Assembly: GCF_000016325.1 (NCBI RefSeq)
Contig: NC_009425.1
Coordinates: 62,001-126,000 of the forward strand
DNA length: 64,000 nucleotides
Source: Enterobacter sp. 638
Lineage (GTDB): Bacteria; Pseudomonadota; Gammaproteobacteria; Enterobacterales; Enterobacteriaceae
Direction: 5' to 3'
Shown: piece after piece, positions 1-64,000 of the stretch
Layout: each line of letters starts with the position of its first letter
How positions within the stretch are numbered: the first letter of the stretch is position 1
The notes under the pieces: generated by a model
What the model was told of the DNA's origin: nothing
The model's input: only the letters and a program-made list of their open reading frames with translations
Databases searched by the model: none
Made by a program: the position numbers and the translations under genes

Positions 1-118
1 GGCTCTGACCTGCAGGCAGGGAAATAATTCCTGTTTGTTCACTGCCTTAAATATCAAGCTCTGATTCCTGCAGGGACACCCGGCAGCCCCCTTTTTTAAT
101 GAAAAGTTCAGACACCAG

Positions 119-140
119 AGATGAAGGTGTGCCTTCATCT
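119..140. other. perfect 9-bp hairpin
   Basis: AGATGAAGG and CCTTCATCT are perfect inverted repeats around a TGTG loop. There is no T-run on either side, so a terminator role is not supported. The rest of 1-290 shows no gene I can support. Confidence 0.35.
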
Positions 141-294
141 CTGTCACGGTACTCCGCCACACCAGGTAAAGTTTACAGTTTGATACCTCACTTATCATAG
201 CCAGTTCAGGTTCGTTTTTTGCTCTCTAACTGCTGGCCGTCTTTCTGCAGTCCCTGTCCATCCTTTATTTATCATATTCCTGACGCTTATTCGT

Positions 295-474
295 TTAAAG
301 TCTGAAACTTCGCTTCAAGCTCAAGTATTCTGAGACACATCTGCTCAATAAGTTCTGGTGTAATGATTTTTTAAAAATAGCGATGAGTTCAGCATCCGTG
401 TCATCCATAATTTTTATGGGTTTATCAAATGCAACCAGGCTAAGCAGAGCGAGGGCCAGAAGCTCATCAATCAT
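295..474 (-). CDS. small hypothetical protein, possibly frameshifted
   Basis: The frame from the ATG at 474 gives 59 residues beginning MIDELLALALLSLVAFDKP. After residue 36 (near the A-run around 370) the composition becomes less protein-like. A one-base shift at that homopolymer instead gives an acidic, helix-like tail ending ELIEQMCLRILELEAKF. The original gene was therefore probably about 63 residues and this copy may be frameshifted. No strong ribosome binding site precedes the ATG. I do not recognise the family. Confidence 0.3.
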   Translation of the reverse strand: MIDELLALALLSLVAFDKPIKIMDDTDAELIAIFKKSLHQNLLSRCVSEYLSLKRSFRL

Positions 475-691
475 ATATGTTTATGCATATTTTTACCTTG
501 ACTGCTGAATTTACACGTTAATAACGTCATTTCTGAATTAAAAAATACCCAGTACAGAAAAAAACAACTTAGCGAATAATTTTCGATATCAAAACCGACC
601 CCGTTTAGTCCAGATTTTCCTGCTGACGCTCAACTTTTTGTCAGAAAAAGAGCTAATCTTGTATTGCACAAAAAACAAACAGGAGACTGCC

Positions 692-1126
692 ATGTACAAA
701 TCTATTCTGGTACCCATTGATGTTTCTGAGGATGAGCTGACCCGTCAGGTTATTCCATTTGTTCAGGCTCACGCCGTCATAAATATCTCGAAAGTTCACT
801 TCCTGACCGTTATCCCGTCTTTTCCATATTATTCAACATTAGGACTGGCCTATTCCGTAGAGATGCCAGAGCAAAGAGAATTACAGTTGAAGGCCGAAGA
901 AAAATTGAATGATATTGTGAAACTATTCAAATTGCCTGAGCTGAAGGTACAAGTGCATGTCGTATCGGGGTCGCCGAAAGATCAGATCCTCAGGCTCGCA
1001 GAGACAATTGAGGCAGATTTAATCATTATCGCTTCGCATCGTCCTGACATCTCTACTTATCTTTTGGGTTCGAATGCTGCAGCTGTTGTCCGCCATGCAA
1101 AATGTCCGGTACTTGTGGTTCGATAA
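692..1126 (+). CDS. uspF: universal stress protein, UspF/UspG type
   Basis: A 144-residue single-domain Usp beginning [16 protein letters not shown], the usual length for the family. The C-terminal part carries the ATP-binding signature (IIIASHRPD, then [20 protein letters not shown], about residues 113-143). UspF-type proteins bind ATP in the cytoplasm and are induced by starvation and envelope stress. An upstream TTG at 638 would add 18 residues, but AGGAG at 681-685 is correctly spaced for the ATG at 692, so that start is chosen. It stands first in a stress-themed island and reads towards the glucan synthase, from which it is separated by IS debris and a small zinc-ribbon gene. Confidence 0.9.
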
Positions 1127-1270
1127 TGGCACTGAAGCGGGCTGTCTGAACGTGTCCCATTATGAGTCATTTCAGACAGCAAATGGGGTCAATATATGTG
1201 GAAGATATGTATCTCAACGGTGTAAACAGGCACGTCTGAGCCATTTAAGATGGTCTAAAGAGACGTGCCC

Positions 1271-1315
1271 ATGAGTAGTACGCGTTATCCTGAAGAGTTT
1301 AAAATGGTAGTTTAA
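1271..1315 (+). mobile_element. IS3-family orfA 5' fragment
   Basis: Fifteen codons, MSSTRYPEEFKMVV then stop, match the typical start of IS3-family OrfA proteins (M-S-x-x-R-Y-P-E-E-F-K). About 60 bp upstream (1205-1270) probably belongs to the element's left end. Everything downstream of the first dozen codons is gone. It marks the left edge of the glucan synthase/stress island. Confidence 0.55.
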
Positions 1316-1394
1316 GAGCGTTAAAAAAAACAAAGAGATTAAATTTTAATCAAATGTGATAGGGTAAGGCACATTCATTGAAAGGTTAATCATC

Positions 1395-1553
1395 ATGTCT
1401 ATCATCGATTACGCAATGAAACTCATCAGTGGTGCAGCCACAGTCACCTGTCCCATTTGCGGGTCTAAATCGACTCAGCCAGTCTCAAAAATCCGTCTGA
1501 AACAGGCCATGCTTTGCCCGGGATGCAAAGCTCTGTTTATACCAACACGATAG
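1395..1553 (+). CDS. small zinc-ribbon protein, YnfU-like
   Basis: A 52-residue protein MSIIDYAMKLI... with two Cys pairs: CPIC at about 21-24 and CPGC at about 42-45. This four-cysteine knuckle pattern is expected to bind one zinc ion. A purine-rich AAAGG lies about 10 nt before the ATG. It resembles the E. coli YnfU-type small zinc-binding proteins, whose role is not established. A clear paralog is encoded at 14273-14437 on the other strand at the far end of the same island; both have an amphipathic N-terminus followed by TCPICG and an ALLCP/AMLCP second knuckle. Confidence 0.7.
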   Translation: MSIIDYAMKLISGAATVTCPICGSKSTQPVSKIRLKQAMLCPGCKALFIPTR

Positions 1554-1708
1554 CGCCTTCCAGAGAATCATGCACAAACTGATGTTCTATACTCAGATAT
1601 AAACCAGCAGCTGTTAAATCCCTGATGCCTTACGCCCATCCTGAGAGAACCCTTCTGAACTGATTTCGCAACTGCTCCTGCGCGTTAACGTCGCATCAGA
1701 GCAACGCT

Positions 1709-4700
1709 ATGAATATAAATCCCAGGGCGTGGCTTCGCCGCCCCCGTCCCCTGACGCAAACTCCCGGCTGGGCTCCGTTTCCGGTTAACGACCCGGCGGG
1801 TGAAATTCCTCTGCGGCCAGAGCTGTTTTCAACACCTCAGATGGAGCGTTATGGTCAAAAACTGGCGCGTACCCATAAAATTTCTCCAGATAAACTGCCT
1901 TACTACCTCCTTAAACGGCTCGGTGAAAATGAGGCCGTCATTACGCAAAACTGTTACGAACTCAATGCACGTAAAAAAACGACCATTATGCCCGCCGGGG
2001 AGTGGTTGCTGGACAATTACTACCTTATTGAGGAGCAGATCCGTATCGTCCGCCAGCACTTGCCGAAAAGTTTTGGCAAAGGGCTGCCTTCACTGTCCTC
2101 CCCACACCGTTGTCCGCGAATTTATGATATTGCCGCAGAGGCCATTGCGCATGGCGATGGGCGATGGGATATCGCCAGCCTGACCAGCTATATCACGGCT
2201 TATCAGACAGTCACGCCGCTTACGTTAGGCGAAGTCTGGGCTTTGCCGGGCATGCTCCGCCTGTCCTTAATCGAAAACCTGCGCCGCGTCAGTGCCGAAG
2301 TCGTACAAGCCCAGCAAGAACGAAGCCTGGCCGATACGTGGATAACACGAATTTTCGAATGCGCAGAGAATGATCCGGCTGATTTAATCATGGTGATCGC
2401 TGACATGGCGCGTTCACGCCCTCCGTTGAGCAGCGCATTTGTCGCTGAACTGGTACGCCGTCACCAGGGCCATGGCAACGCGCTCGCCCTACCTCTGACC
2501 TGGGTCGAACAGCGCCTGGCCGAACAGGGCGTCACAACAGAGATCCTCATTCATCGCTTCAATCAACAGCTCGCTGCCAGTCAACTCTCTGTCAGCAACA
2601 GCATCGCCGGTTTACGCTTACTGAGTGAAACTAACTGGGCTGATTTTGCTGAAACCATTAGCGTGGTGGAACAGACGTTACGGCTTGATCCCGCAGGCAT
2701 ATATTCCCGCATGCACTTTGATACCCGGGACCATTATCGTCATGTTGTTGAGCTTCTGGCCAGACAGAGCCACTTCACTGAGCCTGAGGTGGCAAACCAT
2801 GTCCTGGCACTTTCCCGGGAAACCACTCCTGGGACGCAAGCACATCATATTGGTCATTATCTGGCAGGCGAAGGACGTCAGCAGTTGGAAATTCAGCTGT
2901 TGGCTGAAACGTCCAGACTCATACGTCTGCGGCACAGTTTCAACAAAATCCCACTTCTGTCATGGCTAGGCAGCCTGAGCCTGTTGACCACGGCAACGAC
3001 AGCAGGGATATTGCACGAAACGGCGCATCAGGGAATGGGCTGGTTGTTGTTACTGTTGGCATTACCCCTTATTGTTGCTGTCAGCCAGTTAATAAGCGAT
3101 ATGCTGAGTGAGATCACGACCCGTTTCCGTATCCCTCTGCCGCTGCCACGAATGGATTTTTCGGCTGGTATCCCGGCTGATTGCGCGACTATGGTCGCTA
3201 TCCCCTGTTTACTGACCAGTCACGAAAGCATCTGCAAACTTCTCACCAGCCTGGAAGTTTGCTGGCTTGGTAATCAGGACGAAAATCTCTGTTTTGCGCT
3301 TCTTACCGATTTCGCTGATTCGCCCAGCGAAAGTACTGAAGAAAACCAGGCTCTGTTAAATCAGGCCATCACAGAGACACAGAACCTTAACCGGCGATAT
3401 CCTGGCAGCCGTCCAAACTTTTATTTGCTGCACAGAAAGCCGGAATGGAACCCTCTGCAGGGCGTCTGGATGGGTTATGAGCGCAAACGAGGAAAACTGG
3501 CTTTACTGAACGACTGGTTACGCCATCCTGCGGCACAGTTTGCCAGTGTTGAGGGCATGCCAGCAGATCAGTTACCCGGGCACATTAAATATGTCATTAC
3601 GCTGGACAGTGATACGGTTCTGCCGCGAGATACCGCGCATAAGCTGATCGCCACCATGGCTCACCCCATGAATAAGCCAGAATATGATCCTTTAAAGCTG
3701 AGGGTAGTAAAAGGTTATGGAATTCTACAGCCAGGACTGGCAGAGGAGATTCCACGCAACGGACAAGGGCGCTATGCCGCCTTGAGCAGCAGCGTACCAG
3801 GTAATAACCCCTATTCGATGATGTCTTCAGATATCTATCAGGATCTCTTTTGGGAAGGATCCTTTGTCGGCAAGGGTATTTACGATGTTGATATTTTTGT
3901 TCAGGCCACCGCAAACACCTGCCCTGAAAATCTGGTCCTCAGCCATGACTTACTCGAAGGTTGTTATGCCCGCTCCGGGCTGTTAAGCGAAGTCTTACTC
4001 TATGAGCAGTATCCGAATAATTATCTGTCGGATGTTGCTCGTCGCACGCGCTGGATACGTGGAGACTGGCAACTCCTGAACTGGCTTAGACCTCATGTCA
4101 GAAAAGCGGATGGAACCAGCGTTAAAAATCCATTATCCGTGCTGTCATGCTGGAAGTTATTCGATAATCTGCGCCGCAGCCTCGTGGCGCCTTCTTTACT
4201 TGTGCTCCTGTTTTGCGCTTTGATTTGGGTTCCCAATCCCTTTTACTGGCTAGGAGTGGTAACACTGGTTTGGCTGTTGCCAGCGGTCTTAAGTATCACC
4301 CATGATCTCTTGCGTAAACCTCCTCGCCGCTCCCTGCGTCAGCATCTGTCGCTGGTCGTCGCCAGTGCGCTGAAGCGACTTTCCCGCATCGCGCTTAATT
4401 TTGCCATACTGCCACATGAGGCCGGATACACTCTGTACGCGATTGGCGTAACGCTCTGGCGCCTGGCCATCAGTCGACGAAACCTCAGCCAATGGGCCAG
4501 TCACAATCCCGTAAGTGACCAGGTAAAAGTATCTGCTGTCCGTTTTTATCGGGCAATGTGGCTGAATGTGATAAGTGGTATAGCATTAACGGGGCTTACC
4601 TTTCAGTTTGCACCGCAGCTCCTGGCAATCGCATTACCTGTTAGCATTCTTTGGTGCCTGGCACCTCTGCTGATGAGTTGGCTGAGCCGCCAGCCTGTAC

Positions 4701-7700
4701 GCAAAGTGTTTTCCCCCAATAAGGAACAGAAAGAACTGCTGCGTCAGACAAGCCGCGAAATCTGGGCCTTTTTCGAGACGTTTGCCACGGCGAAAGAAAA
4801 CTGGCTTCCTCCTGACAATTACCAGGAAATCCCCGAGCCGACGATCGCGCATCGCACCTCTCCCACAAATATTGGGCTTTCCCTGCTTGCAAACCTGACG
4901 GCCTGGGATTTTGGCTATCTGCCTGGTGGCGAAGTATTGCAGCGCATCACCCAAACACTCGACTCGCTGGATAAAATGGAACATTTCCGGGGGCATTTGT
5001 ATAACTGGTATGACACACGCACGCTTGCCCCCCTCAGCCCTCGCTATGTTTCAAGCGTCGACAGCGGCAATATGGCTGGTCATTTACTTACACTACGTCA
5101 GGGGCTGTCCGCCATGCGTAAGCAGCCCGTATTGAACGGTGAACAGATACTGGCCGGGCTGAACGATACATTGTCTATCCTGGAAAGACACTGGGGTCAG
5201 AACACGCCTACCAGCCTGCGGCTGTTGCGTAAACAGTGTCTCAGTGCGATGTCGTTACCTCCGACACACATTTTTAGTGCTCTAAAAAAAATGAGGACGC
5301 AAAGCAACCATCTGAAGATGCTATACAATCAGGAGGATAGTTTTGTTGTGCGCTGGACCGAGCATCTCGAGCATCAGCTGGTTCAGCTTTGTCACGAGTG
5401 GACGCATCTGCTTGGCTGGTTAACGCCACTGTATAAGGATCAGACGTTACCGTCACTGAACTGGCTTGCGACGGCGACCTATTCCGGTGAAGGGACACCT
5501 ACGGCATCCGTGATAACGCAAGCCCGCCTGCGCCTGGATATAATCACCGAACTTGAACAGCGCCTGGACGACCACGCACGAATGGATTTCGCCTTTCTGT
5601 ACAGTGAAGCGACCAGCCTGCTCAGTGTCGGCTACAACTGTGACACGAATACACCCGACAAAAGCCATTACGACCTCCTCCCATCCGAAATTCGACTGAC
5701 AAGTTTTCTTGCCATCGCAACAAATCAGTTGCCGCTTAAAAGCTGGTACACCCTGGGGCGACTCTTCACAACGATTGATAATGAAACCGCGCTGATGTCA
5801 TGGAGCGGTTCAATGTTTGAATACCTGATGCCAAATCTGGTGATGCCTGTCTGGCCCGGTAGTCTTCTTGATGAAATGAGTCAGTCGGCCGTAATGCGGC
5901 AGATAAGTTGGGGAAAAGAGCGCGGCGTGCCATGGGGAGTTTCAGAGTCTGGTTACCATGCTTTTGATGTTCAGCATAACTATCAGTATCAGGCATTTGG
6001 CGTCCCTGGTCTCGGCCTTCGCCGTGGGCTGGCCGACGATATGGTCGTCGCTCCCTATGCCACACTTCTGGCACTGCCGGTCTCGCCACAAAAAGCCTGT
6101 GAGAACCTGTTCAGACTGAAAAAAACCGGTGCTCACGGTGAGTACGGTTTTTATGAAGCACTGGACTATACGCCCTCTCGCCTGGCGACCGGTCAGCTTT
6201 ATGCCGTAGTACAGTCCTGGATGGCGCATCATCAGGGAATGGCGTTTCAGGCGCTGGCTCATGTGTTGCTTGATGCCCCTATGACAGCGCGTTTCATGTC
6301 CAGCACCGCTTTCCAGTCGGCGAGCCTGCTGTTGCAGGAACGCGTGCCTGATGCCGTCGATCTATACAGCCCGCGTCGTCACTTCGAGTCTCATGAAGGG
6401 AGAGTCAAACCGGTTCGCTACGAACCGCGCATTTTCACCGCAGCGGATAGCCCGGTCCCCGAGGTTCAGCTGCTATCCAACAGCCATTACCATCTGATGA
6501 TGACTGCGGGCGGCGGGGGGTATAGTCGCTGGAATAATCTTGCCCTCACGCGCTGGCGCAGCGATACCACCCGCGATAACTGGGGGGCATTCTGCTATAT
6601 CAGCGATCCGCAAACAGGTGAGATATGGAGCAATACCTGGCTTCCCACAGGGGACGATTCGGGTGACAGCGACGAAGTGATATTTACCGATGCAGGTGCT
6701 GAATTCCGGCGAAACTTCGGGTCACTCAGCGTCAGAACACAGATCGTCGTCTCCCCGGAGGATGATATTGAACTACGGCGGGTCACACTTGTGCATCGGG
6801 GCCGCCTGCCGCGAACCCTGGAACTGACGACGTATGCCGAAGTCGTGCTCGCACCTTATGCCAGCGATCTGTCTCATCCTGCCTTCAGTAATTTGTTTAT
6901 CCAGACGGAGCTTGATCCCGATCGCGACGCCATACTCTGCCATCGTCGTCCGCGTTCGGAGCATGAAAAGAGCCCTTGCCTATTCCACATGATGGTGGTG
7001 CATGGTGATAAGCCGAAGAGCGTTTCGTTTGAGACCGACAGAGCTAAATTTCTTGGGCGTGGCCGAAGTCCTGCTGATGCAATGGCTAACAGCGAAAACG
7101 GACCGCTTAGCAACACGTCGGGGTCTGTGCTAGACCCCATACTGGCGATACGCCATGCTGTCACGCTGCAACCCGGACAGCCGATCACCATTGATATCGT
7201 TTATGGTATCAGTGAAAGCCGTCAGCAAAGCCAGACACTGCTGGAAAAATATCGTGATCATCCCATTGCTGACCGTGTTTTTGAACTGGCCTGGTCTCAC
7301 AGTCTGGTGGTGTTACGCCAGATGAATGCCAGTGAAGATGATGCCACCTTGTTTAACCGTCTCGCCAGCGCAGTACTTTATCCAAGTCAGGAATGGCGCG
7401 CAGACGGCCAGGTAATTAGCCGTAATCGGCGTGGTCAGTCCGGTTTGTGGGGCTGGGCTATTTCAGGCGATCTGCCGATTGTGCTGCTCAGTATCGCCAG
7501 AGAGGAGAGTATAGCCTCCGTTACCACCCTTATTCAGGCGCATCGCTACTGGAGACTAAAAGGGCTGGAAGTGGATCTTGTCATTCTGAATAACAGCCCC
7601 GGTGGCTACCAGCAGGTCTTGCAGGCGCAGATGATGGATTTAATTTACGCGGGTTCGGGTGCCAGCCTGCTGGACAAATCCGGCGGGATTTTTGTCCGTA

Positions 7701-10291
7701 ATGGCGAACATCTGTCTGCGGATGATAAACAGCTTTTGATGAGTGTGGCCTATCTGTATCTTGATGACCGCGCGGGTGGCATTAATGAACAGCTCAGCCT
7801 GCGAATGAATACGTCAAAAACACCGGCCAGGGCATTTATCTCGTACACCATGACCGGACGCAATCAACATACTGACTGGACTCCTGATACCAGTCAGCTG
7901 CGCCATTTCAACGGCTACGGTGGATTTTCTCAGGATGGCCGGGAGTATCAAATTGTCCTGAAGGAAAATGCGCCCACTCCGGCGCCCTGGTCCAACGTGC
8001 TGGCAAATCGCTGTATTGGCAGCGTGATCTCTGAAGCGGGGCAGGCCTATAGCTGGTATGAGAATGCCCACGAATATCGCTTAACGCCCTGGGAAAACGA
8101 TCCGGTGAGCGACCGTAGTGGTGAAGCCTTTTATTTGCGCGATGAAGAGAGCGGCGCGTTCTGGTCCCCCACTCCCTTACCAGTACGCGGGAAGGGGGAT
8201 TATCTGGCCCGTCATGGTTTCGGCTACAGCGTGTTTGCGCATCGTGAGAGTGGTATAGACACTGAGCTGACGGTGTTGGTCGCCGAAAAAGATCCGGTGA
8301 AAATTGCCATCCTGACGCTCAGTAACAACTCGGGCCGCACGCGTAAATTATCCGTCACGGGTTATGTGGAGTGGACGCTCGGGGAATCACGAACCCGTAC
8401 CGCCCCTCACATTGTGACGCATTCTGCCAGCATACCGGGTGGTTGCAGCGTGATGGCAAACAACTTTTACGGCGCAAACGGTGGCGGGCGAACTGCCTTT
8501 TTTGCCGTCAGTGGCATTCACTGCTCGCTAACCGGTGATCGCCGTGAGTTTATTGGGCGTAATGGTTCCCTGCAAAACCCTACAGCCATGAAACAGCACA
8601 GCCTTACGGGGAAAACGGGCGCCGGTCTCGATCCATGCGGGGCGCTACAGTCGATGGTCACATTAATTGATGGTGACCAGAGAACGTTTATTTTTGTTCT
8701 GGGAGCGGAAGAAAATCAGGCCCAGGCTCAGGCGACGCTTGCCCGTTATTTGAATGAAGATGCCGCGCATCAGGAGCTGAATAGGGTGCACGATTACTGG
8801 CATAGCGTGCTTGATAAAATTGTGGTAACTACCCCTGATTCCACGGTTGATTTACTGGTTAATGGCTGGATGTTGTACCAGACAATGGCTTGTCGGCTTA
8901 TGGCTCGCAGCGGTTACTACCAGTCTGGCGGCGCATTCGGTTTTCGCGATCAGCTACAGGATTCGCTGGCGCTGAGCCACGCAGCACCGGAACGGCTGCG
9001 CGAACAGATTGTGCTATGCGCCTCACGGCAATTTATTGAGGGGGATGTGCAGCACTGGTGGCATCCTCCTCACGGTAACGGCGTTCGCACTCGCTGTTCG
9101 GATGATTATCTCTGGCTCCCGCTCGCCGTATGCCACTACGTGGAGACAACGGGTGACACCGCAGTATTGGAGCAAAGTATTCCTTATCTGGAAGGCCGCC
9201 TCCTCCAGCCCGGTGAAGAATCTGTCTATGATTCTCCCGTCATCAGCAACATCGAAGAGACGTTGTGGCTGCACTGCGTAAAAGCGATTCAACATGGGTT
9301 GCGGTTTGGACAGCATGGGCTGCCACTTATGGGGGCGGGTGACTGGAATGATGGTATGAACCAGGTCGGCATTGAAGGCAGAGGCGAAAGCGTCTGGCTG
9401 GGGTTCTTCCTGTACGATATTTTACAGCGATTCGCTACGCTCGCAGAACAGCAGCAGGACGCCAGTGTCGCGTTGATGTGTCGTTCTCAGGCGCTGCAGT
9501 TGCAAAAAAATCTTGAGACCTCCGCCTGGGATGGCGAATGGTATCGGCGGGGATATTTTGATGATGGCACACCTCTGGGATCTAAAGGCTCGCAGGACTG
9601 TCGGATTGATGCCATTGCGCAAAGCTGGTCTGTGCTGTCCGGGGCCGCCAGCCCGGATCACAGCAGACGGGCCATGCAGGCTCTGGATAAGTATCTCGTG
9701 GATAGCGATGCGGGGCTCATCAAACTGCTGTCCCCTCCATTCGATAACCACGGGCCAAACCCGGGTTACATTCAGGGCTATTTACCGGGCGTGCGAGAAA
9801 ATGGTGGGCAGTATACGCATGGTGCCATCTGGGCAGTGATGGCGTTTGCCAGAATGGGCAATAAAGCGCGAGCCTGGCAACTGTGGTCAATGATAAATCC
9901 CATAAACCACACACTGAATGCTGGCGAAGTGGCAAAATATAAAGCGGAGCCGTATGTCATGAGCGCGGATGTCTACAGCGTGGAGCCACATACCGGGCGT
10001 GCAGGGTGGAGCTGGTATACCGGTTCAGCAGGTTGGGCATACCGTCTGCTAACCGAGGAACTTCTGGGAATAAAACAATACGGTACGTCCTTTACCCTAC
10101 ACGCCCAGTTTCCCGATGAATGGTCATCTTTCGGCTTAACGTATCAACATGGCTACAGCCAGTATCACATCACCGTTTCTCGTGGCGGCACGGAGTACAA
10201 GGTCTTAATGGATGGCGTCATTTTACCGGACGACAGAATTCCTCTGCTTGATGACGGTCAAAACCATACAGTTGATATCATTCAGAAGTGA
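1709..10291 (+). CDS. ndvB: cyclic beta-1,2-glucan synthase, NdvB/ChvB/Cgs family
   Basis: At 2860 residues it is essentially full length (Brucella/Agrobacterium Cgs/ChvB proteins are near 2800-2870). These inner-membrane enzymes self-glucosylate from UDP-glucose, extend a beta-1,2 chain and cyclise it, delivering a periplasmic osmoregulated glucan. Membrane segments are visible near residues 415-465, 830-870 and 950-995. The GT84 processive glycosyltransferase core lies between them, with LDSDT near residue 632, SHDLLEG near 750 and RxxRW inside RRTRWIRGDWQ near 780. The C-terminal phosphorylase-like GH94 part has GAGDWNDGMNQ near 2545 and VEPHTGRAGWSWYTGS near 2755, which set chain length. 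The reading frame is uninterrupted. Such enzymes belong mainly to Rhizobiales; enterobacteria normally make opgGH glucans, so this is acquired cargo. A perfect hairpin follows at 10305-10331. Confidence 0.93.
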   Translation: MNINPRAWLRRPRPLTQTPGWAPFPVNDPAGEIPLRPELFSTPQMERYGQKLARTHKISPDKLPYYLLKRLGENEAVITQNCYELNARKKTTIMPAGEWLLDNYYLIEEQIRIVRQHLPKSFGKGLPSLSSPHRCPRIYDIAAEAIAHGDGRWDIASLTSYITAYQTVTPLTLGEVWALPGMLRLSLIENLRRVSAEVVQAQQERSLADTWITRIFECAENDPADLIMVIADMARSRPPLSSAFVAELVRRHQGHGNALALPLTWVEQRLAEQGVTTEILIHRFNQQLAASQLSVSNSIAGLRLLSETNWADFAETISVVEQTLRLDPAGIYSRMHFDTRDHYRHVVELLARQSHFTEPEVANHVLALSRETTPGTQAHHIGHYLAGEGRQQLEIQLLAETSRLIRLRHSFNKIPLLSWLGSLSLLTTATTAGILHETAHQGMGWLLLLLALPLIVAVSQLISDMLSEITTRFRIPLPLPRMDFSAGIPADCATMVAIPCLLTSHESICKLLTSLEVCWLGNQDENLCFALLTDFADSPSESTEENQALLNQAITETQNLNRRYPGSRPNFYLLHRKPEWNPLQGVWMGYERKRGKLALLNDWLRHPAAQFASVEGMPADQLPGHIKYVITLDSDTVLPRDTAHKLIATMAHPMNKPEYDPLKLRVVKGYGILQPGLAEEIPRNGQGRYAALSSSVPGNNPYSMMSSDIYQDLFWEGSFVGKGIYDVDIFVQATANTCPENLVLSHDLLEGCYARSGLLSEVLLYEQYPNNYLSDVARRTRWIRGDWQLLNWLRPHVRKADGTSVKNPLSVLSCWKLFDNLRRSLVAPSLLVLLFCALIWVPNPFYWLGVVTLVWLLPAVLSITHDLLRKPPRRSLRQHLSLVVASALKRLSRIALNFAILPHEAGYTLYAIGVTLWRLAISRRNLSQWASHNPVSDQVKVSAVRFYRAMWLNVISGIALTGLTFQFAPQLLAIALPVSILWCLAPLLMSWLSRQPVRKVFSPNKEQKELLRQTSREIWAFFETFATAKENWLPPDNYQEIPEPTIAHRTSPTNIGLSLLANLTAWDFGYLPGGEVLQRITQTLDSLDKMEHFRGHLYNWYDTRTLAPLSPRYVSSVDSGNMAGHLLTLRQGLSAMRKQPVLNGEQILAGLNDTLSILERHWGQNTPTSLRLLRKQCLSAMSLPPTHIFSALKKMRTQSNHLKMLYNQEDSFVVRWTEHLEHQLVQLCHEWTHLLGWLTPLYKDQTLPSLNWLATATYSGEGTPTASVITQARLRLDIITELEQRLDDHARMDFAFLYSEATSLLSVGYNCDTNTPDKSHYDLLPSEIRLTSFLAIATNQLPLKSWYTLGRLFTTIDNETALMSWSGSMFEYLMPNLVMPVWPGSLLDEMSQSAVMRQISWGKERGVPWGVSESGYHAFDVQHNYQYQAFGVPGLGLRRGLADDMVVAPYATLLALPVSPQKACENLFRLKKTGAHGEYGFYEALDYTPSRLATGQLYAVVQSWMAHHQGMAFQALAHVLLDAPMTARFMSSTAFQSASLLLQERVPDAVDLYSPRRHFESHEGRVKPVRYEPRIFTAADSPVPEVQLLSNSHYHLMMTAGGGGYSRWNNLALTRWRSDTTRDNWGAFCYISDPQTGEIWSNTWLPTGDDSGDSDEVIFTDAGAEFRRNFGSLSVRTQIVVSPEDDIELRRVTLVHRGRLPRTLELTTYAEVVLAPYASDLSHPAFSNLFIQTELDPDRDAILCHRRPRSEHEKSPCLFHMMVVHGDKPKSVSFETDRAKFLGRGRSPADAMANSENGPLSNTSGSVLDPILAIRHAVTLQPGQPITIDIVYGISESRQQSQTLLEKYRDHPIADRVFELAWSHSLVVLRQMNASEDDATLFNRLASAVLYPSQEWRADGQVISRNRRGQSGLWGWAISGDLPIVLLSIAREESIASVTTLIQAHRYWRLKGLEVDLVILNNSPGGYQQVLQAQMMDLIYAGSGASLLDKSGGIFVRNGEHLSADDKQLLMSVAYLYLDDRAGGINEQLSLRMNTSKTPARAFISYTMTGRNQHTDWTPDTSQLRHFNGYGGFSQDGREYQIVLKENAPTPAPWSNVLANRCIGSVISEAGQAYSWYENAHEYRLTPWENDPVSDRSGEAFYLRDEESGAFWSPTPLPVRGKGDYLARHGFGYSVFAHRESGIDTELTVLVAEKDPVKIAILTLSNNSGRTRKLSVTGYVEWTLGESRTRTAPHIVTHSASIPGGCSVMANNFYGANGGGRTAFFAVSGIHCSLTGDRREFIGRNGSLQNPTAMKQHSLTGKTGAGLDPCGALQSMVTLIDGDQRTFIFVLGAEENQAQAQATLARYLNEDAAHQELNRVHDYWHSVLDKIVVTTPDSTVDLLVNGWMLYQTMACRLMARSGYYQSGGAFGFRDQLQDSLALSHAAPERLREQIVLCASRQFIEGDVQHWWHPPHGNGVRTRCSDDYLWLPLAVCHYVETTGDTAVLEQSIPYLEGRLLQPGEESVYDSPVISNIEETLWLHCVKAIQHGLRFGQHGLPLMGAGDWNDGMNQVGIEGRGESVWLGFFLYDILQRFATLAEQQQDASVALMCRSQALQLQKNLETSAWDGEWYRRGYFDDGTPLGSKGSQDCRIDAIAQSWSVLSGAASPDHSRRAMQALDKYLVDSDAGLIKLLSPPFDNHGPNPGYIQGYLPGVRENGGQYTHGAIWAVMAFARMGNKARAWQLWSMINPINHTLNAGEVAKYKAEPYVMSADVYSVEPHTGRAGWSWYTGSAGWAYRLLTEELLGIKQYGTSFTLHAQFPDEWSSFGLTYQHGYSQYHITVSRGGTEYKVLMDGVILPDDRIPLLDDGQNHTVDIIQK

Positions 10292-10304
10292 AAAAGCTAA
10301 AAAT

Positions 10305-10331
10305 GCGCATTAACGTCTTCCGTTAATGCGC
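10305..10331. terminator. bidirectional hairpin between convergent genes
   Basis: GCGCATTAACG and CGTTAATGCGC form a perfect 11-bp stem with a TCTTC loop. Read on the minus strand it is followed by CATTTTTAGCTTTTT, a good U-tract, so it should terminate the minus-strand gene whose stop lies inside it. It may also stop glucan synthase transcripts. Confidence 0.75.
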
Positions 10332-10546
10332 TGATTATCTCTGAGAACGTCAATAGCCGTCTGCATCGCGATTTTATCATCCCTTCGTTTTTGCTTTTCT
10401 TGCATCACCTGAAGGTACTCAAGCAGCGTACGGGTGTTAATTGGCCTGCCCTGTTTAGCCACTTCCAGTACGGCGTTACCAAGGATGATTTTCACAGGAG
10501 ACAGCTGTGCCGGATACCAGTCAAGGGTGTCTTCTGATTTCATCAT
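10310..10546 (-). CDS. small YmgB/AriR-like regulatory protein (tentative)
   Basis: A 78-residue, mostly helical protein starting MMKSEDTLDWYPAQ. The central ILGNAVLEVAKQGRPINTRT followed by a long amphipathic helix recalls the YmgB/AriR/YcgZ connector proteins (LGQAV...L..G..N...I). That family affects biofilm and acid resistance in E. coli through the RcsC/RcsB phosphorelay. The resemblance is to pattern and length only, so the assignment is tentative. It is convergent with the glucan synthase gene and shares its terminator hairpin. The upstream region on the minus strand carries GTGAGAATTTT just before the start rather than a strong Shine-Dalgarno. Confidence 0.5.
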   Translation of the reverse strand: MMKSEDTLDWYPAQLSPVKIILGNAVLEVAKQGRPINTRTLLEYLQVMQEKQKRRDDKIAMQTAIDVLRDNQRINGRR

Positions 10547-10843
10547 AAAATTCTCACTGAAGGGTATTTTATCACCTGTTCCCGCTTTGCTTTCCGGGGT
10601 TGAATTTATCGTGCATAAATAACCACATGGAACATAAGCAAAGTATTACTCAATTAAGGCGTATAATGAATAGTAGAACATTTATATCTTGCACAAACTG
10701 ACTCAGGAATTTCGAGGTCAGATTCATGCATACGACGTCACTACTGCACGAGCTAAAATTCGGTGCATGAAGGTACTCACACCGAAAAAGAAACAGAGTA
10801 ATGATAATGTACTGATTTCTTTTATGCTATAAAGGTAATACTG

Positions 10844-11116
10844 ATGAAAGCTAATAAAATTTTTTTTATTGAAGGCAAGATCATAGAAAATAGGCTGTTA
10901 GGAGAACCAAACAAGATTTTTTGTATCCACAGAGTTATGTTTAACAATGGGAAATATGCAATAGTTCGCGCGGCATCCGGGATATGTTTCGCCCCCGGAG
11001 AGATAATTCAACGAAACGATGGTGAATGGTTTTATAAGCAGAGTAAGACACCCCTGCTCTCTTTTGAATATATGGAAGAAAATGAATCATGTAGGCAGTT
11101 AATAGAATATTATTAG
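10844..11116 (+). CDS. hypothetical protein, 90 aa
   Basis: The product begins MKANKIFFIEGKI and ends with an acidic, tyrosine-rich tail. AAGGTAA lies about 8 nt upstream of the ATG. The alternating short hydrophobic and polar stretches suggest a small beta-rich soluble protein; there is no signal peptide, membrane segment or cysteine motif. The local base composition is AT-richer than in the glucan synthase gene, as for the other small genes of this island. I do not recognise a family and infer no function. Confidence 0.5.
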   Translation: MKANKIFFIEGKIIENRLLGEPNKIFCIHRVMFNNGKYAIVRAASGICFAPGEIIQRNDGEWFYKQSKTPLLSFEYMEENESCRQLIEYY

Positions 11117-11764
11117 TGCAATTAGGATTTTTCTTATCATGTTCAGTGTGAATATCATCAGAAAAAATCCTCACACTTAGGTGAGAAAGTTTGAGGGCCA
11201 GGATTGATCTGGAAATCTGCTTTTTAAGCGGTGCATCCTGTAAAAAACACAGACAGAACAGTCGGCGCATGACATCCAGGTATGAAAAAGCAAATTGACG
11301 CACTTGTTATGCGCAACGGTGGTAGCCGCGATGGTTTTCATCATTAAGACCATACTTTTTTCAACGTAATACCGCTCCACAGCTGGGTATAGGCAACGCT
11401 CTCGAATGAGAAGAGCTGCATGCTTTCTTTTCCTCTACTTACCTTCGTCGGCATTTTGTGAGACAAGCTTAGATTATAATGTTCTGAATAAAAAATAACG
11501 CGATTATTCAAGCGAAACGACAAACCGCCAAAAAATAAAATTCGCGTGATGATTTAAATGTCTTTTTTAAAAATTTAACTTCCCGACATGATGAAATAAC
11601 GGTTTCGCTTTCATAATCCCCATTCATCATTTAGATATAAAACATCAATAATAGTTGTTTAATCTTATTAGTGTGCTAGTTTTAAAATGTACCAAGCAGG
11701 CCTCGCAGTGTTTATTTCATTGGCACCGTTAGGCTCCGGAAAAAACATTTGGAGAACAGACACC
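11117..11764. other. AT-rich gap without a supported gene
   Basis: Minus-strand frames exist at 11177-11380 but lack convincing starts and protein-like composition. The last 200 bases are very AT-rich and probably hold the promoter of the gene at 11765, but I cannot place boxes with confidence. Confidence 0.4.
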
Positions 11765-11920
11765 ATGTCAAAATTTCGTGAAAATTCGATCCGACTTTTA
11801 GAAACTCGTGAAAAGTCATCCGAAGCAGGTAGAAAAGACGGGCAACGCAGCGGAGAAAAAGACAAAAATGAGCGTGAGAGCGGAACGAAAAATACAGGTA
11901 AAGGCAGTTCCAAAAAATAG
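11765..11920 (+). CDS. short con-10/KGG-like stress peptide (tentative)
   Basis: Fifty-one residues, almost entirely charged and polar, with Gly-Arg-Lys-Asp-Gly type stretches (AGRKDGQRSGEKDKNERESG) and a lysine/serine tail. The composition resembles the conidiation-10 (con-10)/KGG general stress peptides, of which E. coli YciG is one. The match is by style rather than by a clean KGG repeat. TTTGGAGAACAGACACC precedes the ATG, with GGAG at a good distance. It sits just before a yciF-like gene, and yciG-yciF is a chromosomal pair in E. coli, which supports the reading. Confidence 0.5.
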   Translation: MSKFRENSIRLLETREKSSEAGRKDGQRSGEKDKNERESGTKNTGKGSSKK

Positions 11921-12165
11921 AACATTCCTTACCCTACCCCTTACTATTCTCACCTGAATTTTTAGATAAAAAATATTTATGACCACAAAAGGTTTTTATA
12001 ATCTAAAATTTCATAGTGACGGTGCATACCTTAACGCATCTTCGTTTTTATCCCTTAACAACGTTGATTTTTAAGCGCGAAATGGATTTATTTGCATCGT
12101 TACGCTTTTCTTTCTCAAAATAATGGCAGCAAAAAACTGCCTCTCAAATTCTTATCGGAGCGATA

Positions 12166-12642
12166 ATGAACATTTCAACACTTGAAGATCTCTTCTCTCA
12201 TGATCTGTCCGATGTCTATAGTGCGGAAAAGCAAATCCTTCGGGCCTTGCCTAAAATGTCACGAGCGGCTTCGGACCCACAATTAATTTCTGCTTTTGAA
12301 CAACACCTTGAAGAAACGCGTGGACAAATTGAGCGCCTCGATCGACTGGCAGAAATGACAGACTTTGTTTCTATCACTGGCATGACATGCCACGCGCTTG
12401 AGGGTCTGGCTGAAGAAGCACAGGAAATTATGGATTCTGTTGATGCTGGGCCTGTCAGGGATGCGGGGCTTATCGGTGCAGCGCAGAAAGTGGAGCACTA
12501 TGAGATAGCCGCTTATGGAACACTGCATGCTCTCGCCTTAAAGCTTGGATTAAACGAGGCCGCAGAATTGCTTGCTGAGACCCTTCAGGAAGAAAAAGAG
12601 ACGGATAAAAAGCTAACCGCGATTGCGGGACTGCAAGCCTGA
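12166..12642 (+). CDS. yciF: YciF-like ferritin-fold stress protein (DUF892)
   Basis: A 158-residue all-helical protein starting MNISTLEDLFSHDLSDVYSAEKQI. The start is typical of the DUF892/YciF family, in which the E-x-Q/H pattern of successive helices builds a ferritin-like dimer with a metal site. Candidate ligands are Glu in SAEKQI (about 21), Glu/His in EQHLEE (about 45-49) and EHYEIAAYG (about 110-118). TCGGAGCG lies 5-12 nt upstream of the ATG. E. coli YciF responds to osmotic and stationary-phase stress, though its substrate is unknown. It is preceded by a con-10-like peptide and followed by a hairpin terminator. Confidence 0.88.
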   Translation: MNISTLEDLFSHDLSDVYSAEKQILRALPKMSRAASDPQLISAFEQHLEETRGQIERLDRLAEMTDFVSITGMTCHALEGLAEEAQEIMDSVDAGPVRDAGLIGAAQKVEHYEIAAYGTLHALALKLGLNEAAELLAETLQEEKETDKKLTAIAGLQA

Positions 12643-12651
12643 ATTCTCCTT

Positions 12652-12680
12652 GAGATTCACAGCGTAATATTATGAATCTC
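12652..12680 (+). terminator. probable terminator after the yciF-like gene
   Basis: GAGATTCA and TGAATCTC are perfect 8-bp arms around a 13-base loop, followed by TTTG. It starts 9 bases after the stop codon. The short U-tract makes its efficiency uncertain. Confidence 0.5.
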
Positions 12681-12969
12681 TTTGAAGACCAAACATTTTA
12701 GATATTGAAGACTTCTTAGAAAAGTTTTTACTTAATTTCGTTTGATGTATTTCTTGCATATCCCATTAAGCCCTTACGTTGCCTTGATAAAGTGAATCAT
12801 TGCGCAGCAGGAATTATATGGCCTGTCTGCGCGTAATTATCTTTATAAAACAACATATCACTTAAGCCAGTTTACCGTATAACAAGCTTGAGATTTTGTC
12901 TCTTTACATTATGTTGTGATTATTGAATCCATAAAAGGCCGCTAGCGCGACCTGATGATTATGGGATGC

Positions 12970-13146
12970 CTAGAGAAGGTTTATTTTAATCTGATAACCT
13001 TCAAGACCGGCCATCGTTTCCTTTGGGATAAATTCAATTGAGGAAAGTTCTTTTCCTGTCTTTTTTCGTAACTCCACTGTTTTTTTCACAATGAGCGCTG
13101 CAATTTCCTCTTCGGCTTTTCTTACAAGTTCATCATTATCCATCAT
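12970..13146 (-). CDS. small hypothetical protein, 58 aa
   Basis: Begins MMDNDELVRKAEEEI and ends in KINLL. The N-terminal half is a charged helix and the second half looks like a beta strand pair. A textbook AAAGGAG sits 5-11 nt before the first of two adjacent ATG codons, which argues that this is a real gene although it is short. There are no cysteines and no membrane segment. It reads away from the yciF-like gene. I do not recognise the family. The stretch 12681-12969 between them holds no other gene I can support. Confidence 0.6.
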   Translation of the reverse strand: MMDNDELVRKAEEEIAALIVKKTVELRKKTGKELSSIEFIPKETMAGLEGYQIKINLL

Positions 13147-13554
13147 TTTACTCCTTTAGAACATTTGGCTTTCTTGCAAAGCAAGGTGAATATATAGAAC
13201 AAAAATGATAACTCCCTATAAATTATAGACTATCGTTTTGAATACCGCCTTGTAGCGAACCAGTGGAGTAGTTTGCCAACTTTGAGCAAGCTTATGATTC
13301 TATCTGGGGCAGCCTAAGAAACGGAAAATACCCTACGCTAAGAATGTTTTTTTAACAAGACGAAGTTAACAGAGGGCTTTGAGCGAAAAGTGGACTTAAT
13401 GGCTTAGAGTTAAGACTGTCATGTCACAATAAGGATATTACGAATTTCAAATTATCCTGAGCTACAGAAGACAGGTCCGAAGTAAAAAAAATCACAATAA
13501 TATACGACCAGCGAAGTAAGCCTTTCCTGTTACCACAGCAGCTTTCAACGTCGC
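13147..13554. other. gap without a supported gene
   Basis: Low-complexity AT-rich sequence. I see neither a coding frame with a start site nor a clear repeat. Confidence 0.35.
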
Positions 13555-13805
13555 CATAAAAATCGGGAAAAAAATGAGTACAGGATAAATTTCTAAACGC
13601 CCAATTATCATTGCAGCGCACATCAGATACTTTGCGCCATCCTTCAGGGTATCAAAGGTGGATGCCGTTTAACCAAAACCCAGCCCCATGTTATTGATAC
13701 ATGCTACCACCGTAGCAAAAGCTGTCATCAGATCATATCCCATAATGTTTAACACACAGATAAAAAAGACAGTGAAAAGCATGTAAAGGAAAAAGAAACT
13801 CTATA
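13555..13805 (-). pseudogene. trkG/trkH potassium transporter C-terminal fragment
   Basis: Reading the minus strand gives GYDLMTAFATVVACINNMG, LGFG, a stop codon (13669-13671), and then on in the same frame to MIIGRLEIYPVLIFF. This is the last part of a TrkG/TrkH K+ uptake subunit: the fourth pore-loop segment (A-x-x-N-N-x-G-x-G) and the GRLE motif that precedes the final membrane segment. Only about 80 codons survive, with an internal stop, so no functional product is expected. It is decayed DNA inside the stress island and could be the trace of a former ion or osmotic stress gene there. Confidence 0.75.
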
Positions 13806-14272
13806 CTGAGAGTAGGACGCACTCAGTCACAATGCTTCCTCCCACCTAAATGCTCAGCAACGCGCGCAGATGCGCCAGCTGATGCATTTCATGTCTGCGT
13901 ACCAGACCTGCCAGGCGGTAATTAATACCACAATCAATGATATCCATAATGTCGTGGCTGACCTCTCTGATTCAGCTGTCACGATATGACAAATATATCA
14001 ATCCAGTGATCTGGTATATACTAGGTAACTCGTTCAAATCTTATTTTTCTTTGTTAAAAACATCGCTCAAGAAGAATATGTCTGTTTTTCATCTGCTCAC
14101 TGTATCGCCACGGATAATCTAAACATTTACCTAACATTGTAGACGAACTATAATATGCACTTGACCAGATCAGAAAGAAAATGACACAATTAATTAATAT
14201 TTAAAAAATATAAGCACACTGTTCTTTATGGTAATGCTATTTTCCTTAGGAAAAAACTGGCTCAAAAATGAA
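13806..14272. other. gap without a supported gene
   Basis: A minus-strand stretch around 13850-13950 reads MDIIDCGINYRLAGLVRRHE... and is protein-like, but it is only about 34 codons long and has no clear start signal. It is probably another gene remnant. Confidence 0.3.
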
Positions 14273-14437
14273 TTACCTGTGAATAATGAACAGTGATTTA
14301 CATTTTGGGCATAGCAACGCCTGTTCCTGTCGTACCTTTGTTGTCGGATGTTTAGAGTTATGGCCGCATATCGGACAGGTCACTGTGGTTTTGGTCGCAG
14401 CTTCAACACGTTTAAGTGCGTAATCAAAGAATGACAT
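14273..14437 (-). CDS. small zinc-ribbon protein, YnfU-like (second copy)
   Basis: Fifty-four residues starting MSFFDYALKRVEAATKTTVTCPICG, with a second knuckle LLCPKC near residue 43-46. Four cysteines in two CxxC pairs point to one structural zinc. AAGG about 9 nt upstream supports the ATG at 14437 over an upstream start at 14470. It is a diverged paralog of the protein at 1395-1553, on the opposite strand, so the pair bracket the stress island in inverted orientation. The molecular role of the family is unknown. Confidence 0.72.
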   Translation of the reverse strand: MSFFDYALKRVEAATKTTVTCPICGHNSKHPTTKVRQEQALLCPKCKSLFIIHR

Positions 14438-14629
14438 AGTCTTAACCTTTATAAGAGTAAGGCTTATCATATCACAGCTGATTATTTTTCAATCAGAAAG
14501 ACGGTGAGCTCAGCACTTAATCGCTCAGTTAAAAAATTGCATGGGATTATTACTCTCTTTATGGCGCGCGTGAAAAAGCGAATAAAATGGTTTGTCTTAT
14601 CTCCTTTTAGGGGGGGATCCCCATAAAGT

Positions 14630-15380
14630 GGGAGCCATTTTCAGACCCATTCGCCTATGAGCTTTTTCTGAGCTGCCATTACCATTTCTCCAACCCGCCG
14701 AAAATTCAGACGATTAGACCGCATATGATAATTCATCGCGAAAGCTTCTATTAAAACTCTCAATAAATCTGTTCTGTGTCGGCATGCCGGGCTGGATAAG
14801 TCTCAGCTCCACGCCATGCTCAGAAGTCCATTGATCGAGCGCGCATCGGCCCCTACTAAGTTCTTATCGTAGCCGGATAGCCGCGAAAAAGCGCAATGCT
14901 GTCCAGAATACGCGTGACCTGCACGTCTGACATTCCTTCGTGAAGTCATCCACGCAGGTAAAGTACTTGAACATGCGGCCGGTGGCTAGTGCGTCCATGA
15001 CGAAATCCATTAACGAGGTCAGACTGGGTGCCGCCGGACGGAGCAGCGGCAGACGTTCTGTTTCTAGCCTTTCACGTCGCAGTAACTACCAGATGCCACG
15101 GTAGCCAAATTCTCTGCACTCAAGTACTCCTGTGCCAGTTTAGTGATGCGATGTGCACAATGTGCATAAGCAACTGTATTCTGAGTGTCATCGCTGCAGG
15201 TCGACAGGGACACCTCAAGTGCCTCCTTATCAAGAATTACTTCGACAAGCTGTTTCTTAAGCCAGGTGTAAGACGTGGCATCTGAAATGGAGTGCTTGCG
15301 CAATAGTTCACAGGTAGAACACTCGGCTTCAGTCCGCGGAGAATGCTCATGATCTGTTGGTCGGAAATAAGCCTCTTCAT
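14630..15380 (-). mobile_element. decayed IS3-family insertion sequence (orfA/orfB remnants)
   Basis: On the minus strand, orfA starts at 15380 with MKRLISDQQIMSIL. After a frameshift it continues RKHSISDATSYTWLKKQ, the helix-turn-helix part of IS407/IS2-like OrfA. Further on come integrase-core pieces (CVDDFTKE near 14960, then WTSEHGVELRLIQPGMPTQN with FIESFNRSFRDE near 14830-14720). These segments are in different frames and much of the middle is missing, so the element is dead. It separates the stress island from the replication region. Confidence 0.72.
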
Positions 15381-15492
15381 GGGTATGTCTTCATGTGGCT
15401 TATGAAGACATTACTAACATAGGGGGGTGTAGTTTAGTAACTATTAGATAGTTTTGAAAAACAGCGGTTAACATTGAGTATTACGATAAATA

Positions 15493-15873
15493 GTGGGTCA
15501 TATCATGTTCACTTATGCCAAACTGAAAGTGAGACTAACCAGTGGCACAATGTATGTAAAATCACGAATGTTCATACCCCTTATAACCAAAAAGTTATCA
15601 ACATATACATGACTAGATCCAATAAGCGATCCTTAAACGATCCTTAATGGATCCATATAGTTCCAAACAGATCCCCGATCTCTACAAGCCACGCCAATTA
15701 AGGCCTACAGCGAATTCTGGTGTGTCACATCATGAAGAAAGTGTGTCATAGCATGTTTTTAGTGTGTCACACTATGTTCAAAGTGGGTGACAACATGTAA
15801 GAGGTGTGTCATAACATGTTTTGTGGTGTGTCGTAGCATGTATAATTACTAACTATTCACCTCTTGTGGATAA
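15493..15873. other. predicted RepFIB-type replication origin: iterons, GATC cluster, DnaA boxes
   Basis: Six Dam sites (GATC at 15616, 15628, 15639, 15650, 15670 and 15677) fall within 65 bp, several in a repeated CGATCCTTAA context. A DnaA-like box TTATCAACA lies at 15595-15603 and a perfect box TTATCCACA (minus strand) at 15865-15873. Iterons of the form GTGTGTCATAGCATG occur six times between 15719 and 15841, about 21-23 bp apart, and once more at 15493. Iterons ahead of the initiator gene plus a second set after it is the RepFIB arrangement; a GATC cluster recalls P1 oriR. Confidence 0.75.
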
Positions 15874-15907
15874 CCCTGAATGGACTCAACATAACTGGCG
15901 TAACTCA

Positions 15908-16768
15908 ATGACTGATAACAATTTTATACCAGCTCAGATTACTAATGAAGGCGAAACTCATCAATTAACCGTCACAAGCAATTCATCTGTCCAGCCGGCT
16001 ATTTTGTTGCGTCTTGGGGTCTTTGTTCCTGCTAGTAGAGCAATACCTAAAGGGCTGAAGTCAGGTATAGATGTATCATCCTCATTCTCACAGTTGGAGT
16101 TTGCTCGTAAGGAAGGTTACGACGAAGTCAGGATCTTTGGAGAAAGGCTAAACATATCAACAGATTTTAGTGTCTGGATGGGTATTATCGGCGCTTTTAG
16201 CAAATACGGTTTGAAATCAAATACGATAGAACTGCCTTTTACTGAGTTTGCTGCGTTGTGCCAGTACGATTCGCGTCAGTTTAACAAACGTTTGAGAGAC
16301 ACGATCTTTGATGCACTGACCCGCATCGGTACTAAAACGGTTCAGTTTAATAGCAAGAAAACAGGCGACAAGTTCTTCACTCAACTTCTCAAAAGTGGCA
16401 AGTACACAAAAGATACTGACACCATCACACTTCAAGCTGATGAGCGACTGCACGAACTCTATCAAATTGACTATAACATCCTGTTGCGTAAGCGTCCTTA
16501 TCATATGCTGAAAGGCAAGGAAGTCGCTCAAACCCTTTATACCTACATTGCGAGCCTGCCCGATAACCCTGCCCCGATCAGATTTGATCGCATCATTGAA
16601 CGACTTAACTTAACTTCTCCAGTTAAAGAACAAAACCGGCTCATTAAGGCGGCTTTGAAGCAATTGCATGACATTGGCTATATCGAATATAGCATTGTGA
16701 AAGATGGCCGGACTTTGACCGTGTTAATTCACAAACGCAATAAGAAACTTAAGGAATTACAACCTTAA
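15908..16768 (+). CDS. repA: replication initiator, RepFIB-type Rep_3 family
   Basis: A 286-residue initiator. The region VQPAILLRLGVFVPASRAIP (about 26-45), then FARKEGYDEVRIFGERLNIS and the C-terminal LNLTSPVKEQNRLIKAALKQ match the order of blocks in RepFIB RepA (LMRLGVFVP, LARAEGFDKVEITGPRL, LNLKSPVFSQNQ). Two winged-helix domains are expected, binding iterons at the origin and its own promoter. The ATG at 15908 (MTDNNFIPAQ) is preferred to an in-frame TTG at 15821, since the latter lies inside the iterons and the DnaA box. It is shorter at the C-terminus than F-family RepFIB (about 325 residues). Iterons on both sides imply autoregulation and handcuffing copy control. Confidence 0.9.
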   Translation: MTDNNFIPAQITNEGETHQLTVTSNSSVQPAILLRLGVFVPASRAIPKGLKSGIDVSSSFSQLEFARKEGYDEVRIFGERLNISTDFSVWMGIIGAFSKYGLKSNTIELPFTEFAALCQYDSRQFNKRLRDTIFDALTRIGTKTVQFNSKKTGDKFFTQLLKSGKYTKDTDTITLQADERLHELYQIDYNILLRKRPYHMLKGKEVAQTLYTYIASLPDNPAPIRFDRIIERLNLTSPVKEQNRLIKAALKQLHDIGYIEYSIVKDGRTLTVLIHKRNKKLKELQP

Positions 16769-16770
16769 AA

Positions 16771-17045
16771 GGTGGGTCGTATTATGCTTACGATCCAGCA
16801 ATAGTGGGTCGTAGCATGTGGTGAGGTGTGCTACAACATGATGTCTTCACTCAGTAACTTTCTGCACCTTAATTCTTGGTTGATTTCTAACCATCTTAAG
16901 TCATACAGCATGTTGCGACACACTTTTTGCATGTCTCTACACACCTTCTGCATAATGATACCCACCTTTTAAATCTCTGCGAAAGACCCATTTGTTTATC
17001 ATGATGCCACACACTTTTTGCATTATACCACCCACTTTTGAATCG
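16771..17045. repeat. downstream iteron cluster in both orientations
   Basis: Three direct copies (GTGGGTCGTATTATG near 16773, GTGGGTCGTAGCATG near 16804, GTGTGCTACAACATG near 16826) are followed by five inverted copies between about 16907 and 17041 (for example CATGTTGCGACACAC and CATTATACCACCCAC). The core agrees with the upstream iterons. In RepFIB such repeats bind the initiator and set copy number and incompatibility. Confidence 0.8.
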
Positions 17046-17204
17046 TTGGCTTGCAGGGTTTCTACCTTCAATCGAACTGTCATATCCTCACATCGTTTAT
17101 AACTTGCTTCGGTAACAGCTCATATAACTTGGTTTATGTAGGGAATATTGGGTTTAATTTCATCATTTTTGTTTGGTTACTGTTCATTTTGAATGCATTT
17201 TTTG

Positions 17205-17290
17205 ACCAACTTTGCAGTTTTTAACATGGTTTGCATTTTTAATGTTGCTTTGCTTCTTTTATCAAGATTTAATTGATTGATGCAAAGTTC
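17205..17290. promoter_or_regulatory. sopAB promoter/operator with CTTTGC motifs
   Basis: CTTTGC occurs at 17210-17215 and 17248-17253 and inverted as GCAAAG at 17282-17287, with a near match GTTTGC at 17229. SopA of F represses its own promoter by binding CTTTGC-type repeats, so this is the likely autoregulatory operator. Confidence 0.65.
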
Positions 17291-17307
17291 ATTTTAAGGA
17301 ACATAAT

Positions 17308-18474
17308 ATGGGATTAATGAATACCCTTGATCAGTGCATTGCTGCTGGCCATGAAATGACAAAAGCCATTGCTGTAGCTCAGTTTAATGATGATAGCCCT
17401 GAGGCGAGGAAAATTACGCGTCGCTGGCGTGTCGGTGAGGCGGCTGATCTAATTGGTGTGTCATCACAAGCAATTAGGGACGCAGAAAAAGCAGGCCGTC
17501 TCCCCCACCCCGACATGGAAATGCGTGGGCGGGTTGAACAGAGAGTGGGTTATACAATCGAGCAAATAAACCATATGCGAGATGTTTTCGGTACACGACT
17601 TCGCAGACCAAATGAGAGTGTTCCTCCTGTCATCGGTGTAGCAGCGCATAAAGGTGGAGTTTACAAAACCTCAGTGTCAGTACATCTGGCACAAGACCTT
17701 GCTTTGAAAGGGCTTCGTGTCCTTCTTGTCGAAGGCAATGACCCGCAAGGAACGGCATCTATGTATCATGGATGGGTTCCAGATTTGCATATTCACGCTA
17801 ATGATACATTACTTCCATTCTACCTTGGTGAAAGGGATGATGCTTCCTACGCAATAAAACCAACTTGCTGGCCAGGGTTGGATATAATTCCTTCCTGTCT
17901 TGCATTACATCGTATCGAAACGGAACTTATGGGGCGCTATGACGAGGGAAAATTACCTACAGAACCTCACATGATGCTTCGCCTCGCAATCGAGACTGTT
18001 GCCCAGGACTACGATGTTATCGTTATAGATAGTGCCCCTAATCTTGGTATAGGAACCATTAACGTTGTTTGTGCGGCAGATGTATTAATCATCCCTACCC
18101 CTGCAGAGCTGTTTGACTATACTTCGGCACTTCAATTTTTTGACATGCTGCGCGACCTTTTGAAGAACGTCGATTTACAGGGTTTTGAACCAGATGTCAG
18201 AATACTATTGACGAAATATAGTAATAACAATGGTTCTCAGTCTCCATGGATGGAAGAGCAAATCCGTGATGCATGGGGGAGTATGGTTTTGAAAAATGTT
18301 GTTCGCGAAACTGACGAAGTCGGAAAGGGTCAGATTCGAATGCGTACCGTTTTTGAACAGGCAATTGATCAGCGCTCATCTACAGGTGCATGGCGAAATG
18401 CGCTCGCGATTTGGGAGCCAGTTTGCAACGAAATATTTGATCGACTGATTAAACCTCGTTGGGAGATTCGTTAA
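17308..18474 (+). CDS. sopA: plasmid partition ATPase SopA (ParA type Ia)
   Basis: At 388 residues it is the same length as F SopA and nearly superimposable on it as I recall the sequence. It has an N-terminal winged helix-turn-helix ([25 protein letters not shown], about 34-58) for operator binding, a deviant Walker A KGGVYKTS near 115-122, and Walker B-like [13 protein letters not shown] near 237. SopA polymerises on the nucleoid and moves SopB-sopC complexes, and with ADP/ATP it represses the operon. The stop codon overlaps the ATG of sopB by one base. CTTTGC operator motifs lie directly upstream. Confidence 0.97.
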
Positions 18475-19442
18475 TGAAACGTGCGCCAATTATTCCAAAG
18501 TCTTCCCCTGCAATCACTCCTGCTGCTACCACTGCAGCACCTGCTGCGCCAATGGTTGATTCATTGATTGCTCGAGTTGGTGCCATGGCAAAAGGAAATA
18601 CGATCACCCTTCCCATTTGCGGTCGTGATGTAAAATTTGTTCTTGAAACCATCCCGGGAAAATTGGTTGAAAAGGCAACGAAGGTTTGGGCTGGAAATGA
18701 GCGTCTTCAGGATTTGTTAAACGAGGATTCTTTGGATGACCTGATACCTTCATTCCTGTTAACGGGACAACAGCATCCTGCATTTGGTCGTAAAATTATT
18801 GATGGTATTGAAATAGCGGATGGTAGCCGTCGACGTATGACCGCCATACTGACCTCTAGCGAATATCGAATTCTTGTCGGTGATCTTGATGATGAGCAAA
18901 TGGATTCGCTATGTAAGCTAGGTAATGATTATCGACCTACGAGTGCTTATGAAAGAGGAAACCGTTACACGTTCCGTCTTAAGAATGAATTTAACGGGAA
19001 TATTTCTGCTTTAGCGGATGCTGAAAATATTTCTCGTAAAATCATCACTCGGTGCATCAATACAGCTAAACTTCCACGTGATTTGATAGCCCTCTTCTCT
19101 CATCCTGGTGAGTTATCTGCACGAATGGGTGATAATTTGAATCGTCTTTTCAGTGATGATGAAGCCTTATTAATTTCCACAACTGATGAGCTTTTAAAGA
19201 AGCGGCAAAGTGGGATTGTGTATGAAACAGAAGAAATTATTGAGGCATTAACTCGATCCCTTAAAGCTTCTAAAGGCAGTGCATCTGTAGCGCCTGTTAA
19301 AAGAGAATTTGTTCCGGGCGCAATGGCTCAATACAAAGGTAATAAAGTAGTATTTACGCTTGATCGCACCAAAATCTCTAAAGATTGTATTGAGCAAATG
19401 GAGAATATACTTGAGAAATTAGAAAAACTTGGGTCTCGTTAA
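18474..19442 (+). CDS. sopB: centromere-binding protein SopB (ParB/CTPase)
   Basis: A 322-residue ParB, almost the length of F SopB. The N-terminal MKRAPIIPK recruits SopA. The ParB/Srx domain has GQQHPAFGR and EIADGSRRR (GxRR-type CTP-binding box near 117-123). The helix-turn-helix region includes [20 protein letters not shown] (about 178-197), and a C-terminal dimerisation domain ends the protein. The ATG at 18474 overlaps the sopA stop and is used rather than an upstream TTG. The N-terminal linker and the region 225-285 differ most from F. Its expected binding site, the F SopB box, is repeated 28 times just downstream. Confidence 0.96.
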
Positions 19443-19505
19443 CTTCATATATTTTCTGATGTATCCTTCTCATTATCACTGATCCACGGTCCTAATCCTA
19501 CATCT

Positions 19506-20221
19506 GGGACCGTGGTCCCAACCCTGCATCTGGGACCGTGGTCCCAACCCTACATCTGGGACCGTGGTCCCAACCCTACATCTGGGACCGTGGTCCCAAC
19601 CCTACATCTGGGACCGTGGTCCCAACCCTACATCTGGGACCGTGGTCCCAACCCTACATCTGGGACCGTGGTCCCAACCCTACATCTGGGACCGTGGTCC
19701 CAACCCTACATCTGGGACCGTGGTCCCAACCCTACATCTGGGACCGTGGTCCCAACCCTACATCTGGGACCGTGGTCCCAACCCTACATCTGGGACCGTG
19801 GTCCCAACCCTGCATCTGGGACCGTGGTCCCAACCCTGCATCTGGGACCGTGGTCCCAACCCTGCATCTGGGACCGTGGTCCCAACCCTGCATCTGGGAC
19901 CGTGGTCCCAACCCTGCATCTGGGACCGTGGTCCCAACCCTGCATCTGGGACCGTGGTCCCAACCCTGCATCTGGGACCGTGGTCCCAACCCTGCATCTG
20001 GGACCGTGGTCCCAACCCTGCATCTGGGACCGTGGTCCCAACCCTGCATCTGGGACCGTGGTCCCAACCCTGCATCTGGGACCGTGGTCCCAACCCTGCA
20101 TCTGGGACCGTGGTCCCAACCCTGCATCTGGGACCGTGGTCCCAACCCTGCATCTGGGACCGTGGTCCCAACCCTGCATCTGGGACCGTGGTCCCAACCC
20201 TGCATCTGGGACCATGGTCCC
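19506..20221. repeat. sopC: sopC-like centromere: 28 tandem 26-bp repeats
   Basis: The core GGGACCGTGGTCCC recurs every 26 bp exactly, from 19506 to 20208, giving 28 in-phase copies. With its flanks each copy contains TGGGACCGTGGTCCCA, the F SopB-binding inverted repeat. F sopC has 12 repeats of 43 bp, so the box is conserved but the period and number are not. Linker variants are clustered: copies 2-11 have CCCTACATCT, copies 1 and 12-27 have CCCTGCATCT. The last copy has a fully palindromic core GGGACCATGGTCCC and a CACTACATCT linker. A degenerate half copy precedes the array at about 19480-19505. The array starts about 65 bp after the sopB stop. Confidence 0.95.
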
Positions 20222-20235
20222 AACACTACATCTGT

Positions 20236-20765
20236 ATTACTTGTCAAATTTATGATTTATGCGTACGAGCAAAATGTTAAATATTACTCTTGGCGCTTCC
20301 TCGCTTACTCGCGGGCTTTGCCCGGTCGTGCGGCTGCGGCGAGCACTATCAGCTTGTGAAAGGTTCGATCATTTGCGAGGTAAATAACCTGTGCTAAGGG
20401 TAAATATTTGACAACATCTAACGATCAACGGCCTTCGTTTCTGAGTAAGATTACTATCGGATAAAAGCTTTCAAATACCTCATTGTTTGAGGCATTGAAT
20501 TACTTCAGTAATTGCCCCTGTTGGTATATAGAGGCGTTCCATCTAAGCTCGGTAACACTGCCATGCCGTAATCAGTTTTGAACTCATATTCCTACGGCTT
20601 CGCTTTAGCAGTGATTTTCTTTTGAAATAATTTTTACCGATTAGCCACTACATGTTTGAGTCTGTAATTTTGCTATGTTCTGTATCACTGTGCGTAAATG
20701 TTAAATGGTTTATTCTTAGCTCATATTTCACGAAGGGATGTGAACTGTTAAACAGGAAAAGCAGA
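20236..20765. other. non-coding stretch with a ColE1-ori-flank-like segment
   Basis: About 20288-20355 (GCGCTTCCTCGCTTACTCGC ... CGGCTGCGGCGAGCACTATC) resembles the well-known sequence next to ColE1/pBR322 origins. That sequence includes primosome or single-strand initiation signals, though I cannot show function here. No gene is supported in the rest. Confidence 0.4.
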
Positions 20766-22115
20766 ATGAAACTCGTCTGGAAAGAGACCCCAAGAGGACG
20801 CATTGAGCGATATTTAAGTATTACTGAAAAGGAATCGGTACTGCATGTGTTCAGTCATTCCAGAAAACCTTCTCAGGCGGACTTGCGGATCACAAATGTC
20901 ATTCTTGAAGAGATGGACAGAAAGGAATTATGGATAGAATGCGATTGTGTCGAGCGTGAGCAGGATATGAAGGGGCCCTACAACTGTGAAGTAAAAAGAG
21001 CATATCTTAGACACGTCAAGACATCCATGCGACATGATGAGACGTGTCCGTTGTATCGTATGAAAAAAGAAAGGGATGCAGACTCCAAGTCAAATGAAGG
21101 GAAAACAAGCCCTCTCAATCCAATCGGTGGAGATGACTGGTTACCTGACCGAAAAGAGAAAGCTAGAGCCAAACAGAGTAAGGAACTGCCGCACCCGCGC
21201 AAAAAAAGACGAAAGACACTCAAACCAGTCCCAGCATTGGGTAGAAAATTGCTGACTCTCATTCAGGCTGCTGGGTTAAACCAAATCGAACTGGGTACTC
21301 ATTACAAGCCTCCTGGACTGGCTACTGCAGTGCAGTTCGTCAAGGACGTACTTAATACCCATACTATGAGAAATGGCACTATTCTCGCGGACCTGATCTC
21401 ATGCTCGCCATGGGTGGCTATAGAAAAGATTGAAGAGATGCTTAAAAAGCTGGAAGTCAACGGCGGTATTAACAGCCTTGATAAGGAATTATGTGTATAT
21501 GTTGTCGGCCTGGCGGCAGAGGTTTCAAGAGAGAGCGTGACCTTTAGTGTAAGAGGGAAGGCATTTACACACAGTCCCGAGACACGAGTAACCATAAATG
21601 GTGAAAACTATCTTAACGCCGGAAGTAGGGGGCCATATTGGACTATTCTCGAATACCGGCGAGATGGAAAAGGTATTGTGTATTGCCACGACGCATATGC
21701 ACATGCCGCTTTTACTCTGGACAATCCAGTCCCCGTAGATAGCAACCTTGAGAAATCCACTCTTAAGACAATCATCAATGCCTGCGAGTTTGCATCCCGC
21801 CAAACAAATCGCCCTGAATCACTTAGTCTCAGCAAGCCACTATTTACGTTGAGAACGTTTGAGGACGGAGTTGAGGAAGTTATTCACCCAGATTTTATTT
21901 TGAACGTTGCACCGGTAAACCAGAAAACTGTTACGACGCTGATTATTGAAACGATGGGGTATGACTTAGCTGATTACATTGAGAGAAAATCTGAAACGCA
22001 TAACCTGATGCGTCAGGAAGGTACACTCCTTACTGATCCTCCTGACTGGCCCGAACCATCAAAAACAACGTTTAACAGTGTTTTGCTGAAGCATATCTTT
22101 AGGGCGGCGAAATAA
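20766..22115 (+). CDS. DUF1173-like plasmid protein (tentative)
   Basis: A 449-residue protein starting MKLVWKETPRGRIERYL. AGGAAAAGCAG is correctly spaced before this ATG, whereas an in-frame extension upstream starts in non-coding-looking sequence. Near residues 58-97 a Cys/His cluster (C-D-C, then C, H, H and C-P-L-Y) looks like a metal site. The middle is basic and low complexity (KKRRKTLKP). The C-terminal third has HPDFILNVAPVNQKTVTTL and ETMGYDLADYIERKSETHNL, which recall the 'defence-like nuclease fold' style end of DUF1173 proteins. The DUF1173 link rests on remembered pattern only. It stands alone between the centromere and the ars genes, so its neighbours give no functional hint. 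Confidence 0.5.
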   Translation: MKLVWKETPRGRIERYLSITEKESVLHVFSHSRKPSQADLRITNVILEEMDRKELWIECDCVEREQDMKGPYNCEVKRAYLRHVKTSMRHDETCPLYRMKKERDADSKSNEGKTSPLNPIGGDDWLPDRKEKARAKQSKELPHPRKKRRKTLKPVPALGRKLLTLIQAAGLNQIELGTHYKPPGLATAVQFVKDVLNTHTMRNGTILADLISCSPWVAIEKIEEMLKKLEVNGGINSLDKELCVYVVGLAAEVSRESVTFSVRGKAFTHSPETRVTINGENYLNAGSRGPYWTILEYRRDGKGIVYCHDAYAHAAFTLDNPVPVDSNLEKSTLKTIINACEFASRQTNRPESLSLSKPLFTLRTFEDGVEEVIHPDFILNVAPVNQKTVTTLIIETMGYDLADYIERKSETHNLMRQEGTLLTDPPDWPEPSKTTFNSVLLKHIFRAAK

Positions 22116-22348
22116 CTGTATGCAAAAAGAAAACAGCAATGTTGACTAAAATATATGAGTTTTACCTTCTTGACGTATAAAGTGAACAGGCAATGAAAGT
22201 AGTGACATTTTGAATGGACTCGGCCTTATCAGAAGCCCAAGTGTAAAGAACAACTGAATCGCCACTGGTTTAATCGACACCTTAAGGTTACGTTACCGGC
22301 AATTAACGCATAAAAAGTAAAATCAAACGCAACTGGTATTTTCATTTG

Positions 22349-23044
22349 TCAGATTTTGCCCTGATTGACCCGCTCTGACAGTGCCTGGTGACTTTCTTTT
22401 CGTTCGCTGTAGCGATCGGCAAGGTAACCATTTTGGCCCTTGAGCAGCAGTGTCATTTTAAACAGTTCCTCAGCGACATCGACGATACGATCATACCAGG
22501 AAGGGGGCTTCATCCGTCCGTTCTCATCGAATTCCTGCCATGCTTTCGCCACTGAGGACTGGTTGGGGATAGTGAACATCCGCATCCACCGACTCAGAAT
22601 ACGCATCTGGTTCACGGCATTAAAAGACTGCGAACCGCCGCAAACCTGCACTGCAAGTGTCTTGCCCTGCGAAGGAAGTACCGCGCCTTCACTTAAGGCT
22701 ATCCAGTCGATCTGCGCCTTCATAACCGCGCTCATAGCCCCGTGCCGTTCCGGGGAACTCCACACCATCCCGTCACACAATCTGACCAGACCGCGCAGCT
22801 CGTTGACTTTAGGGTGCGTATCCGGGGCATCATCCGGCAGAGGCAGTCCAGAGGGGTTAAAGAATTTCACCTCCGCGCCCATCGCCGTCAGCAGGCGACC
22901 TGCTTCCTCCGCGACAAAACGGCTGTAGGAGCGCTCTCTTACTGAGCCATACAGGATCTGGATTCGTGGCGGCTCCTGCAGGTGCAGGCGTTCTGCGATG
23001 TGTTGATCAAAACATTCAGTATTCAGGACAGGAAATTGTTCCAT
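22349..23044 (-). CDS. arsH: ArsH, NADPH-dependent FMN reductase / organoarsenical oxidase
   Basis: A 231-residue flavodoxin-like protein. [19 protein letters not shown] (about 30-48) is the FMN phosphate-binding loop, and [19 protein letters not shown] (about 96-114) is the conserved ArsH block. ArsH oxidises trivalent methylated or aromatic arsenicals and reduces quinones or iron with NADPH. It is transcribed divergently from arsRBC, the usual plasmid layout, and shares the 83-bp ArsR-controlled intergenic region. GGAGGAGAAA directly precedes the start. The length is normal and no change is seen in the motif residues. Confidence 0.95.
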
Positions 23045-23127
23045 TTTTCTCCTCCGGAGAACAGGTTATTTCAAAGTCTATAAATATGATTTACCATATG
23101 TGTATTCTAAATGGAACGGAGTGAAAA
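23045..23127. promoter_or_regulatory. divergent ars promoter/operator region
   Basis: The 83 bp between arsH and arsR is AT-rich and contains ATATGATTTACCATATG near 23084-23100, an imperfect inverted repeat of the kind ArsR occupies. I cannot fix the individual promoter boxes with confidence. Confidence 0.5.
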
Positions 23128-23448
23128 ATGCTACATCCTGTTCAGCTTTTCAAAATCCTGTCTGATGAAACACGGCTCGCCATCGTCATGATTCTGCGGG
23201 AGTCAGGAGAAATGTGCGTGTGCGATATCTGTACAGCCACCTCCGAATCGCAGCCCAAAATCTCACGACATATGGCTATCCTTCGTGAAGCTGAGCTGGT
23301 TATTGACCGTCGGGAAGGCAAATGGATCCACTACCGTCTGTCACCCCACATACCGGCGTGGGCAGCTGAGATAATCGCAACGTCCTGGCAGTGTCTGCGA
23401 GAGGATGTGCGTGAATGGCTGCAAAAAGCAGCCTGCACCTCCTGCTGA
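23128..23448 (+). CDS. arsR: ArsR arsenite-responsive repressor
   Basis: A 106-residue winged helix repressor of the SmtB/ArsR family. The As(III)/Sb(III) site is the Cys triad in EMCVCDIC (Cys30, Cys32, Cys35), in the alpha-3 helix as in the E. coli R773 protein. The recognition helix lies in SESQPKISRHMAILREAEL (about 41-59), followed by the beta wing DRREGKWIHYRL. A further Cys pair at the C-terminus (CTSC) is a common addition. It heads arsR-arsB-arsC and should repress both this operon and arsH until arsenite binds. Confidence 0.97.
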   Translation: MLHPVQLFKILSDETRLAIVMILRESGEMCVCDICTATSESQPKISRHMAILREAELVIDRREGKWIHYRLSPHIPAWAAEIIATSWQCLREDVREWLQKAACTSC

Positions 23449-23492
23449 GACAGGTAAACACATTTACTTAATCATATGTGATGGAGTCTGGA

Positions 23493-24782
23493 ATGCTTTT
23501 AGCAGGGAGTATATTTTTACTGACGCTGGTACTGGTGATCTGGCAACCCAGAGGCCTGAGTATTGGCTGGAGCGCGAGTATCGGGGCTGTGCTGGCTCTG
23601 GGAACTGGTGTCATCCATATCGCTGATATTCCCGTTGTCTGGAATATCGTCTGGAACGCGACAGCGGCATTTATTGCGGTCATCATCATCAGCCTGCTGC
23701 TTGATGAGTCCGGCTTCTTTGAATGGGCCGCACTGCACGTTTCCCGCTGGGGTAACGGACGTGGCCGCCTTCTGTTTACCTGGATAGTGTTGCTCGGTGC
23801 CGCTGTTGCTGCGTTGTTTGCCAATGACGGCGCCGCGCTGATTCTGACACCGATTGTGATTGCGATGCTGCTCGCTCTGGGGTTCAGCCAGGGAACGACA
23901 CTGGCCTTTGTCATGGCGGCAGGATTTATTGCGGATACGGCCAGCCTGCCGCTCATTGTTTCTAACCTGGTGAATATTGTCTCAGCAGATTTCTTCGGAC
24001 TGGGCTTTACGCAGTACGCCTCCGTTATGGTGCCCGTGGACGTGGCAGCTATTGCGGCTACGCTGGCCATGCTGCATATCTTCTTCCGCAGGGATATTCC
24101 GGCCACGTATGACGTTTCGCTGCTGAAGACGCCTGCCAGTGCGATAAAGGATCCGGCGACCTTCAGGGCGGGCTGGATTGTCCTGTTATTACTGCTTGTC
24201 GGTTTCTTTGTTCTGGAGCCCCTGGGGATCCCGGTCAGCGCGATAGCAGCAGCTGGCGCAGCTGTGCTTTTCGTGGTAGCGAAAAGAGGTCATGCCATCA
24301 ACACCGGGAAAGTCCTGCGCGGTGCGCCATGGCAGATCGTTATTTTCTCGCTGGGTATGTACCTGGTGGTCTATGGCCTGCGCAATGCTGGCCTTACAGA
24401 GTACCTGTCAGGCGTGCTGAGCCTGCTGGCAGACAAAGGGTTATGGGCAGCGACGTTCGGTACCGGCTTCCTGACGGCATTTCTCTCATCAGTGATGAAC
24501 AATATGCCGACCGTGCTGATTGGTGCGTTGTCGATTGACGGGAGTACGGCGACTGGCGTCGTCAAAGAGGCAATGGTTTATGCCAATGTGATTGGCTGCG
24601 ATTTAGGCCCGAAAATCACCCCGATTGGCAGTCTGGCTACCCTGCTGTGGCTGCATGTGCTTTCCCAGAAAAATATGACGATCACATGGGGATATTACTT
24701 CCGTACCGGCATTGTTATGACTGTACCTGTGCTGTTTGTCACTCTGGCCGCGCTGGCGTGGCGGCTCTCTGTCACTTTGTAA
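23493..24782 (+). CDS. arsB: ArsB arsenite/antimonite efflux permease
   Basis: A 429-residue inner-membrane carrier with 12 predicted segments, the same length as E. coli ArsB and very similar throughout (for example [20 protein letters not shown] and [15 protein letters not shown], the latter carrying the conserved [12 protein letters not shown] motif). It exports As(OH)3 or Sb(OH)3 in exchange for protons and can be energised by ArsA, which is absent here. The ATG giving MLLAGSIF is chosen because family members begin there; an in-frame GTG at 23478 would add five residues. It lies 44 bp after arsR and 12 bp before arsC. Confidence 0.97.
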
Positions 24783-24794
24783 TGAGATACTGAT

Positions 24795-25220
24795 ATGAGC
24801 AACATTACCATCTATCACAACCCGGCCTGTGGTACTTCACGCAACACACTGGAGATGATCCGCAACAGCGGCAATGAACCGACGATAATTTATTATCTCG
24901 ATACGCCCCCGACCCGTGATGAGCTGATTAAACTTATTTCAGATATGGGAATTACGGTTCGTGGATTGCTGCGTAAGAATGTTGAGCCTTATGAACAACT
25001 GGGACTTGCAGAAGACAAGTTTACCGATGGGCAACTGCTAGAATTTATGCTGCAACATCCAGTCTTGATTAACAGGCCAATTGTTGTAACGCCTGCAGGA
25101 ACCCGCCTGTGTAGGCCTTCAGAGGTGGTTCTGGAAATTATTCCGGAACCTCAACAGGGTGCCTTCACGAAAGAAGATGGCGAAAAGGTTATTGATGAAA
25201 CAGGGAAGCGGGTGAACTAG
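24795..25220 (+). CDS. arsC: ArsC glutaredoxin-dependent arsenate reductase
   Basis: A 141-residue reductase of the R773 class. The active-site loop is HNPACGTSRNT with catalytic Cys12. Arginines expected to bind arsenate are in LLRKN (about 60), INRPIV (about 94) and GTRLCRP (about 107). It converts arsenate to arsenite with glutathione and glutaredoxin and supplies ArsB. It is the last gene of arsRBC and is followed by a hairpin terminator. Nothing is missing. Confidence 0.97.
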   Translation: MSNITIYHNPACGTSRNTLEMIRNSGNEPTIIYYLDTPPTRDELIKLISDMGITVRGLLRKNVEPYEQLGLAEDKFTDGQLLEFMLQHPVLINRPIVVTPAGTRLCRPSEVVLEIIPEPQQGAFTKEDGEKVIDETGKRVN

Positions 25221-25284
25221 TAAGCAACGAAATGAATAATTCGATTGTGGAACACGTTATTTAGCTTTAACAGGAAACAAATAA

Positions 25285-25313
25285 GAGCCCATGTATTTCA
25301 TGGACTCTTTCTT
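25285..25313 (+). terminator. arsRBC terminator
   Basis: GAGCCCATG and CATGGACTC pair with one C-A mismatch around a TATTT loop and are followed by TTTCTT. It starts about 65 bp after arsC. Confidence 0.65.
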
Positions 25314-25326
25314 AGATGCCTCGCTA

Positions 25327-25354
25327 TTCTGTCCAACTTTTTGGGGTCAGTACA
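25327..25354. mobile_element. lone IS3-family (IS150-like) terminal repeat
   Basis: Read on the minus strand, TGTACTGACCCCAAAAAGTT followed by GGACAG resembles the ends of IS150-group elements. No transposase is attached. It sits exactly between the ars operon and the first hok block, so it probably marks an old recombination joint. Confidence 0.4.
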
Positions 25355-25428
25355 ACACTAGGCCATCTGCTTGACTAGACACCATCAGAATAGCCTCTTA
25401 GCCGCCGCACGGCAAGGAGAAGAAGGCT

Positions 25429-25587
25429 ATGAAACTGCCACGAAGTTCCCTTATCTGGTGCGTATTAATAGTGTGTCTCACACTGCTGATATTCACATTC
25501 CTGACACGAAAATCGCTCTGCGAAATTCGTTATAAGGACGGAGACAGGGAGGTGGCGGCTTTCATGGCCTACGAATCCGGTAAGTAG
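25429..25587 (+). CDS. hok: Hok-family membrane toxin, copy 1
   Basis: Fifty-two residues beginning [20 protein letters not shown]. There is one membrane segment (about 8-27), then [19 protein letters not shown] and the terminal AYESGK, as in Hok/Flm toxins. Hok depolarises the inner membrane when its Sok antisense RNA is lost after plasmid loss. The GGCAAGGAGAAGAAGGCT leader with the Shine-Dalgarno is intact. The region further upstream differs from the other two copies, so the antisense promoter and mok leader may be lost. Residue 24 is Phe where the other copies have Tyr. Confidence 0.88.
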
Positions 25588-25596
25588 CAACCTGGA

Positions 25597-25703
25597 GGCG
25601 GGGGAAACCCCGCCTTTTCAGGAGCTGATGATGTCTGGATTTGCCTGAAGCGCCTTTATGAAGGGGCTACCGGTTCGCTGGTAGCCCCTTTTTCCTTCCC
25701 GGC
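25597..25703 (+). terminator. two hairpins after hok copy 1
   Basis: The first is GGCGGGG-GAAA-CCCCGCC followed by TTTT (25597-25618), with a GNRA tetraloop. The second is GGGGCTACC and GGTAGCCCC with an 8-base loop followed by TTTTT (25673-25703). Both recur after hok copies 2 and 3. Confidence 0.8.
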
Positions 25704-25739
25704 GCGACCGCACGCATGAACAACCTGGAAGGTCTGTTC

Positions 25740-26232
25740 CTCTCCGGGAAAAGGGGGAGGGGCGGCAATGCTTATCGTGATGCTGGTATTTTGATGCTAC
25801 AGCTACAGCGTTTCTCCCGTATGCTGCTTGCGCTGCCTGCCGGGCATTCTTCTGGCAATGCTCCTGACCGGGACACCGATGTGATTCGTCGCCCTGCTCG
25901 GTGTGATTGCACTGGCAGGGATGATTATTCGCAATGCCGTCATACTGATAAGTGAGATAGACAGCATATATCTGGCGCACCGGCACAGTTCTCTGCATGT
26001 TGTCACTGATTTGCTTAAAGGGGCTCTCACATTTGCTGAGTCTGCTGTACAACACACTATTACTGGCCACGTTACCAATGCTGGCTTTCCCCCTCGCGGC
26101 CGCAGACAGCGTTTCTGGAATGAAGAATATCTGATGATGACAGAGCAGACAGACGCGTTTGCCCGCGCTTCGCTGGATAACTTCTCCGGGTATGGGCAAT
26201 GCACCATGAAAAGTAAGTCTCTGGCTGACTGA
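25740..26232 (+). pseudogene. RND-type efflux pump fragment
   Basis: The stretch GVIALAGMIIRNAVILISEID (around 25890-25960) is the conserved membrane segment of AcrB/MdtB-type RND pumps (LGxIALxGxxxxNAVxLI). Before and after it the matching sequence is out of frame or replaced: 25800-25890 has RND-like LPGILLAMLLTGTPM-type content in a shifted frame. No complete product is possible. It follows directly on the point where sequence similar to the hok block ends, so this is a junction of unrelated debris. Confidence 0.5.
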
Positions 26233-26395
26233 TACGACCCCTACACCCTGAGTAGGTAGTCGATCATTTAGTTGTCGTGCCGAGATGTGAACAGCATAAT
26301 GTACTGATGTTCATGAAGAGGTTGATGTTAACGCTGTTCCCCCCATAAAGCTTTGCAGAAATGAACAAATAGTTTGCCTCTCGTTATTACCCTGC

Positions 26396-26821
26396 TTATG
26401 CACGTTTGCTTCGTTTTTTCTGTCCCCGGTGGCGTTTTCCTGCTATTCCGGCGAGCCGTCTGAACGTTGGACAGTCCATATGTGATAAGGCAGGGCAACT
26501 GGCCACGTGAAGCAGCGTGTCACGCAGTGCTGTCAGGTCGTTTATTTTTTCGTTCAGCTCCAGGGCTTTCGCACTACAGAGGGCACGGGAAATTTCAGGT
26601 TTTCCATCTCTGCTAAACATCCCCGCGATTTCATCAAGCGAAAAATTTGCCGCCTTACCCATAATTATCAGGTTTAGCCGCAGGAGCACGTCAGGGGAAT
26701 ATTGTCGCCGCAATCCCCGACGGGCAACTGGAGAAATCAGACCTGTTTCCTCGTAATAGCGAAGGGCCGACGGGCTGACTCCGCTTACCTTCGCAACTTC
26801 ACCAATATCCAGAAGTTTCAT
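26396..26821 (-). CDS. MerR-family transcriptional regulator
   Basis: A 141-residue regulator. MKLLDIGEVAKVSGVSPSAL with RYYEETGLI is the MerR winged-helix DNA-binding domain (about 1-70), a coiled-coil dimer helix follows (about 75-115), and the C-terminus has Cys residues in CPALSHMDCP that could sense an oxidant, a metal or a thiol-reactive drug. The start at 26821 is preferred since it aligns with family members. It is divergent from an MFS efflux gene, and the gap between them contains a 19-bp-spacer promoter with a palindromic operator, the hallmark of MerR activation by DNA untwisting. Its ligand cannot be told from sequence. Confidence 0.88.
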   Translation of the reverse strand: MKLLDIGEVAKVSGVSPSALRYYEETGLISPVARRGLRRQYSPDVLLRLNLIIMGKAANFSLDEIAGMFSRDGKPEISRALCSAKALELNEKINDLTALRDTLLHVASCPALSHMDCPTFRRLAGIAGKRHRGQKKRSKRA

Positions 26822-26901
26822 GATGAACCCCAACAATTCCTACAGAGAAAAGTCCCTGAATGAGGATGAATATCCGTCATCAGATTACTGAAAAACTGAC
26901 G

Positions 26902-26932
26902 TTGACTTCAAGCTGACTTGAAGTGCTAAGGT
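26902..26932 (+). promoter_or_regulatory. MerR-type promoter with 19-bp spacer and palindromic operator
   Basis: TTGACT (26902-26907) and TAAGGT (26927-26932) are separated by 19 bp. The palindrome ACTTCAAGCTGACTTGAAGT (26905-26924, 8-bp arms, CTGA centre) fills the spacer. Overlong spacers with a central dyad are diagnostic of MerR-family control. The arms resemble the SoxR operator (CCTCAAGTTAACTTGAGG). It reads into the MFS gene. Confidence 0.85.
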
Positions 26933-26963
26933 TCACAGGAATTGACCAAACTCCGGAACAATA

Positions 26964-28214
26964 ATGATGAATATTACTGATAAAACAGTGAGTCTACATA
27001 AAACAGGCATCACTGTTACGCTTTCTCTGGCGATGCTACTGGCTTCGCTGGGCACCAGCATTGCAAATATTGCCTTACCGACACTGGTACAAGCTTTTAT
27101 GGCACCGTTTGATCAGGTTCAGGCAGTTGTGGTTGTCTACCTTGTCGCGCTGACTCTCTCAGCCGTTATTGCAGGCAGTCTCGGTGACAGATTTGGACTG
27201 AAGCGGGTGCTAGTAATGGGGTTGATGTTATTTGCTGTCGCTTGTCTGCTTTGCGCGGTCATGCCAGACCTGCGTCTACTGGTTGGCGCGCGGGCATTAC
27301 AGGGTGTCGGGGCTGCATTCCTGATGACACTGTCGATGGCTCTTATGCGTCAGGTAGCGGGCAGTGCAGATATTGGAAGAGCGATGGGTATCTTGGGAAC
27401 CGTATCAGCATTGGGCACGGCGCTGGGACCGTCCCTCGGCGGGTTATTGCTTCCACTAACAGGCTGGCGCGGTGTCTTTTGGATCCAGGTTCCTCTGGCT
27501 GTGCTTACCATTATTTTGGCTGTCACAGCATTACCGGACGAAGCGATCAAATGTAAGCCCGCAGGTTCTGGTTTGAAGACCCCGCTGAGCAGGAAAATCA
27601 TAAGCAGCCTGTTCGTCAATATGCTGGTTGCTGCTGTGATGATGACCACGCTGGTTGTCGGACCATTTTTCCTCAGTTCGGGCTTGGGTATGAACAGCGT
27701 ACACGTCGGTCTCGTCATGACCATCGGCCCTGTTATCTCGATTTTCAGTGGTATCCCGTCAGGTCGGCTCGTTGACAGACTCGGTAGCCGCCTTATCGTG
27801 GCGGCTGGAATATCCCTCCTGGCTGCAGGTACCTTTCTGATGGCGGGATTGCCGCAAATAATGGGCGTACCCGGGTACATCATTTCACTGGCTGTGCTCA
27901 CGCCGGGCTATCAGCTTTTCCAGGCTGCCAATAACACGGCAGTATTGTCTGATGTTCGTGATGATCGGCGCGGCACAGTTTCAGGCATGCTGAGCTTCTC
28001 ACGTAACGTAGGTCTGATTGCTGGTGCTTCTGCAATGGGAGCTGTGTTTGCACACCAGGTGGGAACGCATGACTTCACTCTCGCTTCTGCGGAGGCTATC
28101 CGTGACGGGATGCGTGGTACTTTTCTGCTGGCGGGCGTACTCATGTTGGTTGCTGTTGCTGTGGTTTTCCTCAGTTTATTTAACCGGGATTCGTTTGCCC
28201 GCTTAACCCCATAA
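26964..28214 (+). CDS. MFS drug efflux transporter
   Basis: A 416-residue protein with about 12 membrane segments. Motif A is GSLGDRFGLKRVLVMG (about 72-87) in the loop between TM2 and TM3, and motif C-like ALGPSLGGLLLPLTGW lies near 150-166. The early SIANIALPTL is typical of drug:H+ antiporters (DHA group). Substrate cannot be inferred, though control by a Cys-containing MerR regulator suggests an electrophile, dye or redox-active compound. Two adjacent ATGs (26964, 26967) are possible starts, with CCGGA about 10 nt upstream. The regulator/transporter pair forms a self-contained inducible efflux module. Confidence 0.88.
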   Translation: MMNITDKTVSLHKTGITVTLSLAMLLASLGTSIANIALPTLVQAFMAPFDQVQAVVVVYLVALTLSAVIAGSLGDRFGLKRVLVMGLMLFAVACLLCAVMPDLRLLVGARALQGVGAAFLMTLSMALMRQVAGSADIGRAMGILGTVSALGTALGPSLGGLLLPLTGWRGVFWIQVPLAVLTIILAVTALPDEAIKCKPAGSGLKTPLSRKIISSLFVNMLVAAVMMTTLVVGPFFLSSGLGMNSVHVGLVMTIGPVISIFSGIPSGRLVDRLGSRLIVAAGISLLAAGTFLMAGLPQIMGVPGYIISLAVLTPGYQLFQAANNTAVLSDVRDDRRGTVSGMLSFSRNVGLIAGASAMGAVFAHQVGTHDFTLASAEAIRDGMRGTFLLAGVLMLVAVAVVFLSLFNRDSFARLTP

Positions 28215-28618
28215 TATCCTGCGTTAACCTGTTTCTAATCATTTATGACAGTCAGCTTTAAGCTGTGAGTCCAACGGGTCAATGCACTCCCTTGGGGGAC
28301 TACTTGTCATGTGTATCGAGCAATACAATAAATGTAATAACATTTGTGATTTGCACATGGATTGAATAGACCCTAGTTTCCTAGACTGTTCCGTGCCTCA
28401 TGAACCAGGCACTTTCATAAACTGCAGGGGGCTGATCCTCACATGACCAGCTCCCCTTTATTTAACAAAGGATGATGTTGGCCACGTCCGCCCTTGGCAC
28501 TAAGCGGACTGTGATCAACCTTCTGACGTCTTGTTTTCTGGCTTCCTTCGTGACTTGCCCTAAGCATGTTGTAGTGCGATACTTGTAATGACATTTGTAT
28601 TTACAAGAGGTGTGAGAC
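28215..28618. other. gap without a supported gene
   Basis: Both strands lack a protein-like frame. The last 60 bases (up to 28612) probably contain the relB promoter: TTACAAGAGGTGTGAGAC supplies its ribosome binding site. Confidence 0.4.
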
Positions 28619-28858
28619 ATGGGTAGCATCAACCTGCGTATTGACGATGAACTTAAAGCGCGTTCTTACGCTGCGCTCGAAAAAATGGGTGTAACTCCCT
28701 CTGAAGCGCTTCGCCTCATGCTTGAATATATTGCTGACAATGAACGTTTGCCGTTCAAACAGACACTCCTGAGTGATGAGGATGCTGAGCTCGTGGAGAT
28801 AGTGAAAGAACGTCTTCGCAATCCTAAGCCAGTACGTGTGACGCTGGATGAGCTCTGA
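28619..28858 (+). CDS. relB: RelB/DinJ-family antitoxin
   Basis: A 79-residue protein. MGSINLRIDDELKARSYAAL is the ribbon-helix-helix DNA-binding part, with GVTPSEALRLMLEYI as its second helix. The C-terminal part (DAELVEIVKERLRNPKPVRVTLDEL) is the toxin-wrapping tail. The family neutralises RelE-type mRNA interferases and represses its own operon. AAGAGGTGTGAG precedes the ATG. Its stop overlaps the relE start (TGATG). The partner toxin carries a nonsense codon, so the antitoxin may now act alone or against toxins from other plasmids. Confidence 0.9.
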   Translation: MGSINLRIDDELKARSYAALEKMGVTPSEALRLMLEYIADNERLPFKQTLLSDEDAELVEIVKERLRNPKPVRVTLDEL

Positions 28859-29145
28859 TGGCATATTTTCTGGATTTTGACGAGCGTGCACTAAAGGAAT
28901 GGCGAAAGCTGGGCTCGACGGTACGTGAACAGTTGAAAAAGAAGCTGGCTGAAGTGCTTGAGTAACCGAGAATTGAAGCGAACAAGCTTCGGGGTATGCA
29001 TGACTGTTACAAAATTAAGCTCCGGTCTTCAGGCTATCGTCTTGTATATCAGGTCATAGACGAGAAGGTTGTCGTCTTTGTGATTTCTGTTGGGAAAAGA
29101 GAGCGCTCGGAAGTTTATAGCGAGGCGGTCAAACGCATTCTCTGA
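28858..29145 (+). pseudogene. relE: relE toxin inactivated by one nonsense codon
   Basis: The frame begins MAYFLDFDERALKEWRKLGS and is open for 95 codons except for one TAA at codon 36 (28963-28965). Beyond it the frame continues as an ordinary RelE ending: KLRGMHDCYKIKLRSSGYRL, YQVIDEKVVVFVISVGKRER and a final AVKRIL. A Ser codon (TCA) in relatives would become TAA by a single base change. The full catalytic surface (basic residues, Arg near 80, Tyr near 87) is therefore present but not translated from the normal start. Sequencing error is the alternative explanation. Confidence 0.85.
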
Positions 29146-29469
29146 AATAAAGCAGGACATCTCAGTTTCGCAGTAAAGGTGCCACTTCTGCTTTGCGTTG
29201 ACAGGAAGAAGGCTATGAAACTGCTATGGATCATTCAAGAATCGAGGCTGGGGGAAATATAATCCTTGCGTTTAACCCGGGATATTATTTGTTGCACCTT
29301 GGTTTTTGGGATACCTATCCTGATGACGAATGTGATTAGCACTAATTTTTACGACACTTTTAGAATGCCGAGCAATTCAGGTTGAAGCGAAGCACAACGT
29401 TTAGAACGCTTTATCGGTCCGCCAGACTACGTATTCAGCGGGCGTTTACTTGTTTATCTGAGGAATATC
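29146..29469. other. gap with a probable hok remnant
   Basis: GGAAGAAGGCTATGAAACTGC at about 29205-29225 matches the Shine-Dalgarno and first codons of the three hok genes. GAGGCTGGGGGAAA some 25 bp later resembles their terminator. The hok body between them is deleted. The rest, to 29455, shows nothing I can name; a CTGAGGAATATC ribosome binding site precedes the next gene. Confidence 0.45.
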
Positions 29470-31563
29470 TTGAGTAATAACACCCCTCTTTATCCGCAAC
29501 AGCTAACGGTTCATCAGGCTATGGAACTGGCGAATGCACACTGGAATGCGGGTCAGGCAGCACAGGCAGAGCAGCTTTGTTTGCGTGTTCTTCAGGTTGC
29601 CCCTTCGCAGCCCGATGCTCTTAATCTTTTAGGCTTGATGATGCATGCCTACGGCAAGATGGATCTGGCCCTCGACTACATACGTAAAGCTGGGCAGTCG
29701 CCGGGTGCACCGGCGATAGTGTTCAGCAATCTGGCCGAGCTTTGCCGCCAAAGGGGGTTATTACAGGAAGCAGAACAAGCCGCCCGGCGAGCAGTAGAAC
29801 AAGAGCCGCAACTGGCTTTGGCATGGAATAACCTTGGCATCATTTTGCAGGAGGCAGGGAAATTTAAGGCCAGCCTTGAGTGCCTGCAATACGTGGCATC
29901 GCTGCAACCAGACAATGCTGAGGTGCACAACAATCTGGCCAATACCTGGAAGCGCCTGGGTGACTTGCAACGCGCTCAGGAAAGTTACCAGCGTGCGCTG
30001 AATTTACGACCTGATTACGCAGAGGTCTACAGTAATCTCGCCTCGCTGTTAAGTGAGTTGGGATGTATTGATGAGGCTGCGGCTTCTGCCAGACAGGCAA
30101 TAGATATCAACCCGCAACTGGCTGATGCCTACCTGAATCTGGCGGATATTGAATTGTCGCGTATGCGCTACGCAGAAGCATCGCATTGGGTTAAAGCACT
30201 TCTGGAGTTTTCGCCCCGACATGCGGGGGCGCTTATCACTCTTGCCCATATCATGATAGCTAATGAGCATTATGAAGAGGCGGCCTTCGAAGCACGCAAG
30301 GCGCTGGCCATCGCCCCGGACAGGGCTAATGCGCATATGATCCTGGGTAAAGCATTGCAGGCGCTTGGGCAGTATGAAGACGCAGACAGAGCTTATAGTA
30401 AGGCAGCGGTATTACCAGGCACGGTTGCTGAAGAGGCCCTGATTGCGCGCGCGGTTTTGCTGATGGAAACCGGTGATAAGCAAGCCGCTACGGCGGCGTT
30501 TGAACAGGCCTTGAAACGTTTTCCAGATTCAGCGCGGATTGTCGCTGCGCGTTGTGACAATAAGTTCTATCGTGCCGGCGACCCTGACATTGATGTGATG
30601 GAGAGCGCATTGGTCAGCGAGCCAACGCCTCCACTTAATGAAAAAATGATGCTGCATTTTTCGCTGGGCAAAGCCTGGCTTGATGTTAGCGATTCCGAAC
30701 GCGCATTTTTTCATCTGAATCAGGGCAACGCCCTCAAGCGTGCCTCTTTTCATTACGATGCCGCTCAAACCCGTGCGTGGGTGAACAACATTGCGGAGAT
30801 TTTCACGCCAGCCTTGATGGCGCAGTTCAACAACGCGGGCACGGCTTCTGAGCGGTCGGTCTTTGTCGTCGGGATGCCTCGCTCTGGCACCACTCTGGTT
30901 GAGCAGATTCTGGCCTCACATCCCGGTGTTTACGGTGCAGGGGAGTTGCGTGCACTGGATCGGGCTGTGGCACGCGCAGGCCGATTCCCCGATGATGTAC
31001 CACGCTGGAATAATGCTGACTTTGCTCGTATTGGGACAGACTATCTGGAGCAGGTGAGTCACCTGGCACCGGAGGCATTGCGCGTGATCGACAAGCTGCC
31101 TGCGAACTTCTTTTATGCCGGACTGATTCCACTTCTTCTGCCTGGCGCGCGCATCATCCATTGCCGCCGTAACCCTGTTGATACGTGCTTATCCTGTTAC
31201 AGCAAGCTGTTTGCTGGCGAACAGACATTCGCTTATCAACTGGATGAGCTGGGTCAGTTCTACCGTGATTATGAGGCGTTGATGGCCCATTTTCGCCAGA
31301 TACTGCCAGCTGACAGCTTCATTGAAGTCGACTATGAGACTGTGGTCGACGATCTTGAAGGGCAGGCGCGGCGCCTGATTGATTTTATCGCTCTTCCCTG
31401 GGACGACGCCTGTCTGACCTTCCACGAAACTCGCCGTATCGTGCGCACGGCAAGCGTTGCCCAGGTGCGTCAGCCGATCTATACCTCCTCTAAAGGACGC
31501 TGGCAACAACATGCTGCACACCTCGGTCCCTTGTTAAAAGCACTGGGGATGGAGCAGAAATGA
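29470..31563 (+). CDS. TPR-repeat sulfotransferase-family protein
   Basis: A 697-residue cytoplasmic protein. Residues 10-340 are about nine 34-residue TPR units (for example AWNNLGIILQEAGKFKASLE, then AEVHNNLANTWKRLGDLQRA, then AEVYSNLASLLSELGCIDEA). The C-terminal domain (about 460-697) is a PAPS-dependent sulfotransferase: SVFVVGMPRSGTTLVEQILA is the 5'-phosphosulfate loop and IIHCRRNPVDTCLSCYSKLF the 3'-phosphate-binding motif. TPRs usually present a protein or peptide substrate. The start is a TTG, supported by GAGG 8 nt upstream. Its stop overlaps the next gene's start (ATGA), so the two are translated together. Together they precede an autotransporter, which may be their substrate. The actual acceptor is unknown, and a polysaccharide acceptor is possible. 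Confidence 0.85.
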   Translation: MSNNTPLYPQQLTVHQAMELANAHWNAGQAAQAEQLCLRVLQVAPSQPDALNLLGLMMHAYGKMDLALDYIRKAGQSPGAPAIVFSNLAELCRQRGLLQEAEQAARRAVEQEPQLALAWNNLGIILQEAGKFKASLECLQYVASLQPDNAEVHNNLANTWKRLGDLQRAQESYQRALNLRPDYAEVYSNLASLLSELGCIDEAAASARQAIDINPQLADAYLNLADIELSRMRYAEASHWVKALLEFSPRHAGALITLAHIMIANEHYEEAAFEARKALAIAPDRANAHMILGKALQALGQYEDADRAYSKAAVLPGTVAEEALIARAVLLMETGDKQAATAAFEQALKRFPDSARIVAARCDNKFYRAGDPDIDVMESALVSEPTPPLNEKMMLHFSLGKAWLDVSDSERAFFHLNQGNALKRASFHYDAAQTRAWVNNIAEIFTPALMAQFNNAGTASERSVFVVGMPRSGTTLVEQILASHPGVYGAGELRALDRAVARAGRFPDDVPRWNNADFARIGTDYLEQVSHLAPEALRVIDKLPANFFYAGLIPLLLPGARIIHCRRNPVDTCLSCYSKLFAGEQTFAYQLDELGQFYRDYEALMAHFRQILPADSFIEVDYETVVDDLEGQARRLIDFIALPWDDACLTFHETRRIVRTASVAQVRQPIYTSSKGRWQQHAAHLGPLLKALGMEQK

Positions 31564-32729
31564 ACCCTGAACCGACAGACAACCAAACCCTTTTCCAGCA
31601 GGTTGATGAACTTCTGAAAGCTGAACGCTGGGCACAGGCCGAAGCGGTGCTGAGTCAAGCGCTGTGCTCTGGTTCCGGGCCAATACCTTTGTGGCGTCAG
31701 CTCTATGTAGCGTACCGCCAGCAGGGAAATATCGCTGGAGCGACCCAGGTACTAGAGATGATCGTACAGGCCACCCCTGGCGACCTGCATTCGCGCTTCG
31801 ACCTGGCCGAAATGCTGTTATTGCAGGGAGAGTTCACGCGCGGCTGGCGCGAATATCGCTTCCGTTACAGGCAGGATCACACCCGCATGTTTGAGCGCCA
31901 TATCCGGCAGCCACGCTGGGAAGGGCAGTCAATTATAGGGAAGACGCTGTTCATCCACGATGAGCAAGGTTACGGTGATACCTTTCAGTTTCTTCGACTG
32001 GTGGAGCAGGCACAAATGCGAAGCGGTGCCCATGTTGTGCTGGAGGTGAACGAGGAGGCTTATAACCTGGCTCATGGCGTCAGGGGTTATCATCAGCTGA
32101 TGAAGCGAGGAACGCTGCCACCACCGTTTGATTTTCACTGTGAACTGATGAGCCTGCCAGCCGCACTCGGCCTACAACTGTCGGACCTGCCGGGGCGAGT
32201 GCCTTATCTCTTTGCCGATCCCGCGCGAGTGGAGAAATGGCGCGCCCGTCTGGCTGATCTTCCACGCCCGCTAGTGGGATTGGTGTGGGCTGGCCGTCCC
32301 ACCCATGCGAATGACAAGCACCGTTCGCTGGCGCTCGCCGATCTGGCACCGCTGGCGCAAGAGGGTATGACCTTCCTCGCGTTGCAGAAAGGACCAGCGG
32401 CAGAGCAGGCTGTTACGCCGCTTGCGGGCATGTCGCTGCTGTCGCTCAGCGATGAAATCCACGATTTTGATGATACTGCCGCCATCCTGCGAGTGATAGA
32501 CACGCTGGTCTCGGTCGACTCTTCTCCGGTTCATCTGGCCGGTGCGCTCGGATGTCCAGCCTGTGTGCTGCTGCCTTTCCAGCATGACTGGCGCTGGTTA
32601 CAACAACGCGAGGACTCTCCCTGGTATCCTGAAATGCGGCTGTTCCGCCAGCTTGCGGCAGGAGAATGGAAAACCCCGTTGCAAAACGTCGCTATCGCTT
32701 TGAAAAAATTAAAAAATAAGCCTGAGTGA
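31560..32729 (+). CDS. TPR-glycosyltransferase-like protein (GT9/GT41-like C-terminus)
   Basis: A 389-residue protein. The first 110 residues hold two or three TPR-like units ending GEFTRGWREYRFRYR, a motif common at the TPR/transferase joint of this family. The rest resembles a GT-B nucleotide-sugar domain: PLVGLVWAGRPTHANDKHRS (about 238-257) and VIDTLVSVDSSPVHLAGALG with PFQHDWRWL (about 320-350), as in ADP-heptose transferase (GT9) and TPR-linked bacterial transferases. Donor and acceptor cannot be told. It overlaps the upstream sulfotransferase gene by 4 bases and lies 185 bp upstream of the autotransporter, the position held by dedicated glycosyltransferases (Aah, TibC) next to AIDA-I and TibA. 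Confidence 0.8.
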   Translation: MNPEPTDNQTLFQQVDELLKAERWAQAEAVLSQALCSGSGPIPLWRQLYVAYRQQGNIAGATQVLEMIVQATPGDLHSRFDLAEMLLLQGEFTRGWREYRFRYRQDHTRMFERHIRQPRWEGQSIIGKTLFIHDEQGYGDTFQFLRLVEQAQMRSGAHVVLEVNEEAYNLAHGVRGYHQLMKRGTLPPPFDFHCELMSLPAALGLQLSDLPGRVPYLFADPARVEKWRARLADLPRPLVGLVWAGRPTHANDKHRSLALADLAPLAQEGMTFLALQKGPAAEQAVTPLAGMSLLSLSDEIHDFDDTAAILRVIDTLVSVDSSPVHLAGALGCPACVLLPFQHDWRWLQQREDSPWYPEMRLFRQLAAGEWKTPLQNVAIALKKLKNKPE

Positions 32730-32914
32730 TACAGGGGATAGTAATATCTCTGAGCATTCTACTGAAGATAGATATTTTACTGCCGATAACTAAAGATTAA
32801 GACTAATTACAGTACATTAATATTATTCGATTTGAGGCAGCAAACCGCTAACACCAACGCATGACTAATGCTATAAGTAAATTCTTATTAAATTATGTTA
32901 ATGCGGGTTGCTAA

Positions 32915-35734
32915 ATGTCAAAAAATATTACAAATCCAACTGCGATAGACAGACGGAAGGTGCTGGGCCTTTCAATAGGGTCAGCAATTGCGTTGCTGTC
33001 GTCCGCAGAAGTTTATTCAGCATGTATCGCTCTTGGTAATACCGCTACAGTGACTGGAACCACTGGCTGCGTTACCTGGTCTGGAGGAAATCTTACACTG
33101 ACCAATGCTGGAACACTCATTTCAACAGGTGCGGCGCCCGTAACGGCGACATCTGCAGCGGGAACATTACTCAATAACGGATTGCTAAGTGGCACATCTG
33201 CCGCTGGCGTCGAGAACACGGCTAATGCTCTTATTGTTCAGAATAACAGTACGATCATCAGTAACACCATCGGGCTTAACAATAACGGAACGATTGTATC
33301 GCTGAACAACAATGCCGGAGGAACGATTTCCGGTTCAGTTGCGGGTGTTAAGAATAACAGTTTCATCATGTCGCTCAGTAATAACAATATCATCTCCGGT
33401 GGTCTGGGCATCAACAATGGTGGCACTTTGGGCTCTCTCGCTAACAGTGGAACCCTCACCGGAACGACGACAGGAGTTTATAACTCGGGTCTCATCACAA
33501 ACTTATCCAACAGTGGCTCTCTCTCCGGCACCAGTTATGGCATCCAGTCTGATAATGGCAGTCAGATCCTCTCTTTGCAAAATACCAGCACGGGCATTAT
33601 TGAAGGTGGGACGGGCGTGTTGGTCGGCAATCTAACCCCCTCTGGCACGATCAACGTCAACACGTTAACCAATGCTGGCCAGATTTCGGGAACGACTAAC
33701 GTCGGGGTCGGCACCAGCAGCAACGGCACTATCGGGAGCTTAAATAATACGGGTACCCTCGTTGGTAGTCTGGGTGGTGTGGGCAATGCCGGCACCATCG
33801 GTTCTCTGGTCAACAGTGGTACCATCTCCAGCAGCGGTTATGCCGTTTATAACGCCGGATCCGGTACCTTTGGCCCGATCACCAACAGCGGCATGATTGC
33901 TGGTACCATTTACAATGGTGCCACCCGCAGCATGACCATTAACGGCAGCAACGATGCGACCTTCGGTACCCTGACGGGAGCCAGTGGCGGAACCGGTAGT
34001 GCGGATATCGGAATGCTCTACAGTACCAGCGCAGACCTGTTTTTTGCGTCCGGTAATCTGCTGCTTAATGACAATATTCAGGCCGGCAGCAAAACGGTGA
34101 ATAACACAGGCGCGACCTTACAGGTCAATAACATCCTCAGCATCACCGGCAACTACGTGCAGAGGGCATCTGCAGCCTTGGTAGTCGGTGTTGGCGATGT
34201 CGCAGTGAGCAACGGCGTCTCAGCCGATACCGGCTATGGACGTCTGATTGTCAGTGGTGCTGCCACCATCGACAATGGTTCAACGGTGGCACTCAAGTCA
34301 CTCAATACCTACCGCTTTGCTCCGGGCCAGCGTTATGTGGTTATTACCGCCGCCCAAAATGGCACCAATTACAATGCCAACAGCTTAAATTACCTGACTT
34401 CCGCCTATGAGGGTGTGACAAGCGGATCTGTGGTTGACAGTGGCAACACGAGCAGTCTGGTGGTTTCTCTGGGTGCAAAAGCGACAGATTCGGGTACAGG
34501 TACGCCTGGAGTGCCGACAAATCCGGGTACAGGTACGCCTGGAGTGCCGACAAATCCGGGTACAGGTACGCCTGGAGGAGGGGAGACTCCAGTCACGCCG
34601 GGCTTTGCAACTACGGGCAATGCGATATCTTCTCTGAGCGGATTGAAGCAGTACACCGGGATTGCTCCAGGACTGCTTGATCTCTATAACGCCTCACTGG
34701 CCATTGATTCTACTCGTGACGCGAACAAAGTAGGTGAACAGCTCTCTCCCGTACAGAACAGCAGCGCCAGCAATGTAGCCTCAGTGGCGACATTTGACGC
34801 CGTCGGTGTGGTCGGTCAGCGAGTTGATTCAGTGCGTCTGGCGCATACACAAGGTATGAGCGGGGTGGCAACCGGTGATGATCCTACCGACTGGGCTGCA
34901 TGGGGGCAGGTATTTGGCGGCCATGCTAACCAGGGTATGGTAGATAGTGTCAGTGGGTATAAAGCGAACTACAGCGGGCTGGTACTGGGTGTTGACCGGG
35001 CTATGGGAGATGCATGGCGGGTCGGTGGTGCACTGACTTACAGTTACACCTCGGTCCATGGCGAAGACAATCTTTCCGGTAATAAGACGGGAGTTGATTC
35101 TTACGGTCTGATTGGCTATGCCAGTTATACCGGTGACCCATGGTACGTGAACCTGTCTGCCAGCGTCACTCAGCAACGCTACGACACTTCACGTAAAGTT
35201 AATATGACGGGTTATTCCGATTCGGCTTGGGGCAAATTTAACGGTCAGCAGTACGTGACCAAGGCAGAATTCGGTTATCCGCTGGCCGTGGCGGATACCA
35301 CCACGCTGACGCCTTTGGCTAACCTGAGTTACAGTTATCAGACACTTGATAGCTATAAAGAAAGCAGCGGAAATGGTTCTGCTCTTTCGGTGGAAAGTAG
35401 CCACAATAACGCGTTCCGTAGTGGATTGGGCGCGAAACTGGAGAAATCATTCCAGACCGGTATTGGCGACATTGTACCGTATGTTCAGGCAGTGTGGACG
35501 CATCAGTATGACTCCAAGCAGAGCACCACGAATGCTAGCTATGCTGCTGATACTATTGGAGAAACAAGCTTCACAACCTTCGGTGCGTCGCCCGTTGAAG
35601 ACACTGCTGATCTCTCCTTGGGTACCACCGTTCTAAATTCAGATACGCTCAGTGTGACCGCGCGTTATACCGCGCAGTTCGGTGAACAGTATCAGGGGCA
35701 GACAGTCAGTCTGCAGGTACGTAAGCTGTTTTGA
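32915..35734 (+). CDS. autotransporter adhesin-like protein (type Va secretion)
   Basis: 939 residues. The N-terminus has an unusual signal: IDRRKVLGLSIGSAIALLSS, a twin-Arg pair (13-14) before the hydrophobic core, with likely cleavage near AEVYSA-C. The passenger (about 37-520) is built of short repeats rich in Asn, Gly, Ser and Thr (LNNAGTI, LANSGTLTGT and similar), predicting a right-handed beta-helix. A Gly/Thr/Pro linker with three repeat units (about 525-560) follows. An alpha-helical segment (GQRVDSVRLAHTQGMSG) leads into the 12-stranded beta-barrel (about 658-939), which ends in the outer-membrane signature RKLF with terminal Phe. The Ser/Thr wealth and the two upstream TPR enzymes suggest a glycosylated and perhaps sulfated surface protein; this is inference. 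The start codon lacks a strong Shine-Dalgarno. Confidence 0.9.
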   Translation: MSKNITNPTAIDRRKVLGLSIGSAIALLSSAEVYSACIALGNTATVTGTTGCVTWSGGNLTLTNAGTLISTGAAPVTATSAAGTLLNNGLLSGTSAAGVENTANALIVQNNSTIISNTIGLNNNGTIVSLNNNAGGTISGSVAGVKNNSFIMSLSNNNIISGGLGINNGGTLGSLANSGTLTGTTTGVYNSGLITNLSNSGSLSGTSYGIQSDNGSQILSLQNTSTGIIEGGTGVLVGNLTPSGTINVNTLTNAGQISGTTNVGVGTSSNGTIGSLNNTGTLVGSLGGVGNAGTIGSLVNSGTISSSGYAVYNAGSGTFGPITNSGMIAGTIYNGATRSMTINGSNDATFGTLTGASGGTGSADIGMLYSTSADLFFASGNLLLNDNIQAGSKTVNNTGATLQVNNILSITGNYVQRASAALVVGVGDVAVSNGVSADTGYGRLIVSGAATIDNGSTVALKSLNTYRFAPGQRYVVITAAQNGTNYNANSLNYLTSAYEGVTSGSVVDSGNTSSLVVSLGAKATDSGTGTPGVPTNPGTGTPGVPTNPGTGTPGGGETPVTPGFATTGNAISSLSGLKQYTGIAPGLLDLYNASLAIDSTRDANKVGEQLSPVQNSSASNVASVATFDAVGVVGQRVDSVRLAHTQGMSGVATGDDPTDWAAWGQVFGGHANQGMVDSVSGYKANYSGLVLGVDRAMGDAWRVGGALTYSYTSVHGEDNLSGNKTGVDSYGLIGYASYTGDPWYVNLSASVTQQRYDTSRKVNMTGYSDSAWGKFNGQQYVTKAEFGYPLAVADTTTLTPLANLSYSYQTLDSYKESSGNGSALSVESSHNNAFRSGLGAKLEKSFQTGIGDIVPYVQAVWTHQYDSKQSTTNASYAADTIGETSFTTFGASPVEDTADLSLGTTVLNSDTLSVTARYTAQFGEQYQGQTVSLQVRKLF
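34490..34590 (+). repeat. 33-bp tandem repeat in the autotransporter linker
   Basis: A 33-bp unit encoding GTGTPGVPTNP occurs twice in full and a third time in part (GTGTPGGGE). The copies are identical at the DNA level, which implies recent slippage. Unit number could vary the distance between passenger and barrel without breaking the frame. Confidence 0.85.
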
Positions 35735-35749
35735 TACAACCAAATATAA

Positions 35750-35779
35750 CCCAGCTCCTGAAAGGCCGCAGGAGCTGGG
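35750..35779 (+). terminator. hairpin after the autotransporter gene
   Basis: CCCAGCTCCTG and CAGGAGCTGGG form a perfect 11-bp stem around AAAGGCCG, 15 bases after the stop. No U-tract follows, so it may stabilise the 3' end rather than terminate alone. Confidence 0.6.
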
Positions 35780-35809
35780 TATAATCGCACTAATGATACA
35801 TTCTCGAAG

Positions 35810-36147
35810 CAAGTGGTGAACCTGCGTGACATGGGTCTATTCAAGCTCGCTCTTGTGCTGCGCTGGAAAATATAGGGATCACACTTTTTGAAGTGCTGCG
35901 CCTTATACTTAACTATATTGCCGACAATGAACGTCTTCTTTTCAAGAAAATGCTGCTCAACGATAAAGATGCTGAACTCGGTGAGATAGTGAAAGAGCGA
36001 ATACGTAATCCTAAGCCTGTTCGTGTGATTCTGGACGACCTCTGAGGGCGTATTTTCTGGATTTGTCGAGTGGACACTGAAGGGATGCCATAAACCTTAC
36101 GTGACCGTAAGAGAGCAACTCAAAAAGAAGCTGGCAGATATGCTCAA
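35810..36147 (+). pseudogene. decayed second relBE
   Basis: 35830-36045 aligns along its length with the relB gene at 28619-28858: LRLILNYIADNERLL..., then DAELGEIVKERIRNPKPVR, then the stop TGA at 36043-36045. It has a stop after GCTGGAAAATA near 35875 and a damaged start. A relE start (GCGTATTTTCTGGATTT) follows, with frameshifts, and ends abruptly at about 36147, where it is fused to a truncated leading-region gene. Confidence 0.8.
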
Positions 36148-36312
36148 ATTTACGCCAGTCTGAAAGAGATGTCCTGCGAATGGGATGGCATGAGCGGCTG
36201 GCTCGAGACGGAAAGCGATCGACTGGCTGAGAGTGTTGATGAGCATCTTAAGGCGCTCGAGGAGCAGATTCAGGACTGGGCGCAGGGACCGGACAGTCTG
36301 AACGACGACTGA
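36148..36312 (+). pseudogene. 5'-truncated copy of the gene at 41635-41865
   Basis: The sequence ARLKEMSCEWDGMSGWLETE onward to the terminal DSLNDD is repeated almost base for base at about 41704-41865, but the first 20-odd codons are replaced by relE debris. No start codon remains in the right place. This joint defines the left end of the 1.6-kb leading-region duplication. Confidence 0.85.
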
Positions 36313-36565
36313 AAAATGATGAGGATTTATACAGCTTTCATACGGTTATTCCTGGGCAGATGTGGCACGGCAGGATATAATGGCGATGGCGCTTGAGGCT
36401 TTTTGCCTCATGATGTTCGGGTGGTTTGTTATCGTGTTGTGAGGCAGAAAGAAGAAAGCCCCGTAGGAAGTTAATTTACATTAACCAACCACACGAGGCT
36501 TAATCTACATGCTAGACACATCTAGATTAGCCGCTTACTGCGCTTTGCGCAAGGAGAAGAAGGCT

Positions 36566-36724
36566 ATGAAACTGCCACGAAGTTCCCTTATCTGGTGCGT
36601 ATTAATAGTGTGTCTCACACTGCTGATATTCACCTACCTGACACGAAAATCGCTCTGCGAAATTCGTTATAAGGACGGAGACAGGGAGGTGGCGGCTTTC
36701 ATGGCCTACGAATCCGGTAAGTAG
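36566..36724 (+). CDS. hok: Hok-family membrane toxin, copy 2
   Basis: Fifty-two residues, [20 protein letters not shown] and so on, identical to copy 1 except Tyr for Phe at residue 24. The leader contains an upstream ATG at 36509. In classical hok loci the upstream frame (mok) overlaps hok out of frame, but here 36509 is in frame and would add 19 residues ([19 protein letters not shown]) to Hok. Sok-type control through mok translation would therefore work differently or not at all. Both terminator hairpins (from about 36734 and 36810) are kept. Confidence 0.88.
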
Positions 36725-36945
36725 CAACCTGGAGGCGGGGGAAACCCCGCCTTTTCAGGAGCTGATGATGTCTGGATTTGCCTGAAGCGCCTTTATGAAG
36801 GGGCTACCGGTTCGCTGGTAGCCCCTTTTTCCTTCCCGGCGCGACCGCACGCATGAACAACCTGGAAGGGCTGTTCCCCTCCGGGGAACGGGGGAAAGAC
36901 GGCAGCGCCTCCGGCGCTTCTGTCTGTCTCCCTCCTCCGTATTCC

Positions 36946-37185
36946 TCAGTGCTTCACTCCTTCTTCTGGCGGTGACAAAAGCTCGATGGCCAGCAGTATT
37001 CCCGTGTGAGAAAAATCTGTCTGCTCCATGACTTTCCAGTGAAGCCGTTTGAGCTGGTAAGTTAACTGTGCGCGGTTTGTTTCTGAACCGTTGCTGGCCA
37101 GCATCAGGCAGCACTGACCGATGATCCGGCAGGCTTCGTCGTAAATCATGTCATCGGTATCGTCTTCGGTTTCATTATCTGACAT
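36946..37185 (-). CDS. small leading-region protein, paralog of 42501-42728
   Basis: Seventy-nine residues starting MSDNETEDDTDDMIYDEACR. The acidic N-terminus is followed by two or three helices (IIGQCCLMLASNGSETNRAQ, then LTYQLKRLHWKVMEQTDFSH). AGCGAGG about 9 nt upstream supports this ATG over an in-frame one 14 codons earlier. The helix pattern (I/LGQ...L...G.....I...L) resembles YmgB/AriR-type connector proteins, but this is a weak likeness. It is transcribed against the leading-region genes, so the transferred strand carries its coding sense and it needs second-strand synthesis to be expressed in recipients. Confidence 0.6.
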   Translation of the reverse strand: MSDNETEDDTDDMIYDEACRIIGQCCLMLASNGSETNRAQLTYQLKRLHWKVMEQTDFSHTGILLAIELLSPPEEGVKH

Positions 37186-37229
37186 GAGGCTGAACCTCGC
37201 TGTGTGTTTTTTGCCCGGATTCAGCATAC

Positions 37230-37725
37230 ATCAAAACAGCATCACTTCCCCGGACATGGCCCCCTTCGGCTCCTGACCCGCGAAGCGGCTCAGTCGTCGA
37301 GCCCCACTCCGCCAGGCAGCTGCTGTGCACCCGCCAGTCTCCGCCGAATCCCTTCGGGGTTCGGGCTTCGCTAGGGTCTGATGGCGGAGGTCAACCCCTG
37401 GCTTGCTGCGACCGTGCCGGTCACGCCGCCCCGACCGCGACGGAGAAGCCGTCGCTTTAAGGCCGCCACGCCGTTCCGCCGTGTCGGGTGTGTGCATCCT
37501 GTTCATGCGGTGAGGCCATCCCCTGTGCGTCCTCCCGCGCAAGGCTTGTCGTAGCACCGTCGGGTCGTCATCCAAGGGGTGAAATGCACTCCGCCAAAAC
37601 TTTTTGCAGGCAAAAACTTTTGTCTGCGCCCCTTTCCTTCCTCCCTTCGCCGTTGCTCCTTTGCCCTTTGCCGCGAGAGAACTCACCAGGGAGATGGACA
37701 ACCATCCCCACAGGAGAAAACCAGG
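37230..37725 (+). promoter_or_regulatory. GC-rich structured segment, candidate single-strand promoter (Frpo/ssi-like), copy 1
   Basis: About 500 bp much richer in GC than the neighbours and dense in short inverted repeats (for example GAATCCCTTCGGGGTTC near 37347). It lies directly upstream of a plus-strand leading-region gene and occurs twice (see 42775). In F, Frpo/ssi elements are about 300-nt single-strand folds that prime RNA synthesis on the entering strand. The strand polarity here is right for that. Function is inferred from place and structure, not from a sequence match. Confidence 0.45.
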
Positions 37726-37929
37726 ATGCACACACGAAATGTCAACGTCAGAACCGCCGCTCCAGAATCTTCCAGGAAGATAGGGGAGAAGCAAAACGTG
37801 TGGTCAGCCGGATTAAAGGCCAGCTCTCTGTGGCGACGCTCGAGGCGCAACTCACTGCCGCAATGGCTGAAGAAGCGCATACACATTATGGCGAGGCATT
37901 CACAACAGTTGATCTGTTCAAATCCCTGA
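37726..37929 (+). CDS. shared-leader small frame (doubtful)
   Basis: The first 21 codons (MHTRNVNVRTAAPESSRKIG) match the start of the gene at 43275, with AGGAG upstream of the ATG. After the end of the duplicated segment the frame goes on for 46 codons of unlikely composition (many Arg, Ser, Trp). This looks like the ruined start of a leading-region gene whose original body has been replaced. A different frame across 37800-37991 is more protein-like (GQLSVATLEAQLTAAMAEEA) and runs into the next gene. Confidence 0.35.
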   Translation: MHTRNVNVRTAAPESSRKIGEKQNVWSAGLKASSLWRRSRRNSLPQWLKKRIHIMARHSQQLICSNP

Positions 37930-37991
37930 TGACGGGTTTTTTTCAGGGACTCAGGAAACCCATCAGTCACGTAATACATAAGGAGACAAAA

Positions 37992-38357
37992 ATGCAGGTT
38001 CTGAAAGCCGCAACATCACCGAAAAAGGTAGGCGCGAGCCGTGACATGGTTGCACTGCTGCGCATTCAGGCCACCGACACGCATGTGGTGGAATTCGACA
38101 ACGTAGACACACGCTTTAACGACTGCACGAACTGGCAGGTTATGGAAGGGGATAAACGTGTCCTGTTCAGTACCCGAACGCACGAACGCTTTTCTGACAT
38201 TAAGGCAGGGGTGCTGGCAACGATCGCGGTCTGTGAAAACCGTGCCACCGCGTTTGATTCCGCGATGCTGGAAAGTGCCCGCGCGATGATGAAGGTCCTC
38301 GATGCCTGTCCTTCATTTGGTGCGCTGGTCGCGCACCCGAAACGCATCACCGATTAA
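37992..38357 (+). CDS. conserved leading-region protein, 121 aa
   Basis: Begins MQVLKAATSPKKVGASRDMV. AAGGAG lies 7-12 nt before this ATG, the strongest start signal in the frame, although the frame is open far upstream. The protein looks soluble and mixed alpha/beta, with Cys at three places but no metal motif. It precedes the yubM-like parB gene, in the place where F carries small genes between ssb and yubM; ssb itself is not present in this window. I infer only that it is an early-expressed leading-region protein. A 12-bp perfect hairpin follows the stop. Confidence 0.6.
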   Translation: MQVLKAATSPKKVGASRDMVALLRIQATDTHVVEFDNVDTRFNDCTNWQVMEGDKRVLFSTRTHERFSDIKAGVLATIAVCENRATAFDSAMLESARAMMKVLDACPSFGALVAHPKRITD

Positions 38358-38366
38358 TTCTGAGTG

Positions 38367-38396
38367 CCGTGACCGGATAGCCCTCCGGTCACGGCG
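38367..38396 (+). other. 12-bp perfect hairpin inside the leading-region operon
   Basis: GCCGTGACCGGA and TCCGGTCACGGC pair around TAGCCC. There is no U-tract. It may act as an RNA processing or partial termination site before the yubM-like gene. Confidence 0.6.
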
Positions 38397-38426
38397 AACC
38401 ATCACTTAAACTGAGAGGTAAAAATC

Positions 38427-40439
38427 ATGGTCACCACCCATTCTACGGCAAACAAAACCGCAAAAGCCACCCGCAGCAAAAAAGCTGCGCCTGACGCCGC
38501 ACAGACTGCCAGCCAGACGCTGTTACAGTTGCTGATAGCGACCCCCGTTCAACTGATGCCGTATTCACGCCTGTCCCGCACGGATCTGAACGTGCGCCGT
38601 ATTCCCCACACGGACAAGGAAGTGGAGGAACTCGCTGACAGTATTGAGGCCGTGGGGATTCTCCAGAACCTGATTGGCGTTGAACTGCCTGACGGCTCAG
38701 TCGGTGTGGTCGGCGGGGAAGGGCGTCGCAGGGCAACGGGCATTCTGGTCAAAAAAGGGATTACCGATGCGGACACGCCATTTGTTCCGGTGAAGGTGAT
38801 CCCGCTGGAACTGGCGGTGGTGGCCTCCATGACCGAAAACGGTCAGCGTAAAAATATGCACCCTGCCGAGCAGATTGTCGGTTTCAGAACGCTGGAGCAG
38901 GAGGGCAAAACCGTCTCGCAGATCAGCGCCCTGCTGGGGTATGCCCCGCGCCACGTTCAGCGCTGCCTGAAGCTGGCAAACCTTGCCCCCTCCCTGCTGG
39001 ATACGCTGGCGCGGGATGAAATCTCCCTCGAGCAGTGCGAAGCGCTGACCCTTGCCGACACGCATGAGCGTCAGGAGCAGGTCTGGAAAGAAGCCGTGGA
39101 ACAGTGGCGTGACCCTGCCGTGCAGACCCTGCGCAAAATGGTCACGAATGACAAGATGGCGGTCAGCCACCCGATGTTTGAATTTGTGGGCGAGGAGGCG
39201 TATATCGCCGCTGGCGGGACGCTGACCGCCGATCTGTTCAGCGACAGGGACAGCACCTTTGCCGACGCGGCACAGGTGAAATCCCTGCTGTCAGGAAAAC
39301 TCACGGTTCTTGCGGCGCGTATTCAGCAGGAGCAGGGCTGGGGCTGGTCAGAGTTTCGCATGAGCGAGCTGGGCGACAACGTGACCGACCGTGAACAGTA
39401 CCGCTTTGCCATGCCAGACGCCGTCCTGACTGAAGAAGAAAAACAGCGCGTCAGCGAGCTGGAAGAAAAAATGGAAGCCACCGACAGCCACGATGACGAA
39501 TATGCTCTCCAGCAGGAAATTGACGACATTGTCTGTGAGGCGACGTACCGCGAAGCCACACCGGAATTCCGCGCCGCACACGGCGTCTGGGTGTCATGGG
39601 ATGGCGGGAACTTTAAGGTTCAGGCGGGTATTCACAAAGTGACGGATGAGGAGCGTCAGGAGGAAGAAAAAGCCCTTCAGGAGCGCCGCGATAATGTGAT
39701 GACGTACACCACGCCGGATATTCCAGCCGATGCGTATCCCGCGACGCTGGTCAAAGCCATGTCAGCCGAGCGCACGCTGGCTGTTCAGGTCGAACTGGCT
39801 GGACGCCCCGATGTATCGGTCGCACTCCTGACGTGGACGCTGTGTCTCGGCCTGTTTGACCGTCGCCACGGTCAGCGCAGTGAACCCCTGAAAGCCTCTG
39901 TATCTTCAAACCAGTATCACCTCGCCTCGCTGGCTCCGTCCGGTGAGGAGGGTAAGGCACTGATGGCGCTGAGGACGCAGAAAGCGACGTTTCAGGCGAC
40001 GCTGCCTGAACACTGGCATCTCGGGTTTACCTGGCTGCTGTCATGGTCTGCGGAGGAGGTTAACACTCTGCTGGGATTCTGCGCGGCGCACGGTATCGAT
40101 GGTATTCAGGAGCGTCTGTATAACCGCACGGATAAAAGCGCACTGGACGGGCTGGAAGCAGCACTCGATTTTGACCTGCGTAAGTGGTGGCAGCCGGATG
40201 CAGAGAGCTACTTTGGCAAACTCAAAATTGCCCAGATTGGTAAGGCATATGAACAGGCCGGACTGACCGACAAGGCGGGGGAGGTCGTGAAACTTAAACG
40301 TCGGGATGCGGCGAAAGCCGCCGAACAGGATCTCAATGCCGTTGGCTGGCTCCCTGACTGGATGGTGCGCCCTGCGCCAGCCGCTCAGGCTGAAGAGAGC
40401 ACTGAAACCGTCGCTGACACCACTGACCACGCTGCGTAA
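38427..40439 (+). CDS. yubM: ParB/Spo0J-family leading-region protein, YubM-like
   Basis: A 670-residue protein. The ParB/sulfiredoxin-like domain includes NVRRIPHTDKEVEELADSIE (about 54-73) and VGGEGRRRATGIL (about 93-105, the GxxRR CTP-binding type box), then TENGQRKNMHPAEQIVGF (about 136-153) and the helix-turn-helix TVSQISALLGYAPRHVQRCL. The long C-terminal part is acidic with coiled-coil (about 340-420) and is specific to F-type plasmids. Its function in conjugation is not settled; it is among the first proteins made in the recipient. It lies upstream of psiB and psiA in the F order and is followed by a UUCG hairpin. Confidence 0.85.
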   Translation: MVTTHSTANKTAKATRSKKAAPDAAQTASQTLLQLLIATPVQLMPYSRLSRTDLNVRRIPHTDKEVEELADSIEAVGILQNLIGVELPDGSVGVVGGEGRRRATGILVKKGITDADTPFVPVKVIPLELAVVASMTENGQRKNMHPAEQIVGFRTLEQEGKTVSQISALLGYAPRHVQRCLKLANLAPSLLDTLARDEISLEQCEALTLADTHERQEQVWKEAVEQWRDPAVQTLRKMVTNDKMAVSHPMFEFVGEEAYIAAGGTLTADLFSDRDSTFADAAQVKSLLSGKLTVLAARIQQEQGWGWSEFRMSELGDNVTDREQYRFAMPDAVLTEEEKQRVSELEEKMEATDSHDDEYALQQEIDDIVCEATYREATPEFRAAHGVWVSWDGGNFKVQAGIHKVTDEERQEEEKALQERRDNVMTYTTPDIPADAYPATLVKAMSAERTLAVQVELAGRPDVSVALLTWTLCLGLFDRRHGQRSEPLKASVSSNQYHLASLAPSGEEGKALMALRTQKATFQATLPEHWHLGFTWLLSWSAEEVNTLLGFCAAHGIDGIQERLYNRTDKSALDGLEAALDFDLRKWWQPDAESYFGKLKIAQIGKAYEQAGLTDKAGEVVKLKRRDAAKAAEQDLNAVGWLPDWMVRPAPAAQAEESTETVADTTDHAA

Positions 40440-40447
40440 ACCGGAGG

Positions 40448-40467
40448 CCGCCGCCTTCGGGCGGCGG
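40448..40467 (+). other. UUCG-tetraloop hairpin between yubM and psiB
   Basis: CCGCCGCC-TTCG-GGCGGCGG: an 8-bp all-GC stem closed by the very stable C(UUCG)G loop, 9 bases before the psiB start. There is no U-tract. It could block exonucleases or mask the psiB leader. Confidence 0.75.
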
Positions 40468-40475
40468 GTACAGAC

Positions 40476-40910
40476 ATGACGATGAAATATGACCTGACCC
40501 GAATCAATACCCTGACCGCCTCCGATATGGAGTTCATTCGCCAGCAGGGCGAGGATGCACGTCGCGCCCTCAGCGATGCCGTGACCGGCCTGCTGACGAC
40601 CCCCGAGGGCTGGCGCGTCTGCGCCGAGTACCGCAGCGAGTTCGGTGGCTTTTTCCCCGTACAGTGTCGGTTCAGCGCGGACGGCTGTGATGACTGGCAT
40701 CTTTGCGTGTGCAGTCCTGGCGAGCTGTCGCCGTACTGGCTTCTGGTCCTGCTCTCATCCGGTGGCGAGGTGGTGCGTACTCTTTACCAGAATGACACGC
40801 TCCAGCCTGAACAGGTCAGCCAGTTGATCGCGCAGATGGCAGGTATGCGCCGCTTTAACTGCACCGCCCGTACCGTGGCGACACTGATGAGCGGGGAGGT
40901 GACAGCATGA
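40476..40910 (+). CDS. psiB: PsiB, SOS inhibition protein
   Basis: A 144-residue protein matching F PsiB in length and in the block EFGGFFPVQCRFSADGCDDW with HLCVCSPGELSPYWLLVLLS (F: SEFGGFFPVQVRF, LALCSPGDVSQVWVLVLV). PsiB binds RecA and stops it loading on the entering single-stranded plasmid, so the recipient SOS response is not triggered. The psiA start overlaps its stop (ATGA). The UUCG hairpin just upstream and the leading-region place suggest expression in a burst early after transfer. Confidence 0.95.
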   Translation: MTMKYDLTRINTLTASDMEFIRQQGEDARRALSDAVTGLLTTPEGWRVCAEYRSEFGGFFPVQCRFSADGCDDWHLCVCSPGELSPYWLLVLLSSGGEVVRTLYQNDTLQPEQVSQLIAQMAGMRRFNCTARTVATLMSGEVTA

Positions 40911-41638
40911 TCCCGTCCTCACACGCCCTCGTTTCCCTGAAGCCTGCCCGTCAGGCCGCGATTCAGGCTATCAGTCTGGTCGAGTCCTCCCGCGAACGCG
41001 GCGCACGACTGCCCGCCATGCCTTACGTGCGCACCTTTTTGCGCGTGCTCACGGGCAGCGGTCGCCTCAATGCCACGGTGGCACGTCAGATCCCCGGCCT
41101 GAACTGGGTCCCGAAAAACCGGCATTCAAACCTGAAGCAGGTGGAGGCGGCGCTCGATGTCATGATCGCGACGGGCGGTGAAGCCTGCCCGCTGCCGCTC
41201 ACGCTGGATGTTCAGGCCGAACTGTTCCCCGACGTCATGCACACCCGCACGAACCGACGGCTGCACAGGGCGGAAATCCGCACCACACGACAGATTCGCC
41301 AGGAGTCCCGCGAGGTTGAACAGCGCTGGAAGTTGCGCCAGAACCTGCTTGCACAGGCTGAAGTTGACCTCAATTTTCAGTCTCCGGAATCGGTCTGCAC
41401 CTGGTACACCCGGTGGAGCGACGAGTTTGACGCGGGAGAGCTGGCGGGAATGTTCTGGCGATGGCAGACGCGGTTCGCGTCGCTGAACGCGCTGGAATGG
41501 CTGCGCCTGAGGGGTGATCCGCTGTACGCCGTGATGTATGAAATTCCGTATATCGTCCGGGAAACGCCCGAGCCTGTTCGCCAGACTGAGCGCTGGCAGG
41601 TGCCGAACAAGCTGACTCTGTGGAGGACACCGGCATGA
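40907..41638 (+). CDS. psiA: PsiA, leading-region protein
   Basis: A 243-residue basic protein, the usual length for PsiA, with the expected N-terminal block of the family (MIPSSHALVSLKPARQAAIQ, MPYVRTFLRVLTG). PsiA is always downstream of psiB and helps or modulates SOS inhibition, though its biochemistry is less clear. It overlaps psiB by 4 bases and the next gene by 4 bases (ATGA), so the three form a tightly coupled operon. Confidence 0.93.
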   Translation: MIPSSHALVSLKPARQAAIQAISLVESSRERGARLPAMPYVRTFLRVLTGSGRLNATVARQIPGLNWVPKNRHSNLKQVEAALDVMIATGGEACPLPLTLDVQAELFPDVMHTRTNRRLHRAEIRTTRQIRQESREVEQRWKLRQNLLAQAEVDLNFQSPESVCTWYTRWSDEFDAGELAGMFWRWQTRFASLNALEWLRLRGDPLYAVMYEIPYIVRETPEPVRQTERWQVPNKLTLWRTPA

Positions 41639-41865
41639 GAAATAACCCGTACAAAACGGAGCTGAAGGTCGCCCGCAGCCAGCGCAACCGGCTGAAAACG
41701 ATATCCGCCAGGCTGAAAGAGATGTCCTGTGAATGGGATGGCATGAGCGGCTGGCTCGAGACGGAAAGCGATCGACTGGCAGAGAGTGTTGATGAGCATG
41801 TTAAGGCACTGGAGGAGCAGATTCAGGACTGGGCGCAGGGACCGGACAGTCTGAACGACGACTGA
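41635..41865 (+). CDS. small leading-region protein downstream of psiA
   Basis: Seventy-six residues starting MRNNPYKTELKVARSQRNRL. The body is one long charged helix (ARLKEMSCEWDGMSGWLETE, VDEHVKALEEQIQDWAQ), probably a coiled coil. The ATG overlaps the psiA stop. F-type plasmids usually carry such a gene between psiA and the hok/flm locus; no function is known. A truncated duplicate lies at 36148-36312. Confidence 0.7.
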   Translation: MRNNPYKTELKVARSQRNRLKTISARLKEMSCEWDGMSGWLETESDRLAESVDEHVKALEEQIQDWAQGPDSLNDD

Positions 41866-42051
41866 AAAATGATGAGGATTTATACAGCTTTCAGACGGTT
41901 ATTCCTGGGCAGATGTGGCACGGCAGGATATAATGGCGATGGCGCTTGAGGCTTTTTGCCTCATGATGTTCGGGTGGTTTGTTATCGTGTTGTGAGGCAA
42001 AAAGCAGAAAGCCCCGAAGTTAATTCTCATTAACCACGAGGCTTGATCTGT

Positions 42052-42264
42052 ATGCCTAGACAACATCAGATTAGCCGCTTACCTGCCGAAAGGCAAGGAG
42101 AAGAAGGCCATGAAACTGCCACGAAGTACCCTGCTCTGGTGCGTATTAATAGTGTGTCTCACACTGCTGATATTCACTTACCTGACCCGCAAATCGCTCT
42201 GCGAAATCCGGTACAGGGACACGAACAGGGAGGTGGCGGCTTTTATGGCCTACGAATCCGGTAA
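42052..42264 (+). CDS. mok: Mok-type overlapping frame of hok copy 3
   Basis: Seventy codons beginning [20 protein letters not shown], ending 4 bases before the hok stop and reading in the +1 frame relative to hok. Size and overlap are those of mok in the R1 hok/sok locus, where mok translation is needed for hok translation and is what the Sok antisense RNA blocks. The peptide itself probably has no function. Confidence 0.7.
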
Positions 42265-42268
42265 GTAA
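42110..42268 (+). CDS. hok: Hok-family membrane toxin, copy 3
   Basis: Fifty-two residues, [20 protein letters not shown], then [20 protein letters not shown] and AYESGK. Of the three copies this has the most complete classical layout: leader, out-of-frame mok, Shine-Dalgarno and two downstream hairpins (from 42279). It is therefore the best candidate for a working post-segregational killing locus. The antisense sok gene should lie opposite the leader around 42020-42090, but I cannot mark its ends. Confidence 0.9.
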
Positions 42269-42500
42269 GCTACCTGGAGGCGGGGGAAACCCCGCCTTTT
42301 CAGGAGCTGACTAGTCTGTCATGCCTGAAGCGCCTTTATGAAGGGGTTGCCGGTTCGCTGGTAGCCCCTTTTTCCTTCCCGGCGCGACCGCACGCATGAA
42401 CAATCTGGAAGGGCTGTTCCCCTCCGGGGAACGGGGGAAGGACGGCAGCGCCTCCGGCGCTTCCGCCTGTCTCCCCCCTCCGTATTCCTCAGCGCTTCAC

Positions 42501-42728
42501 TTATTCATCGGGTGGCGACAGTAGCTCGATGGCCAGCAGTATTCCTGTGTGAGAAAAATCGGTCTGCTCCATGATGGTCCAGTGAAGCCGTTTTAGCTGG
42601 TAGGTCAGTCTGGCGCGGTGGGTTTCTGCGCCTTTGCTGGCCAGCATAAGGCAACACTGACCGATGATCCGGCAGACTTCATCGTAAATAATGTCGTCGG
42701 TGTCGTCTTCGCTGTGGATATCTGACAT
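42501..42728 (-). CDS. small leading-region protein, paralog of 36946-37185
   Basis: Seventy-five residues starting MSDIHSEDDTDDIIYDEVCR. It shares the helix region IIGQCCLMLAS and LKRLHW with its paralog but ends at LSPPDE, without the GVKH tail. The retained frame and the scattered, mostly conservative changes between the two suggest both have been under selection or that the duplication is recent. The same caution about family applies. Confidence 0.6.
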   Translation of the reverse strand: MSDIHSEDDTDDIIYDEVCRIIGQCCLMLASKGAETHRARLTYQLKRLHWTIMEQTDFSHTGILLAIELLSPPDE

Positions 42729-42774
42729 GAGGCTGAACCTCGCTGTGTGTTTTTTGCCCGGTTTCAGCATACAT

Positions 42775-43274
42775 CAAAACAGCATCACTTCACCGAGCAT
42801 GGCCCCCTTCGGCTCCTGACCCGCGAAGCGGCTCAGTCGTCGAGCCCCACTCCGCCAGGCAGCTGCTGTGCACCCGCCAGTCTCCGCCGAATCCCTTCGG
42901 GGTTCGGGCTTCGCTAGGGTCTGATGGCTGAGGTCAACCCCTGGCTTGCTGCGACCGTGCCGGTCACGCCGCCCTGACCGCGACGGAGAAGCCGTCGCTT
43001 TAAGGCCGCCACGCCGTTCCGCCGTGTCGGGTGTGTGCATCCTGTCCGTCCGGTGAGGCCATCCCCCGTGCGTCCTCACGCGGAGGGCTTGTCGTAGCAC
43101 CGTCGGGTCGTCATCCAAGGGGTGAAATACACGCCGCCAAAACTTTTTGCGAAAGACCGCAAAAACTGTTGTCTGCGCCCCTTTCCTTCCTCCCTTCGCC
43201 GTCGCTCCTTTGCCCTTTGCCGCGAAAGAACTCACCAGGGAGATGGACACCCATCACCACAGGAGAAAACCAGG
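42775..43274 (+). promoter_or_regulatory. GC-rich structured segment, candidate single-strand promoter, copy 2
   Basis: Nearly identical to 37230-37725 and likewise placed just upstream of a plus-strand leading-region gene starting MHTRNVNV. Two such elements at two distances from oriT parallel the two Frpo elements reported in F. Direct evidence of promoter activity is lacking. Confidence 0.45.
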
Positions 43275-43589
43275 ATGCACACACGAAACGTCAACGTCAA
43301 AACCGCCGCTCACGAATCTTCCAGGAAGATAGGGGAAAACCCGGTCATGGGTCTGACGTATGAGCAGGCCGCCGATCTGTTTTCCTGGGTGGTGAACGCA
43401 GCGAAAGGGGAGCCACAGCCCGCCATTTTTAACGTCCCCGCTGAAAGCGTGGAGCTGAGTTTAATGTATGAAGACGCCCCGGATTATTTTTCGGTGTGGT
43501 TTTTAAACGGTTATCCGGTCGCTGCCGGTGTGCCGTCAGAACATTATTTCCGTGTCATTACCGCGTTAATTAACTTTTCTCAGGAGTAA
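43275..43589 (+). CDS. leading-region hypothetical protein, 104 aa
   Basis: Starts MHTRNVNVKTAAHESSRKIG, with AGGAG 10-14 nt upstream. From residue 22 on (NPVMGLTYEQAADLFSWVVN) the composition becomes that of a compact alpha/beta protein, with ESVELSLMYEDAPDYFSVWF near 60-79. The basic first 21 residues come from the duplicated segment, and translation could also begin at Met25 (MGLTYEQAAD). It lies 5 bp before the DUF932 gene, with which it forms an operon. The family is not recognised. Confidence 0.6.
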   Translation: MHTRNVNVKTAAHESSRKIGENPVMGLTYEQAADLFSWVVNAAKGEPQPAIFNVPAESVELSLMYEDAPDYFSVWFLNGYPVAAGVPSEHYFRVITALINFSQE

Positions 43590-43594
43590 ATATT

Positions 43595-44416
43595 ATGGTC
43601 AGTTTTGCAAGCCGTTATCGTGTCCCGACCTCTATTCGCCAGAATCGCCCGCTGACAAACGATGAATTACAACGCTTTGTCCCGAGCGCGTTTTCTGAAG
43701 ATAAACACGATTCACGCTCAGAGCGTTATACCTATATTCCGACCATTGTGCTCCTGGATCGTTTACGCGACGAAGGTTTCCAGCCCTATTATGCAACCCA
43801 GTCCCGTACCCGTGATATTGAAAAACGCGACTTTACGAAACATATGCTGCGTTTGCGTCGTCACGATCAACTTGACGGAAAAGAAGTGCCGGAAATTATT
43901 CTGCTGAACAGTCACGACGGTTCAAGCAGTTATAAAATGATCCCGGGCATGTTCCGCCAGATTTGTACTAATGGTCTGGTCGCCTGGAAAAATTTCGGTG
44001 AAATCAGTGTGCCTCACAAAGGGGATATTGTGGAGCAGGTCATCGAGGGCGCTTATACCGTACTGAAAACATTTGATGCGGTAACGGATAATATCGACAT
44101 GATGAAAGGGATTCAGCTGAGTGAGCCTGAACAACGTCTGTTGAGTACGGTTGCCCTGGATTTTAAATATGACGGGAAAAAACCACCAGTGACCCCCGAC
44201 CAGGTATTACAGTCCCGCCGCTGGGAAGATAAAAGCCCGGATTTATGGACCACCTTTAACCGTATTCAGGAGAATGTTATCAAAGGCGGGATTAGCGGCA
44301 GAACGGCAAAAGGCCAGCGCACCCGAACACGCGAAGTCACAGGAATCGACGGGGATATTAAATTAAACCAGGCATTGTGGAAAATGGCCGAAGAATTCGC
44401 AAAACTGAAAGCCTGA
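43595..44416 (+). CDS. yubP: DUF932 family protein, YubP-like
   Basis: A 273-residue protein characteristic of DUF932: RYTYIPTIVLLDRLRDEGFQ (about 46-65), then KHMLRLRRHDQL, then PEIILLNSHDGSSSYKMIPG with FRQICTNGLVAW (about 97-130). DUF932 proteins are frequent in plasmid leading regions and phages; the function is unproven, though a DNA-related role or defence evasion has been suspected. It ends next to a strong terminator and is convergent with the transglycosylase gene. CTCAGGAGTAAATATT gives it a strong ribosome binding site. Confidence 0.88.
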   Translation: MVSFASRYRVPTSIRQNRPLTNDELQRFVPSAFSEDKHDSRSERYTYIPTIVLLDRLRDEGFQPYYATQSRTRDIEKRDFTKHMLRLRRHDQLDGKEVPEIILLNSHDGSSSYKMIPGMFRQICTNGLVAWKNFGEISVPHKGDIVEQVIEGAYTVLKTFDAVTDNIDMMKGIQLSEPEQRLLSTVALDFKYDGKKPPVTPDQVLQSRRWEDKSPDLWTTFNRIQENVIKGGISGRTAKGQRTRTREVTGIDGDIKLNQALWKMAEEFAKLKA

Positions 44417-44422
44417 AATTAA

Positions 44423-44445
44423 GCCGCTCTGATGAGCGGCTTTTT
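44423..44445. terminator. terminator after the DUF932 gene
   Basis: GCCGCTC-TGAT-GAGCGGC followed by TTTTT. The converging transglycosylase gene ends within the T-run. Confidence 0.9.
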
Positions 44446-44983
44446 ATTGCACAGAATTCATCGCGGCGGTTTTTGATGCCGGTCCGGTTCGATCATTTTC
44501 TCCGTTCTGGGGGGATCGTTGCGCGAGAAGCGTTTTTCTGGCCAGCAACACGCGATATATATTCTTAATATCTTCCGCATAGGCCTTGCGCCGGGTGATG
44601 AGCTTTTTGCTCGGTCCGGTATTATATATCCCCACGCTGTCCCAGTTTTTCCCGTATGACCTGAAGTTGTGCGCCAGCACCCATGCGCCGGTATAAACAC
44701 AAATACACGGATCTTTCAGCAGACGTTCGCGCGTAATATTAAAGTTTTTAAGCTTGCCATAATGCGAGCTGTTCACCTGCATTCCGCAGACATCTTCCGT
44801 TCCGTCGCGATTCGATCCATTGATCGCCGCTGCTTTGAGTTTGCTTTCCTTAATTGAAATTGACATGAGCAGGAGGGGATCAATACGGTAATCGTGCCCG
44901 GCCTGGTCAAAGCACATCTGTGGAGCGGCTCCGGCTGAAAATGAAAGCACCAGGAGCGCAGCAGGGAATACAGTTATTTTCAT
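44444..44983 (-). CDS. VirB1-like lytic transglycosylase (F orf169/gene X)
   Basis: A 179-residue protein with signal peptide MKITVFPAALLVLSFSAGAA. The SLT fold begins with CFDQAGHDYRIDPLLLMSIS and IKESKL, whose Glu (in I-K-E-S) is the catalytic acid. NGSNRDGTEDVCGMQVNSSH supplies the G-x-M-Q-x-N motif. It opens peptidoglycan locally for the conjugation machine. The start at 44983 is preferred to an upstream ATG because AAGG lies 9 nt before it and it gives a normal signal peptide. In F it also lies between the leading region and oriT. Confidence 0.92.
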   Translation of the reverse strand: MKITVFPAALLVLSFSAGAAPQMCFDQAGHDYRIDPLLLMSISIKESKLKAAAINGSNRDGTEDVCGMQVNSSHYGKLKNFNITRERLLKDPCICVYTGAWVLAHNFRSYGKNWDSVGIYNTGPSKKLITRRKAYAEDIKNIYRVLLARKTLLAQRSPQNGENDRTGPASKTAAMNSVQ

Positions 44984-45159
44984 TATTCTGCCTTTTAGGG
45001 AGATATAAGCCTCACTGAGAGGGCGCATAAAAAATACCCCGCCAGATCATCCAAATCAAGTTAATTCCCTACAAACGCGCGGAAGCGCTTTAAATCATGC
45101 GTTTACAGTCAGGCCGAAATAAACAAGTCAGACCAGGCGCAGGTATTTCAGAGCCGCTC

Positions 45160-45230
45160 TTTACTCACCACTTAAAACATCACACCCCACGCAAGACTTC
45201 GTCTTGCAGATTTTGCCTTTTAAATCAGTG
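45160..45230 (-). other. oriT: oriT nick region
   Basis: On the minus strand GCAAGAC-GAA-GTCTTGC (a perfect 7-bp inverted repeat, 45191-45207) is followed by GCGTGGGGTGTGATGTTTTA, which matches the F nick region GCGTGGGGTGT/GGTGC. By analogy TraI cuts between the complements of 45182 and 45181. The 5' end then leads towards falling coordinates, bringing the psi/hok region in first. Confidence 0.85.
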
Positions 45231-45273
45231 GTTAAATGCTAAATTATTTCGGGATTTTGAGATATGAGCTTAA

Positions 45274-45485
45274 AAGGTGTGTTAATCCCCACACATTGCA
45301 GTGCTGGATTAACACACCTTGCAGTGCCGGATGCAGCACTGCAAGGTGTGGGGATTGTGTGTACGTAATAATTAGAGTAACTTAAAAACAGACAGTGCCG
45401 GATGCACACACCTCATAGTGCTGCATCCCCACACATCACAGTGCCGGAATAGCACACCTGACAGTGCCGGATTGACACACCTTTT
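45274..45485. repeat. 23-bp repeats and competing hairpins upstream of traM
   Basis: A 23-bp unit starting CAGTGCCGGAT and ending in ACACACCT-type sequence occurs at 45393, 45416, 45439 and 45462, and an in-phase pair at 45299 and 45322. These are likely TraM-binding (sbm) and IHF/TraY sites. Two inverted repeats share an arm: 45274-45288 with 45306-45320 (15 bp perfect) and 45314-45327 with 45336-45349 (14 bp perfect). Confidence 0.8.
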
Positions 45486-45591
45486 TCCTGTGCTGGCCCG
45501 GCGTGGCTCAGCTGGAAAATATAAGATTACCGAGAAATTCATCCCTGACAGTGCTGCATCCGGCACTGCATGAAAAAGACAGGAAAATATC

Positions 45592-45978
45592 ATGCCGCGT
45601 AAGAACATCTACTTCAAAGATAAAATTGACAGAGAAATACAGGATATACTTGAAATAGAGATACAAAAGGGGGCCACCACATCAGATATGAACTATTCAT
45701 CTATTGTGAATGAGCTGGTTCGACTCGGACTGATGGTCTACAAATCAAAAGAAGAAGGTTCCACCTTTGACCTTGACGGATTCAGACGTGACCTGATTAA
45801 GAAAGTCTCAGGCTCTCGGGAAGGAATGATGATTTTAACCGCGCTTGTTTCTGAAATATATGTCACGCTCAAAGGCCCCGAAGCAGGCGTGGCACTTGAT
45901 GACCTTATCAATAACAACATCAGCGCCATTAATGTTGCTGAAGATAATGCTGAAAGACAACACTTCCTGATGGACTGA
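45592..45978 (+). CDS. traM: TraM, oriT-binding relaxosome protein
   Basis: A 128-residue protein (F TraM 127). The N-terminal ribbon-helix-helix (MPRKNIYFKDKIDREIQDIL, then SSIVNELVRLGLMVYK) binds the repeats just upstream, and the C-terminal tetramer bundle ends in an acidic, hydrophobic tail (NAERQHFLMD) that docks to TraD. It links the relaxosome to the coupling protein and represses its own promoter. AGGAAAAT precedes the start. It belongs to the Klebsiella/pSLT-like TraM allele group rather than that of F, going by its divergent sequence. Confidence 0.9.
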   Translation: MPRKNIYFKDKIDREIQDILEIEIQKGATTSDMNYSSIVNELVRLGLMVYKSKEEGSTFDLDGFRRDLIKKVSGSREGMMILTALVSEIYVTLKGPEAGVALDDLINNNISAINVAEDNAERQHFLMD

Positions 45979-46017
45979 ATACACAGATTCTGGCCGGAGT
46001 TCACCGGCCACTTTCGA

Positions 46018-46659
46018 TCACTGCGGGCTCTCCTTTTCCCACGGCAGCGCCTCTTTTTCACACTGGTTTATTTTCTCTTTTAAGAAAACCTCAAACTCCA
46101 TACACAGCAATTTCAGCGCCTGACCATCCTCGTTCTGGTCCAGTATCCGTTCAGTGAAATAACCCAGCGTATTCATCAACCTTGTCAGCATTTCGTCATT
46201 CAGGCTGCGCTTATGCACTCTGGCCATTGTGCGTATCTCTTCAGCCAGATTATCCGGAATACGCATACTGTAGCCGGTCGTTTTACCCGGAATTAATACA
46301 CGCTCTCCTTCCCGCCACATCCACAACTGCTCTGCATGGTCATCATTCTGAATATCTTCACCACCTGAACGTTCACCCCTGTCAAGCAGCTGACCCAGCC
46401 ATGTCTCGAATTTAACGGCCAGTGAAATCAGCCGTTCCCCCTCCGCCGTTTTAATGACTGCACGCTCTGGCTGATAATTAAGAGATAAAAGAAGTCGCGC
46501 AATAATTTCATCGTTCACACTCCTTTTCCCCACTCTGGCGCATATTCTCAACTCCATAAGCAGATTATCCGGCGCACGAAGACGCCACTCTACCGCCTCT
46601 CCGGGACGGAACTTACGCGGCCGCCCCCGACCTTCCCACATTTTCTCTTTTACTTTCAT
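46018..46659 (-). CDS. tandem Arc-type ribbon-helix-helix DNA-binding protein
   Basis: A 213-residue protein with two Arc-like modules: VEWRLRAPDNLLMELRICAR with GKRSVNDEIIARLLLSL (about 25-65), and GYSMRIPDNLAEEIRTMARV with KRSLNDEMLTRLMNTLGYF (about 125-165). Each is followed by a helical extension. F TraY is also a fused double RHH protein at this point of the map, but TraY is read with the tra operon and is smaller (131 residues). Here the gene faces the opposite way and traJ and traY are missing from the interval, so this may be their functional substitute or a repressor. GGGAT upstream supports the ATG at 46659 over 46716. No experimental role can be inferred. Confidence 0.75.
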   Translation of the reverse strand: MKVKEKMWEGRGRPRKFRPGEAVEWRLRAPDNLLMELRICARVGKRSVNDEIIARLLLSLNYQPERAVIKTAEGERLISLAVKFETWLGQLLDRGERSGGEDIQNDDHAEQLWMWREGERVLIPGKTTGYSMRIPDNLAEEIRTMARVHKRSLNDEMLTRLMNTLGYFTERILDQNEDGQALKLLCMEFEVFLKEKINQCEKEALPWEKESPQ

Positions 46660-46750
46660 TGGTATAGATCCCACAAACAATAGGGTTACTTTCTGGCTGA
46701 CCAAGCCTACGCACATTTATATTCAGATAATTCCTAATCATTTATAAAAG

Positions 46751-46766
46751 TGTGACATGCGTCACA
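46751..46766. promoter_or_regulatory. perfect CRP-site core upstream of traA
   Basis: TGTGA-CATGCG-TCACA is an exact match to the cAMP-CRP half-sites with 6-bp spacing, with AAAAG before it and a T-run after it. It lies about 90 bp before the traA start and also within the upstream region of the divergent Arc-type gene, so it could control either. Confidence 0.7.
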
Positions 46767-46855
46767 GTTTTTTTTTTTTAGGGTCATGGGACAATATCGC
46801 GTGCGTAAACAACCACTTATGCACACACATTTTGTTTACATCCGGAGAAACAAGC

Positions 46856-47209
46856 ATGTCTATCAAAGATAATGCCCTCAATGTCGTGAAGGGATGGGCG
46901 GTAGCGTCCTTATTCCGCACTGCTCTTGAAAATCGTCAGATGAAAAAGTTCCTGAAAAATGGGGGGCTGATTTTAATTTCACTTATGGTCGCTCATCCGG
47001 TTCTTGCAGCAGGAACGGATTTACTCGCACCGCAACAAGCAACCGTCAACAGTACGTTCGGCTCGGGCTCGTCTTTAATTAAATGGTTCTATATCGCGGA
47101 AATTGTGATGGGCCTGTTTATTTATATTAAAGCGCGCTCGCCACTCGTCTTTGTCGGTATCGTGGGCTGTATTATCTTCACCCGCGTCGCTTTCTCTATT
47201 GCGAGCTGA
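46856..47209 (+). CDS. traA: TraA, F-type propilin
   Basis: A 117-residue prepropilin. A long leader (about 51 residues) ends MVAHPVLA before AGTDLLAPQQ, a signal peptidase I site, giving a mature pilin of about 66 residues. It has two hydrophobic segments (IKWFYIAEIVMGLFIYI and LVFVGIVGCIIFTRVAFSIA) separated by a short basic loop, as in F pilin (70 residues). CCGGAGAAACAAGC supplies the ribosome binding site for the ATG at 46856; the longer upstream frame is not translated-looking. It is the first gene of the transfer operon and overlaps traL by one base. Confidence 0.93.
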   Translation: MSIKDNALNVVKGWAVASLFRTALENRQMKKFLKNGGLILISLMVAHPVLAAGTDLLAPQQATVNSTFGSGSSLIKWFYIAEIVMGLFIYIKARSPLVFVGIVGCIIFTRVAFSIAS

Positions 47210-47514
47210 TGATGAGCGGGGAAGAGGATAAATACTACTTCCCGGAAACGCTCAATCAGCAGGAACGCTATTTCGGTTTGCCCTTAGACGAAATCATTAT
47301 TGTTGCGCCTCTGATTATCCTGGGCGTGCTCAATAATATGTCTACCGAACTTTCCATAATAGCGGGCCTGCTCTGGGCATCAGTCAGGTATCTGAAAAAA
47401 GGACAAGGCTCTTTCTGGTTACTGAATTTCTGTTACTGGCATCTGCCTTCTCTTTTATTCAAGGTCACCTTCCGAAAAATACCTGATTCCAGCTTCCGGC
47501 ACTGGAGGGCGTAA
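47209..47514 (+). CDS. traL: TraL, pilus assembly inner-membrane protein
   Basis: A 101-residue protein with the family's N-terminal block (YYFPETLNQQERYFGLPLDE) and two hydrophobic segments (IIIVAPLIILGVL and LSIIAGLLWASVRYL). TraL belongs to the VirB3 group and works with the TraC ATPase at the inner membrane. Two ATGs in tandem begin the gene; the first overlaps the traA stop. Slightly longer than F TraL (91). Confidence 0.92.
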   Translation: MMSGEEDKYYFPETLNQQERYFGLPLDEIIIVAPLIILGVLNNMSTELSIIAGLLWASVRYLKKGQGSFWLLNFCYWHLPSLLFKVTFRKIPDSSFRHWRA

Positions 47515-47519
47515 TTCCC

Positions 47520-48101
47520 ATGGAACTCAAAATTAAAGGCGAGCGCGATAAACAACTCAGTTATGCGTTTATTGGCCTCGTTTCATTACTGGTTCTGAGT
47601 GGCACGGGAAATGTACTGACCGGCTCTCTGGCGTGGTATTTCGCGACCACCCAGAAAACCGTCACCACGCCCATGACCTATAACCAGCCATTCACCTCTG
47701 ACGCTGTCAGCGCAGATGCATCCGGCATGACCATGTTCGCCTCTTCCTTTATTTACTGGCGGCTGAATGTGAGTCCGGAGAACATCGATAACAACCAGAA
47801 AATGCTGCTCGGGTTTGTCCCGTCAACTGAACGGGACCTGCTCCGTAAAGCGCTGGATGTTGAAGCTGAACGCATCAAGAAAGGCGGCATCACTACCCGG
47901 TTCGACACGAAGGATATCCGGGTGATGACCGACGGCTCCGTGGAGTTCAGCGGTACGCTGAAATCCGCCACCACCAACGGTGCCATCACCACCCCCCTGA
48001 AGGACCAGGACAAAACCTACCGCCTGAACATCAGCTACCAGAACGGACTGGTGAATCTCCACTCCTTTGAAGAGCTTCAGCCGGTCACCACCACCAACTG
48101 A
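47520..48101 (+). CDS. traE: TraE, VirB5-like pilus tip/assembly protein
   Basis: A 193-residue protein (F TraE 188) with a short cytoplasmic start (MELKIKGERDKQL) and one membrane segment (about 14-38), followed by a periplasmic domain containing FASSFIYWRLNVSPENIDNN. It belongs to the core channel of the F-type secretion system. It follows traL by 5 bp and precedes traK by 11 bp. Confidence 0.93.
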   Translation: MELKIKGERDKQLSYAFIGLVSLLVLSGTGNVLTGSLAWYFATTQKTVTTPMTYNQPFTSDAVSADASGMTMFASSFIYWRLNVSPENIDNNQKMLLGFVPSTERDLLRKALDVEAERIKKGGITTRFDTKDIRVMTDGSVEFSGTLKSATTNGAITTPLKDQDKTYRLNISYQNGLVNLHSFEELQPVTTTN

Positions 48102-48112
48102 CAGGACTGCCC

Positions 48113-48853
48113 ATGAAACTTCGCATTTCACCGGCAGCTGCTGCTGTGTTACTGGCATCGGGAATCTTTACCAGCGGCCTTCGGGCCGCTACCGCACCCG
48201 CCGCCATCCCCTTTGAGAACGACGCCGCCTTTAATGTCACGCTCAGTAACACCAACCCGACGAAGGTTGTTGTGGACGGGGAATTAATTACCAGCATCAG
48301 CGGGCCAACCGGTGCCTACGACCAGAGCACTACCGACGATGGCGCACTCATTCTGTCGCCGCTTGTCGGCCAGAACTTCACGCTGTTTATCCAGACTGAC
48401 CACGGCTCCTCTCTGAGCCTGAACGTCAGACCCCAGGCCGGAAACGGCAAAACCCTGCGCTTTACTCCCATGTCACCACCGCTGCGCAAAAACGATGACG
48501 CTAAGGCATGGGAAGAAGGGCAGACCTATGAGAAAACCCTGGTCGCACTGTCGCGTGCCGTGGTGAACGGTCAGGTGCCGGACGACTATGTGGAGTATCC
48601 CGTCAGCCGTATGACGGCGTACACGCCATCCACGCCCGTTCGTCTCACGCCGGAACGCCAGTTTGTCGGCAACCACCTGCGCATCGTGCGCTTTCGCATG
48701 AACAACCCTGGCAGCATTACCCAGAGCCTGCGCGAGCGCGACTTCTGGCTGAAGGGGGTTCGCGCCGTCATGCTCTCCCAAAACCAGCTGTATGCCGGGG
48801 GCGAAGGGTATGCCTGGGTCGTGTTTTCGGATGACGGAGTACCGCGCTCATGA
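48113..48853 (+). CDS. traK: TraK, secretin-like outer-membrane core protein (VirB9-like)
   Basis: A 246-residue protein (F 242) with signal peptide MKLRISPAAAAVLLASGIFT. The central region NDAAFNVTLSNTNPTKVVVD is the secretin-like N-domain, and FWLKGVRAVMLSQNQLYAGG lies near the C-terminus. It forms the outer-membrane ring with TraV and TraB. Its end overlaps the traB start by 4 bases. Confidence 0.93.
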   Translation: MKLRISPAAAAVLLASGIFTSGLRAATAPAAIPFENDAAFNVTLSNTNPTKVVVDGELITSISGPTGAYDQSTTDDGALILSPLVGQNFTLFIQTDHGSSLSLNVRPQAGNGKTLRFTPMSPPLRKNDDAKAWEEGQTYEKTLVALSRAVVNGQVPDDYVEYPVSRMTAYTPSTPVRLTPERQFVGNHLRIVRFRMNNPGSITQSLRERDFWLKGVRAVMLSQNQLYAGGEGYAWVVFSDDGVPRS

Positions 48854-50250
48854 GTCTGAACGAAAATCTTAAAACCCGCCGCACCCAGTTGGCTGTTCTG
48901 GCCACCGTGATTGCCGTCGGTGCCGCCACCGCCGGCGGCGTGATGTGGTACGGGAATCATCAGGAACAGCAAAAGCACCCTGCGCCTGTTGCCGCACCCA
49001 ATATGACCGGCGTGGTCACCGCCTCCTTTAATGAGCAGGTGAACGACGCGGCACTGGCACAGCAGCAGGCCAAAACCTCTGCGCTTGAGCAGCAGTACGC
49101 CACGCTTGCTCAGCTGGTCGCCCAGAACAAGCTCACCACAGAACAGAAACTGGCCGAGAAGGACGCTGAAATTCAGCGCCTGACCGACCAGGTCCAGAAA
49201 GCCCCCGGCAGCAACACGACCACGGGCCAGCAGTCACCACCTGCTGGCCAGAACGGAACACCACTCCCGGGTCCCGTTGCTGCCGGTCAGGCCCGACCGC
49301 CGGAATACTCCGTCACCCCCAACGCACCGGCCGCCACTGGTGTCAACATGGGGCAGGGCGCAGGGTTCTATCCGGGCGGCTCAGGCCAGCGATTAACCGG
49401 TGGACTCTCCACCACGAAGTTCAGTTATGACAGCCTAAAAAAGAAGCCCACTAAGCTGCCGTGGATACCGTCCGGCTCTTTCTCTGACGCCGTCATGATT
49501 GAAGGGGCTGATGCCAATGCCAGCGTCACCGGTCAGCAAAACACCAGTCCCGTAACGCTTCGCCTGCAGGGCAATATTCAGATGCCCAACAACAAGGAAT
49601 ACAGCGCCGACGGATGTTTCATCGTAGGGGAAATCTGGGGTGACATTTCCAGTGAGCGCGGCACCGTGCGCACCCAGTCCATCAGCTGCGTGCTGAAGAA
49701 CGGCAAACACGTCGATATGGAGTTTCAGGGGCACGTCAGCTACCAGGGCAAAAACGGGATTCGCGGCAAGCCTGTCATGCGTAACGGCATGATTGTCGGC
49801 TACGCCGGCGCGGCCGGTATGCTGTCTGGTTTTGGTGAGGGCATCAAGTCCGCCGCCACACCGTCCGTGGGTCTCGGTGCAACAGCCGATGTTGGCGCAG
49901 GTGACGTATTCAAACAGGGCTTCGGGGGCGGTGCCAATAAAGCGGCTGACACGCTGAGCCAGTACTGGATCAAGCGCGCCGAGCAGTATCACCCGGTGAT
50001 TGATATCGGGGCCGGCAACCAGGTCACGGTGGTATTCCAGAAGGGCTTCCGCCTTGAAACACTGGAAGATGCTGAGGACGCGAAGGCGAAAGAGGAGTTG
50101 CAGAAAGCCGGCAATGCCGCGCAGAACGCTGTCTCGCCACAACCTGCCAGTCAGTCGACCACCTCCGGCACGGCGTCAGTCGGCAATATCAATCCCGATG
50201 ATGTGCTTCGTCAGGCCAGCCAGCTGCGCCTCGGTGACACTATCAACTGA
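48850..50250 (+). CDS. traB: TraB, VirB10-like channel scaffold
   Basis: A 466-residue protein (F 475) with one membrane anchor (about 14-34), a coiled coil (about 58-112), a Pro/Gln/Gly-rich spacer (about 118-170) and a C-terminal beta-barrel-type domain with DGCFIVGEIWGDISSERGTV and MEFQGHVSYQGKNGIRGKPV. It spans the periplasm and joins TraK/TraV to the inner membrane. Translation is coupled to traK by an ATGA overlap. Confidence 0.94.
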   Translation: MSLNENLKTRRTQLAVLATVIAVGAATAGGVMWYGNHQEQQKHPAPVAAPNMTGVVTASFNEQVNDAALAQQQAKTSALEQQYATLAQLVAQNKLTTEQKLAEKDAEIQRLTDQVQKAPGSNTTTGQQSPPAGQNGTPLPGPVAAGQARPPEYSVTPNAPAATGVNMGQGAGFYPGGSGQRLTGGLSTTKFSYDSLKKKPTKLPWIPSGSFSDAVMIEGADANASVTGQQNTSPVTLRLQGNIQMPNNKEYSADGCFIVGEIWGDISSERGTVRTQSISCVLKNGKHVDMEFQGHVSYQGKNGIRGKPVMRNGMIVGYAGAAGMLSGFGEGIKSAATPSVGLGATADVGAGDVFKQGFGGGANKAADTLSQYWIKRAEQYHPVIDIGAGNQVTVVFQKGFRLETLEDAEDAKAKEELQKAGNAAQNAVSPQPASQSTTSGTASVGNINPDDVLRQASQLRLGDTIN

Positions 50251-50263
50251 TGATGAGGTAAAT

Positions 50264-50533
50264 ATGAACGCACGAAAAATACTGCATTGGGCAGCCACTG
50301 GCTGGACCCCGATGCTGATATTCATCGCTTCAATAGTTGTTTTATACGCCACACTGCACTCCCATTTTATGTGCGTGCAGCTGACTGGATTATTGCTCTG
50401 CGGCTTAAGTGGACTTCTGTTATGTGAATCAATGACGGGCGGGAGTCTGTGGCGGATGTTGAATCAGCAACCTTCAGATAATGAAGGAAAGACATCGATT
50501 ACAGGTCATGCAGATAAAGATGATCAGGGGTAA
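50264..50533 (+). CDS. small membrane protein in the traP/trbD position
   Basis: Eighty-nine residues starting MNARKILHWAATGWTPMLIF. Two or three hydrophobic segments (about 15-33 and 36-55) are followed by an acidic tail. GATGAGGTAAAT gives a good ribosome binding site. It stands between traB and traV where F has traP-trbD-trbG, but I see no sequence likeness to those, so it is probably an accessory tra-operon gene, perhaps paired with the next membrane protein. Confidence 0.65.
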   Translation: MNARKILHWAATGWTPMLIFIASIVVLYATLHSHFMCVQLTGLLLCGLSGLLLCESMTGGSLWRMLNQQPSDNEGKTSITGHADKDDQG

Positions 50534-50538
50534 TCAAC

Positions 50539-50901
50539 ATGTTTTCTGACTTGCGCCACCTCGCTATTCCATCGCTGATTTTTGCCATTGAGCTTACGGT
50601 GTGGGCCGTTCTGATTCGAAACGGTTACGGTGAATATGGCTGGAAATACTGGCGAGCAGGCCTCCTTGCGAGTCTGGTCATCCTCCTTCACACCAACATG
50701 ATTTTCTATGGCTCAAAAGAGCGAATCTGGCATGCAGCAGGTGTTCTCGCACCCTGGGTCATCCTGGTTCCGGCATTCATCGTGTTCTGCTTTATTCAAA
50801 CGAATCAGGACTTACTGACGCTGGACTGGTTTTTCACCGGCGTCTTTGCCAGTGGCGTATTCCAGTGGCTCTTTAATGTCCTGGTGAGAAACTTCAGGTA
50901 A
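50539..50901 (+). CDS. membrane protein, 120 aa, four hydrophobic segments
   Basis: Starts MFSDLRHLAIPSLIFAIELT. Hydrophobic stretches fall at about 10-27, 40-57, 69-88 and 98-115. AGGGGTAATCAAC precedes the ATG, and the previous gene ends 5 bases before. I do not recognise it; its place in the operon and its topology suggest an inner-membrane accessory of the transfer system such as an entry-exclusion or assembly helper, without proof. Confidence 0.65.
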   Translation: MFSDLRHLAIPSLIFAIELTVWAVLIRNGYGEYGWKYWRAGLLASLVILLHTNMIFYGSKERIWHAAGVLAPWVILVPAFIVFCFIQTNQDLLTLDWFFTGVFASGVFQWLFNVLVRNFR

Positions 50902-50960
50902 TCAGAACACGGCATCACCTCTTCCACGACTATCCCTTTAACACCAACCGGAGTTATCCC

Positions 50961-51518
50961 ATGAAAAAACTACTGGGCGCTGCACTGCTGTGCAGCGCAC
51001 TGACTGGCTGTGCCGGTCTCAATTCTGATTTCGACTGCAACAAGACCGCGACCGACCAGTGCCTGACCACAGGTGAGGCCAACAAGCTGGCCGCGCAGGG
51101 TAAAAATCTCGACTCCCTCGCCGCCGATAAAGCCGCAAAAAAGCCTGCGGGTGAAACCCTGCCGGCACTGCGTAACACAGCGCCGGTCGTGAATCCCGGT
51201 CGTCCTGTCTCCGTCGCAGCAACCGGAACCGCCATCGCGAAACCCATTGCGCCACGACCACTGGCCACCGCGCCATCTGGTTCGACCGGCTCTCTGGTGA
51301 CGCCGCTGACGACCGCCGGTCATGTTACCCCGGTGACACCAGTGAATACGGCGGGACGGGTGCCGGTTCAGCGCATTCCGGATGCGACCCAGCGTCTGTG
51401 GATTGCCCCCTGGGTCGACACCGATGACAACTTTCATCAGCCCGCCGTGGTGGAGTTCGTGAAGAACAAATCCCACTGGGATGAGAGTTATCGTGTGATC
51501 GGGGAGGGTGGCGAATGA
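50961..51518 (+). CDS. traV: TraV, outer-membrane lipoprotein (VirB7-like)
   Basis: A 185-residue lipoprotein (F 171). MKKLLGAALLCSALTGCAGL contains the lipobox LTGC with lipidation at Cys17. Further Cys residues (DFDCNKTATDQCLTTGEANK) follow as in the family, for disulfides. The middle is Ala/Pro/Thr-rich, and the conserved end has QRLWIAPWVDTDDNFHQPAV. It anchors TraK in the outer membrane. The end overlaps traC by 4 bases. F has traR between traV and traC; here there is no traR. Confidence 0.93.
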   Translation: MKKLLGAALLCSALTGCAGLNSDFDCNKTATDQCLTTGEANKLAAQGKNLDSLAADKAAKKPAGETLPALRNTAPVVNPGRPVSVAATGTAIAKPIAPRPLATAPSGSTGSLVTPLTTAGHVTPVTPVNTAGRVPVQRIPDATQRLWIAPWVDTDDNFHQPAVVEFVKNKSHWDESYRVIGEGGE

Positions 51519-54115
51519 GTGTTCTCGACAACCTGATGTCGCTGGTCAACAGCCGGAAGCGTGAGGACGGCGCTGCAACGGCCCGCGCCAATCTGGAACA
51601 GACCTGGGGCTATCCCTCCCTGGTCGCGGCCCTGCCGTATCGCTATTACGACGATGTAAATGAACTGTTCATCAATGAGGGGAGTGCCGGTTTTATTCTG
51701 GAAGCTGCGCCACTGCCGGGCGCGAACGAGCAAGTGATTGCCGCCCTTGATGACATGCTGCGCAAAAAGCTGCCGCGCAAAACGCCGGTGAGCGTCCTTC
51801 TGCTTGCCAGCAAGTGTGTCGGGGAGCGTATTGCCCGCGGTGTCAGTAGCGATATGTGGAAAGGCGATATGTCCGAGTACCTGAACAAAATCACCAAAGC
51901 CTTCTGGCAGCGCTCGGCGCTGAAGGGCCTGGCTAACGAACGGGAATACCCGCTGTACCTGCGTAATTACCGGATTTTCATTGTCTACGGCAAACCCGCA
52001 AAACGCTTCTCCCAGCAGGTGATGGACGATCTGGTGCAGGTCCGCAACACCATTCGTGTTTCTCTGGGGGCAGCGCGTATTGAGACGATCAACACCCACG
52101 TCAACTCATTCCTCTCGGTCATGCGCGAGATGATGAACTACCGCCAGGAGCAGGTGATGACCTCCAGCGGGGACTACAACGAAGATGAAAAACTCAACCG
52201 TCAGATTGTTGAGCCGGGGATCGATGTCCGCGTGAAACCGTCCTATATCCGCGTCGAACTCCCTGACAGGATTGAGGAAAACGGGACGCGTCTGCCGGCA
52301 TCAGCCTGTCGCGTGGTGAACATGCAGCTCGCCAAAAGCCCCAAACGGTTTGCGCTGTGGCAGGGTGCGGATAACCTGCAGAACCTGCGCTTCCCGGACC
52401 TCGGCATCCCGTGCCCGTTTATGCTCAGCTGGACCACCGAACTGGAAGAGCAGACCGCCACGCAAAACGAGGCGCTGCGTAAGGACATGGACCTGTCGAA
52501 AAAAGCCAACTCGGCCTATGGCCAGCTCTTTCCGAGCACGAAACGGCAGGCCGAGGAGTGGCGGCGCAACCGTGAGCAGTTGTCCAATAATGAGATCGCG
52601 TTTTGCCGCACCTATCTCAACCTGACCCTGTTCACACCGGATAACAACACGGATGCGCAGGCCTGCGAGCTGGCTGCCGTGAACGTGTTCCGTAAGAACG
52701 ATCTGGAGATGGTCACCGTTCAGTATCAGCAGATGCGTAACTGGCTGGGCTGCTTCCCCTTCATGATGCAGGAAGGGATGTGGGAAGATCTGAAGATGAC
52801 CGGTGCCACGCTGCGCTGCAAATCCTGGAACGCGGTGAACCTAATGCCGGTCGTTGCCGAACGCCAGCTGTCGCATGTGGGGATGCCGCTGCCGACCTAC
52901 CGCAACCAGGTGGCCTTTTTCGACATGTTCGGGGAAGAGAACGGCAGCACCAACTTCAATATTGCCGTGACGGGAACGTCAGGCGCAGGGAAAACATTCC
53001 TGATACAGGGCATTCTCCGCGATGTACTTAACGCCGGCGGTTTCGCCTGGGTTATTGATATGGGGGATGGATATAAGAATTACTGTCATCAGGCAGGTGG
53101 CGTCTACCTCGACGGTGCGAAGCTGCGCTTTAACCCGTTTGCCAACGTGAAAGATATTAACCAGTCCGCCGAAGGGATTGTACGTCTGCTGACCGTGCTG
53201 GCCAGTCCCACGGAGCCTCTCGACGGGGTCTGTGAGGCGATCCTGCAAAAAGCGGTGATGACAGCCTGGGAGAAAAAACAGCACGGTGCGCGCATCGATG
53301 ATGTTCATAACTACCTGACCGACCCGGCGGTGAACGAGGCCTTTGCCGACAAGCCAACCATTATTTCCCGCCTTGCGGAACTGGCCATGCTGCTGGATAC
53401 GTACTGCACATGGGGGCCGGACGGCGAATACTTCAACGCGGACAGCCCGACGCTCGACGGCGAAACCCGCTTTGCGGTGCTCGAGCTGCTGAGCCTCGAG
53501 GATAAGCCGAAGCTGCTCTCGTCCATTCTGTTTTCGCTCATCCTGGCGATTCAGGAAAAAATGTACCACAGCCCGCGCGACCTCAAGAAAGTCTGCATCA
53601 TCGACGAAGCCTGGCGACTGCTGGGCGGCTCCAACCCGCATGCGGCACGCTTTATCGAGACAGGGTACCGTACCGTGCGTCGTCACCGTGGGGCGTTTAT
53701 TACCATCACCCAGGGCATCAAGGACTTCAGCGCCAGTAAGGAAGCCGAAGCGGCCTGGAACAACAGCTCGACCAAAATCACGTTGCTGCAGGACACACGG
53801 GCCTTTAAACAGTACCTCGCAGATAACCCGGACCAGTTCTCCGACATGGAAAAAGAAGTCATCCGGGGCTTCCAGCCCGCGCTTCTGACCGGCTACAGCT
53901 CGCTCCTGGTCAGTGCCGGCGAATTCAGCTCGTTCCACCGCCTGTTTGTCGATCCCATCACGCGCGCCATGTTCAGCTCGCGCGGTGAGGACTTTGCGTT
54001 TATGCAGGATGCGCAGCGGGCCGGTTCCACGGCTGAAGAAGCGGCTTATTTGCTGGCCCAGAAGAAGTTTGGTCCGGAACTCCAGGAACTTGAAGAATGG
54101 ATAAAAGCCGCATGA
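51515..54115 (+). CDS. traC: TraC, VirB4-like pilus assembly ATPase
   Basis: An 866-residue protein (F 875). Walker A is GTSGAGKTF near 487, Walker B VCIIDEAW near 693, and FITITQGIKDFSASKEAEAA is the later motif near 730. It powers F pilus extension at the inner membrane with TraL. The length and all ATPase motifs are normal. It overlaps traV upstream and trbI downstream, each by 4 bases. Confidence 0.96.
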   Translation: MSVLDNLMSLVNSRKREDGAATARANLEQTWGYPSLVAALPYRYYDDVNELFINEGSAGFILEAAPLPGANEQVIAALDDMLRKKLPRKTPVSVLLLASKCVGERIARGVSSDMWKGDMSEYLNKITKAFWQRSALKGLANEREYPLYLRNYRIFIVYGKPAKRFSQQVMDDLVQVRNTIRVSLGAARIETINTHVNSFLSVMREMMNYRQEQVMTSSGDYNEDEKLNRQIVEPGIDVRVKPSYIRVELPDRIEENGTRLPASACRVVNMQLAKSPKRFALWQGADNLQNLRFPDLGIPCPFMLSWTTELEEQTATQNEALRKDMDLSKKANSAYGQLFPSTKRQAEEWRRNREQLSNNEIAFCRTYLNLTLFTPDNNTDAQACELAAVNVFRKNDLEMVTVQYQQMRNWLGCFPFMMQEGMWEDLKMTGATLRCKSWNAVNLMPVVAERQLSHVGMPLPTYRNQVAFFDMFGEENGSTNFNIAVTGTSGAGKTFLIQGILRDVLNAGGFAWVIDMGDGYKNYCHQAGGVYLDGAKLRFNPFANVKDINQSAEGIVRLLTVLASPTEPLDGVCEAILQKAVMTAWEKKQHGARIDDVHNYLTDPAVNEAFADKPTIISRLAELAMLLDTYCTWGPDGEYFNADSPTLDGETRFAVLELLSLEDKPKLLSSILFSLILAIQEKMYHSPRDLKKVCIIDEAWRLLGGSNPHAARFIETGYRTVRRHRGAFITITQGIKDFSASKEAEAAWNNSSTKITLLQDTRAFKQYLADNPDQFSDMEKEVIRGFQPALLTGYSSLLVSAGEFSSFHRLFVDPITRAMFSSRGEDFAFMQDAQRAGSTAEEAAYLLAQKKFGPELQELEEWIKAA

Positions 54116-54528
54116 GTGAGAACAACGAAAAGCCGTATGACGCTGAGAGCGTCCGGGACGGCGTGACGATCGCTACCTTCTTTGCCTCCCGCTGGGTGAA
54201 AGGCCTGCTACTGGGCGGGGCGGGTTTGCTGGCGATGACGGGCGTGGCGTATGTGACAGCGAAAGCCGTGACGCCGGACGTGGTGGTGTTCGACATGAAG
54301 GGCACGGTAGACCTCTTTATGCAGCAGTCAGCCCAGTTGAACCTTGATGAGGGGAAAGCGAAAGTGCTGACATCCCGCTTCAATACCGCGCTGAGCGACA
54401 GTCTGAATGCGTGGCAGACCTCGCATAACGCCATCATCCTGGTCAAACCGGCGGTCATGAGTCCTCAGCCGGATATCACGGCTGACATTCGCAGCGATAT
54501 CTCACGGCGTATTCAGGAGGGCCAGTGA
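54112..54528 (+). CDS. trbI: TrbI, pilus retraction-related inner-membrane protein
   Basis: A 138-residue protein (F 128) starting MSENNEKPYDAESVRDGVTI, with one membrane segment (LLLGGAGLLAMTGVAYVTAK, about 27-47) and a periplasmic part with VVVFDMKGTVDLFMQQSAQL and NAIILVKPAVMSPQPDITAD, typical of TrbI. Mutants in F make unusually long pili. The ATG overlaps the traC stop and is used rather than one 5 codons earlier. Confidence 0.9.
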   Translation: MSENNEKPYDAESVRDGVTIATFFASRWVKGLLLGGAGLLAMTGVAYVTAKAVTPDVVVFDMKGTVDLFMQQSAQLNLDEGKAKVLTSRFNTALSDSLNAWQTSHNAIILVKPAVMSPQPDITADIRSDISRRIQEGQ

Positions 54529-55160
54529 AAAAACGACTGATGCGCTGCGCCCTCACGCTGCTGATCCTCTCAGCCAGTGCGGGGGCGAAAGACCTCGGCA
54601 CCTGGGGCAATGTCTTTGAGCCGGCCGAGCAGGACATGCTGGTCTTTATTCAGGACAGGCTGAAGGGGATGGAGCAGTCCGGGGAGCTGGAGCGGCTCAA
54701 AAACGAAGCGACTGAGCGGGTGAAAAAGCATGCCGTCCGACCGAAGCCGGTTGACGGTCTGACCCGCGCCCTGAAATACCGTGCCTTCACCTTTGACCCG
54801 ACCTTTACCGTGCAGGAAACCATCACCGATATGCAGGGCAATATCATTGCCCGCAAGGGGGATCAGGTTAATCCGCTCGATAAGGTCCCGTTCAGCCAGG
54901 TGCTGTATTTCATCGACGGGGACGACAAAGAGCAGATTGCCTGGGCGAAACAGCAGATTGCCGGTCAGACGAATATCAAGGTCATCCTGGTCAACGGGAA
55001 TATCAAGGAGACCAGTGACGCGCTCGATGAGCGCATTTTCTTCGATCAGTCTGGTGTCCTGACCCGCAAGTTTGGTTTCGAGCACATCCCGGTGCGTATT
55101 TCGCGCGACGGTCGTGCGCTGAAGGTGGAAGAAATACCGGTCAGGGAGGGGAAAAGATGA
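54525..55160 (+). CDS. traW: TraW, periplasmic pilus assembly protein
   Basis: A 211-residue protein (F 210) with signal peptide MKKRLMRCALTLLILSASAG and mature DLGTWGNVFEPAEQDMLVFI. The C-terminal half has VLYFIDGDDKEQIAWAKQQI and YFDQ-like RIFFDQSGVLTRKFGFEHIP. It works with TraU and TrbC, and the TrbC-like half helps gating of the pilus channel. Overlaps trbI and the next gene by 4 bases each. Confidence 0.94.
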   Translation: MKKRLMRCALTLLILSASAGAKDLGTWGNVFEPAEQDMLVFIQDRLKGMEQSGELERLKNEATERVKKHAVRPKPVDGLTRALKYRAFTFDPTFTVQETITDMQGNIIARKGDQVNPLDKVPFSQVLYFIDGDDKEQIAWAKQQIAGQTNIKVILVNGNIKETSDALDERIFFDQSGVLTRKFGFEHIPVRISRDGRALKVEEIPVREGKR

Positions 55161-55507
55161 TCTTCCTGCTGGTCTTATCAGTAATCGCCGGTATGACCGG
55201 GTGTGTTATCGCGACAGCAGGGTTACCTGAAAATCTGCGCTGGCAGGGCATACAGTGTGGGGCCATAACAGCCATTGCGCAGGCCGGCATCCTTCATGTC
55301 ATACCCCTGGACAGGGACGGGAGTGGGCTTTTGATGGCGGGCGGGATCATGCTGGCCCAGTGTTATTCCCCCCGCCTCGCGGAAGACACACGGAAACTGA
55401 GAGTGCATTTTGGGATACGTTCCGCGCCGGGTTACCTGTTGATGTATGCCCTGTGCCTAGTGCTGACAGGCGTTTGCTGGCTGCCGATCTGGATGGCTAT
55501 CAGATGA
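55157..55507 (+). CDS. membrane protein inserted between traW and traU, 116 aa
   Basis: Starts MIFLLVLSVIAGMTGCVIAT, which could be read as a membrane segment or as a lipobox (GMTGC, Cys16). Hydrophobic stretches follow at about 34-48, 54-70 and 92-114. In F, traU follows traW directly, so this and the next four small genes are additions. Its ATGA overlap with traW shows it is co-translated. Confidence 0.6.
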   Translation: MIFLLVLSVIAGMTGCVIATAGLPENLRWQGIQCGAITAIAQAGILHVIPLDRDGSGLLMAGGIMLAQCYSPRLAEDTRKLRVHFGIRSAPGYLLMYALCLVLTGVCWLPIWMAIR

Positions 55508-55632
55508 GCCCCCCTGGTTTGGTTTGTATATCATTCGGTCAGCACCCTGTGCGCATTACTTCATTACATCATTGTGTTCCGGTGAGGCCGGTTCTGATGA
55601 TGTACGTCAAAATCCATTAAAGGTACTCAAAT

Positions 55633-55941
55633 ATGACCACAACCACATTAGGTGACCTGTTCCCTGAGATACGTAATGCTGCGTCAGTGCGGGATAAAAA
55701 CCCTGCTTCGCGACGTAAAATTTCCAGCAGGACCTCCCGCAGCGGCACAGCGGAAAGACTCAAAGCGCTGTACCCCGAAATTGAGTCCTGGAGTCCAATA
55801 CTGGCAACACAGTCCTGGCGGGTCTGGTGCAGGGAAAACCATCAGGCATTCACTGAGCCCGAAATCCGAGACGAGCGCTTCCCGGAATACCTGGTCGGGC
55901 TTATCCGGGCAAAAATGGCGGAGATGAATGAATGGCGATAA
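55633..55941 (+). CDS. hypothetical protein, 102 aa, tra-operon insert
   Basis: Starts MTTTTLGDLFPEIRNAASVR; basic in the first half (SRRKISSRTSRSGTAERLKA) and acidic at the end. GTACTCAAAT before the ATG is a weak ribosome binding site. The end overlaps the start of the next gene. It looks like a soluble, possibly nucleic-acid-binding protein, but no family is recognised. Confidence 0.55.
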   Translation: MTTTTLGDLFPEIRNAASVRDKNPASRRKISSRTSRSGTAERLKALYPEIESWSPILATQSWRVWCRENHQAFTEPEIRDERFPEYLVGLIRAKMAEMNEWR

Positions 55942-56495
55942 TCAGCTGTTTCAGCCAGCCTGAATCGCTGCGCGGCGTGCTGGTCTGCCTGAATGACACG
56001 GGAGGAATAGCGGGACTTTGCGCGGTGGCGCTGGGGCTGGGGATATGGATTGTTGCCCAGGTGCGGAGCGAAGCCGCCGCCAAAAAAAGACTGGCGAAGG
56101 TGATGAAATACGGGCAGCCAGCCATTTCCTCTCCGCCGACATTCGGCGGTCAGCAGCATGCGGAGGCGGTCCATCTGTTTGCCAACCGGGACTACTATCA
56201 GTTCCTGCTTTCGGAGTTTGAAAAAGCGCTGCTTGCACAGGGATATGAGCTGACAGCAGACCGTGCGCGGCATGTTGTCCCTGACAGTGACAGCACGCGC
56301 CAGGTGGCCAGAGCGATTATGATCGCGCGTGAGCGCTATATGGCACCCCTGCAGTCAGATGCGACGCTGGAAGATAAAGCGGATGAATGCGCCAGGGCAG
56401 GGTATTCACATCAGTGGTTTTGTCTGCTGGCTGCCGGGAGTGAACGGACGGGCTGGTACATTGCCCGGTCGACGCCGACAACCGGCAGTGAATAA
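55932..56495 (+). CDS. hypothetical membrane-anchored protein, 187 aa, tra-operon insert
   Basis: Starts MAIISCFSQPESLRGVLVCL. One membrane segment (GIAGLCAVALGLGIWIVAQV, about 25-44) is followed by a cytoplasmic basic stretch and a mostly helical domain. It overlaps the previous gene by 10 bases. No family is recognised, and the DNA composition is like that of the surrounding tra genes, so the insertion is not recent or comes from a similar plasmid. Confidence 0.55.
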   Translation: MAIISCFSQPESLRGVLVCLNDTGGIAGLCAVALGLGIWIVAQVRSEAAAKKRLAKVMKYGQPAISSPPTFGGQQHAEAVHLFANRDYYQFLLSEFEKALLAQGYELTADRARHVVPDSDSTRQVARAIMIARERYMAPLQSDATLEDKADECARAGYSHQWFCLLAAGSERTGWYIARSTPTTGSE

Positions 56496-56647
56496 CCGTC
56501 ATATTATCGTGCCCCCTCTGAATTCTTCTCTGTATCTCACTGACTTAACCGCCACGCCATTCAGGATGTTCGGTGCTCACTGCGTTGCGCTCCGCCTCAA
56601 CCTGACTGCCGTCACGGTTTCTTCTTAACACCTGACAAGGTAACGCC

Positions 56648-56869
56648 ATGAAAAAAGACCCTGATGGTGAAAAGGGCCGGAATGTCGCTGTAACGGCTGT
56701 TCGCCACGACGAAAAATCAGCCTCACGTCTGGATGATATTCTTCAGGAAAACCCTCTTTTCTACCCTTCGATTGTCCTGCGGGCCGGCATTCTCGCCCTG
56801 CACGAAATGACCTGTGAACAGCGCATGGCCCTGGTTATCCGGGCAGCACTGCCTCCAGCCAAACACTGA
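56648..56869 (+). CDS. small hypothetical protein, 73 aa, tra-operon insert
   Basis: Starts MKKDPDGEKGRNVAVTAVRH. The region SASRLDDILQENPLFYPSIV with LRAGILAL looks like a ribbon-helix-helix second half (two helices with a short turn), which suggests a small DNA-binding or antitoxin-like protein. CAAGGTAACGCC gives a ribosome binding site. 56496-56647 ahead of it holds nothing I can name. Confidence 0.5.
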   Translation: MKKDPDGEKGRNVAVTAVRHDEKSASRLDDILQENPLFYPSIVLRAGILALHEMTCEQRMALVIRAALPPAKH

Positions 56870-56923
56870 CCTTCATTTTGCCCTCCCGTCTGTCTGGCGG
56901 CTGCGGCTCCCCGGAGATACCCC

Positions 56924-57247
56924 ATGACTCACCCTGAACACATCAGTCCGGTGACGGTCACTCGTGATCGCAACGGCTTCTGGACTCACCCGCACTACTT
57001 CCAGCCCGCAGACGATGAAGCCACGCCGGCAGAATTTGGCGACTGGCTGCACCGGTACAACCTGACCTGCGCCACGCGGTGGATGGAGAATGATGCCCCG
57101 CCCCACGTCATCAGGGCCTGGGAAAACGGATTCAGCAGCATTCATGAGTGGCAGCCCTCCGCGCCGGCGGGTGACGGCTGGTTTATTGGCTCCATCCATG
57201 ACTCGGAAGACGGACCGCTTTGCGTCTGGCTGCGGGAGGCACAATGA
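56924..57247 (+). CDS. hypothetical protein, 107 aa, upstream of traU
   Basis: Starts MTHPEHISPVTVTRDRNGFW. Rich in Trp, His and Pro, with no membrane segment or cysteine motif. Its end overlaps the traU start (ATGA), so it is co-translated with traU. The family is not recognised. Confidence 0.55.
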   Translation: MTHPEHISPVTVTRDRNGFWTHPHYFQPADDEATPAEFGDWLHRYNLTCATRWMENDAPPHVIRAWENGFSSIHEWQPSAPAGDGWFIGSIHDSEDGPLCVWLREAQ

Positions 57248-58248
57248 CCTTCAGAGCCTGTCTGACCGCCCTGTTACTGACCGTGTCGTGCTGGACGGCG
57301 TCGTTGTCTTCCGCCTCGGCTGCGGCGAGTAATGCCGGCGAGGGGCGGTGGGTGAACCCGATATCGGACGTGTGCTGGAAATGTCTGTTCCCGATGTCGG
57401 TCGGCAACGTCAAGCTGGCATCCGGCCCGCAGCCGGACACCAGTAACCCGTCAATGCCCATCCAGATTTGCTCCTATGGCGTCTTTTACCGCATGGGGCT
57501 GGCCATCGGCTACTGGGAGCCGACGGCCATGACGGACGTGACCCGTGAACCCGGCGTGATGGTGAACATGGGGGGCTTTAAGATTGATCTCGGGCGAACC
57601 GGAACCGGAACGGCCGGGCAGAGTGACCGGCCCGCAGCCGGCGCGTTCTACCACGTCCACTGGTACAAATACCCGCTGATTTCCTGGCTCAGCATCATGA
57701 CCAGTACCGGTTGTTTCCAGGGCGGGGATATGGATATCGCCTACATGTCTGAAGTCGACCCGCTCTGGAATGACAGTACGCTGTCGATGATGATTAATCC
57801 GGAGGCCGCGCTGTTCGGCAATCTGATTGCCCAGGCCGCCTGTGCAGCGGATGCGGTGGCCAGCACCGCCGGCGTGCCGCTGTCCCCCCTGTTCTGGTGT
57901 GCCGGCAGTCAGGGCAGCATGTACCCGTTCACCGGCTTTACCAGCGGCGAGTTTTCTCCCCTGGAATCGTCGCTTCTGGTCAGCGAGCGCATGGCGTTCA
58001 AGCTGCACCGCGAAGGTCTGGTGATGAACACGGTCGGGGCGGATTATGCGGTCTGCTATCAGTATCCGTCTCCGATCGTGCCGAAAGAACGGTGGCGCTA
58101 TCAGATGGTGAACATGTTCCCCGAAACCAACAGCTGCCATGCCTTCGGGGCCAGTACCCAGACGTGGGGCACGCCCCACAACTCCCCGCAGTCGAAGAAA
58201 AACTTTGGCTATCTGCTCTGGCGCAAACGTAACTGCGTCTATTCGTGA
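57244..58248 (+). CDS. traU: TraU, periplasmic pilus assembly protein
   Basis: A 334-residue protein (F 330) with signal peptide MTFRACLTALLLTVSCWTAS. The conserved ISDVCWKCLFPMSVGNVKLA contains the CxxC pair, and many further Cys appear (CFQGGDMD, NSCHAF). TraU with TrbC and TraW supports DNA transfer and mating-pair stability. Disulfide formation likely depends on TraF/TrbB or DsbA. The ATG at 57244 is chosen for the signal peptide and the ATGA overlap. Confidence 0.95.
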   Translation: MTFRACLTALLLTVSCWTASLSSASAAASNAGEGRWVNPISDVCWKCLFPMSVGNVKLASGPQPDTSNPSMPIQICSYGVFYRMGLAIGYWEPTAMTDVTREPGVMVNMGGFKIDLGRTGTGTAGQSDRPAAGAFYHVHWYKYPLISWLSIMTSTGCFQGGDMDIAYMSEVDPLWNDSTLSMMINPEAALFGNLIAQAACAADAVASTAGVPLSPLFWCAGSQGSMYPFTGFTSGEFSPLESSLLVSERMAFKLHREGLVMNTVGADYAVCYQYPSPIVPKERWRYQMVNMFPETNSCHAFGASTQTWGTPHNSPQSKKNFGYLLWRKRNCVYS

Positions 58249-58257
58249 GGTCCGGTC

Positions 58258-58878
58258 ATGCATAACACACTCTTTCGGGCGCTGCTCCTCAGCGTCCTTT
58301 TTGGCGGCGCTCAGACGGTACTGGCCAGCGAACAGGCCAGCGTGTCTGCCAGTGATATGGCCTGGATGAAACAGCAACAGCAGCCACTTGACAGTCTTAA
58401 ACAGCGCCTGCAGGGGCAGACAATGTCGCTGCCAGCAGAGCAGCAGGCGCTTATCAGTCGTCTGCAGGGTGATCTCGCGCGGCAGCAGGCTGAGCGCGAG
58501 AGCGGTGAAAAACGCACCTTTCCCGCCATGTACTTTGTCAGCCTGGGACTGCCGCGCGAGGGGTTGCTTCCGATGCTGAAGGAAGCAAACCGATACGGTG
58601 TGCCGGCGACGCTGCGCGGGCTGGTCAACAACGACCTGCGTCAGACGGCATCAGCCATGTTTGAGCTGGCGAAAGAGGACAAGAATATCGGGGTGCAAAT
58701 CGACCCCACGCTGTACACCGAGTACCACATCACGACCATCCCGGCCCTGGTGGTGACCTGCCCGGGTCGCTTTGATGTCATTCGTGGCAGCCTCCCGCTG
58801 AAGCAGGCGCTGGAGAAAGTGGCCGAGAGCGGGGACTGCGCCGCAACGGCGAAACAGATACTGGAGGACGGGAAATGA
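58258..58878 (+). CDS. trbC: TrbC, periplasmic pilus assembly protein
   Basis: A 206-residue protein (F 212) with signal peptide MHNTLFRALLLSVLFGGAQT ending near LAS. The N-terminal part is helical (QQQPLDSLKQRLQGQTMSLP), followed by the thioredoxin-like TrbC domain with TFPAMYFVSLGLPREGLLPM and ITTIPALVVTCPGRFDVIRG. It acts with TraW and TraU. Overlaps traN by 4 bases. Confidence 0.93.
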   Translation: MHNTLFRALLLSVLFGGAQTVLASEQASVSASDMAWMKQQQQPLDSLKQRLQGQTMSLPAEQQALISRLQGDLARQQAERESGEKRTFPAMYFVSLGLPREGLLPMLKEANRYGVPATLRGLVNNDLRQTASAMFELAKEDKNIGVQIDPTLYTEYHITTIPALVVTCPGRFDVIRGSLPLKQALEKVAESGDCAATAKQILEDGK

Positions 58879-60731
58879 AACGACTGATTCTGGCGGCGCT
58901 GCTGATGACGCCCTGTGTTGTGTTGTCCGCTGACCCGGCTTTTGAGGCGGGGGCAAGCTTCGGAAAAGGCAATGCCTCTGCAGGCACGGGCAGCCTGAAA
59001 AATCCTGACGCGGTGACCGGCTCTATTCCCGGCTACAGCGCGAAACCGCCGGAAAGCGGCTACTACGGCGGCGTTCAGGGGGGCGACAGTGGGCTTTCCG
59101 ATAAAGGACAGGCCGCGCTGGCGGGAAATGATGCGGCACAGTCCGTCATCAGCTCAGGCAACAGCAACCCCATCCCGACCATCGACCCAAACGCTCCCTT
59201 TATTACCATTGGTAAAAATGCGGAAGCCGGATCGGAAGGGGTGCTGGACGGAACAAACAAACAGTGTACTGAAGTCACTGTCTCCAAATCGACTTTCGAG
59301 AATTTCCAGTGCGATAAGGATATCGCGTCGGTCGAGGCCTGCACCCGTACCGCCACGGCCGGAGGACACACGACCACAACCACGGTCCAGAAAACGCTGA
59401 CCCTGAGTGCCGCGGATGCGGTGATTTCTTATGGCGGTGGCTCATCGTTCAGCTTCGCCTTTGTCTCCCCAGAAACCGGTCCGATTATCAGCGCGCATTT
59501 TTACTGGAGGGAGGGCGATACCAAAGCCGGCAAAATCAACTTCTGGGGCATCAGTGAAAAGATGATTGGGAAACAGTTTGACTGGGCGGTCCCGGCTGCG
59601 GCGGGTTATCAGATGTCCACCAATACTCCGCTGCCGGCGGCAACCTATACCAGTACGTCCTGTACCAGCGGCAATAAAAACCGTTGCGAGGCACACATCA
59701 GGGACATTATTGAGGGGTTTAAAAACGGTCAGGTCAGCGCGACCATAGTGATTACGATGAATGCCGTGACCCAGACGTTTGTCCCGGATGTGACCTGGAA
59801 AACGTCCTGCGGTCTGGACATGTCGAAAGCGAGAAAGACCACCTCCACCTGCACGACGCCCGGCGGAAATCACACCGTGGTGAACAATGGCCAGAGCTAT
59901 CAGGTCTACAGCGACTGCTGGCAGTACACCGATAACTATGTCGTCCCTTCAAACTCCACCGGTAACTGCGGCACGCTGATGACCAACCCGAAATGCACGG
60001 CCTCAGCGTCTAAATGTGTGGAAAGCACCGACGGGCAGTGTACGCATATGAGCTACACATATCAGTGCCAGAAGACCTGGCAGTCAGGCGGTCTGGTGTG
60101 TGGCGGTGACTATATCTGTAAGACCGGAGACTGCAATGAGGCCAACGGGGCAGGGAGCAGCGGATTTGACGTTGCCGTCGCCAAACTGGCTGGCCTGGCT
60201 TCGGCGGCGGATGATGTTAAGGACGATCAAAGTCAGATTGATATCAAAGCCTTTACCGGCAAGGCGATGAGCTGTCGCAAGGCGTTCGCGGGGTTCTCCA
60301 ACTGCTGCAAAGACTCAGGCTGGGGGCAGGATTCCGGACTGGCGGCCTGTAACTCCAATGAGATGGCCATCGGCAAAGCGAAAGCGAAAAAAGTGACGGT
60401 CATTGTCGGTGAGCGCTGCGACCGTCAGGTACTCGGAGCCTGCATCCAGAAAAGTCAGGTCTACTGTGTCTTTGAAGGAAAACTGGCGCGCATCATTCAG
60501 GAGCAGGGGCGACGTGACCAGCTGGGCGTGAAGTTCGGCAGCGGGGACAGCCCGAACTGTCGGGGTATCACCATTCCTGAACTGCAGAACATCGATTTTG
60601 ACAAAATTAACTTCTCTGATTTTTACGAGGACCTGATGAAAAATCAGAAGATCCCCGACACGTCGGCGCAGGTAAAGCTCATCAAAGAACGTATTGCGGC
60701 GCAGGTGAATCAGCAGGGAGGCAATAAATGA
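58875..60731 (+). CDS. traN: TraN, mating-pair stabilisation outer-membrane protein
   Basis: A 618-residue protein (F 602) with signal peptide MKRLILAALLMTPCVVLSAD. It is rich in cysteines, especially after residue 300 (TSCGLD, TSTCTTPGG, DCWQYTD, FSNCCKDSGWGQD). The conserved C-terminal block has SCRKAFAGFSNCCKDSGWGQ and YCVFEGKLARIIQEQGRRDQ. TraN contacts a recipient porin (OmpA, OmpW, OmpK36 or OmpF depending on the tip sequence in the variable middle, here about 150-330), which sets host range. I cannot assign the tip type by eye. Confidence 0.95.
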   Translation: MKRLILAALLMTPCVVLSADPAFEAGASFGKGNASAGTGSLKNPDAVTGSIPGYSAKPPESGYYGGVQGGDSGLSDKGQAALAGNDAAQSVISSGNSNPIPTIDPNAPFITIGKNAEAGSEGVLDGTNKQCTEVTVSKSTFENFQCDKDIASVEACTRTATAGGHTTTTTVQKTLTLSAADAVISYGGGSSFSFAFVSPETGPIISAHFYWREGDTKAGKINFWGISEKMIGKQFDWAVPAAAGYQMSTNTPLPAATYTSTSCTSGNKNRCEAHIRDIIEGFKNGQVSATIVITMNAVTQTFVPDVTWKTSCGLDMSKARKTTSTCTTPGGNHTVVNNGQSYQVYSDCWQYTDNYVVPSNSTGNCGTLMTNPKCTASASKCVESTDGQCTHMSYTYQCQKTWQSGGLVCGGDYICKTGDCNEANGAGSSGFDVAVAKLAGLASAADDVKDDQSQIDIKAFTGKAMSCRKAFAGFSNCCKDSGWGQDSGLAACNSNEMAIGKAKAKKVTVIVGERCDRQVLGACIQKSQVYCVFEGKLARIIQEQGRRDQLGVKFGSGDSPNCRGITIPELQNIDFDKINFSDFYEDLMKNQKIPDTSAQVKLIKERIAAQVNQQGGNK

Positions 60732-61513
60732 AAAGACTGATGTGCGGCCTGCTGATGGTCGTGACCAGTCTGCCAGCCATTGCGGAGGAGATTATCACCC
60801 CCGCCGACCCGTTCACCGGCTGGTCCTGGTATAACGAACCGAAAACGCCCCCGGATAAGTACCCGAAACCTCAGCAACCCGCGCCGCCGACGACCATTCC
60901 TGATCTCAGTAAAATGACCGCGCTGGAGCAGGCAAAGGTGCTGAAGGGCTACACGATGGAGGCGCTAAACCGCGCCATCCTGTACCCCACGCGGGAGAAC
61001 ACGGCGACGTTCCTGCGCTGGCAGAAGTTCTGGACTGACCGGGGCTCCATGTTCAGCCAGTCATTCGCAGCGGCCCAGCTGAGTCATCCTGATCTGGATT
61101 ACAACCTGGAGTACCCGCACTACAACAGCATGGCCCCGTTTGTGCAGACGCGCGATCAGCAGACGCAGCAAAACGCGGTCGCGCAGCTGTCTCAGCAATA
61201 TGGTCTGTTCTACTTCTACCGGGGCAGTGACCCGATTGATGTGCAGATGGCCGGGGTGGTGGCTGATTTTGCGAAAACGAACGGGATATCCCTCATCCCC
61301 GTGTCGGTCGACGGGCAGGTGGCAGCAACATTACCGCAGAGCCGTCCGGATACGGGCCAGTCGCATACGATGAACATCTCGCACTACCCGGCCCTGTTCC
61401 TGGTTGATGCAAAAAGCAAAAACTACCGCGCCCTGTCTTACGGCTTTATGACGCAGGACGACCTGTCGAAGCGCTTCCTGAACGTGGCCACCGGCTTTAA
61501 ACCCCACTCCTGA
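60728..61513 (+). CDS. traF: TraF, thioredoxin-like pilus assembly protein
   Basis: A 261-residue protein (F 247) with signal peptide MKRLMCGLLMVVTSLPAIAE and mature start EIITPADPFTGWSWYNEPKT. The C-terminal thioredoxin fold includes QYGLFYFYRGSDPIDVQMAG, in which the redox Cys pair is absent, as is normal for F TraF. ATGA overlap with traN. Confidence 0.94.
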   Translation: MKRLMCGLLMVVTSLPAIAEEIITPADPFTGWSWYNEPKTPPDKYPKPQQPAPPTTIPDLSKMTALEQAKVLKGYTMEALNRAILYPTRENTATFLRWQKFWTDRGSMFSQSFAAAQLSHPDLDYNLEYPHYNSMAPFVQTRDQQTQQNAVAQLSQQYGLFYFYRGSDPIDVQMAGVVADFAKTNGISLIPVSVDGQVAATLPQSRPDTGQSHTMNISHYPALFLVDAKSKNYRALSYGFMTQDDLSKRFLNVATGFKPHS

Positions 61514-61522
61514 GAATTTTCT

Positions 61523-62002
61523 ATGACAAAAATACTTTTCACGCTCATCCGGGATGCAGGGCGCTTAGCTCTGTACGCTTTTGTGCTCGGTCCGGCACTT
61601 GTGCTGTATCTGTTTGTGATGTTAGCGGCTTCAGACGGCTCACTTTCCCGGCAGTTCCTGACGACTTTTCACGATCTGACTGACGGCGTACCTGCCGGCA
61701 AAGTGATGGGGTGCATTAATGAAAATGAGATGGCAAATCGTTTTTCACCGCCAGAATCCGGAGATAAGTTCCCGCCTGCCCCGAAAGCACCGCCCGAAGT
61801 GTTGTGTCAGCGTGGTCCCGTGGACAGCCATTCATGGGCAAGTTCGACAGATTCTATGCTGAGGAATTTCTGGATTATGGCGGTGAGGTTCGGTTGCGGA
61901 TTAGGGTTTATTTCCCGTCGACTGTCTCTTGCCGCCCAAAAGCGTATTTCACCAGACACACATTCGGTTTTGGTATTGCAGAAAAAGGAAAAACACGAAT
62001 GA
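61523..62002 (+). CDS. hypothetical membrane protein downstream of traF
   Basis: A 159-residue protein starting MTKILFTLIRDAGRLALYAF. It has one N-terminal membrane segment (about 14-35), a polar Pro-rich middle (FSPPESGDKFPPAPKAPPEV) and possibly a second segment near 115-130. In F, trbA, artA and traQ lie here, but I see no clear likeness. A second frame across 61804-61998 is also open, so a frameshift in this stretch is possible. The stop overlaps the next start (ATGA). Confidence 0.5.
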   Translation: MTKILFTLIRDAGRLALYAFVLGPALVLYLFVMLAASDGSLSRQFLTTFHDLTDGVPAGKVMGCINENEMANRFSPPESGDKFPPAPKAPPEVLCQRGPVDSHSWASSTDSMLRNFWIMAVRFGCGLGFISRRLSLAAQKRISPDTHSVLVLQKKEKHE

Positions 62003-62217
62003 AAGCATCACTTCTCGCGGGACTGATTTTCTGGGGCACGATTGCCCTTGTGCTGAGCGAATTAATAACGGTATCTGTCAGCGGAACACAAACATGCCTG
62101 GTGTGGCTGAGCTATGCCCTCTGGGGCATTGCAGGTGCGATGGTCATGCGTGCCGGTTTTGTCGCTTTGCGGGAACGACGCACCAGACGCAGCGGGGTGA
62201 CCGGTCATGAAATGTAA
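61999..62217 (+). CDS. small membrane protein, 72 aa (trbA/traQ position)
   Basis: Starts MKASLLAGLIFWGTIALVLS. Two membrane segments (about 4-24 and 36-54) and a basic tail (RERRTRRSGVTG). It overlaps the previous gene by 4 bases and trbB by 11. TraQ, the pilin chaperone of F (94 residues), is also a small two-segment membrane protein in this neighbourhood; sequence likeness is not evident, so equivalence is open. Confidence 0.55.
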   Translation: MKASLLAGLIFWGTIALVLSELITVSVSGTQTCLVWLSYALWGIAGAMVMRAGFVALRERRTRRSGVTGHEM

Positions 62218-62809
62218 AAACATTCTGACAGCACTCATGTGTCTTATCCCTGTGCTGGCCAGTGCCGGCGTTCGTGAGGAGCTGATGGCGCTGGAGTCCG
62301 CGAAAGCCAGCCCGGTGACAACCCTGAATCCCGCTGCCAGTCCGGTGGTTTTGCCTCCCAGCCTGATGCAGCTGCCGGACGGACGCCGGGCAAACATGAA
62401 GGACTACGCGGTCGTGCTGTTTATGCAGGCCCACTGCCAGTACAGCGCGAAGTTCGATCCGCTGCTGAAGGGCTGGGCCGATGAGCACAATATCCGCGTT
62501 TACCCTTACACCCTGGACGGCGGCGGCGACGGGTCTTATCCAAATCCGCTGGTTCCGCGCAAGACTGACCCGGCCTCACCGATTGCTGATGAGATAGTCA
62601 CCTTCTTTGGCAATGGTCTGCCGATTGCCACGCCGACGGCCTTTGTGGTGAATGTGAACACCCTCAAGGCCTATCCGCTGACGCAGGGAATGATGGAAAT
62701 CCCGACGCTTGAAAATCGCTGGGCCAGCCTGATTCAGGCGGATATGGATAACGTCGACCCCAACGCTTTGCCGCCATTGCCTGCCAGTGCGCAGGTCACG
62801 CCTAAGTAA
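62207..62809 (+). CDS. trbB: TrbB, thioredoxin-like protein with a CxxS active site
   Basis: A 200-residue periplasmic protein (F TrbB 181) with signal peptide MKCKNILTALMCLIPVLASA. The thioredoxin fold includes YAVVLFMQAHCQYSAKFDPL, then WADEHNIRVYPYTLDGGGDG and the cis-Pro region IATPTAFVVNVNT. F-type TrbB has a CxxC pair and disulfide isomerase activity. Here the motif is Cys77-Gln-Tyr-Ser80, so the resolving cysteine is missing. The protein may act as a monothiol, holdase-type or mixed-disulfide trap, or rely on DsbC. The place between the traF group and traH is as in F. Confidence 0.88.
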   Translation: MKCKNILTALMCLIPVLASAGVREELMALESAKASPVTTLNPAASPVVLPPSLMQLPDGRRANMKDYAVVLFMQAHCQYSAKFDPLLKGWADEHNIRVYPYTLDGGGDGSYPNPLVPRKTDPASPIADEIVTFFGNGLPIATPTAFVVNVNTLKAYPLTQGMMEIPTLENRWASLIQADMDNVDPNALPPLPASAQVTPK

Positions 62810-62826
62810 TACAACCGGAATACAAA

Positions 62827-63096
62827 ATGACTACAAATTCGTATGCGCTGTCGCGTACCGAGCGCGTGTGGCTGTTATTCAGCGTCACCTTGCTTGTGTC
62901 CGCCGTCTTTTATGGCCTTCTCGCCGCCAGGGTGGTCCGGGCGCTTTCCCGTCCTGACCTGACGATGTACCTGCAGGACTTTCCGGTACTGCTGCTGATT
63001 TCGCTGAGCGGAGGATTTATCGTTTCTGCGGCAGGCCATTACGCCATGCGCGTCGCGCTGAACAAACCACTGCAGGGGGAGGCCCGACATGGTTAA
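62827..63096 (+). CDS. small membrane protein in the trbJ/trbF position
   Basis: Eighty-nine residues starting MTTNSYALSRTERVWLLFSV. Two membrane segments (about 13-33 and 51-69). Its last codons overlap the traH start by 8 bases. F has trbJ and trbF here; the size fits TrbJ (93) but I see no decisive motif. Confidence 0.6.
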   Translation: MTTNSYALSRTERVWLLFSVTLLVSAVFYGLLAARVVRALSRPDLTMYLQDFPVLLLISLSGGFIVSAAGHYAMRVALNKPLQGEARHG

Positions 63097-64000
63097 GTCT
63101 CTTATTACGGCAGCCTCAATCTTTATGACAGGCATGGCTGCATTGCCGGCGCAGGCTGATGTGAACGGCGATCTGAACGGTTTCTTTGGCAGTCTTGGTT
63201 ACAGTGGCAATGTTTCCCAGGCTCAGGCGTGGCAGGGTCAGGCGGCGGGTTATTACTCAGGGGGGTCCGTGTATCTGCGTAACCCTGTCAAAAACGTGCA
63301 GCTTATCTCGATGCAGCTCCCGTCACTGAACGCCGGTTGTGGCGGCATTGATGCCTATCTGGGGTCGTTCAGTATGATCAGCGGCGAGGAAATCCAGCGT
63401 TTCGTGAAGCAAATCATGAGTAACGCAGCGGGTTACGCCTTTGACCTTGCCCTGCAGACAATGGTCCCGGAACTGAAGCAGGCAAAGGACTTCCTGCAGA
63501 AACTCGCCAGCGACGTGAACTCCATGAACATGAGCTCCTGTCAGGCCGCGCAGGGGATTATCGGCGGGCTGTGGCCCGTCACGCAGGTCTCCCAGCAGAA
63601 AATCTGTCAGGACATTGCCGGCGAAACCAACATGTTCTCTGACTGGGCCTCCTCCCGTCAGGGCTGCACGGTGGGCGGGCAGAGTAATAAGGTGACCGAT
63701 AAGGCCGGGGACGATCAGAAAGACCAGGTGCTGAAAAACAAGAACCTTATCTGGGACACGCTGAGTAAGAACGGGCTGCTGGGGAATGACCGGGCACTGA
63801 AAGAACTGGTCATGAGTACCGTCGGGTCGATCATCTTTAACAACAATGGCGACGTCACCATTCTGACCCCCCTGGTCGATAACCGCGACCTGATAAAGGT
63901 GCTCATGCGGGGCGGGACTGCAAAGGTTTACGGCTGTGATGAGGCGACGTTGTGTCTGGGTCCTGTCGTCAAAGACCTGACGATCTCAGAGTCGAACGCC
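63089..64000 (+). CDS. traH: TraH, pilus assembly protein (partial, runs off the window)
   Basis: 304 codons are present and the frame is open at the end. Signal peptide MVKSLITAASIFMTGMAALP is followed by ADVNGDLNGFFGSLGYSGNV and the family-typical NPVKNVQLISMQLPSLNAGC with GGIDAYLGSFSMISGEEIQR (about 71-110). F TraH is 458 residues, so about a third is outside. TraH is an outer-membrane-associated assembly protein working with TraF, TraU and TraN. GGGGGAGG 6-13 nt upstream gives the ribosome binding site. Confidence 0.94.
   Translation, partial: MVKSLITAASIFMTGMAALPAQADVNGDLNGFFGSLGYSGNVSQAQAWQGQAAGYYSGGSVYLRNPVKNVQLISMQLPSLNAGCGGIDAYLGSFSMISGEEIQRFVKQIMSNAAGYAFDLALQTMVPELKQAKDFLQKLASDVNSMNMSSCQAAQGIIGGLWPVTQVSQQKICQDIAGETNMFSDWASSRQGCTVGGQSNKVTDKAGDDQKDQVLKNKNLIWDTLSKNGLLGNDRALKELVMSTVGSIIFNNNGDVTILTPLVDNRDLIKVLMRGGTAKVYGCDEATLCLGPVVKDLTISESNA

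Follow-up and report, generated by a model that had tools for sequence, protein, structure and literature searches.

The question raised by the locus described here is what two transferases, each fused to a TPR domain, do upstream of an autotransporter gene. The locus occupies positions 29470 to 35734 of the window (the whole stretch of 64,000 nucleotides that was analysed) and belongs to pENT638-1, a plasmid of the endophytic bacterium Enterobacter sp. 638, whose genome of 4,676,461 bases in all includes, according to passages of PMC2869309, this plasmid (157,749 bases) and a chromosome of 4,518,712 bases. ST, GT and AT denote the TPR-sulfotransferase, the TPR-glycosyltransferase and the autotransporter, respectively, and the trio denotes ST-GT-AT. 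We conclude that the trio is probably an autotransporter-modification system with a putative chemistry, and that the locus is likely a conserved adhesin-modification cassette.

The locus is already in print. Passages of PMC2869309 list Ent638_4265 to Ent638_4267 as a haemagglutinin autotransporter (Ent638_4267, our AT) and two adjoining TPR genes, and tie them to flanking RelBE systems as stabilisers; by gene order, ST is presumably Ent638_4265 and GT Ent638_4266. The enzyme functions of the TPR genes are not in print in that source as far as its passages go, which mention these genes without enzyme function; a search of its main text for the word “sulfotransferase” gave 0 occurrences, so that such a function was not considered there.

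Genes of the locus and their flanks

The features of the trio and of its flanks are all on the forward (+) strand. A ribosome-binding-site-like GAGGA (29460 to 29464), read from the sequence, stands five bases 5' of the TTG start of ST (29470 to 31563, 697 aa), which is composed of a TPR superhelix (residues about 14-350) and a Sulfotransfer_3 catalytic domain (about 462-697). The junction of ST and GT (31560 to 32729, 389 aa) is an ATGA overlap with the GT start inside it (starts and stops were checked), by which the two genes, as read from the DNA, are translationally coupled, and 185 bp separate the GT stop from the AT start. AT (32915 to 35734, 939 aa) is a classical autotransporter with a signal, a Ser/Thr/Asn/Gly-rich passenger, a linker and a barrel; three tandem units of 33 nt (11 aa, T/G/P-rich; 34482 to 34580) lie between passenger and barrel, and a perfect hairpin with 11-bp arms and without a T-run (35750 to 35779, read from the sequence) follows directly 3' of the AT stop. 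The three open reading frames, the ATGA overlap and the PRSGTT and RNPVDTCLS motifs of ST had been reported in a preliminary description of this DNA, and all of them are present.

The trio is flanked by a 225-nt direct repeat (76 % identity between the arms), whose arms are two relB-type copies 7,187 bp apart (28653 to 28877 and 35840 to 36064); at the equivalent places of locus L002, relB is annotated for the upstream and RelB/DinJ for the downstream arm. An in-frame stop interrupts the upstream relE-like frame (from 28858) early, and no intact relE was apparent by eye after the downstream copy, which makes the idea of RelBE systems as stabilisers look weak. Elsewhere in the window, an ORF of 2,860 aa (1709 to 10291) is probably, by size and place only, the ndvB-type beta-glucan gene of PMC2869309.

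In Pfam, ST gave many TPR matches plus Sulfotransfer_3 (PF13469, E 7.3e-45). We take PRSGTT (30877 to 30894, residues 470-475) to be a 5'-phosphosulfate-binding motif and RNPVDTCLS (31168 to 31194, residues 567-575) to be a 3'-phosphate-binding-type motif. R471 of the former is kept in 72 of 73 aligned ST rows, and R567, D571 and S575 of the latter are kept in all 73. R471, E492 and K542 align with the catalytic R78/E99/K158 of TPST2, each being present in 72 of the 73 rows, and their spacings (21 and 59) are the same as those of the 8w5z chain and TPST2; judged by this alignment, which stops short of the catalytic Ser position (S285 of TPST2), ST keeps the catalytic Arg/Glu/Lys of protein-tyrosine sulfotransferases. 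The best-scoring of 16 PDB matches by sequence (E up to 1) was the polyketide-synthase sulfotransferase 4gox (2.3e-8), ahead of the TPST matches 8w5z (2.1e-7), 3ap1 (4.3e-6) and 5wri (2.4e-5); one match is named only “Sulfotransferase”, two are uncharacterised, and none is a carbohydrate sulfotransferase by name. The Foldseek list for ST was headed by OGT and SPINDLY chains and was filled by matches of the TPR part, and it is therefore no test of the catalytic domain.

The kept catalytic triad and the APS kinase genes near some ST genes speak for the early reading of ST as a putative PAPS-dependent sulfotransferase. Passages of PMC2869309 suggest another role, with both TPR proteins as chaperones or scaffolds for the adhesin; catalysis would then be unimportant. 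The near-invariance of the catalytic residues and the co-occurrence of APS kinase at some loci make this very improbable.

GT matched TPR_19 and TPR_14 and no glycosyltransferase family in Pfam. Its predicted structure (mean pLDDT 90.5) has a short TPR domain of TPR-type helices (residues 8-111) and a GT-B type domain of heptosyltransferase fold (about 112-389), for which GT9 is nearest in fold comparison. In a 67-row alignment, C194 is kept in 99 % and every other cysteine in 36 % or less, and with this one conserved Cys a four-cysteine iron finger is absent.

The AT barrel (last 300 residues, 34832 to 35731, located with a home-made 300-position profile) matched PF03797 at residues 662-919 (5.1e-56), and the repeat-rich passenger gave no Pfam match outside the barrel. 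In the first 649 residues of AT, S, T and N account for 12.5, 12.9 and 10.8 %, respectively. The signal (32915 to 33022) has a twin-arginine-like RRK[VA]LG motif common to the nearest relatives, which was found in 16 of the 22 best AT matches (P0241-P0262) and in none of P0263-P0284.

Recurrence of the trio and neighbourhood of ST

The trio was found at 99.9 % identity on a Lelliottia amnigena plasmid, in diverged form on a Kluyvera ascorbata plasmid and, in Erwinia rhapontici, on a contig of 955 kb (L004); it thus recurs in Kluyvera and Erwinia, and also in Pseudomonas. Such a recurrence in other genomes had been named in the preliminary description as support for its reading. Because DNA similarity starts and ends at the edges of the trio in Kluyvera (29457 to 35736) and Erwinia (29445 to 35735), the trio is a discrete cassette. 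No match to the ST-GT DNA was found in 5,426 E. coli genomes. Deducing synteny from matching longest-contig numbers was abandoned, as one trio suggested in this way was too long for the 5.2-kb contig concerned.

A census of ST relatives, uneven in its coverage, gave matches in 19 of 398 genomes of the phylum (1e-80), 6 of 274 of the class (1e-100), 67 of 297 of the order that includes Thalassospira marina (1e-80), 6 of 399 of the order around the genome of L008 (1e-100, none above 41 % identity) and 5 of 199 of Pseudomonas (1e-120), the window genome being counted where it belongs. In Enterobacterales 3 of 394 genomes matched at 1e-80; identity is 32-33 % for two of these, and the only close match is that of Enterobacter sp. 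638. The system may be called enterobacterial for this genome, but full-length ST relatives are rare in the order. Scanning genome contigs with a single protein gave 11 loci, four of them close. Close ST relatives also turned up under the names Herbaspirillum, Pandoraea and Paraburkholderia, and their loci stand outside the neighbourhood counts.

For these counts, 26 loci were classed as close, namely L002-L005 and the 22 census loci whose full-length ST matched at 1e-180 or better, and 38, a part of the weaker ST matches, as distant, the boundary having been set only after the neighbourhood maps were seen. Partners within 10 kb of ST were counted on a domain-based map, as an earlier ORF-length map had lost some GT genes (e.g., that of L070). 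At the close loci an AT barrel was present in 19 of 26 (one being a 111-residue remnant, L117), GT in 20 (all within 1 kb), an alpha/beta hydrolase in 16, IalB in six and APS kinase in two; the corresponding numbers at the 38 distant loci are three for AT barrels, two for GT, four for the hydrolase and five for APS kinase, with three TPS-type proteins. Because hydrolase and APS kinase genes lie within 10 kb of close ST genes, “self-contained”, as the trio had been called, is too strong, and the module that recurs extends beyond the three genes.

Among the seven close loci without AT, L082 and L083 contain a filamentous adhesin of LktA type, L073 and L081 are on contigs that end just upstream of ST, and L071, L072 and L076 have neither AT nor filamentous adhesin, the flanks of the latter two being cut short. 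When only scorable census loci with close ST were considered, an AT barrel was found within 10 kb in 15 of 20, where 0.5 would be expected (P about 1e-21 under independence). These loci are not all independent, however: one is the window, two Pseudomonas gingeri genomes had been encountered ahead of the census, and leaving these three out gives 12 of 17. The remaining five are in G857, G1027 (one of its two), G163, G903 and G859, with flanks cut by contig ends in G1027 and G163. Since the block recurs in other genera and the proximity of ST and AT exceeds expectation, we consider the arrangement to be more than chance.

Model-free clustering of neighbour ORFs (24 close and 37 distant loci, the latter without L109) gave AT in 17 close and 5 distant loci, the hydrolase in 15 and 4, an AraC-type regulator (by Pfam) in 6 and 0, and IalB in 4 and 0; GT was not counted there, having been merged into the TPR cluster of ST. 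No polysaccharide-synthesis family was seen among neighbour clusters present in at least three loci, mostly by eye with few Pfam checks. The module hydrolase has a lipoprotein-like start (by eye) and belongs to Hydrolase_4 in L005 and to no Pfam family in L071. In six loci (L070, L071, L072, L075, L077, and L078; Pfam on L071 and L078 only), an IalB-type protein lies directly upstream of ST, with or without AT.

APS kinase makes the sulfate donor. Its gene (PF01583 in all cases) is present within 10 kb of ST in seven of 63 distinct loci (L005, L120, L088, L090, L121, L133, and L140); with one or two copies per genome, the estimated expectation is under 1 % of loci. The longest ORFs of APS kinase and hydrolase overlap in L005, L088 and L120. 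Distant ST genes also adjoin two-partner-type proteins (L132 and L133 with Pfam TPS; L086 with ESPR by Pfam and TPS only by a profile built from L132 and L133) and ESPR proteins (L088, and L087 just under the Pfam cut-off). The common factor of ST loci is a large exported protein and not one barrel type.

Acceptor of the two enzymes

The domains, catalytic residues, folds, conserved linkage and occurrence of ST without GT are observed, and on balance we believe that ST and GT both act on the AT passenger. The two enzymes do not always occur together: in Pseudomonas costantinii, two P. gingeri genomes and G1430 (with an AT remnant), ST adjoins AT and no GT relative exists genome-wide at E 1e-10. 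These four Pseudomonas genomes show that ST does not need this GT, and direct protein sulfation is therefore favoured over sulfation of the sugar added by GT. In this latter pathway, GT would put a sugar on the passenger and ST, dependent on GT, would sulfate that sugar to give a sulfated glycoprotein. The closeness of GT to ST (within 1 kb in 20 of 26 close loci, with translational coupling in the window) and the TPR domains in both would fit it, but the four genomes speak against it unless another glycosyltransferase replaces GT, and so do the nearest relatives of ST, which are polyketide-synthase and protein-tyrosine sulfotransferases with no named carbohydrate sulfotransferase among the 16 PDB matches; we regard it as rather unlikely.

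Pseudomonas genome G1381 has two loci, one (L116) with ST-GT-AT as in the window and the other (L120) with AT-ST-GT-hydrolase-APS kinase. Between L116 and the window, identity is 74 % for the ST catalytic part, 74 % for GT, 56 % for the passenger and only 47 % for the barrel, and the L116 barrel is closer to other Pseudomonas barrels (55-58 %). The simplest reading of these identities would be one event in which the passenger travelled with the enzymes while the barrel was replaced by another. Between the window AT and an unlinked chromosomal AT of Enterobacter sp. 638, the barrel is 54 % and the passenger only 36 % identical.

The resemblance of the window passenger to that of L116 argues against a different acceptor, according to which ST and GT would modify a surface polysaccharide, a lipid or other exported proteins, AT being a mere neighbour in a shared surface regulon. 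Wide occurrence of the transferases without AT, which the preliminary description had named as evidence against its link, was indeed found for the wider ST family: ST matches are common (67 of 297 genomes in one order), 35 of the 38 distant loci have no barrel, G163 holds a close ST with no AT barrel found genome-wide, and the IalB-ST loci L071 and L072 have no AT in the stretch examined. GT relatives are also many in some genomes (18 matches in G163 and nine in G841), Enterobacter sp. 638 having one genome-wide, on the plasmid. Polysaccharide loci, the example given there, are another matter, with no such cluster seen (mostly by eye) among those in at least three loci; the AT proximity in 15 of 20 loci and the two-partner-type adhesins adjoining ST also stand against a different acceptor, which we consider unlikely for the trio, while the broader ST family has other substrates.

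Several observations count against modification of the passenger, namely the five of 20 close loci without and the three of 38 distant loci with an AT barrel, the 185-bp gap before AT, and the following. Distance correlations over 14 linked loci do not favour the passenger: ST distances did not track it (rho 0.62) better than the barrel (rho 0.73), and the correlation of GT with the passenger is weak (rho 0.11, 11 loci). The first 650 residues of AT contain 16 Tyr, 12 of which are shared by 70 % or more of 13 relatives, and these passenger tyrosines have few acidic neighbours, in contrast with the acidic context of Tyr at preferred animal TPST sites given in passages of PMC9372746. Related ATs without linked ST are present in genomes that also hold linked ones.

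The idea that ST marks one AT clade was dropped, as linked ATs are not one clade in the AT tree (8 label changes against a shuffled mean of 15.2, with the linked AT of L005 entered as unlinked). In some Pseudomonas genomes there are additional ATs whose barrels are nearly identical and whose passengers differ (loci L120, L175, L005, L147, L150, L185, and L187), which suggests barrel homogenisation or passenger swapping. On the host chromosome (L189, G000:C2:3688251-3692205), a hydrolase 51 % identical to the module hydrolase, which is absent from the plasmid trio, lies divergent from a same-family AT (3689287 to 3692205), and no ST or GT was seen beside this pair. Because of this divergent hydrolase homologue, we speculate that the chromosomal AT may be a second client of the plasmid enzymes.

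Returning to modification of the passenger, we propose, with somewhat more confidence than doubt, that block 29470-35734 would be a horizontally moving cassette that makes a surface adhesin decorated after translation. Both enzymes would act in the cytoplasm: the TPR-GT would add a sugar to the passenger, a heptose-like donor being the best guess from the predicted fold, and the TPR-ST would move sulfate from PAPS onto passenger hydroxyl groups, each enzyme gripping the passenger by its TPR domain as OGT does its substrate; the modified passenger would then be exported and displayed by its own barrel. In this scheme we infer the passenger as acceptor, the donor sugar, the acceptor residues, the order and timing of the steps, and a role in plant-surface adhesion.

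More tentatively, the trio could exemplify a pathway, widespread in bacteria, that sulfates adhesin proteins of type V, both autotransporters and two-partner filaments, and in which an OGT-like TPR arm would feed the passenger to a TPST-like ST, with a companion GT, a hydrolase and, in some operons, an own APS kinase. If this is true, the adhesins coating the cell surface would be sulfated and glycosylated and could imitate, or attach to, sulfated ligands of the host. With a TPST-like enzyme, GT, type V adhesins and a supply of PAPS combined in several Proteobacteria groups, protein sulfation would become a more general strategy of bacterial surface modification.

Comparison with known systems

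To our knowledge, bacterial protein sulfation is established only for RaxX. In the open-licence literature searched, no title or abstract start dealt with a link between sulfotransferase and autotransporter or with sulfation of type V proteins; passages of PMC10932419 concern unrelated aryl-sulfate sulfotransferases, and TPST is sparse in bacteria according to passages of PMC9372746. With the BAHT systems (TibC/TibA and Aah/AIDA-I), as described in passages of PMC4358343, GT shares a GT-B heptosyltransferase-like catalytic fold, but it has TPR helices in place of the N-terminal beta-barrel of TibC and one conserved Cys in place of the four-cysteine iron finger, and the trio differs from these systems by its second enzyme, ST.

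With TPST1/2 and bacterial RaxST, as far as described in passages of PMC5562738 and PMC9372746, ST shares PRSGTT, the catalytic Arg/Glu/Lys and their spacing, and PAPS is expected to be its donor too; RaxX is exported, as is the putative acceptor of ST. The differences are the large TPR arm of ST and a type V adhesin instead of a short peptide. OGT resembles ST in having a TPR superhelix fused to a protein-modifying transferase, whereas the catalytic domains differ: that of ST is a sulfotransferase, and that of GT is closest to GT9. Similar pairings in other bacteria suggest that surface proteins are decorated in a way that is so far little known.
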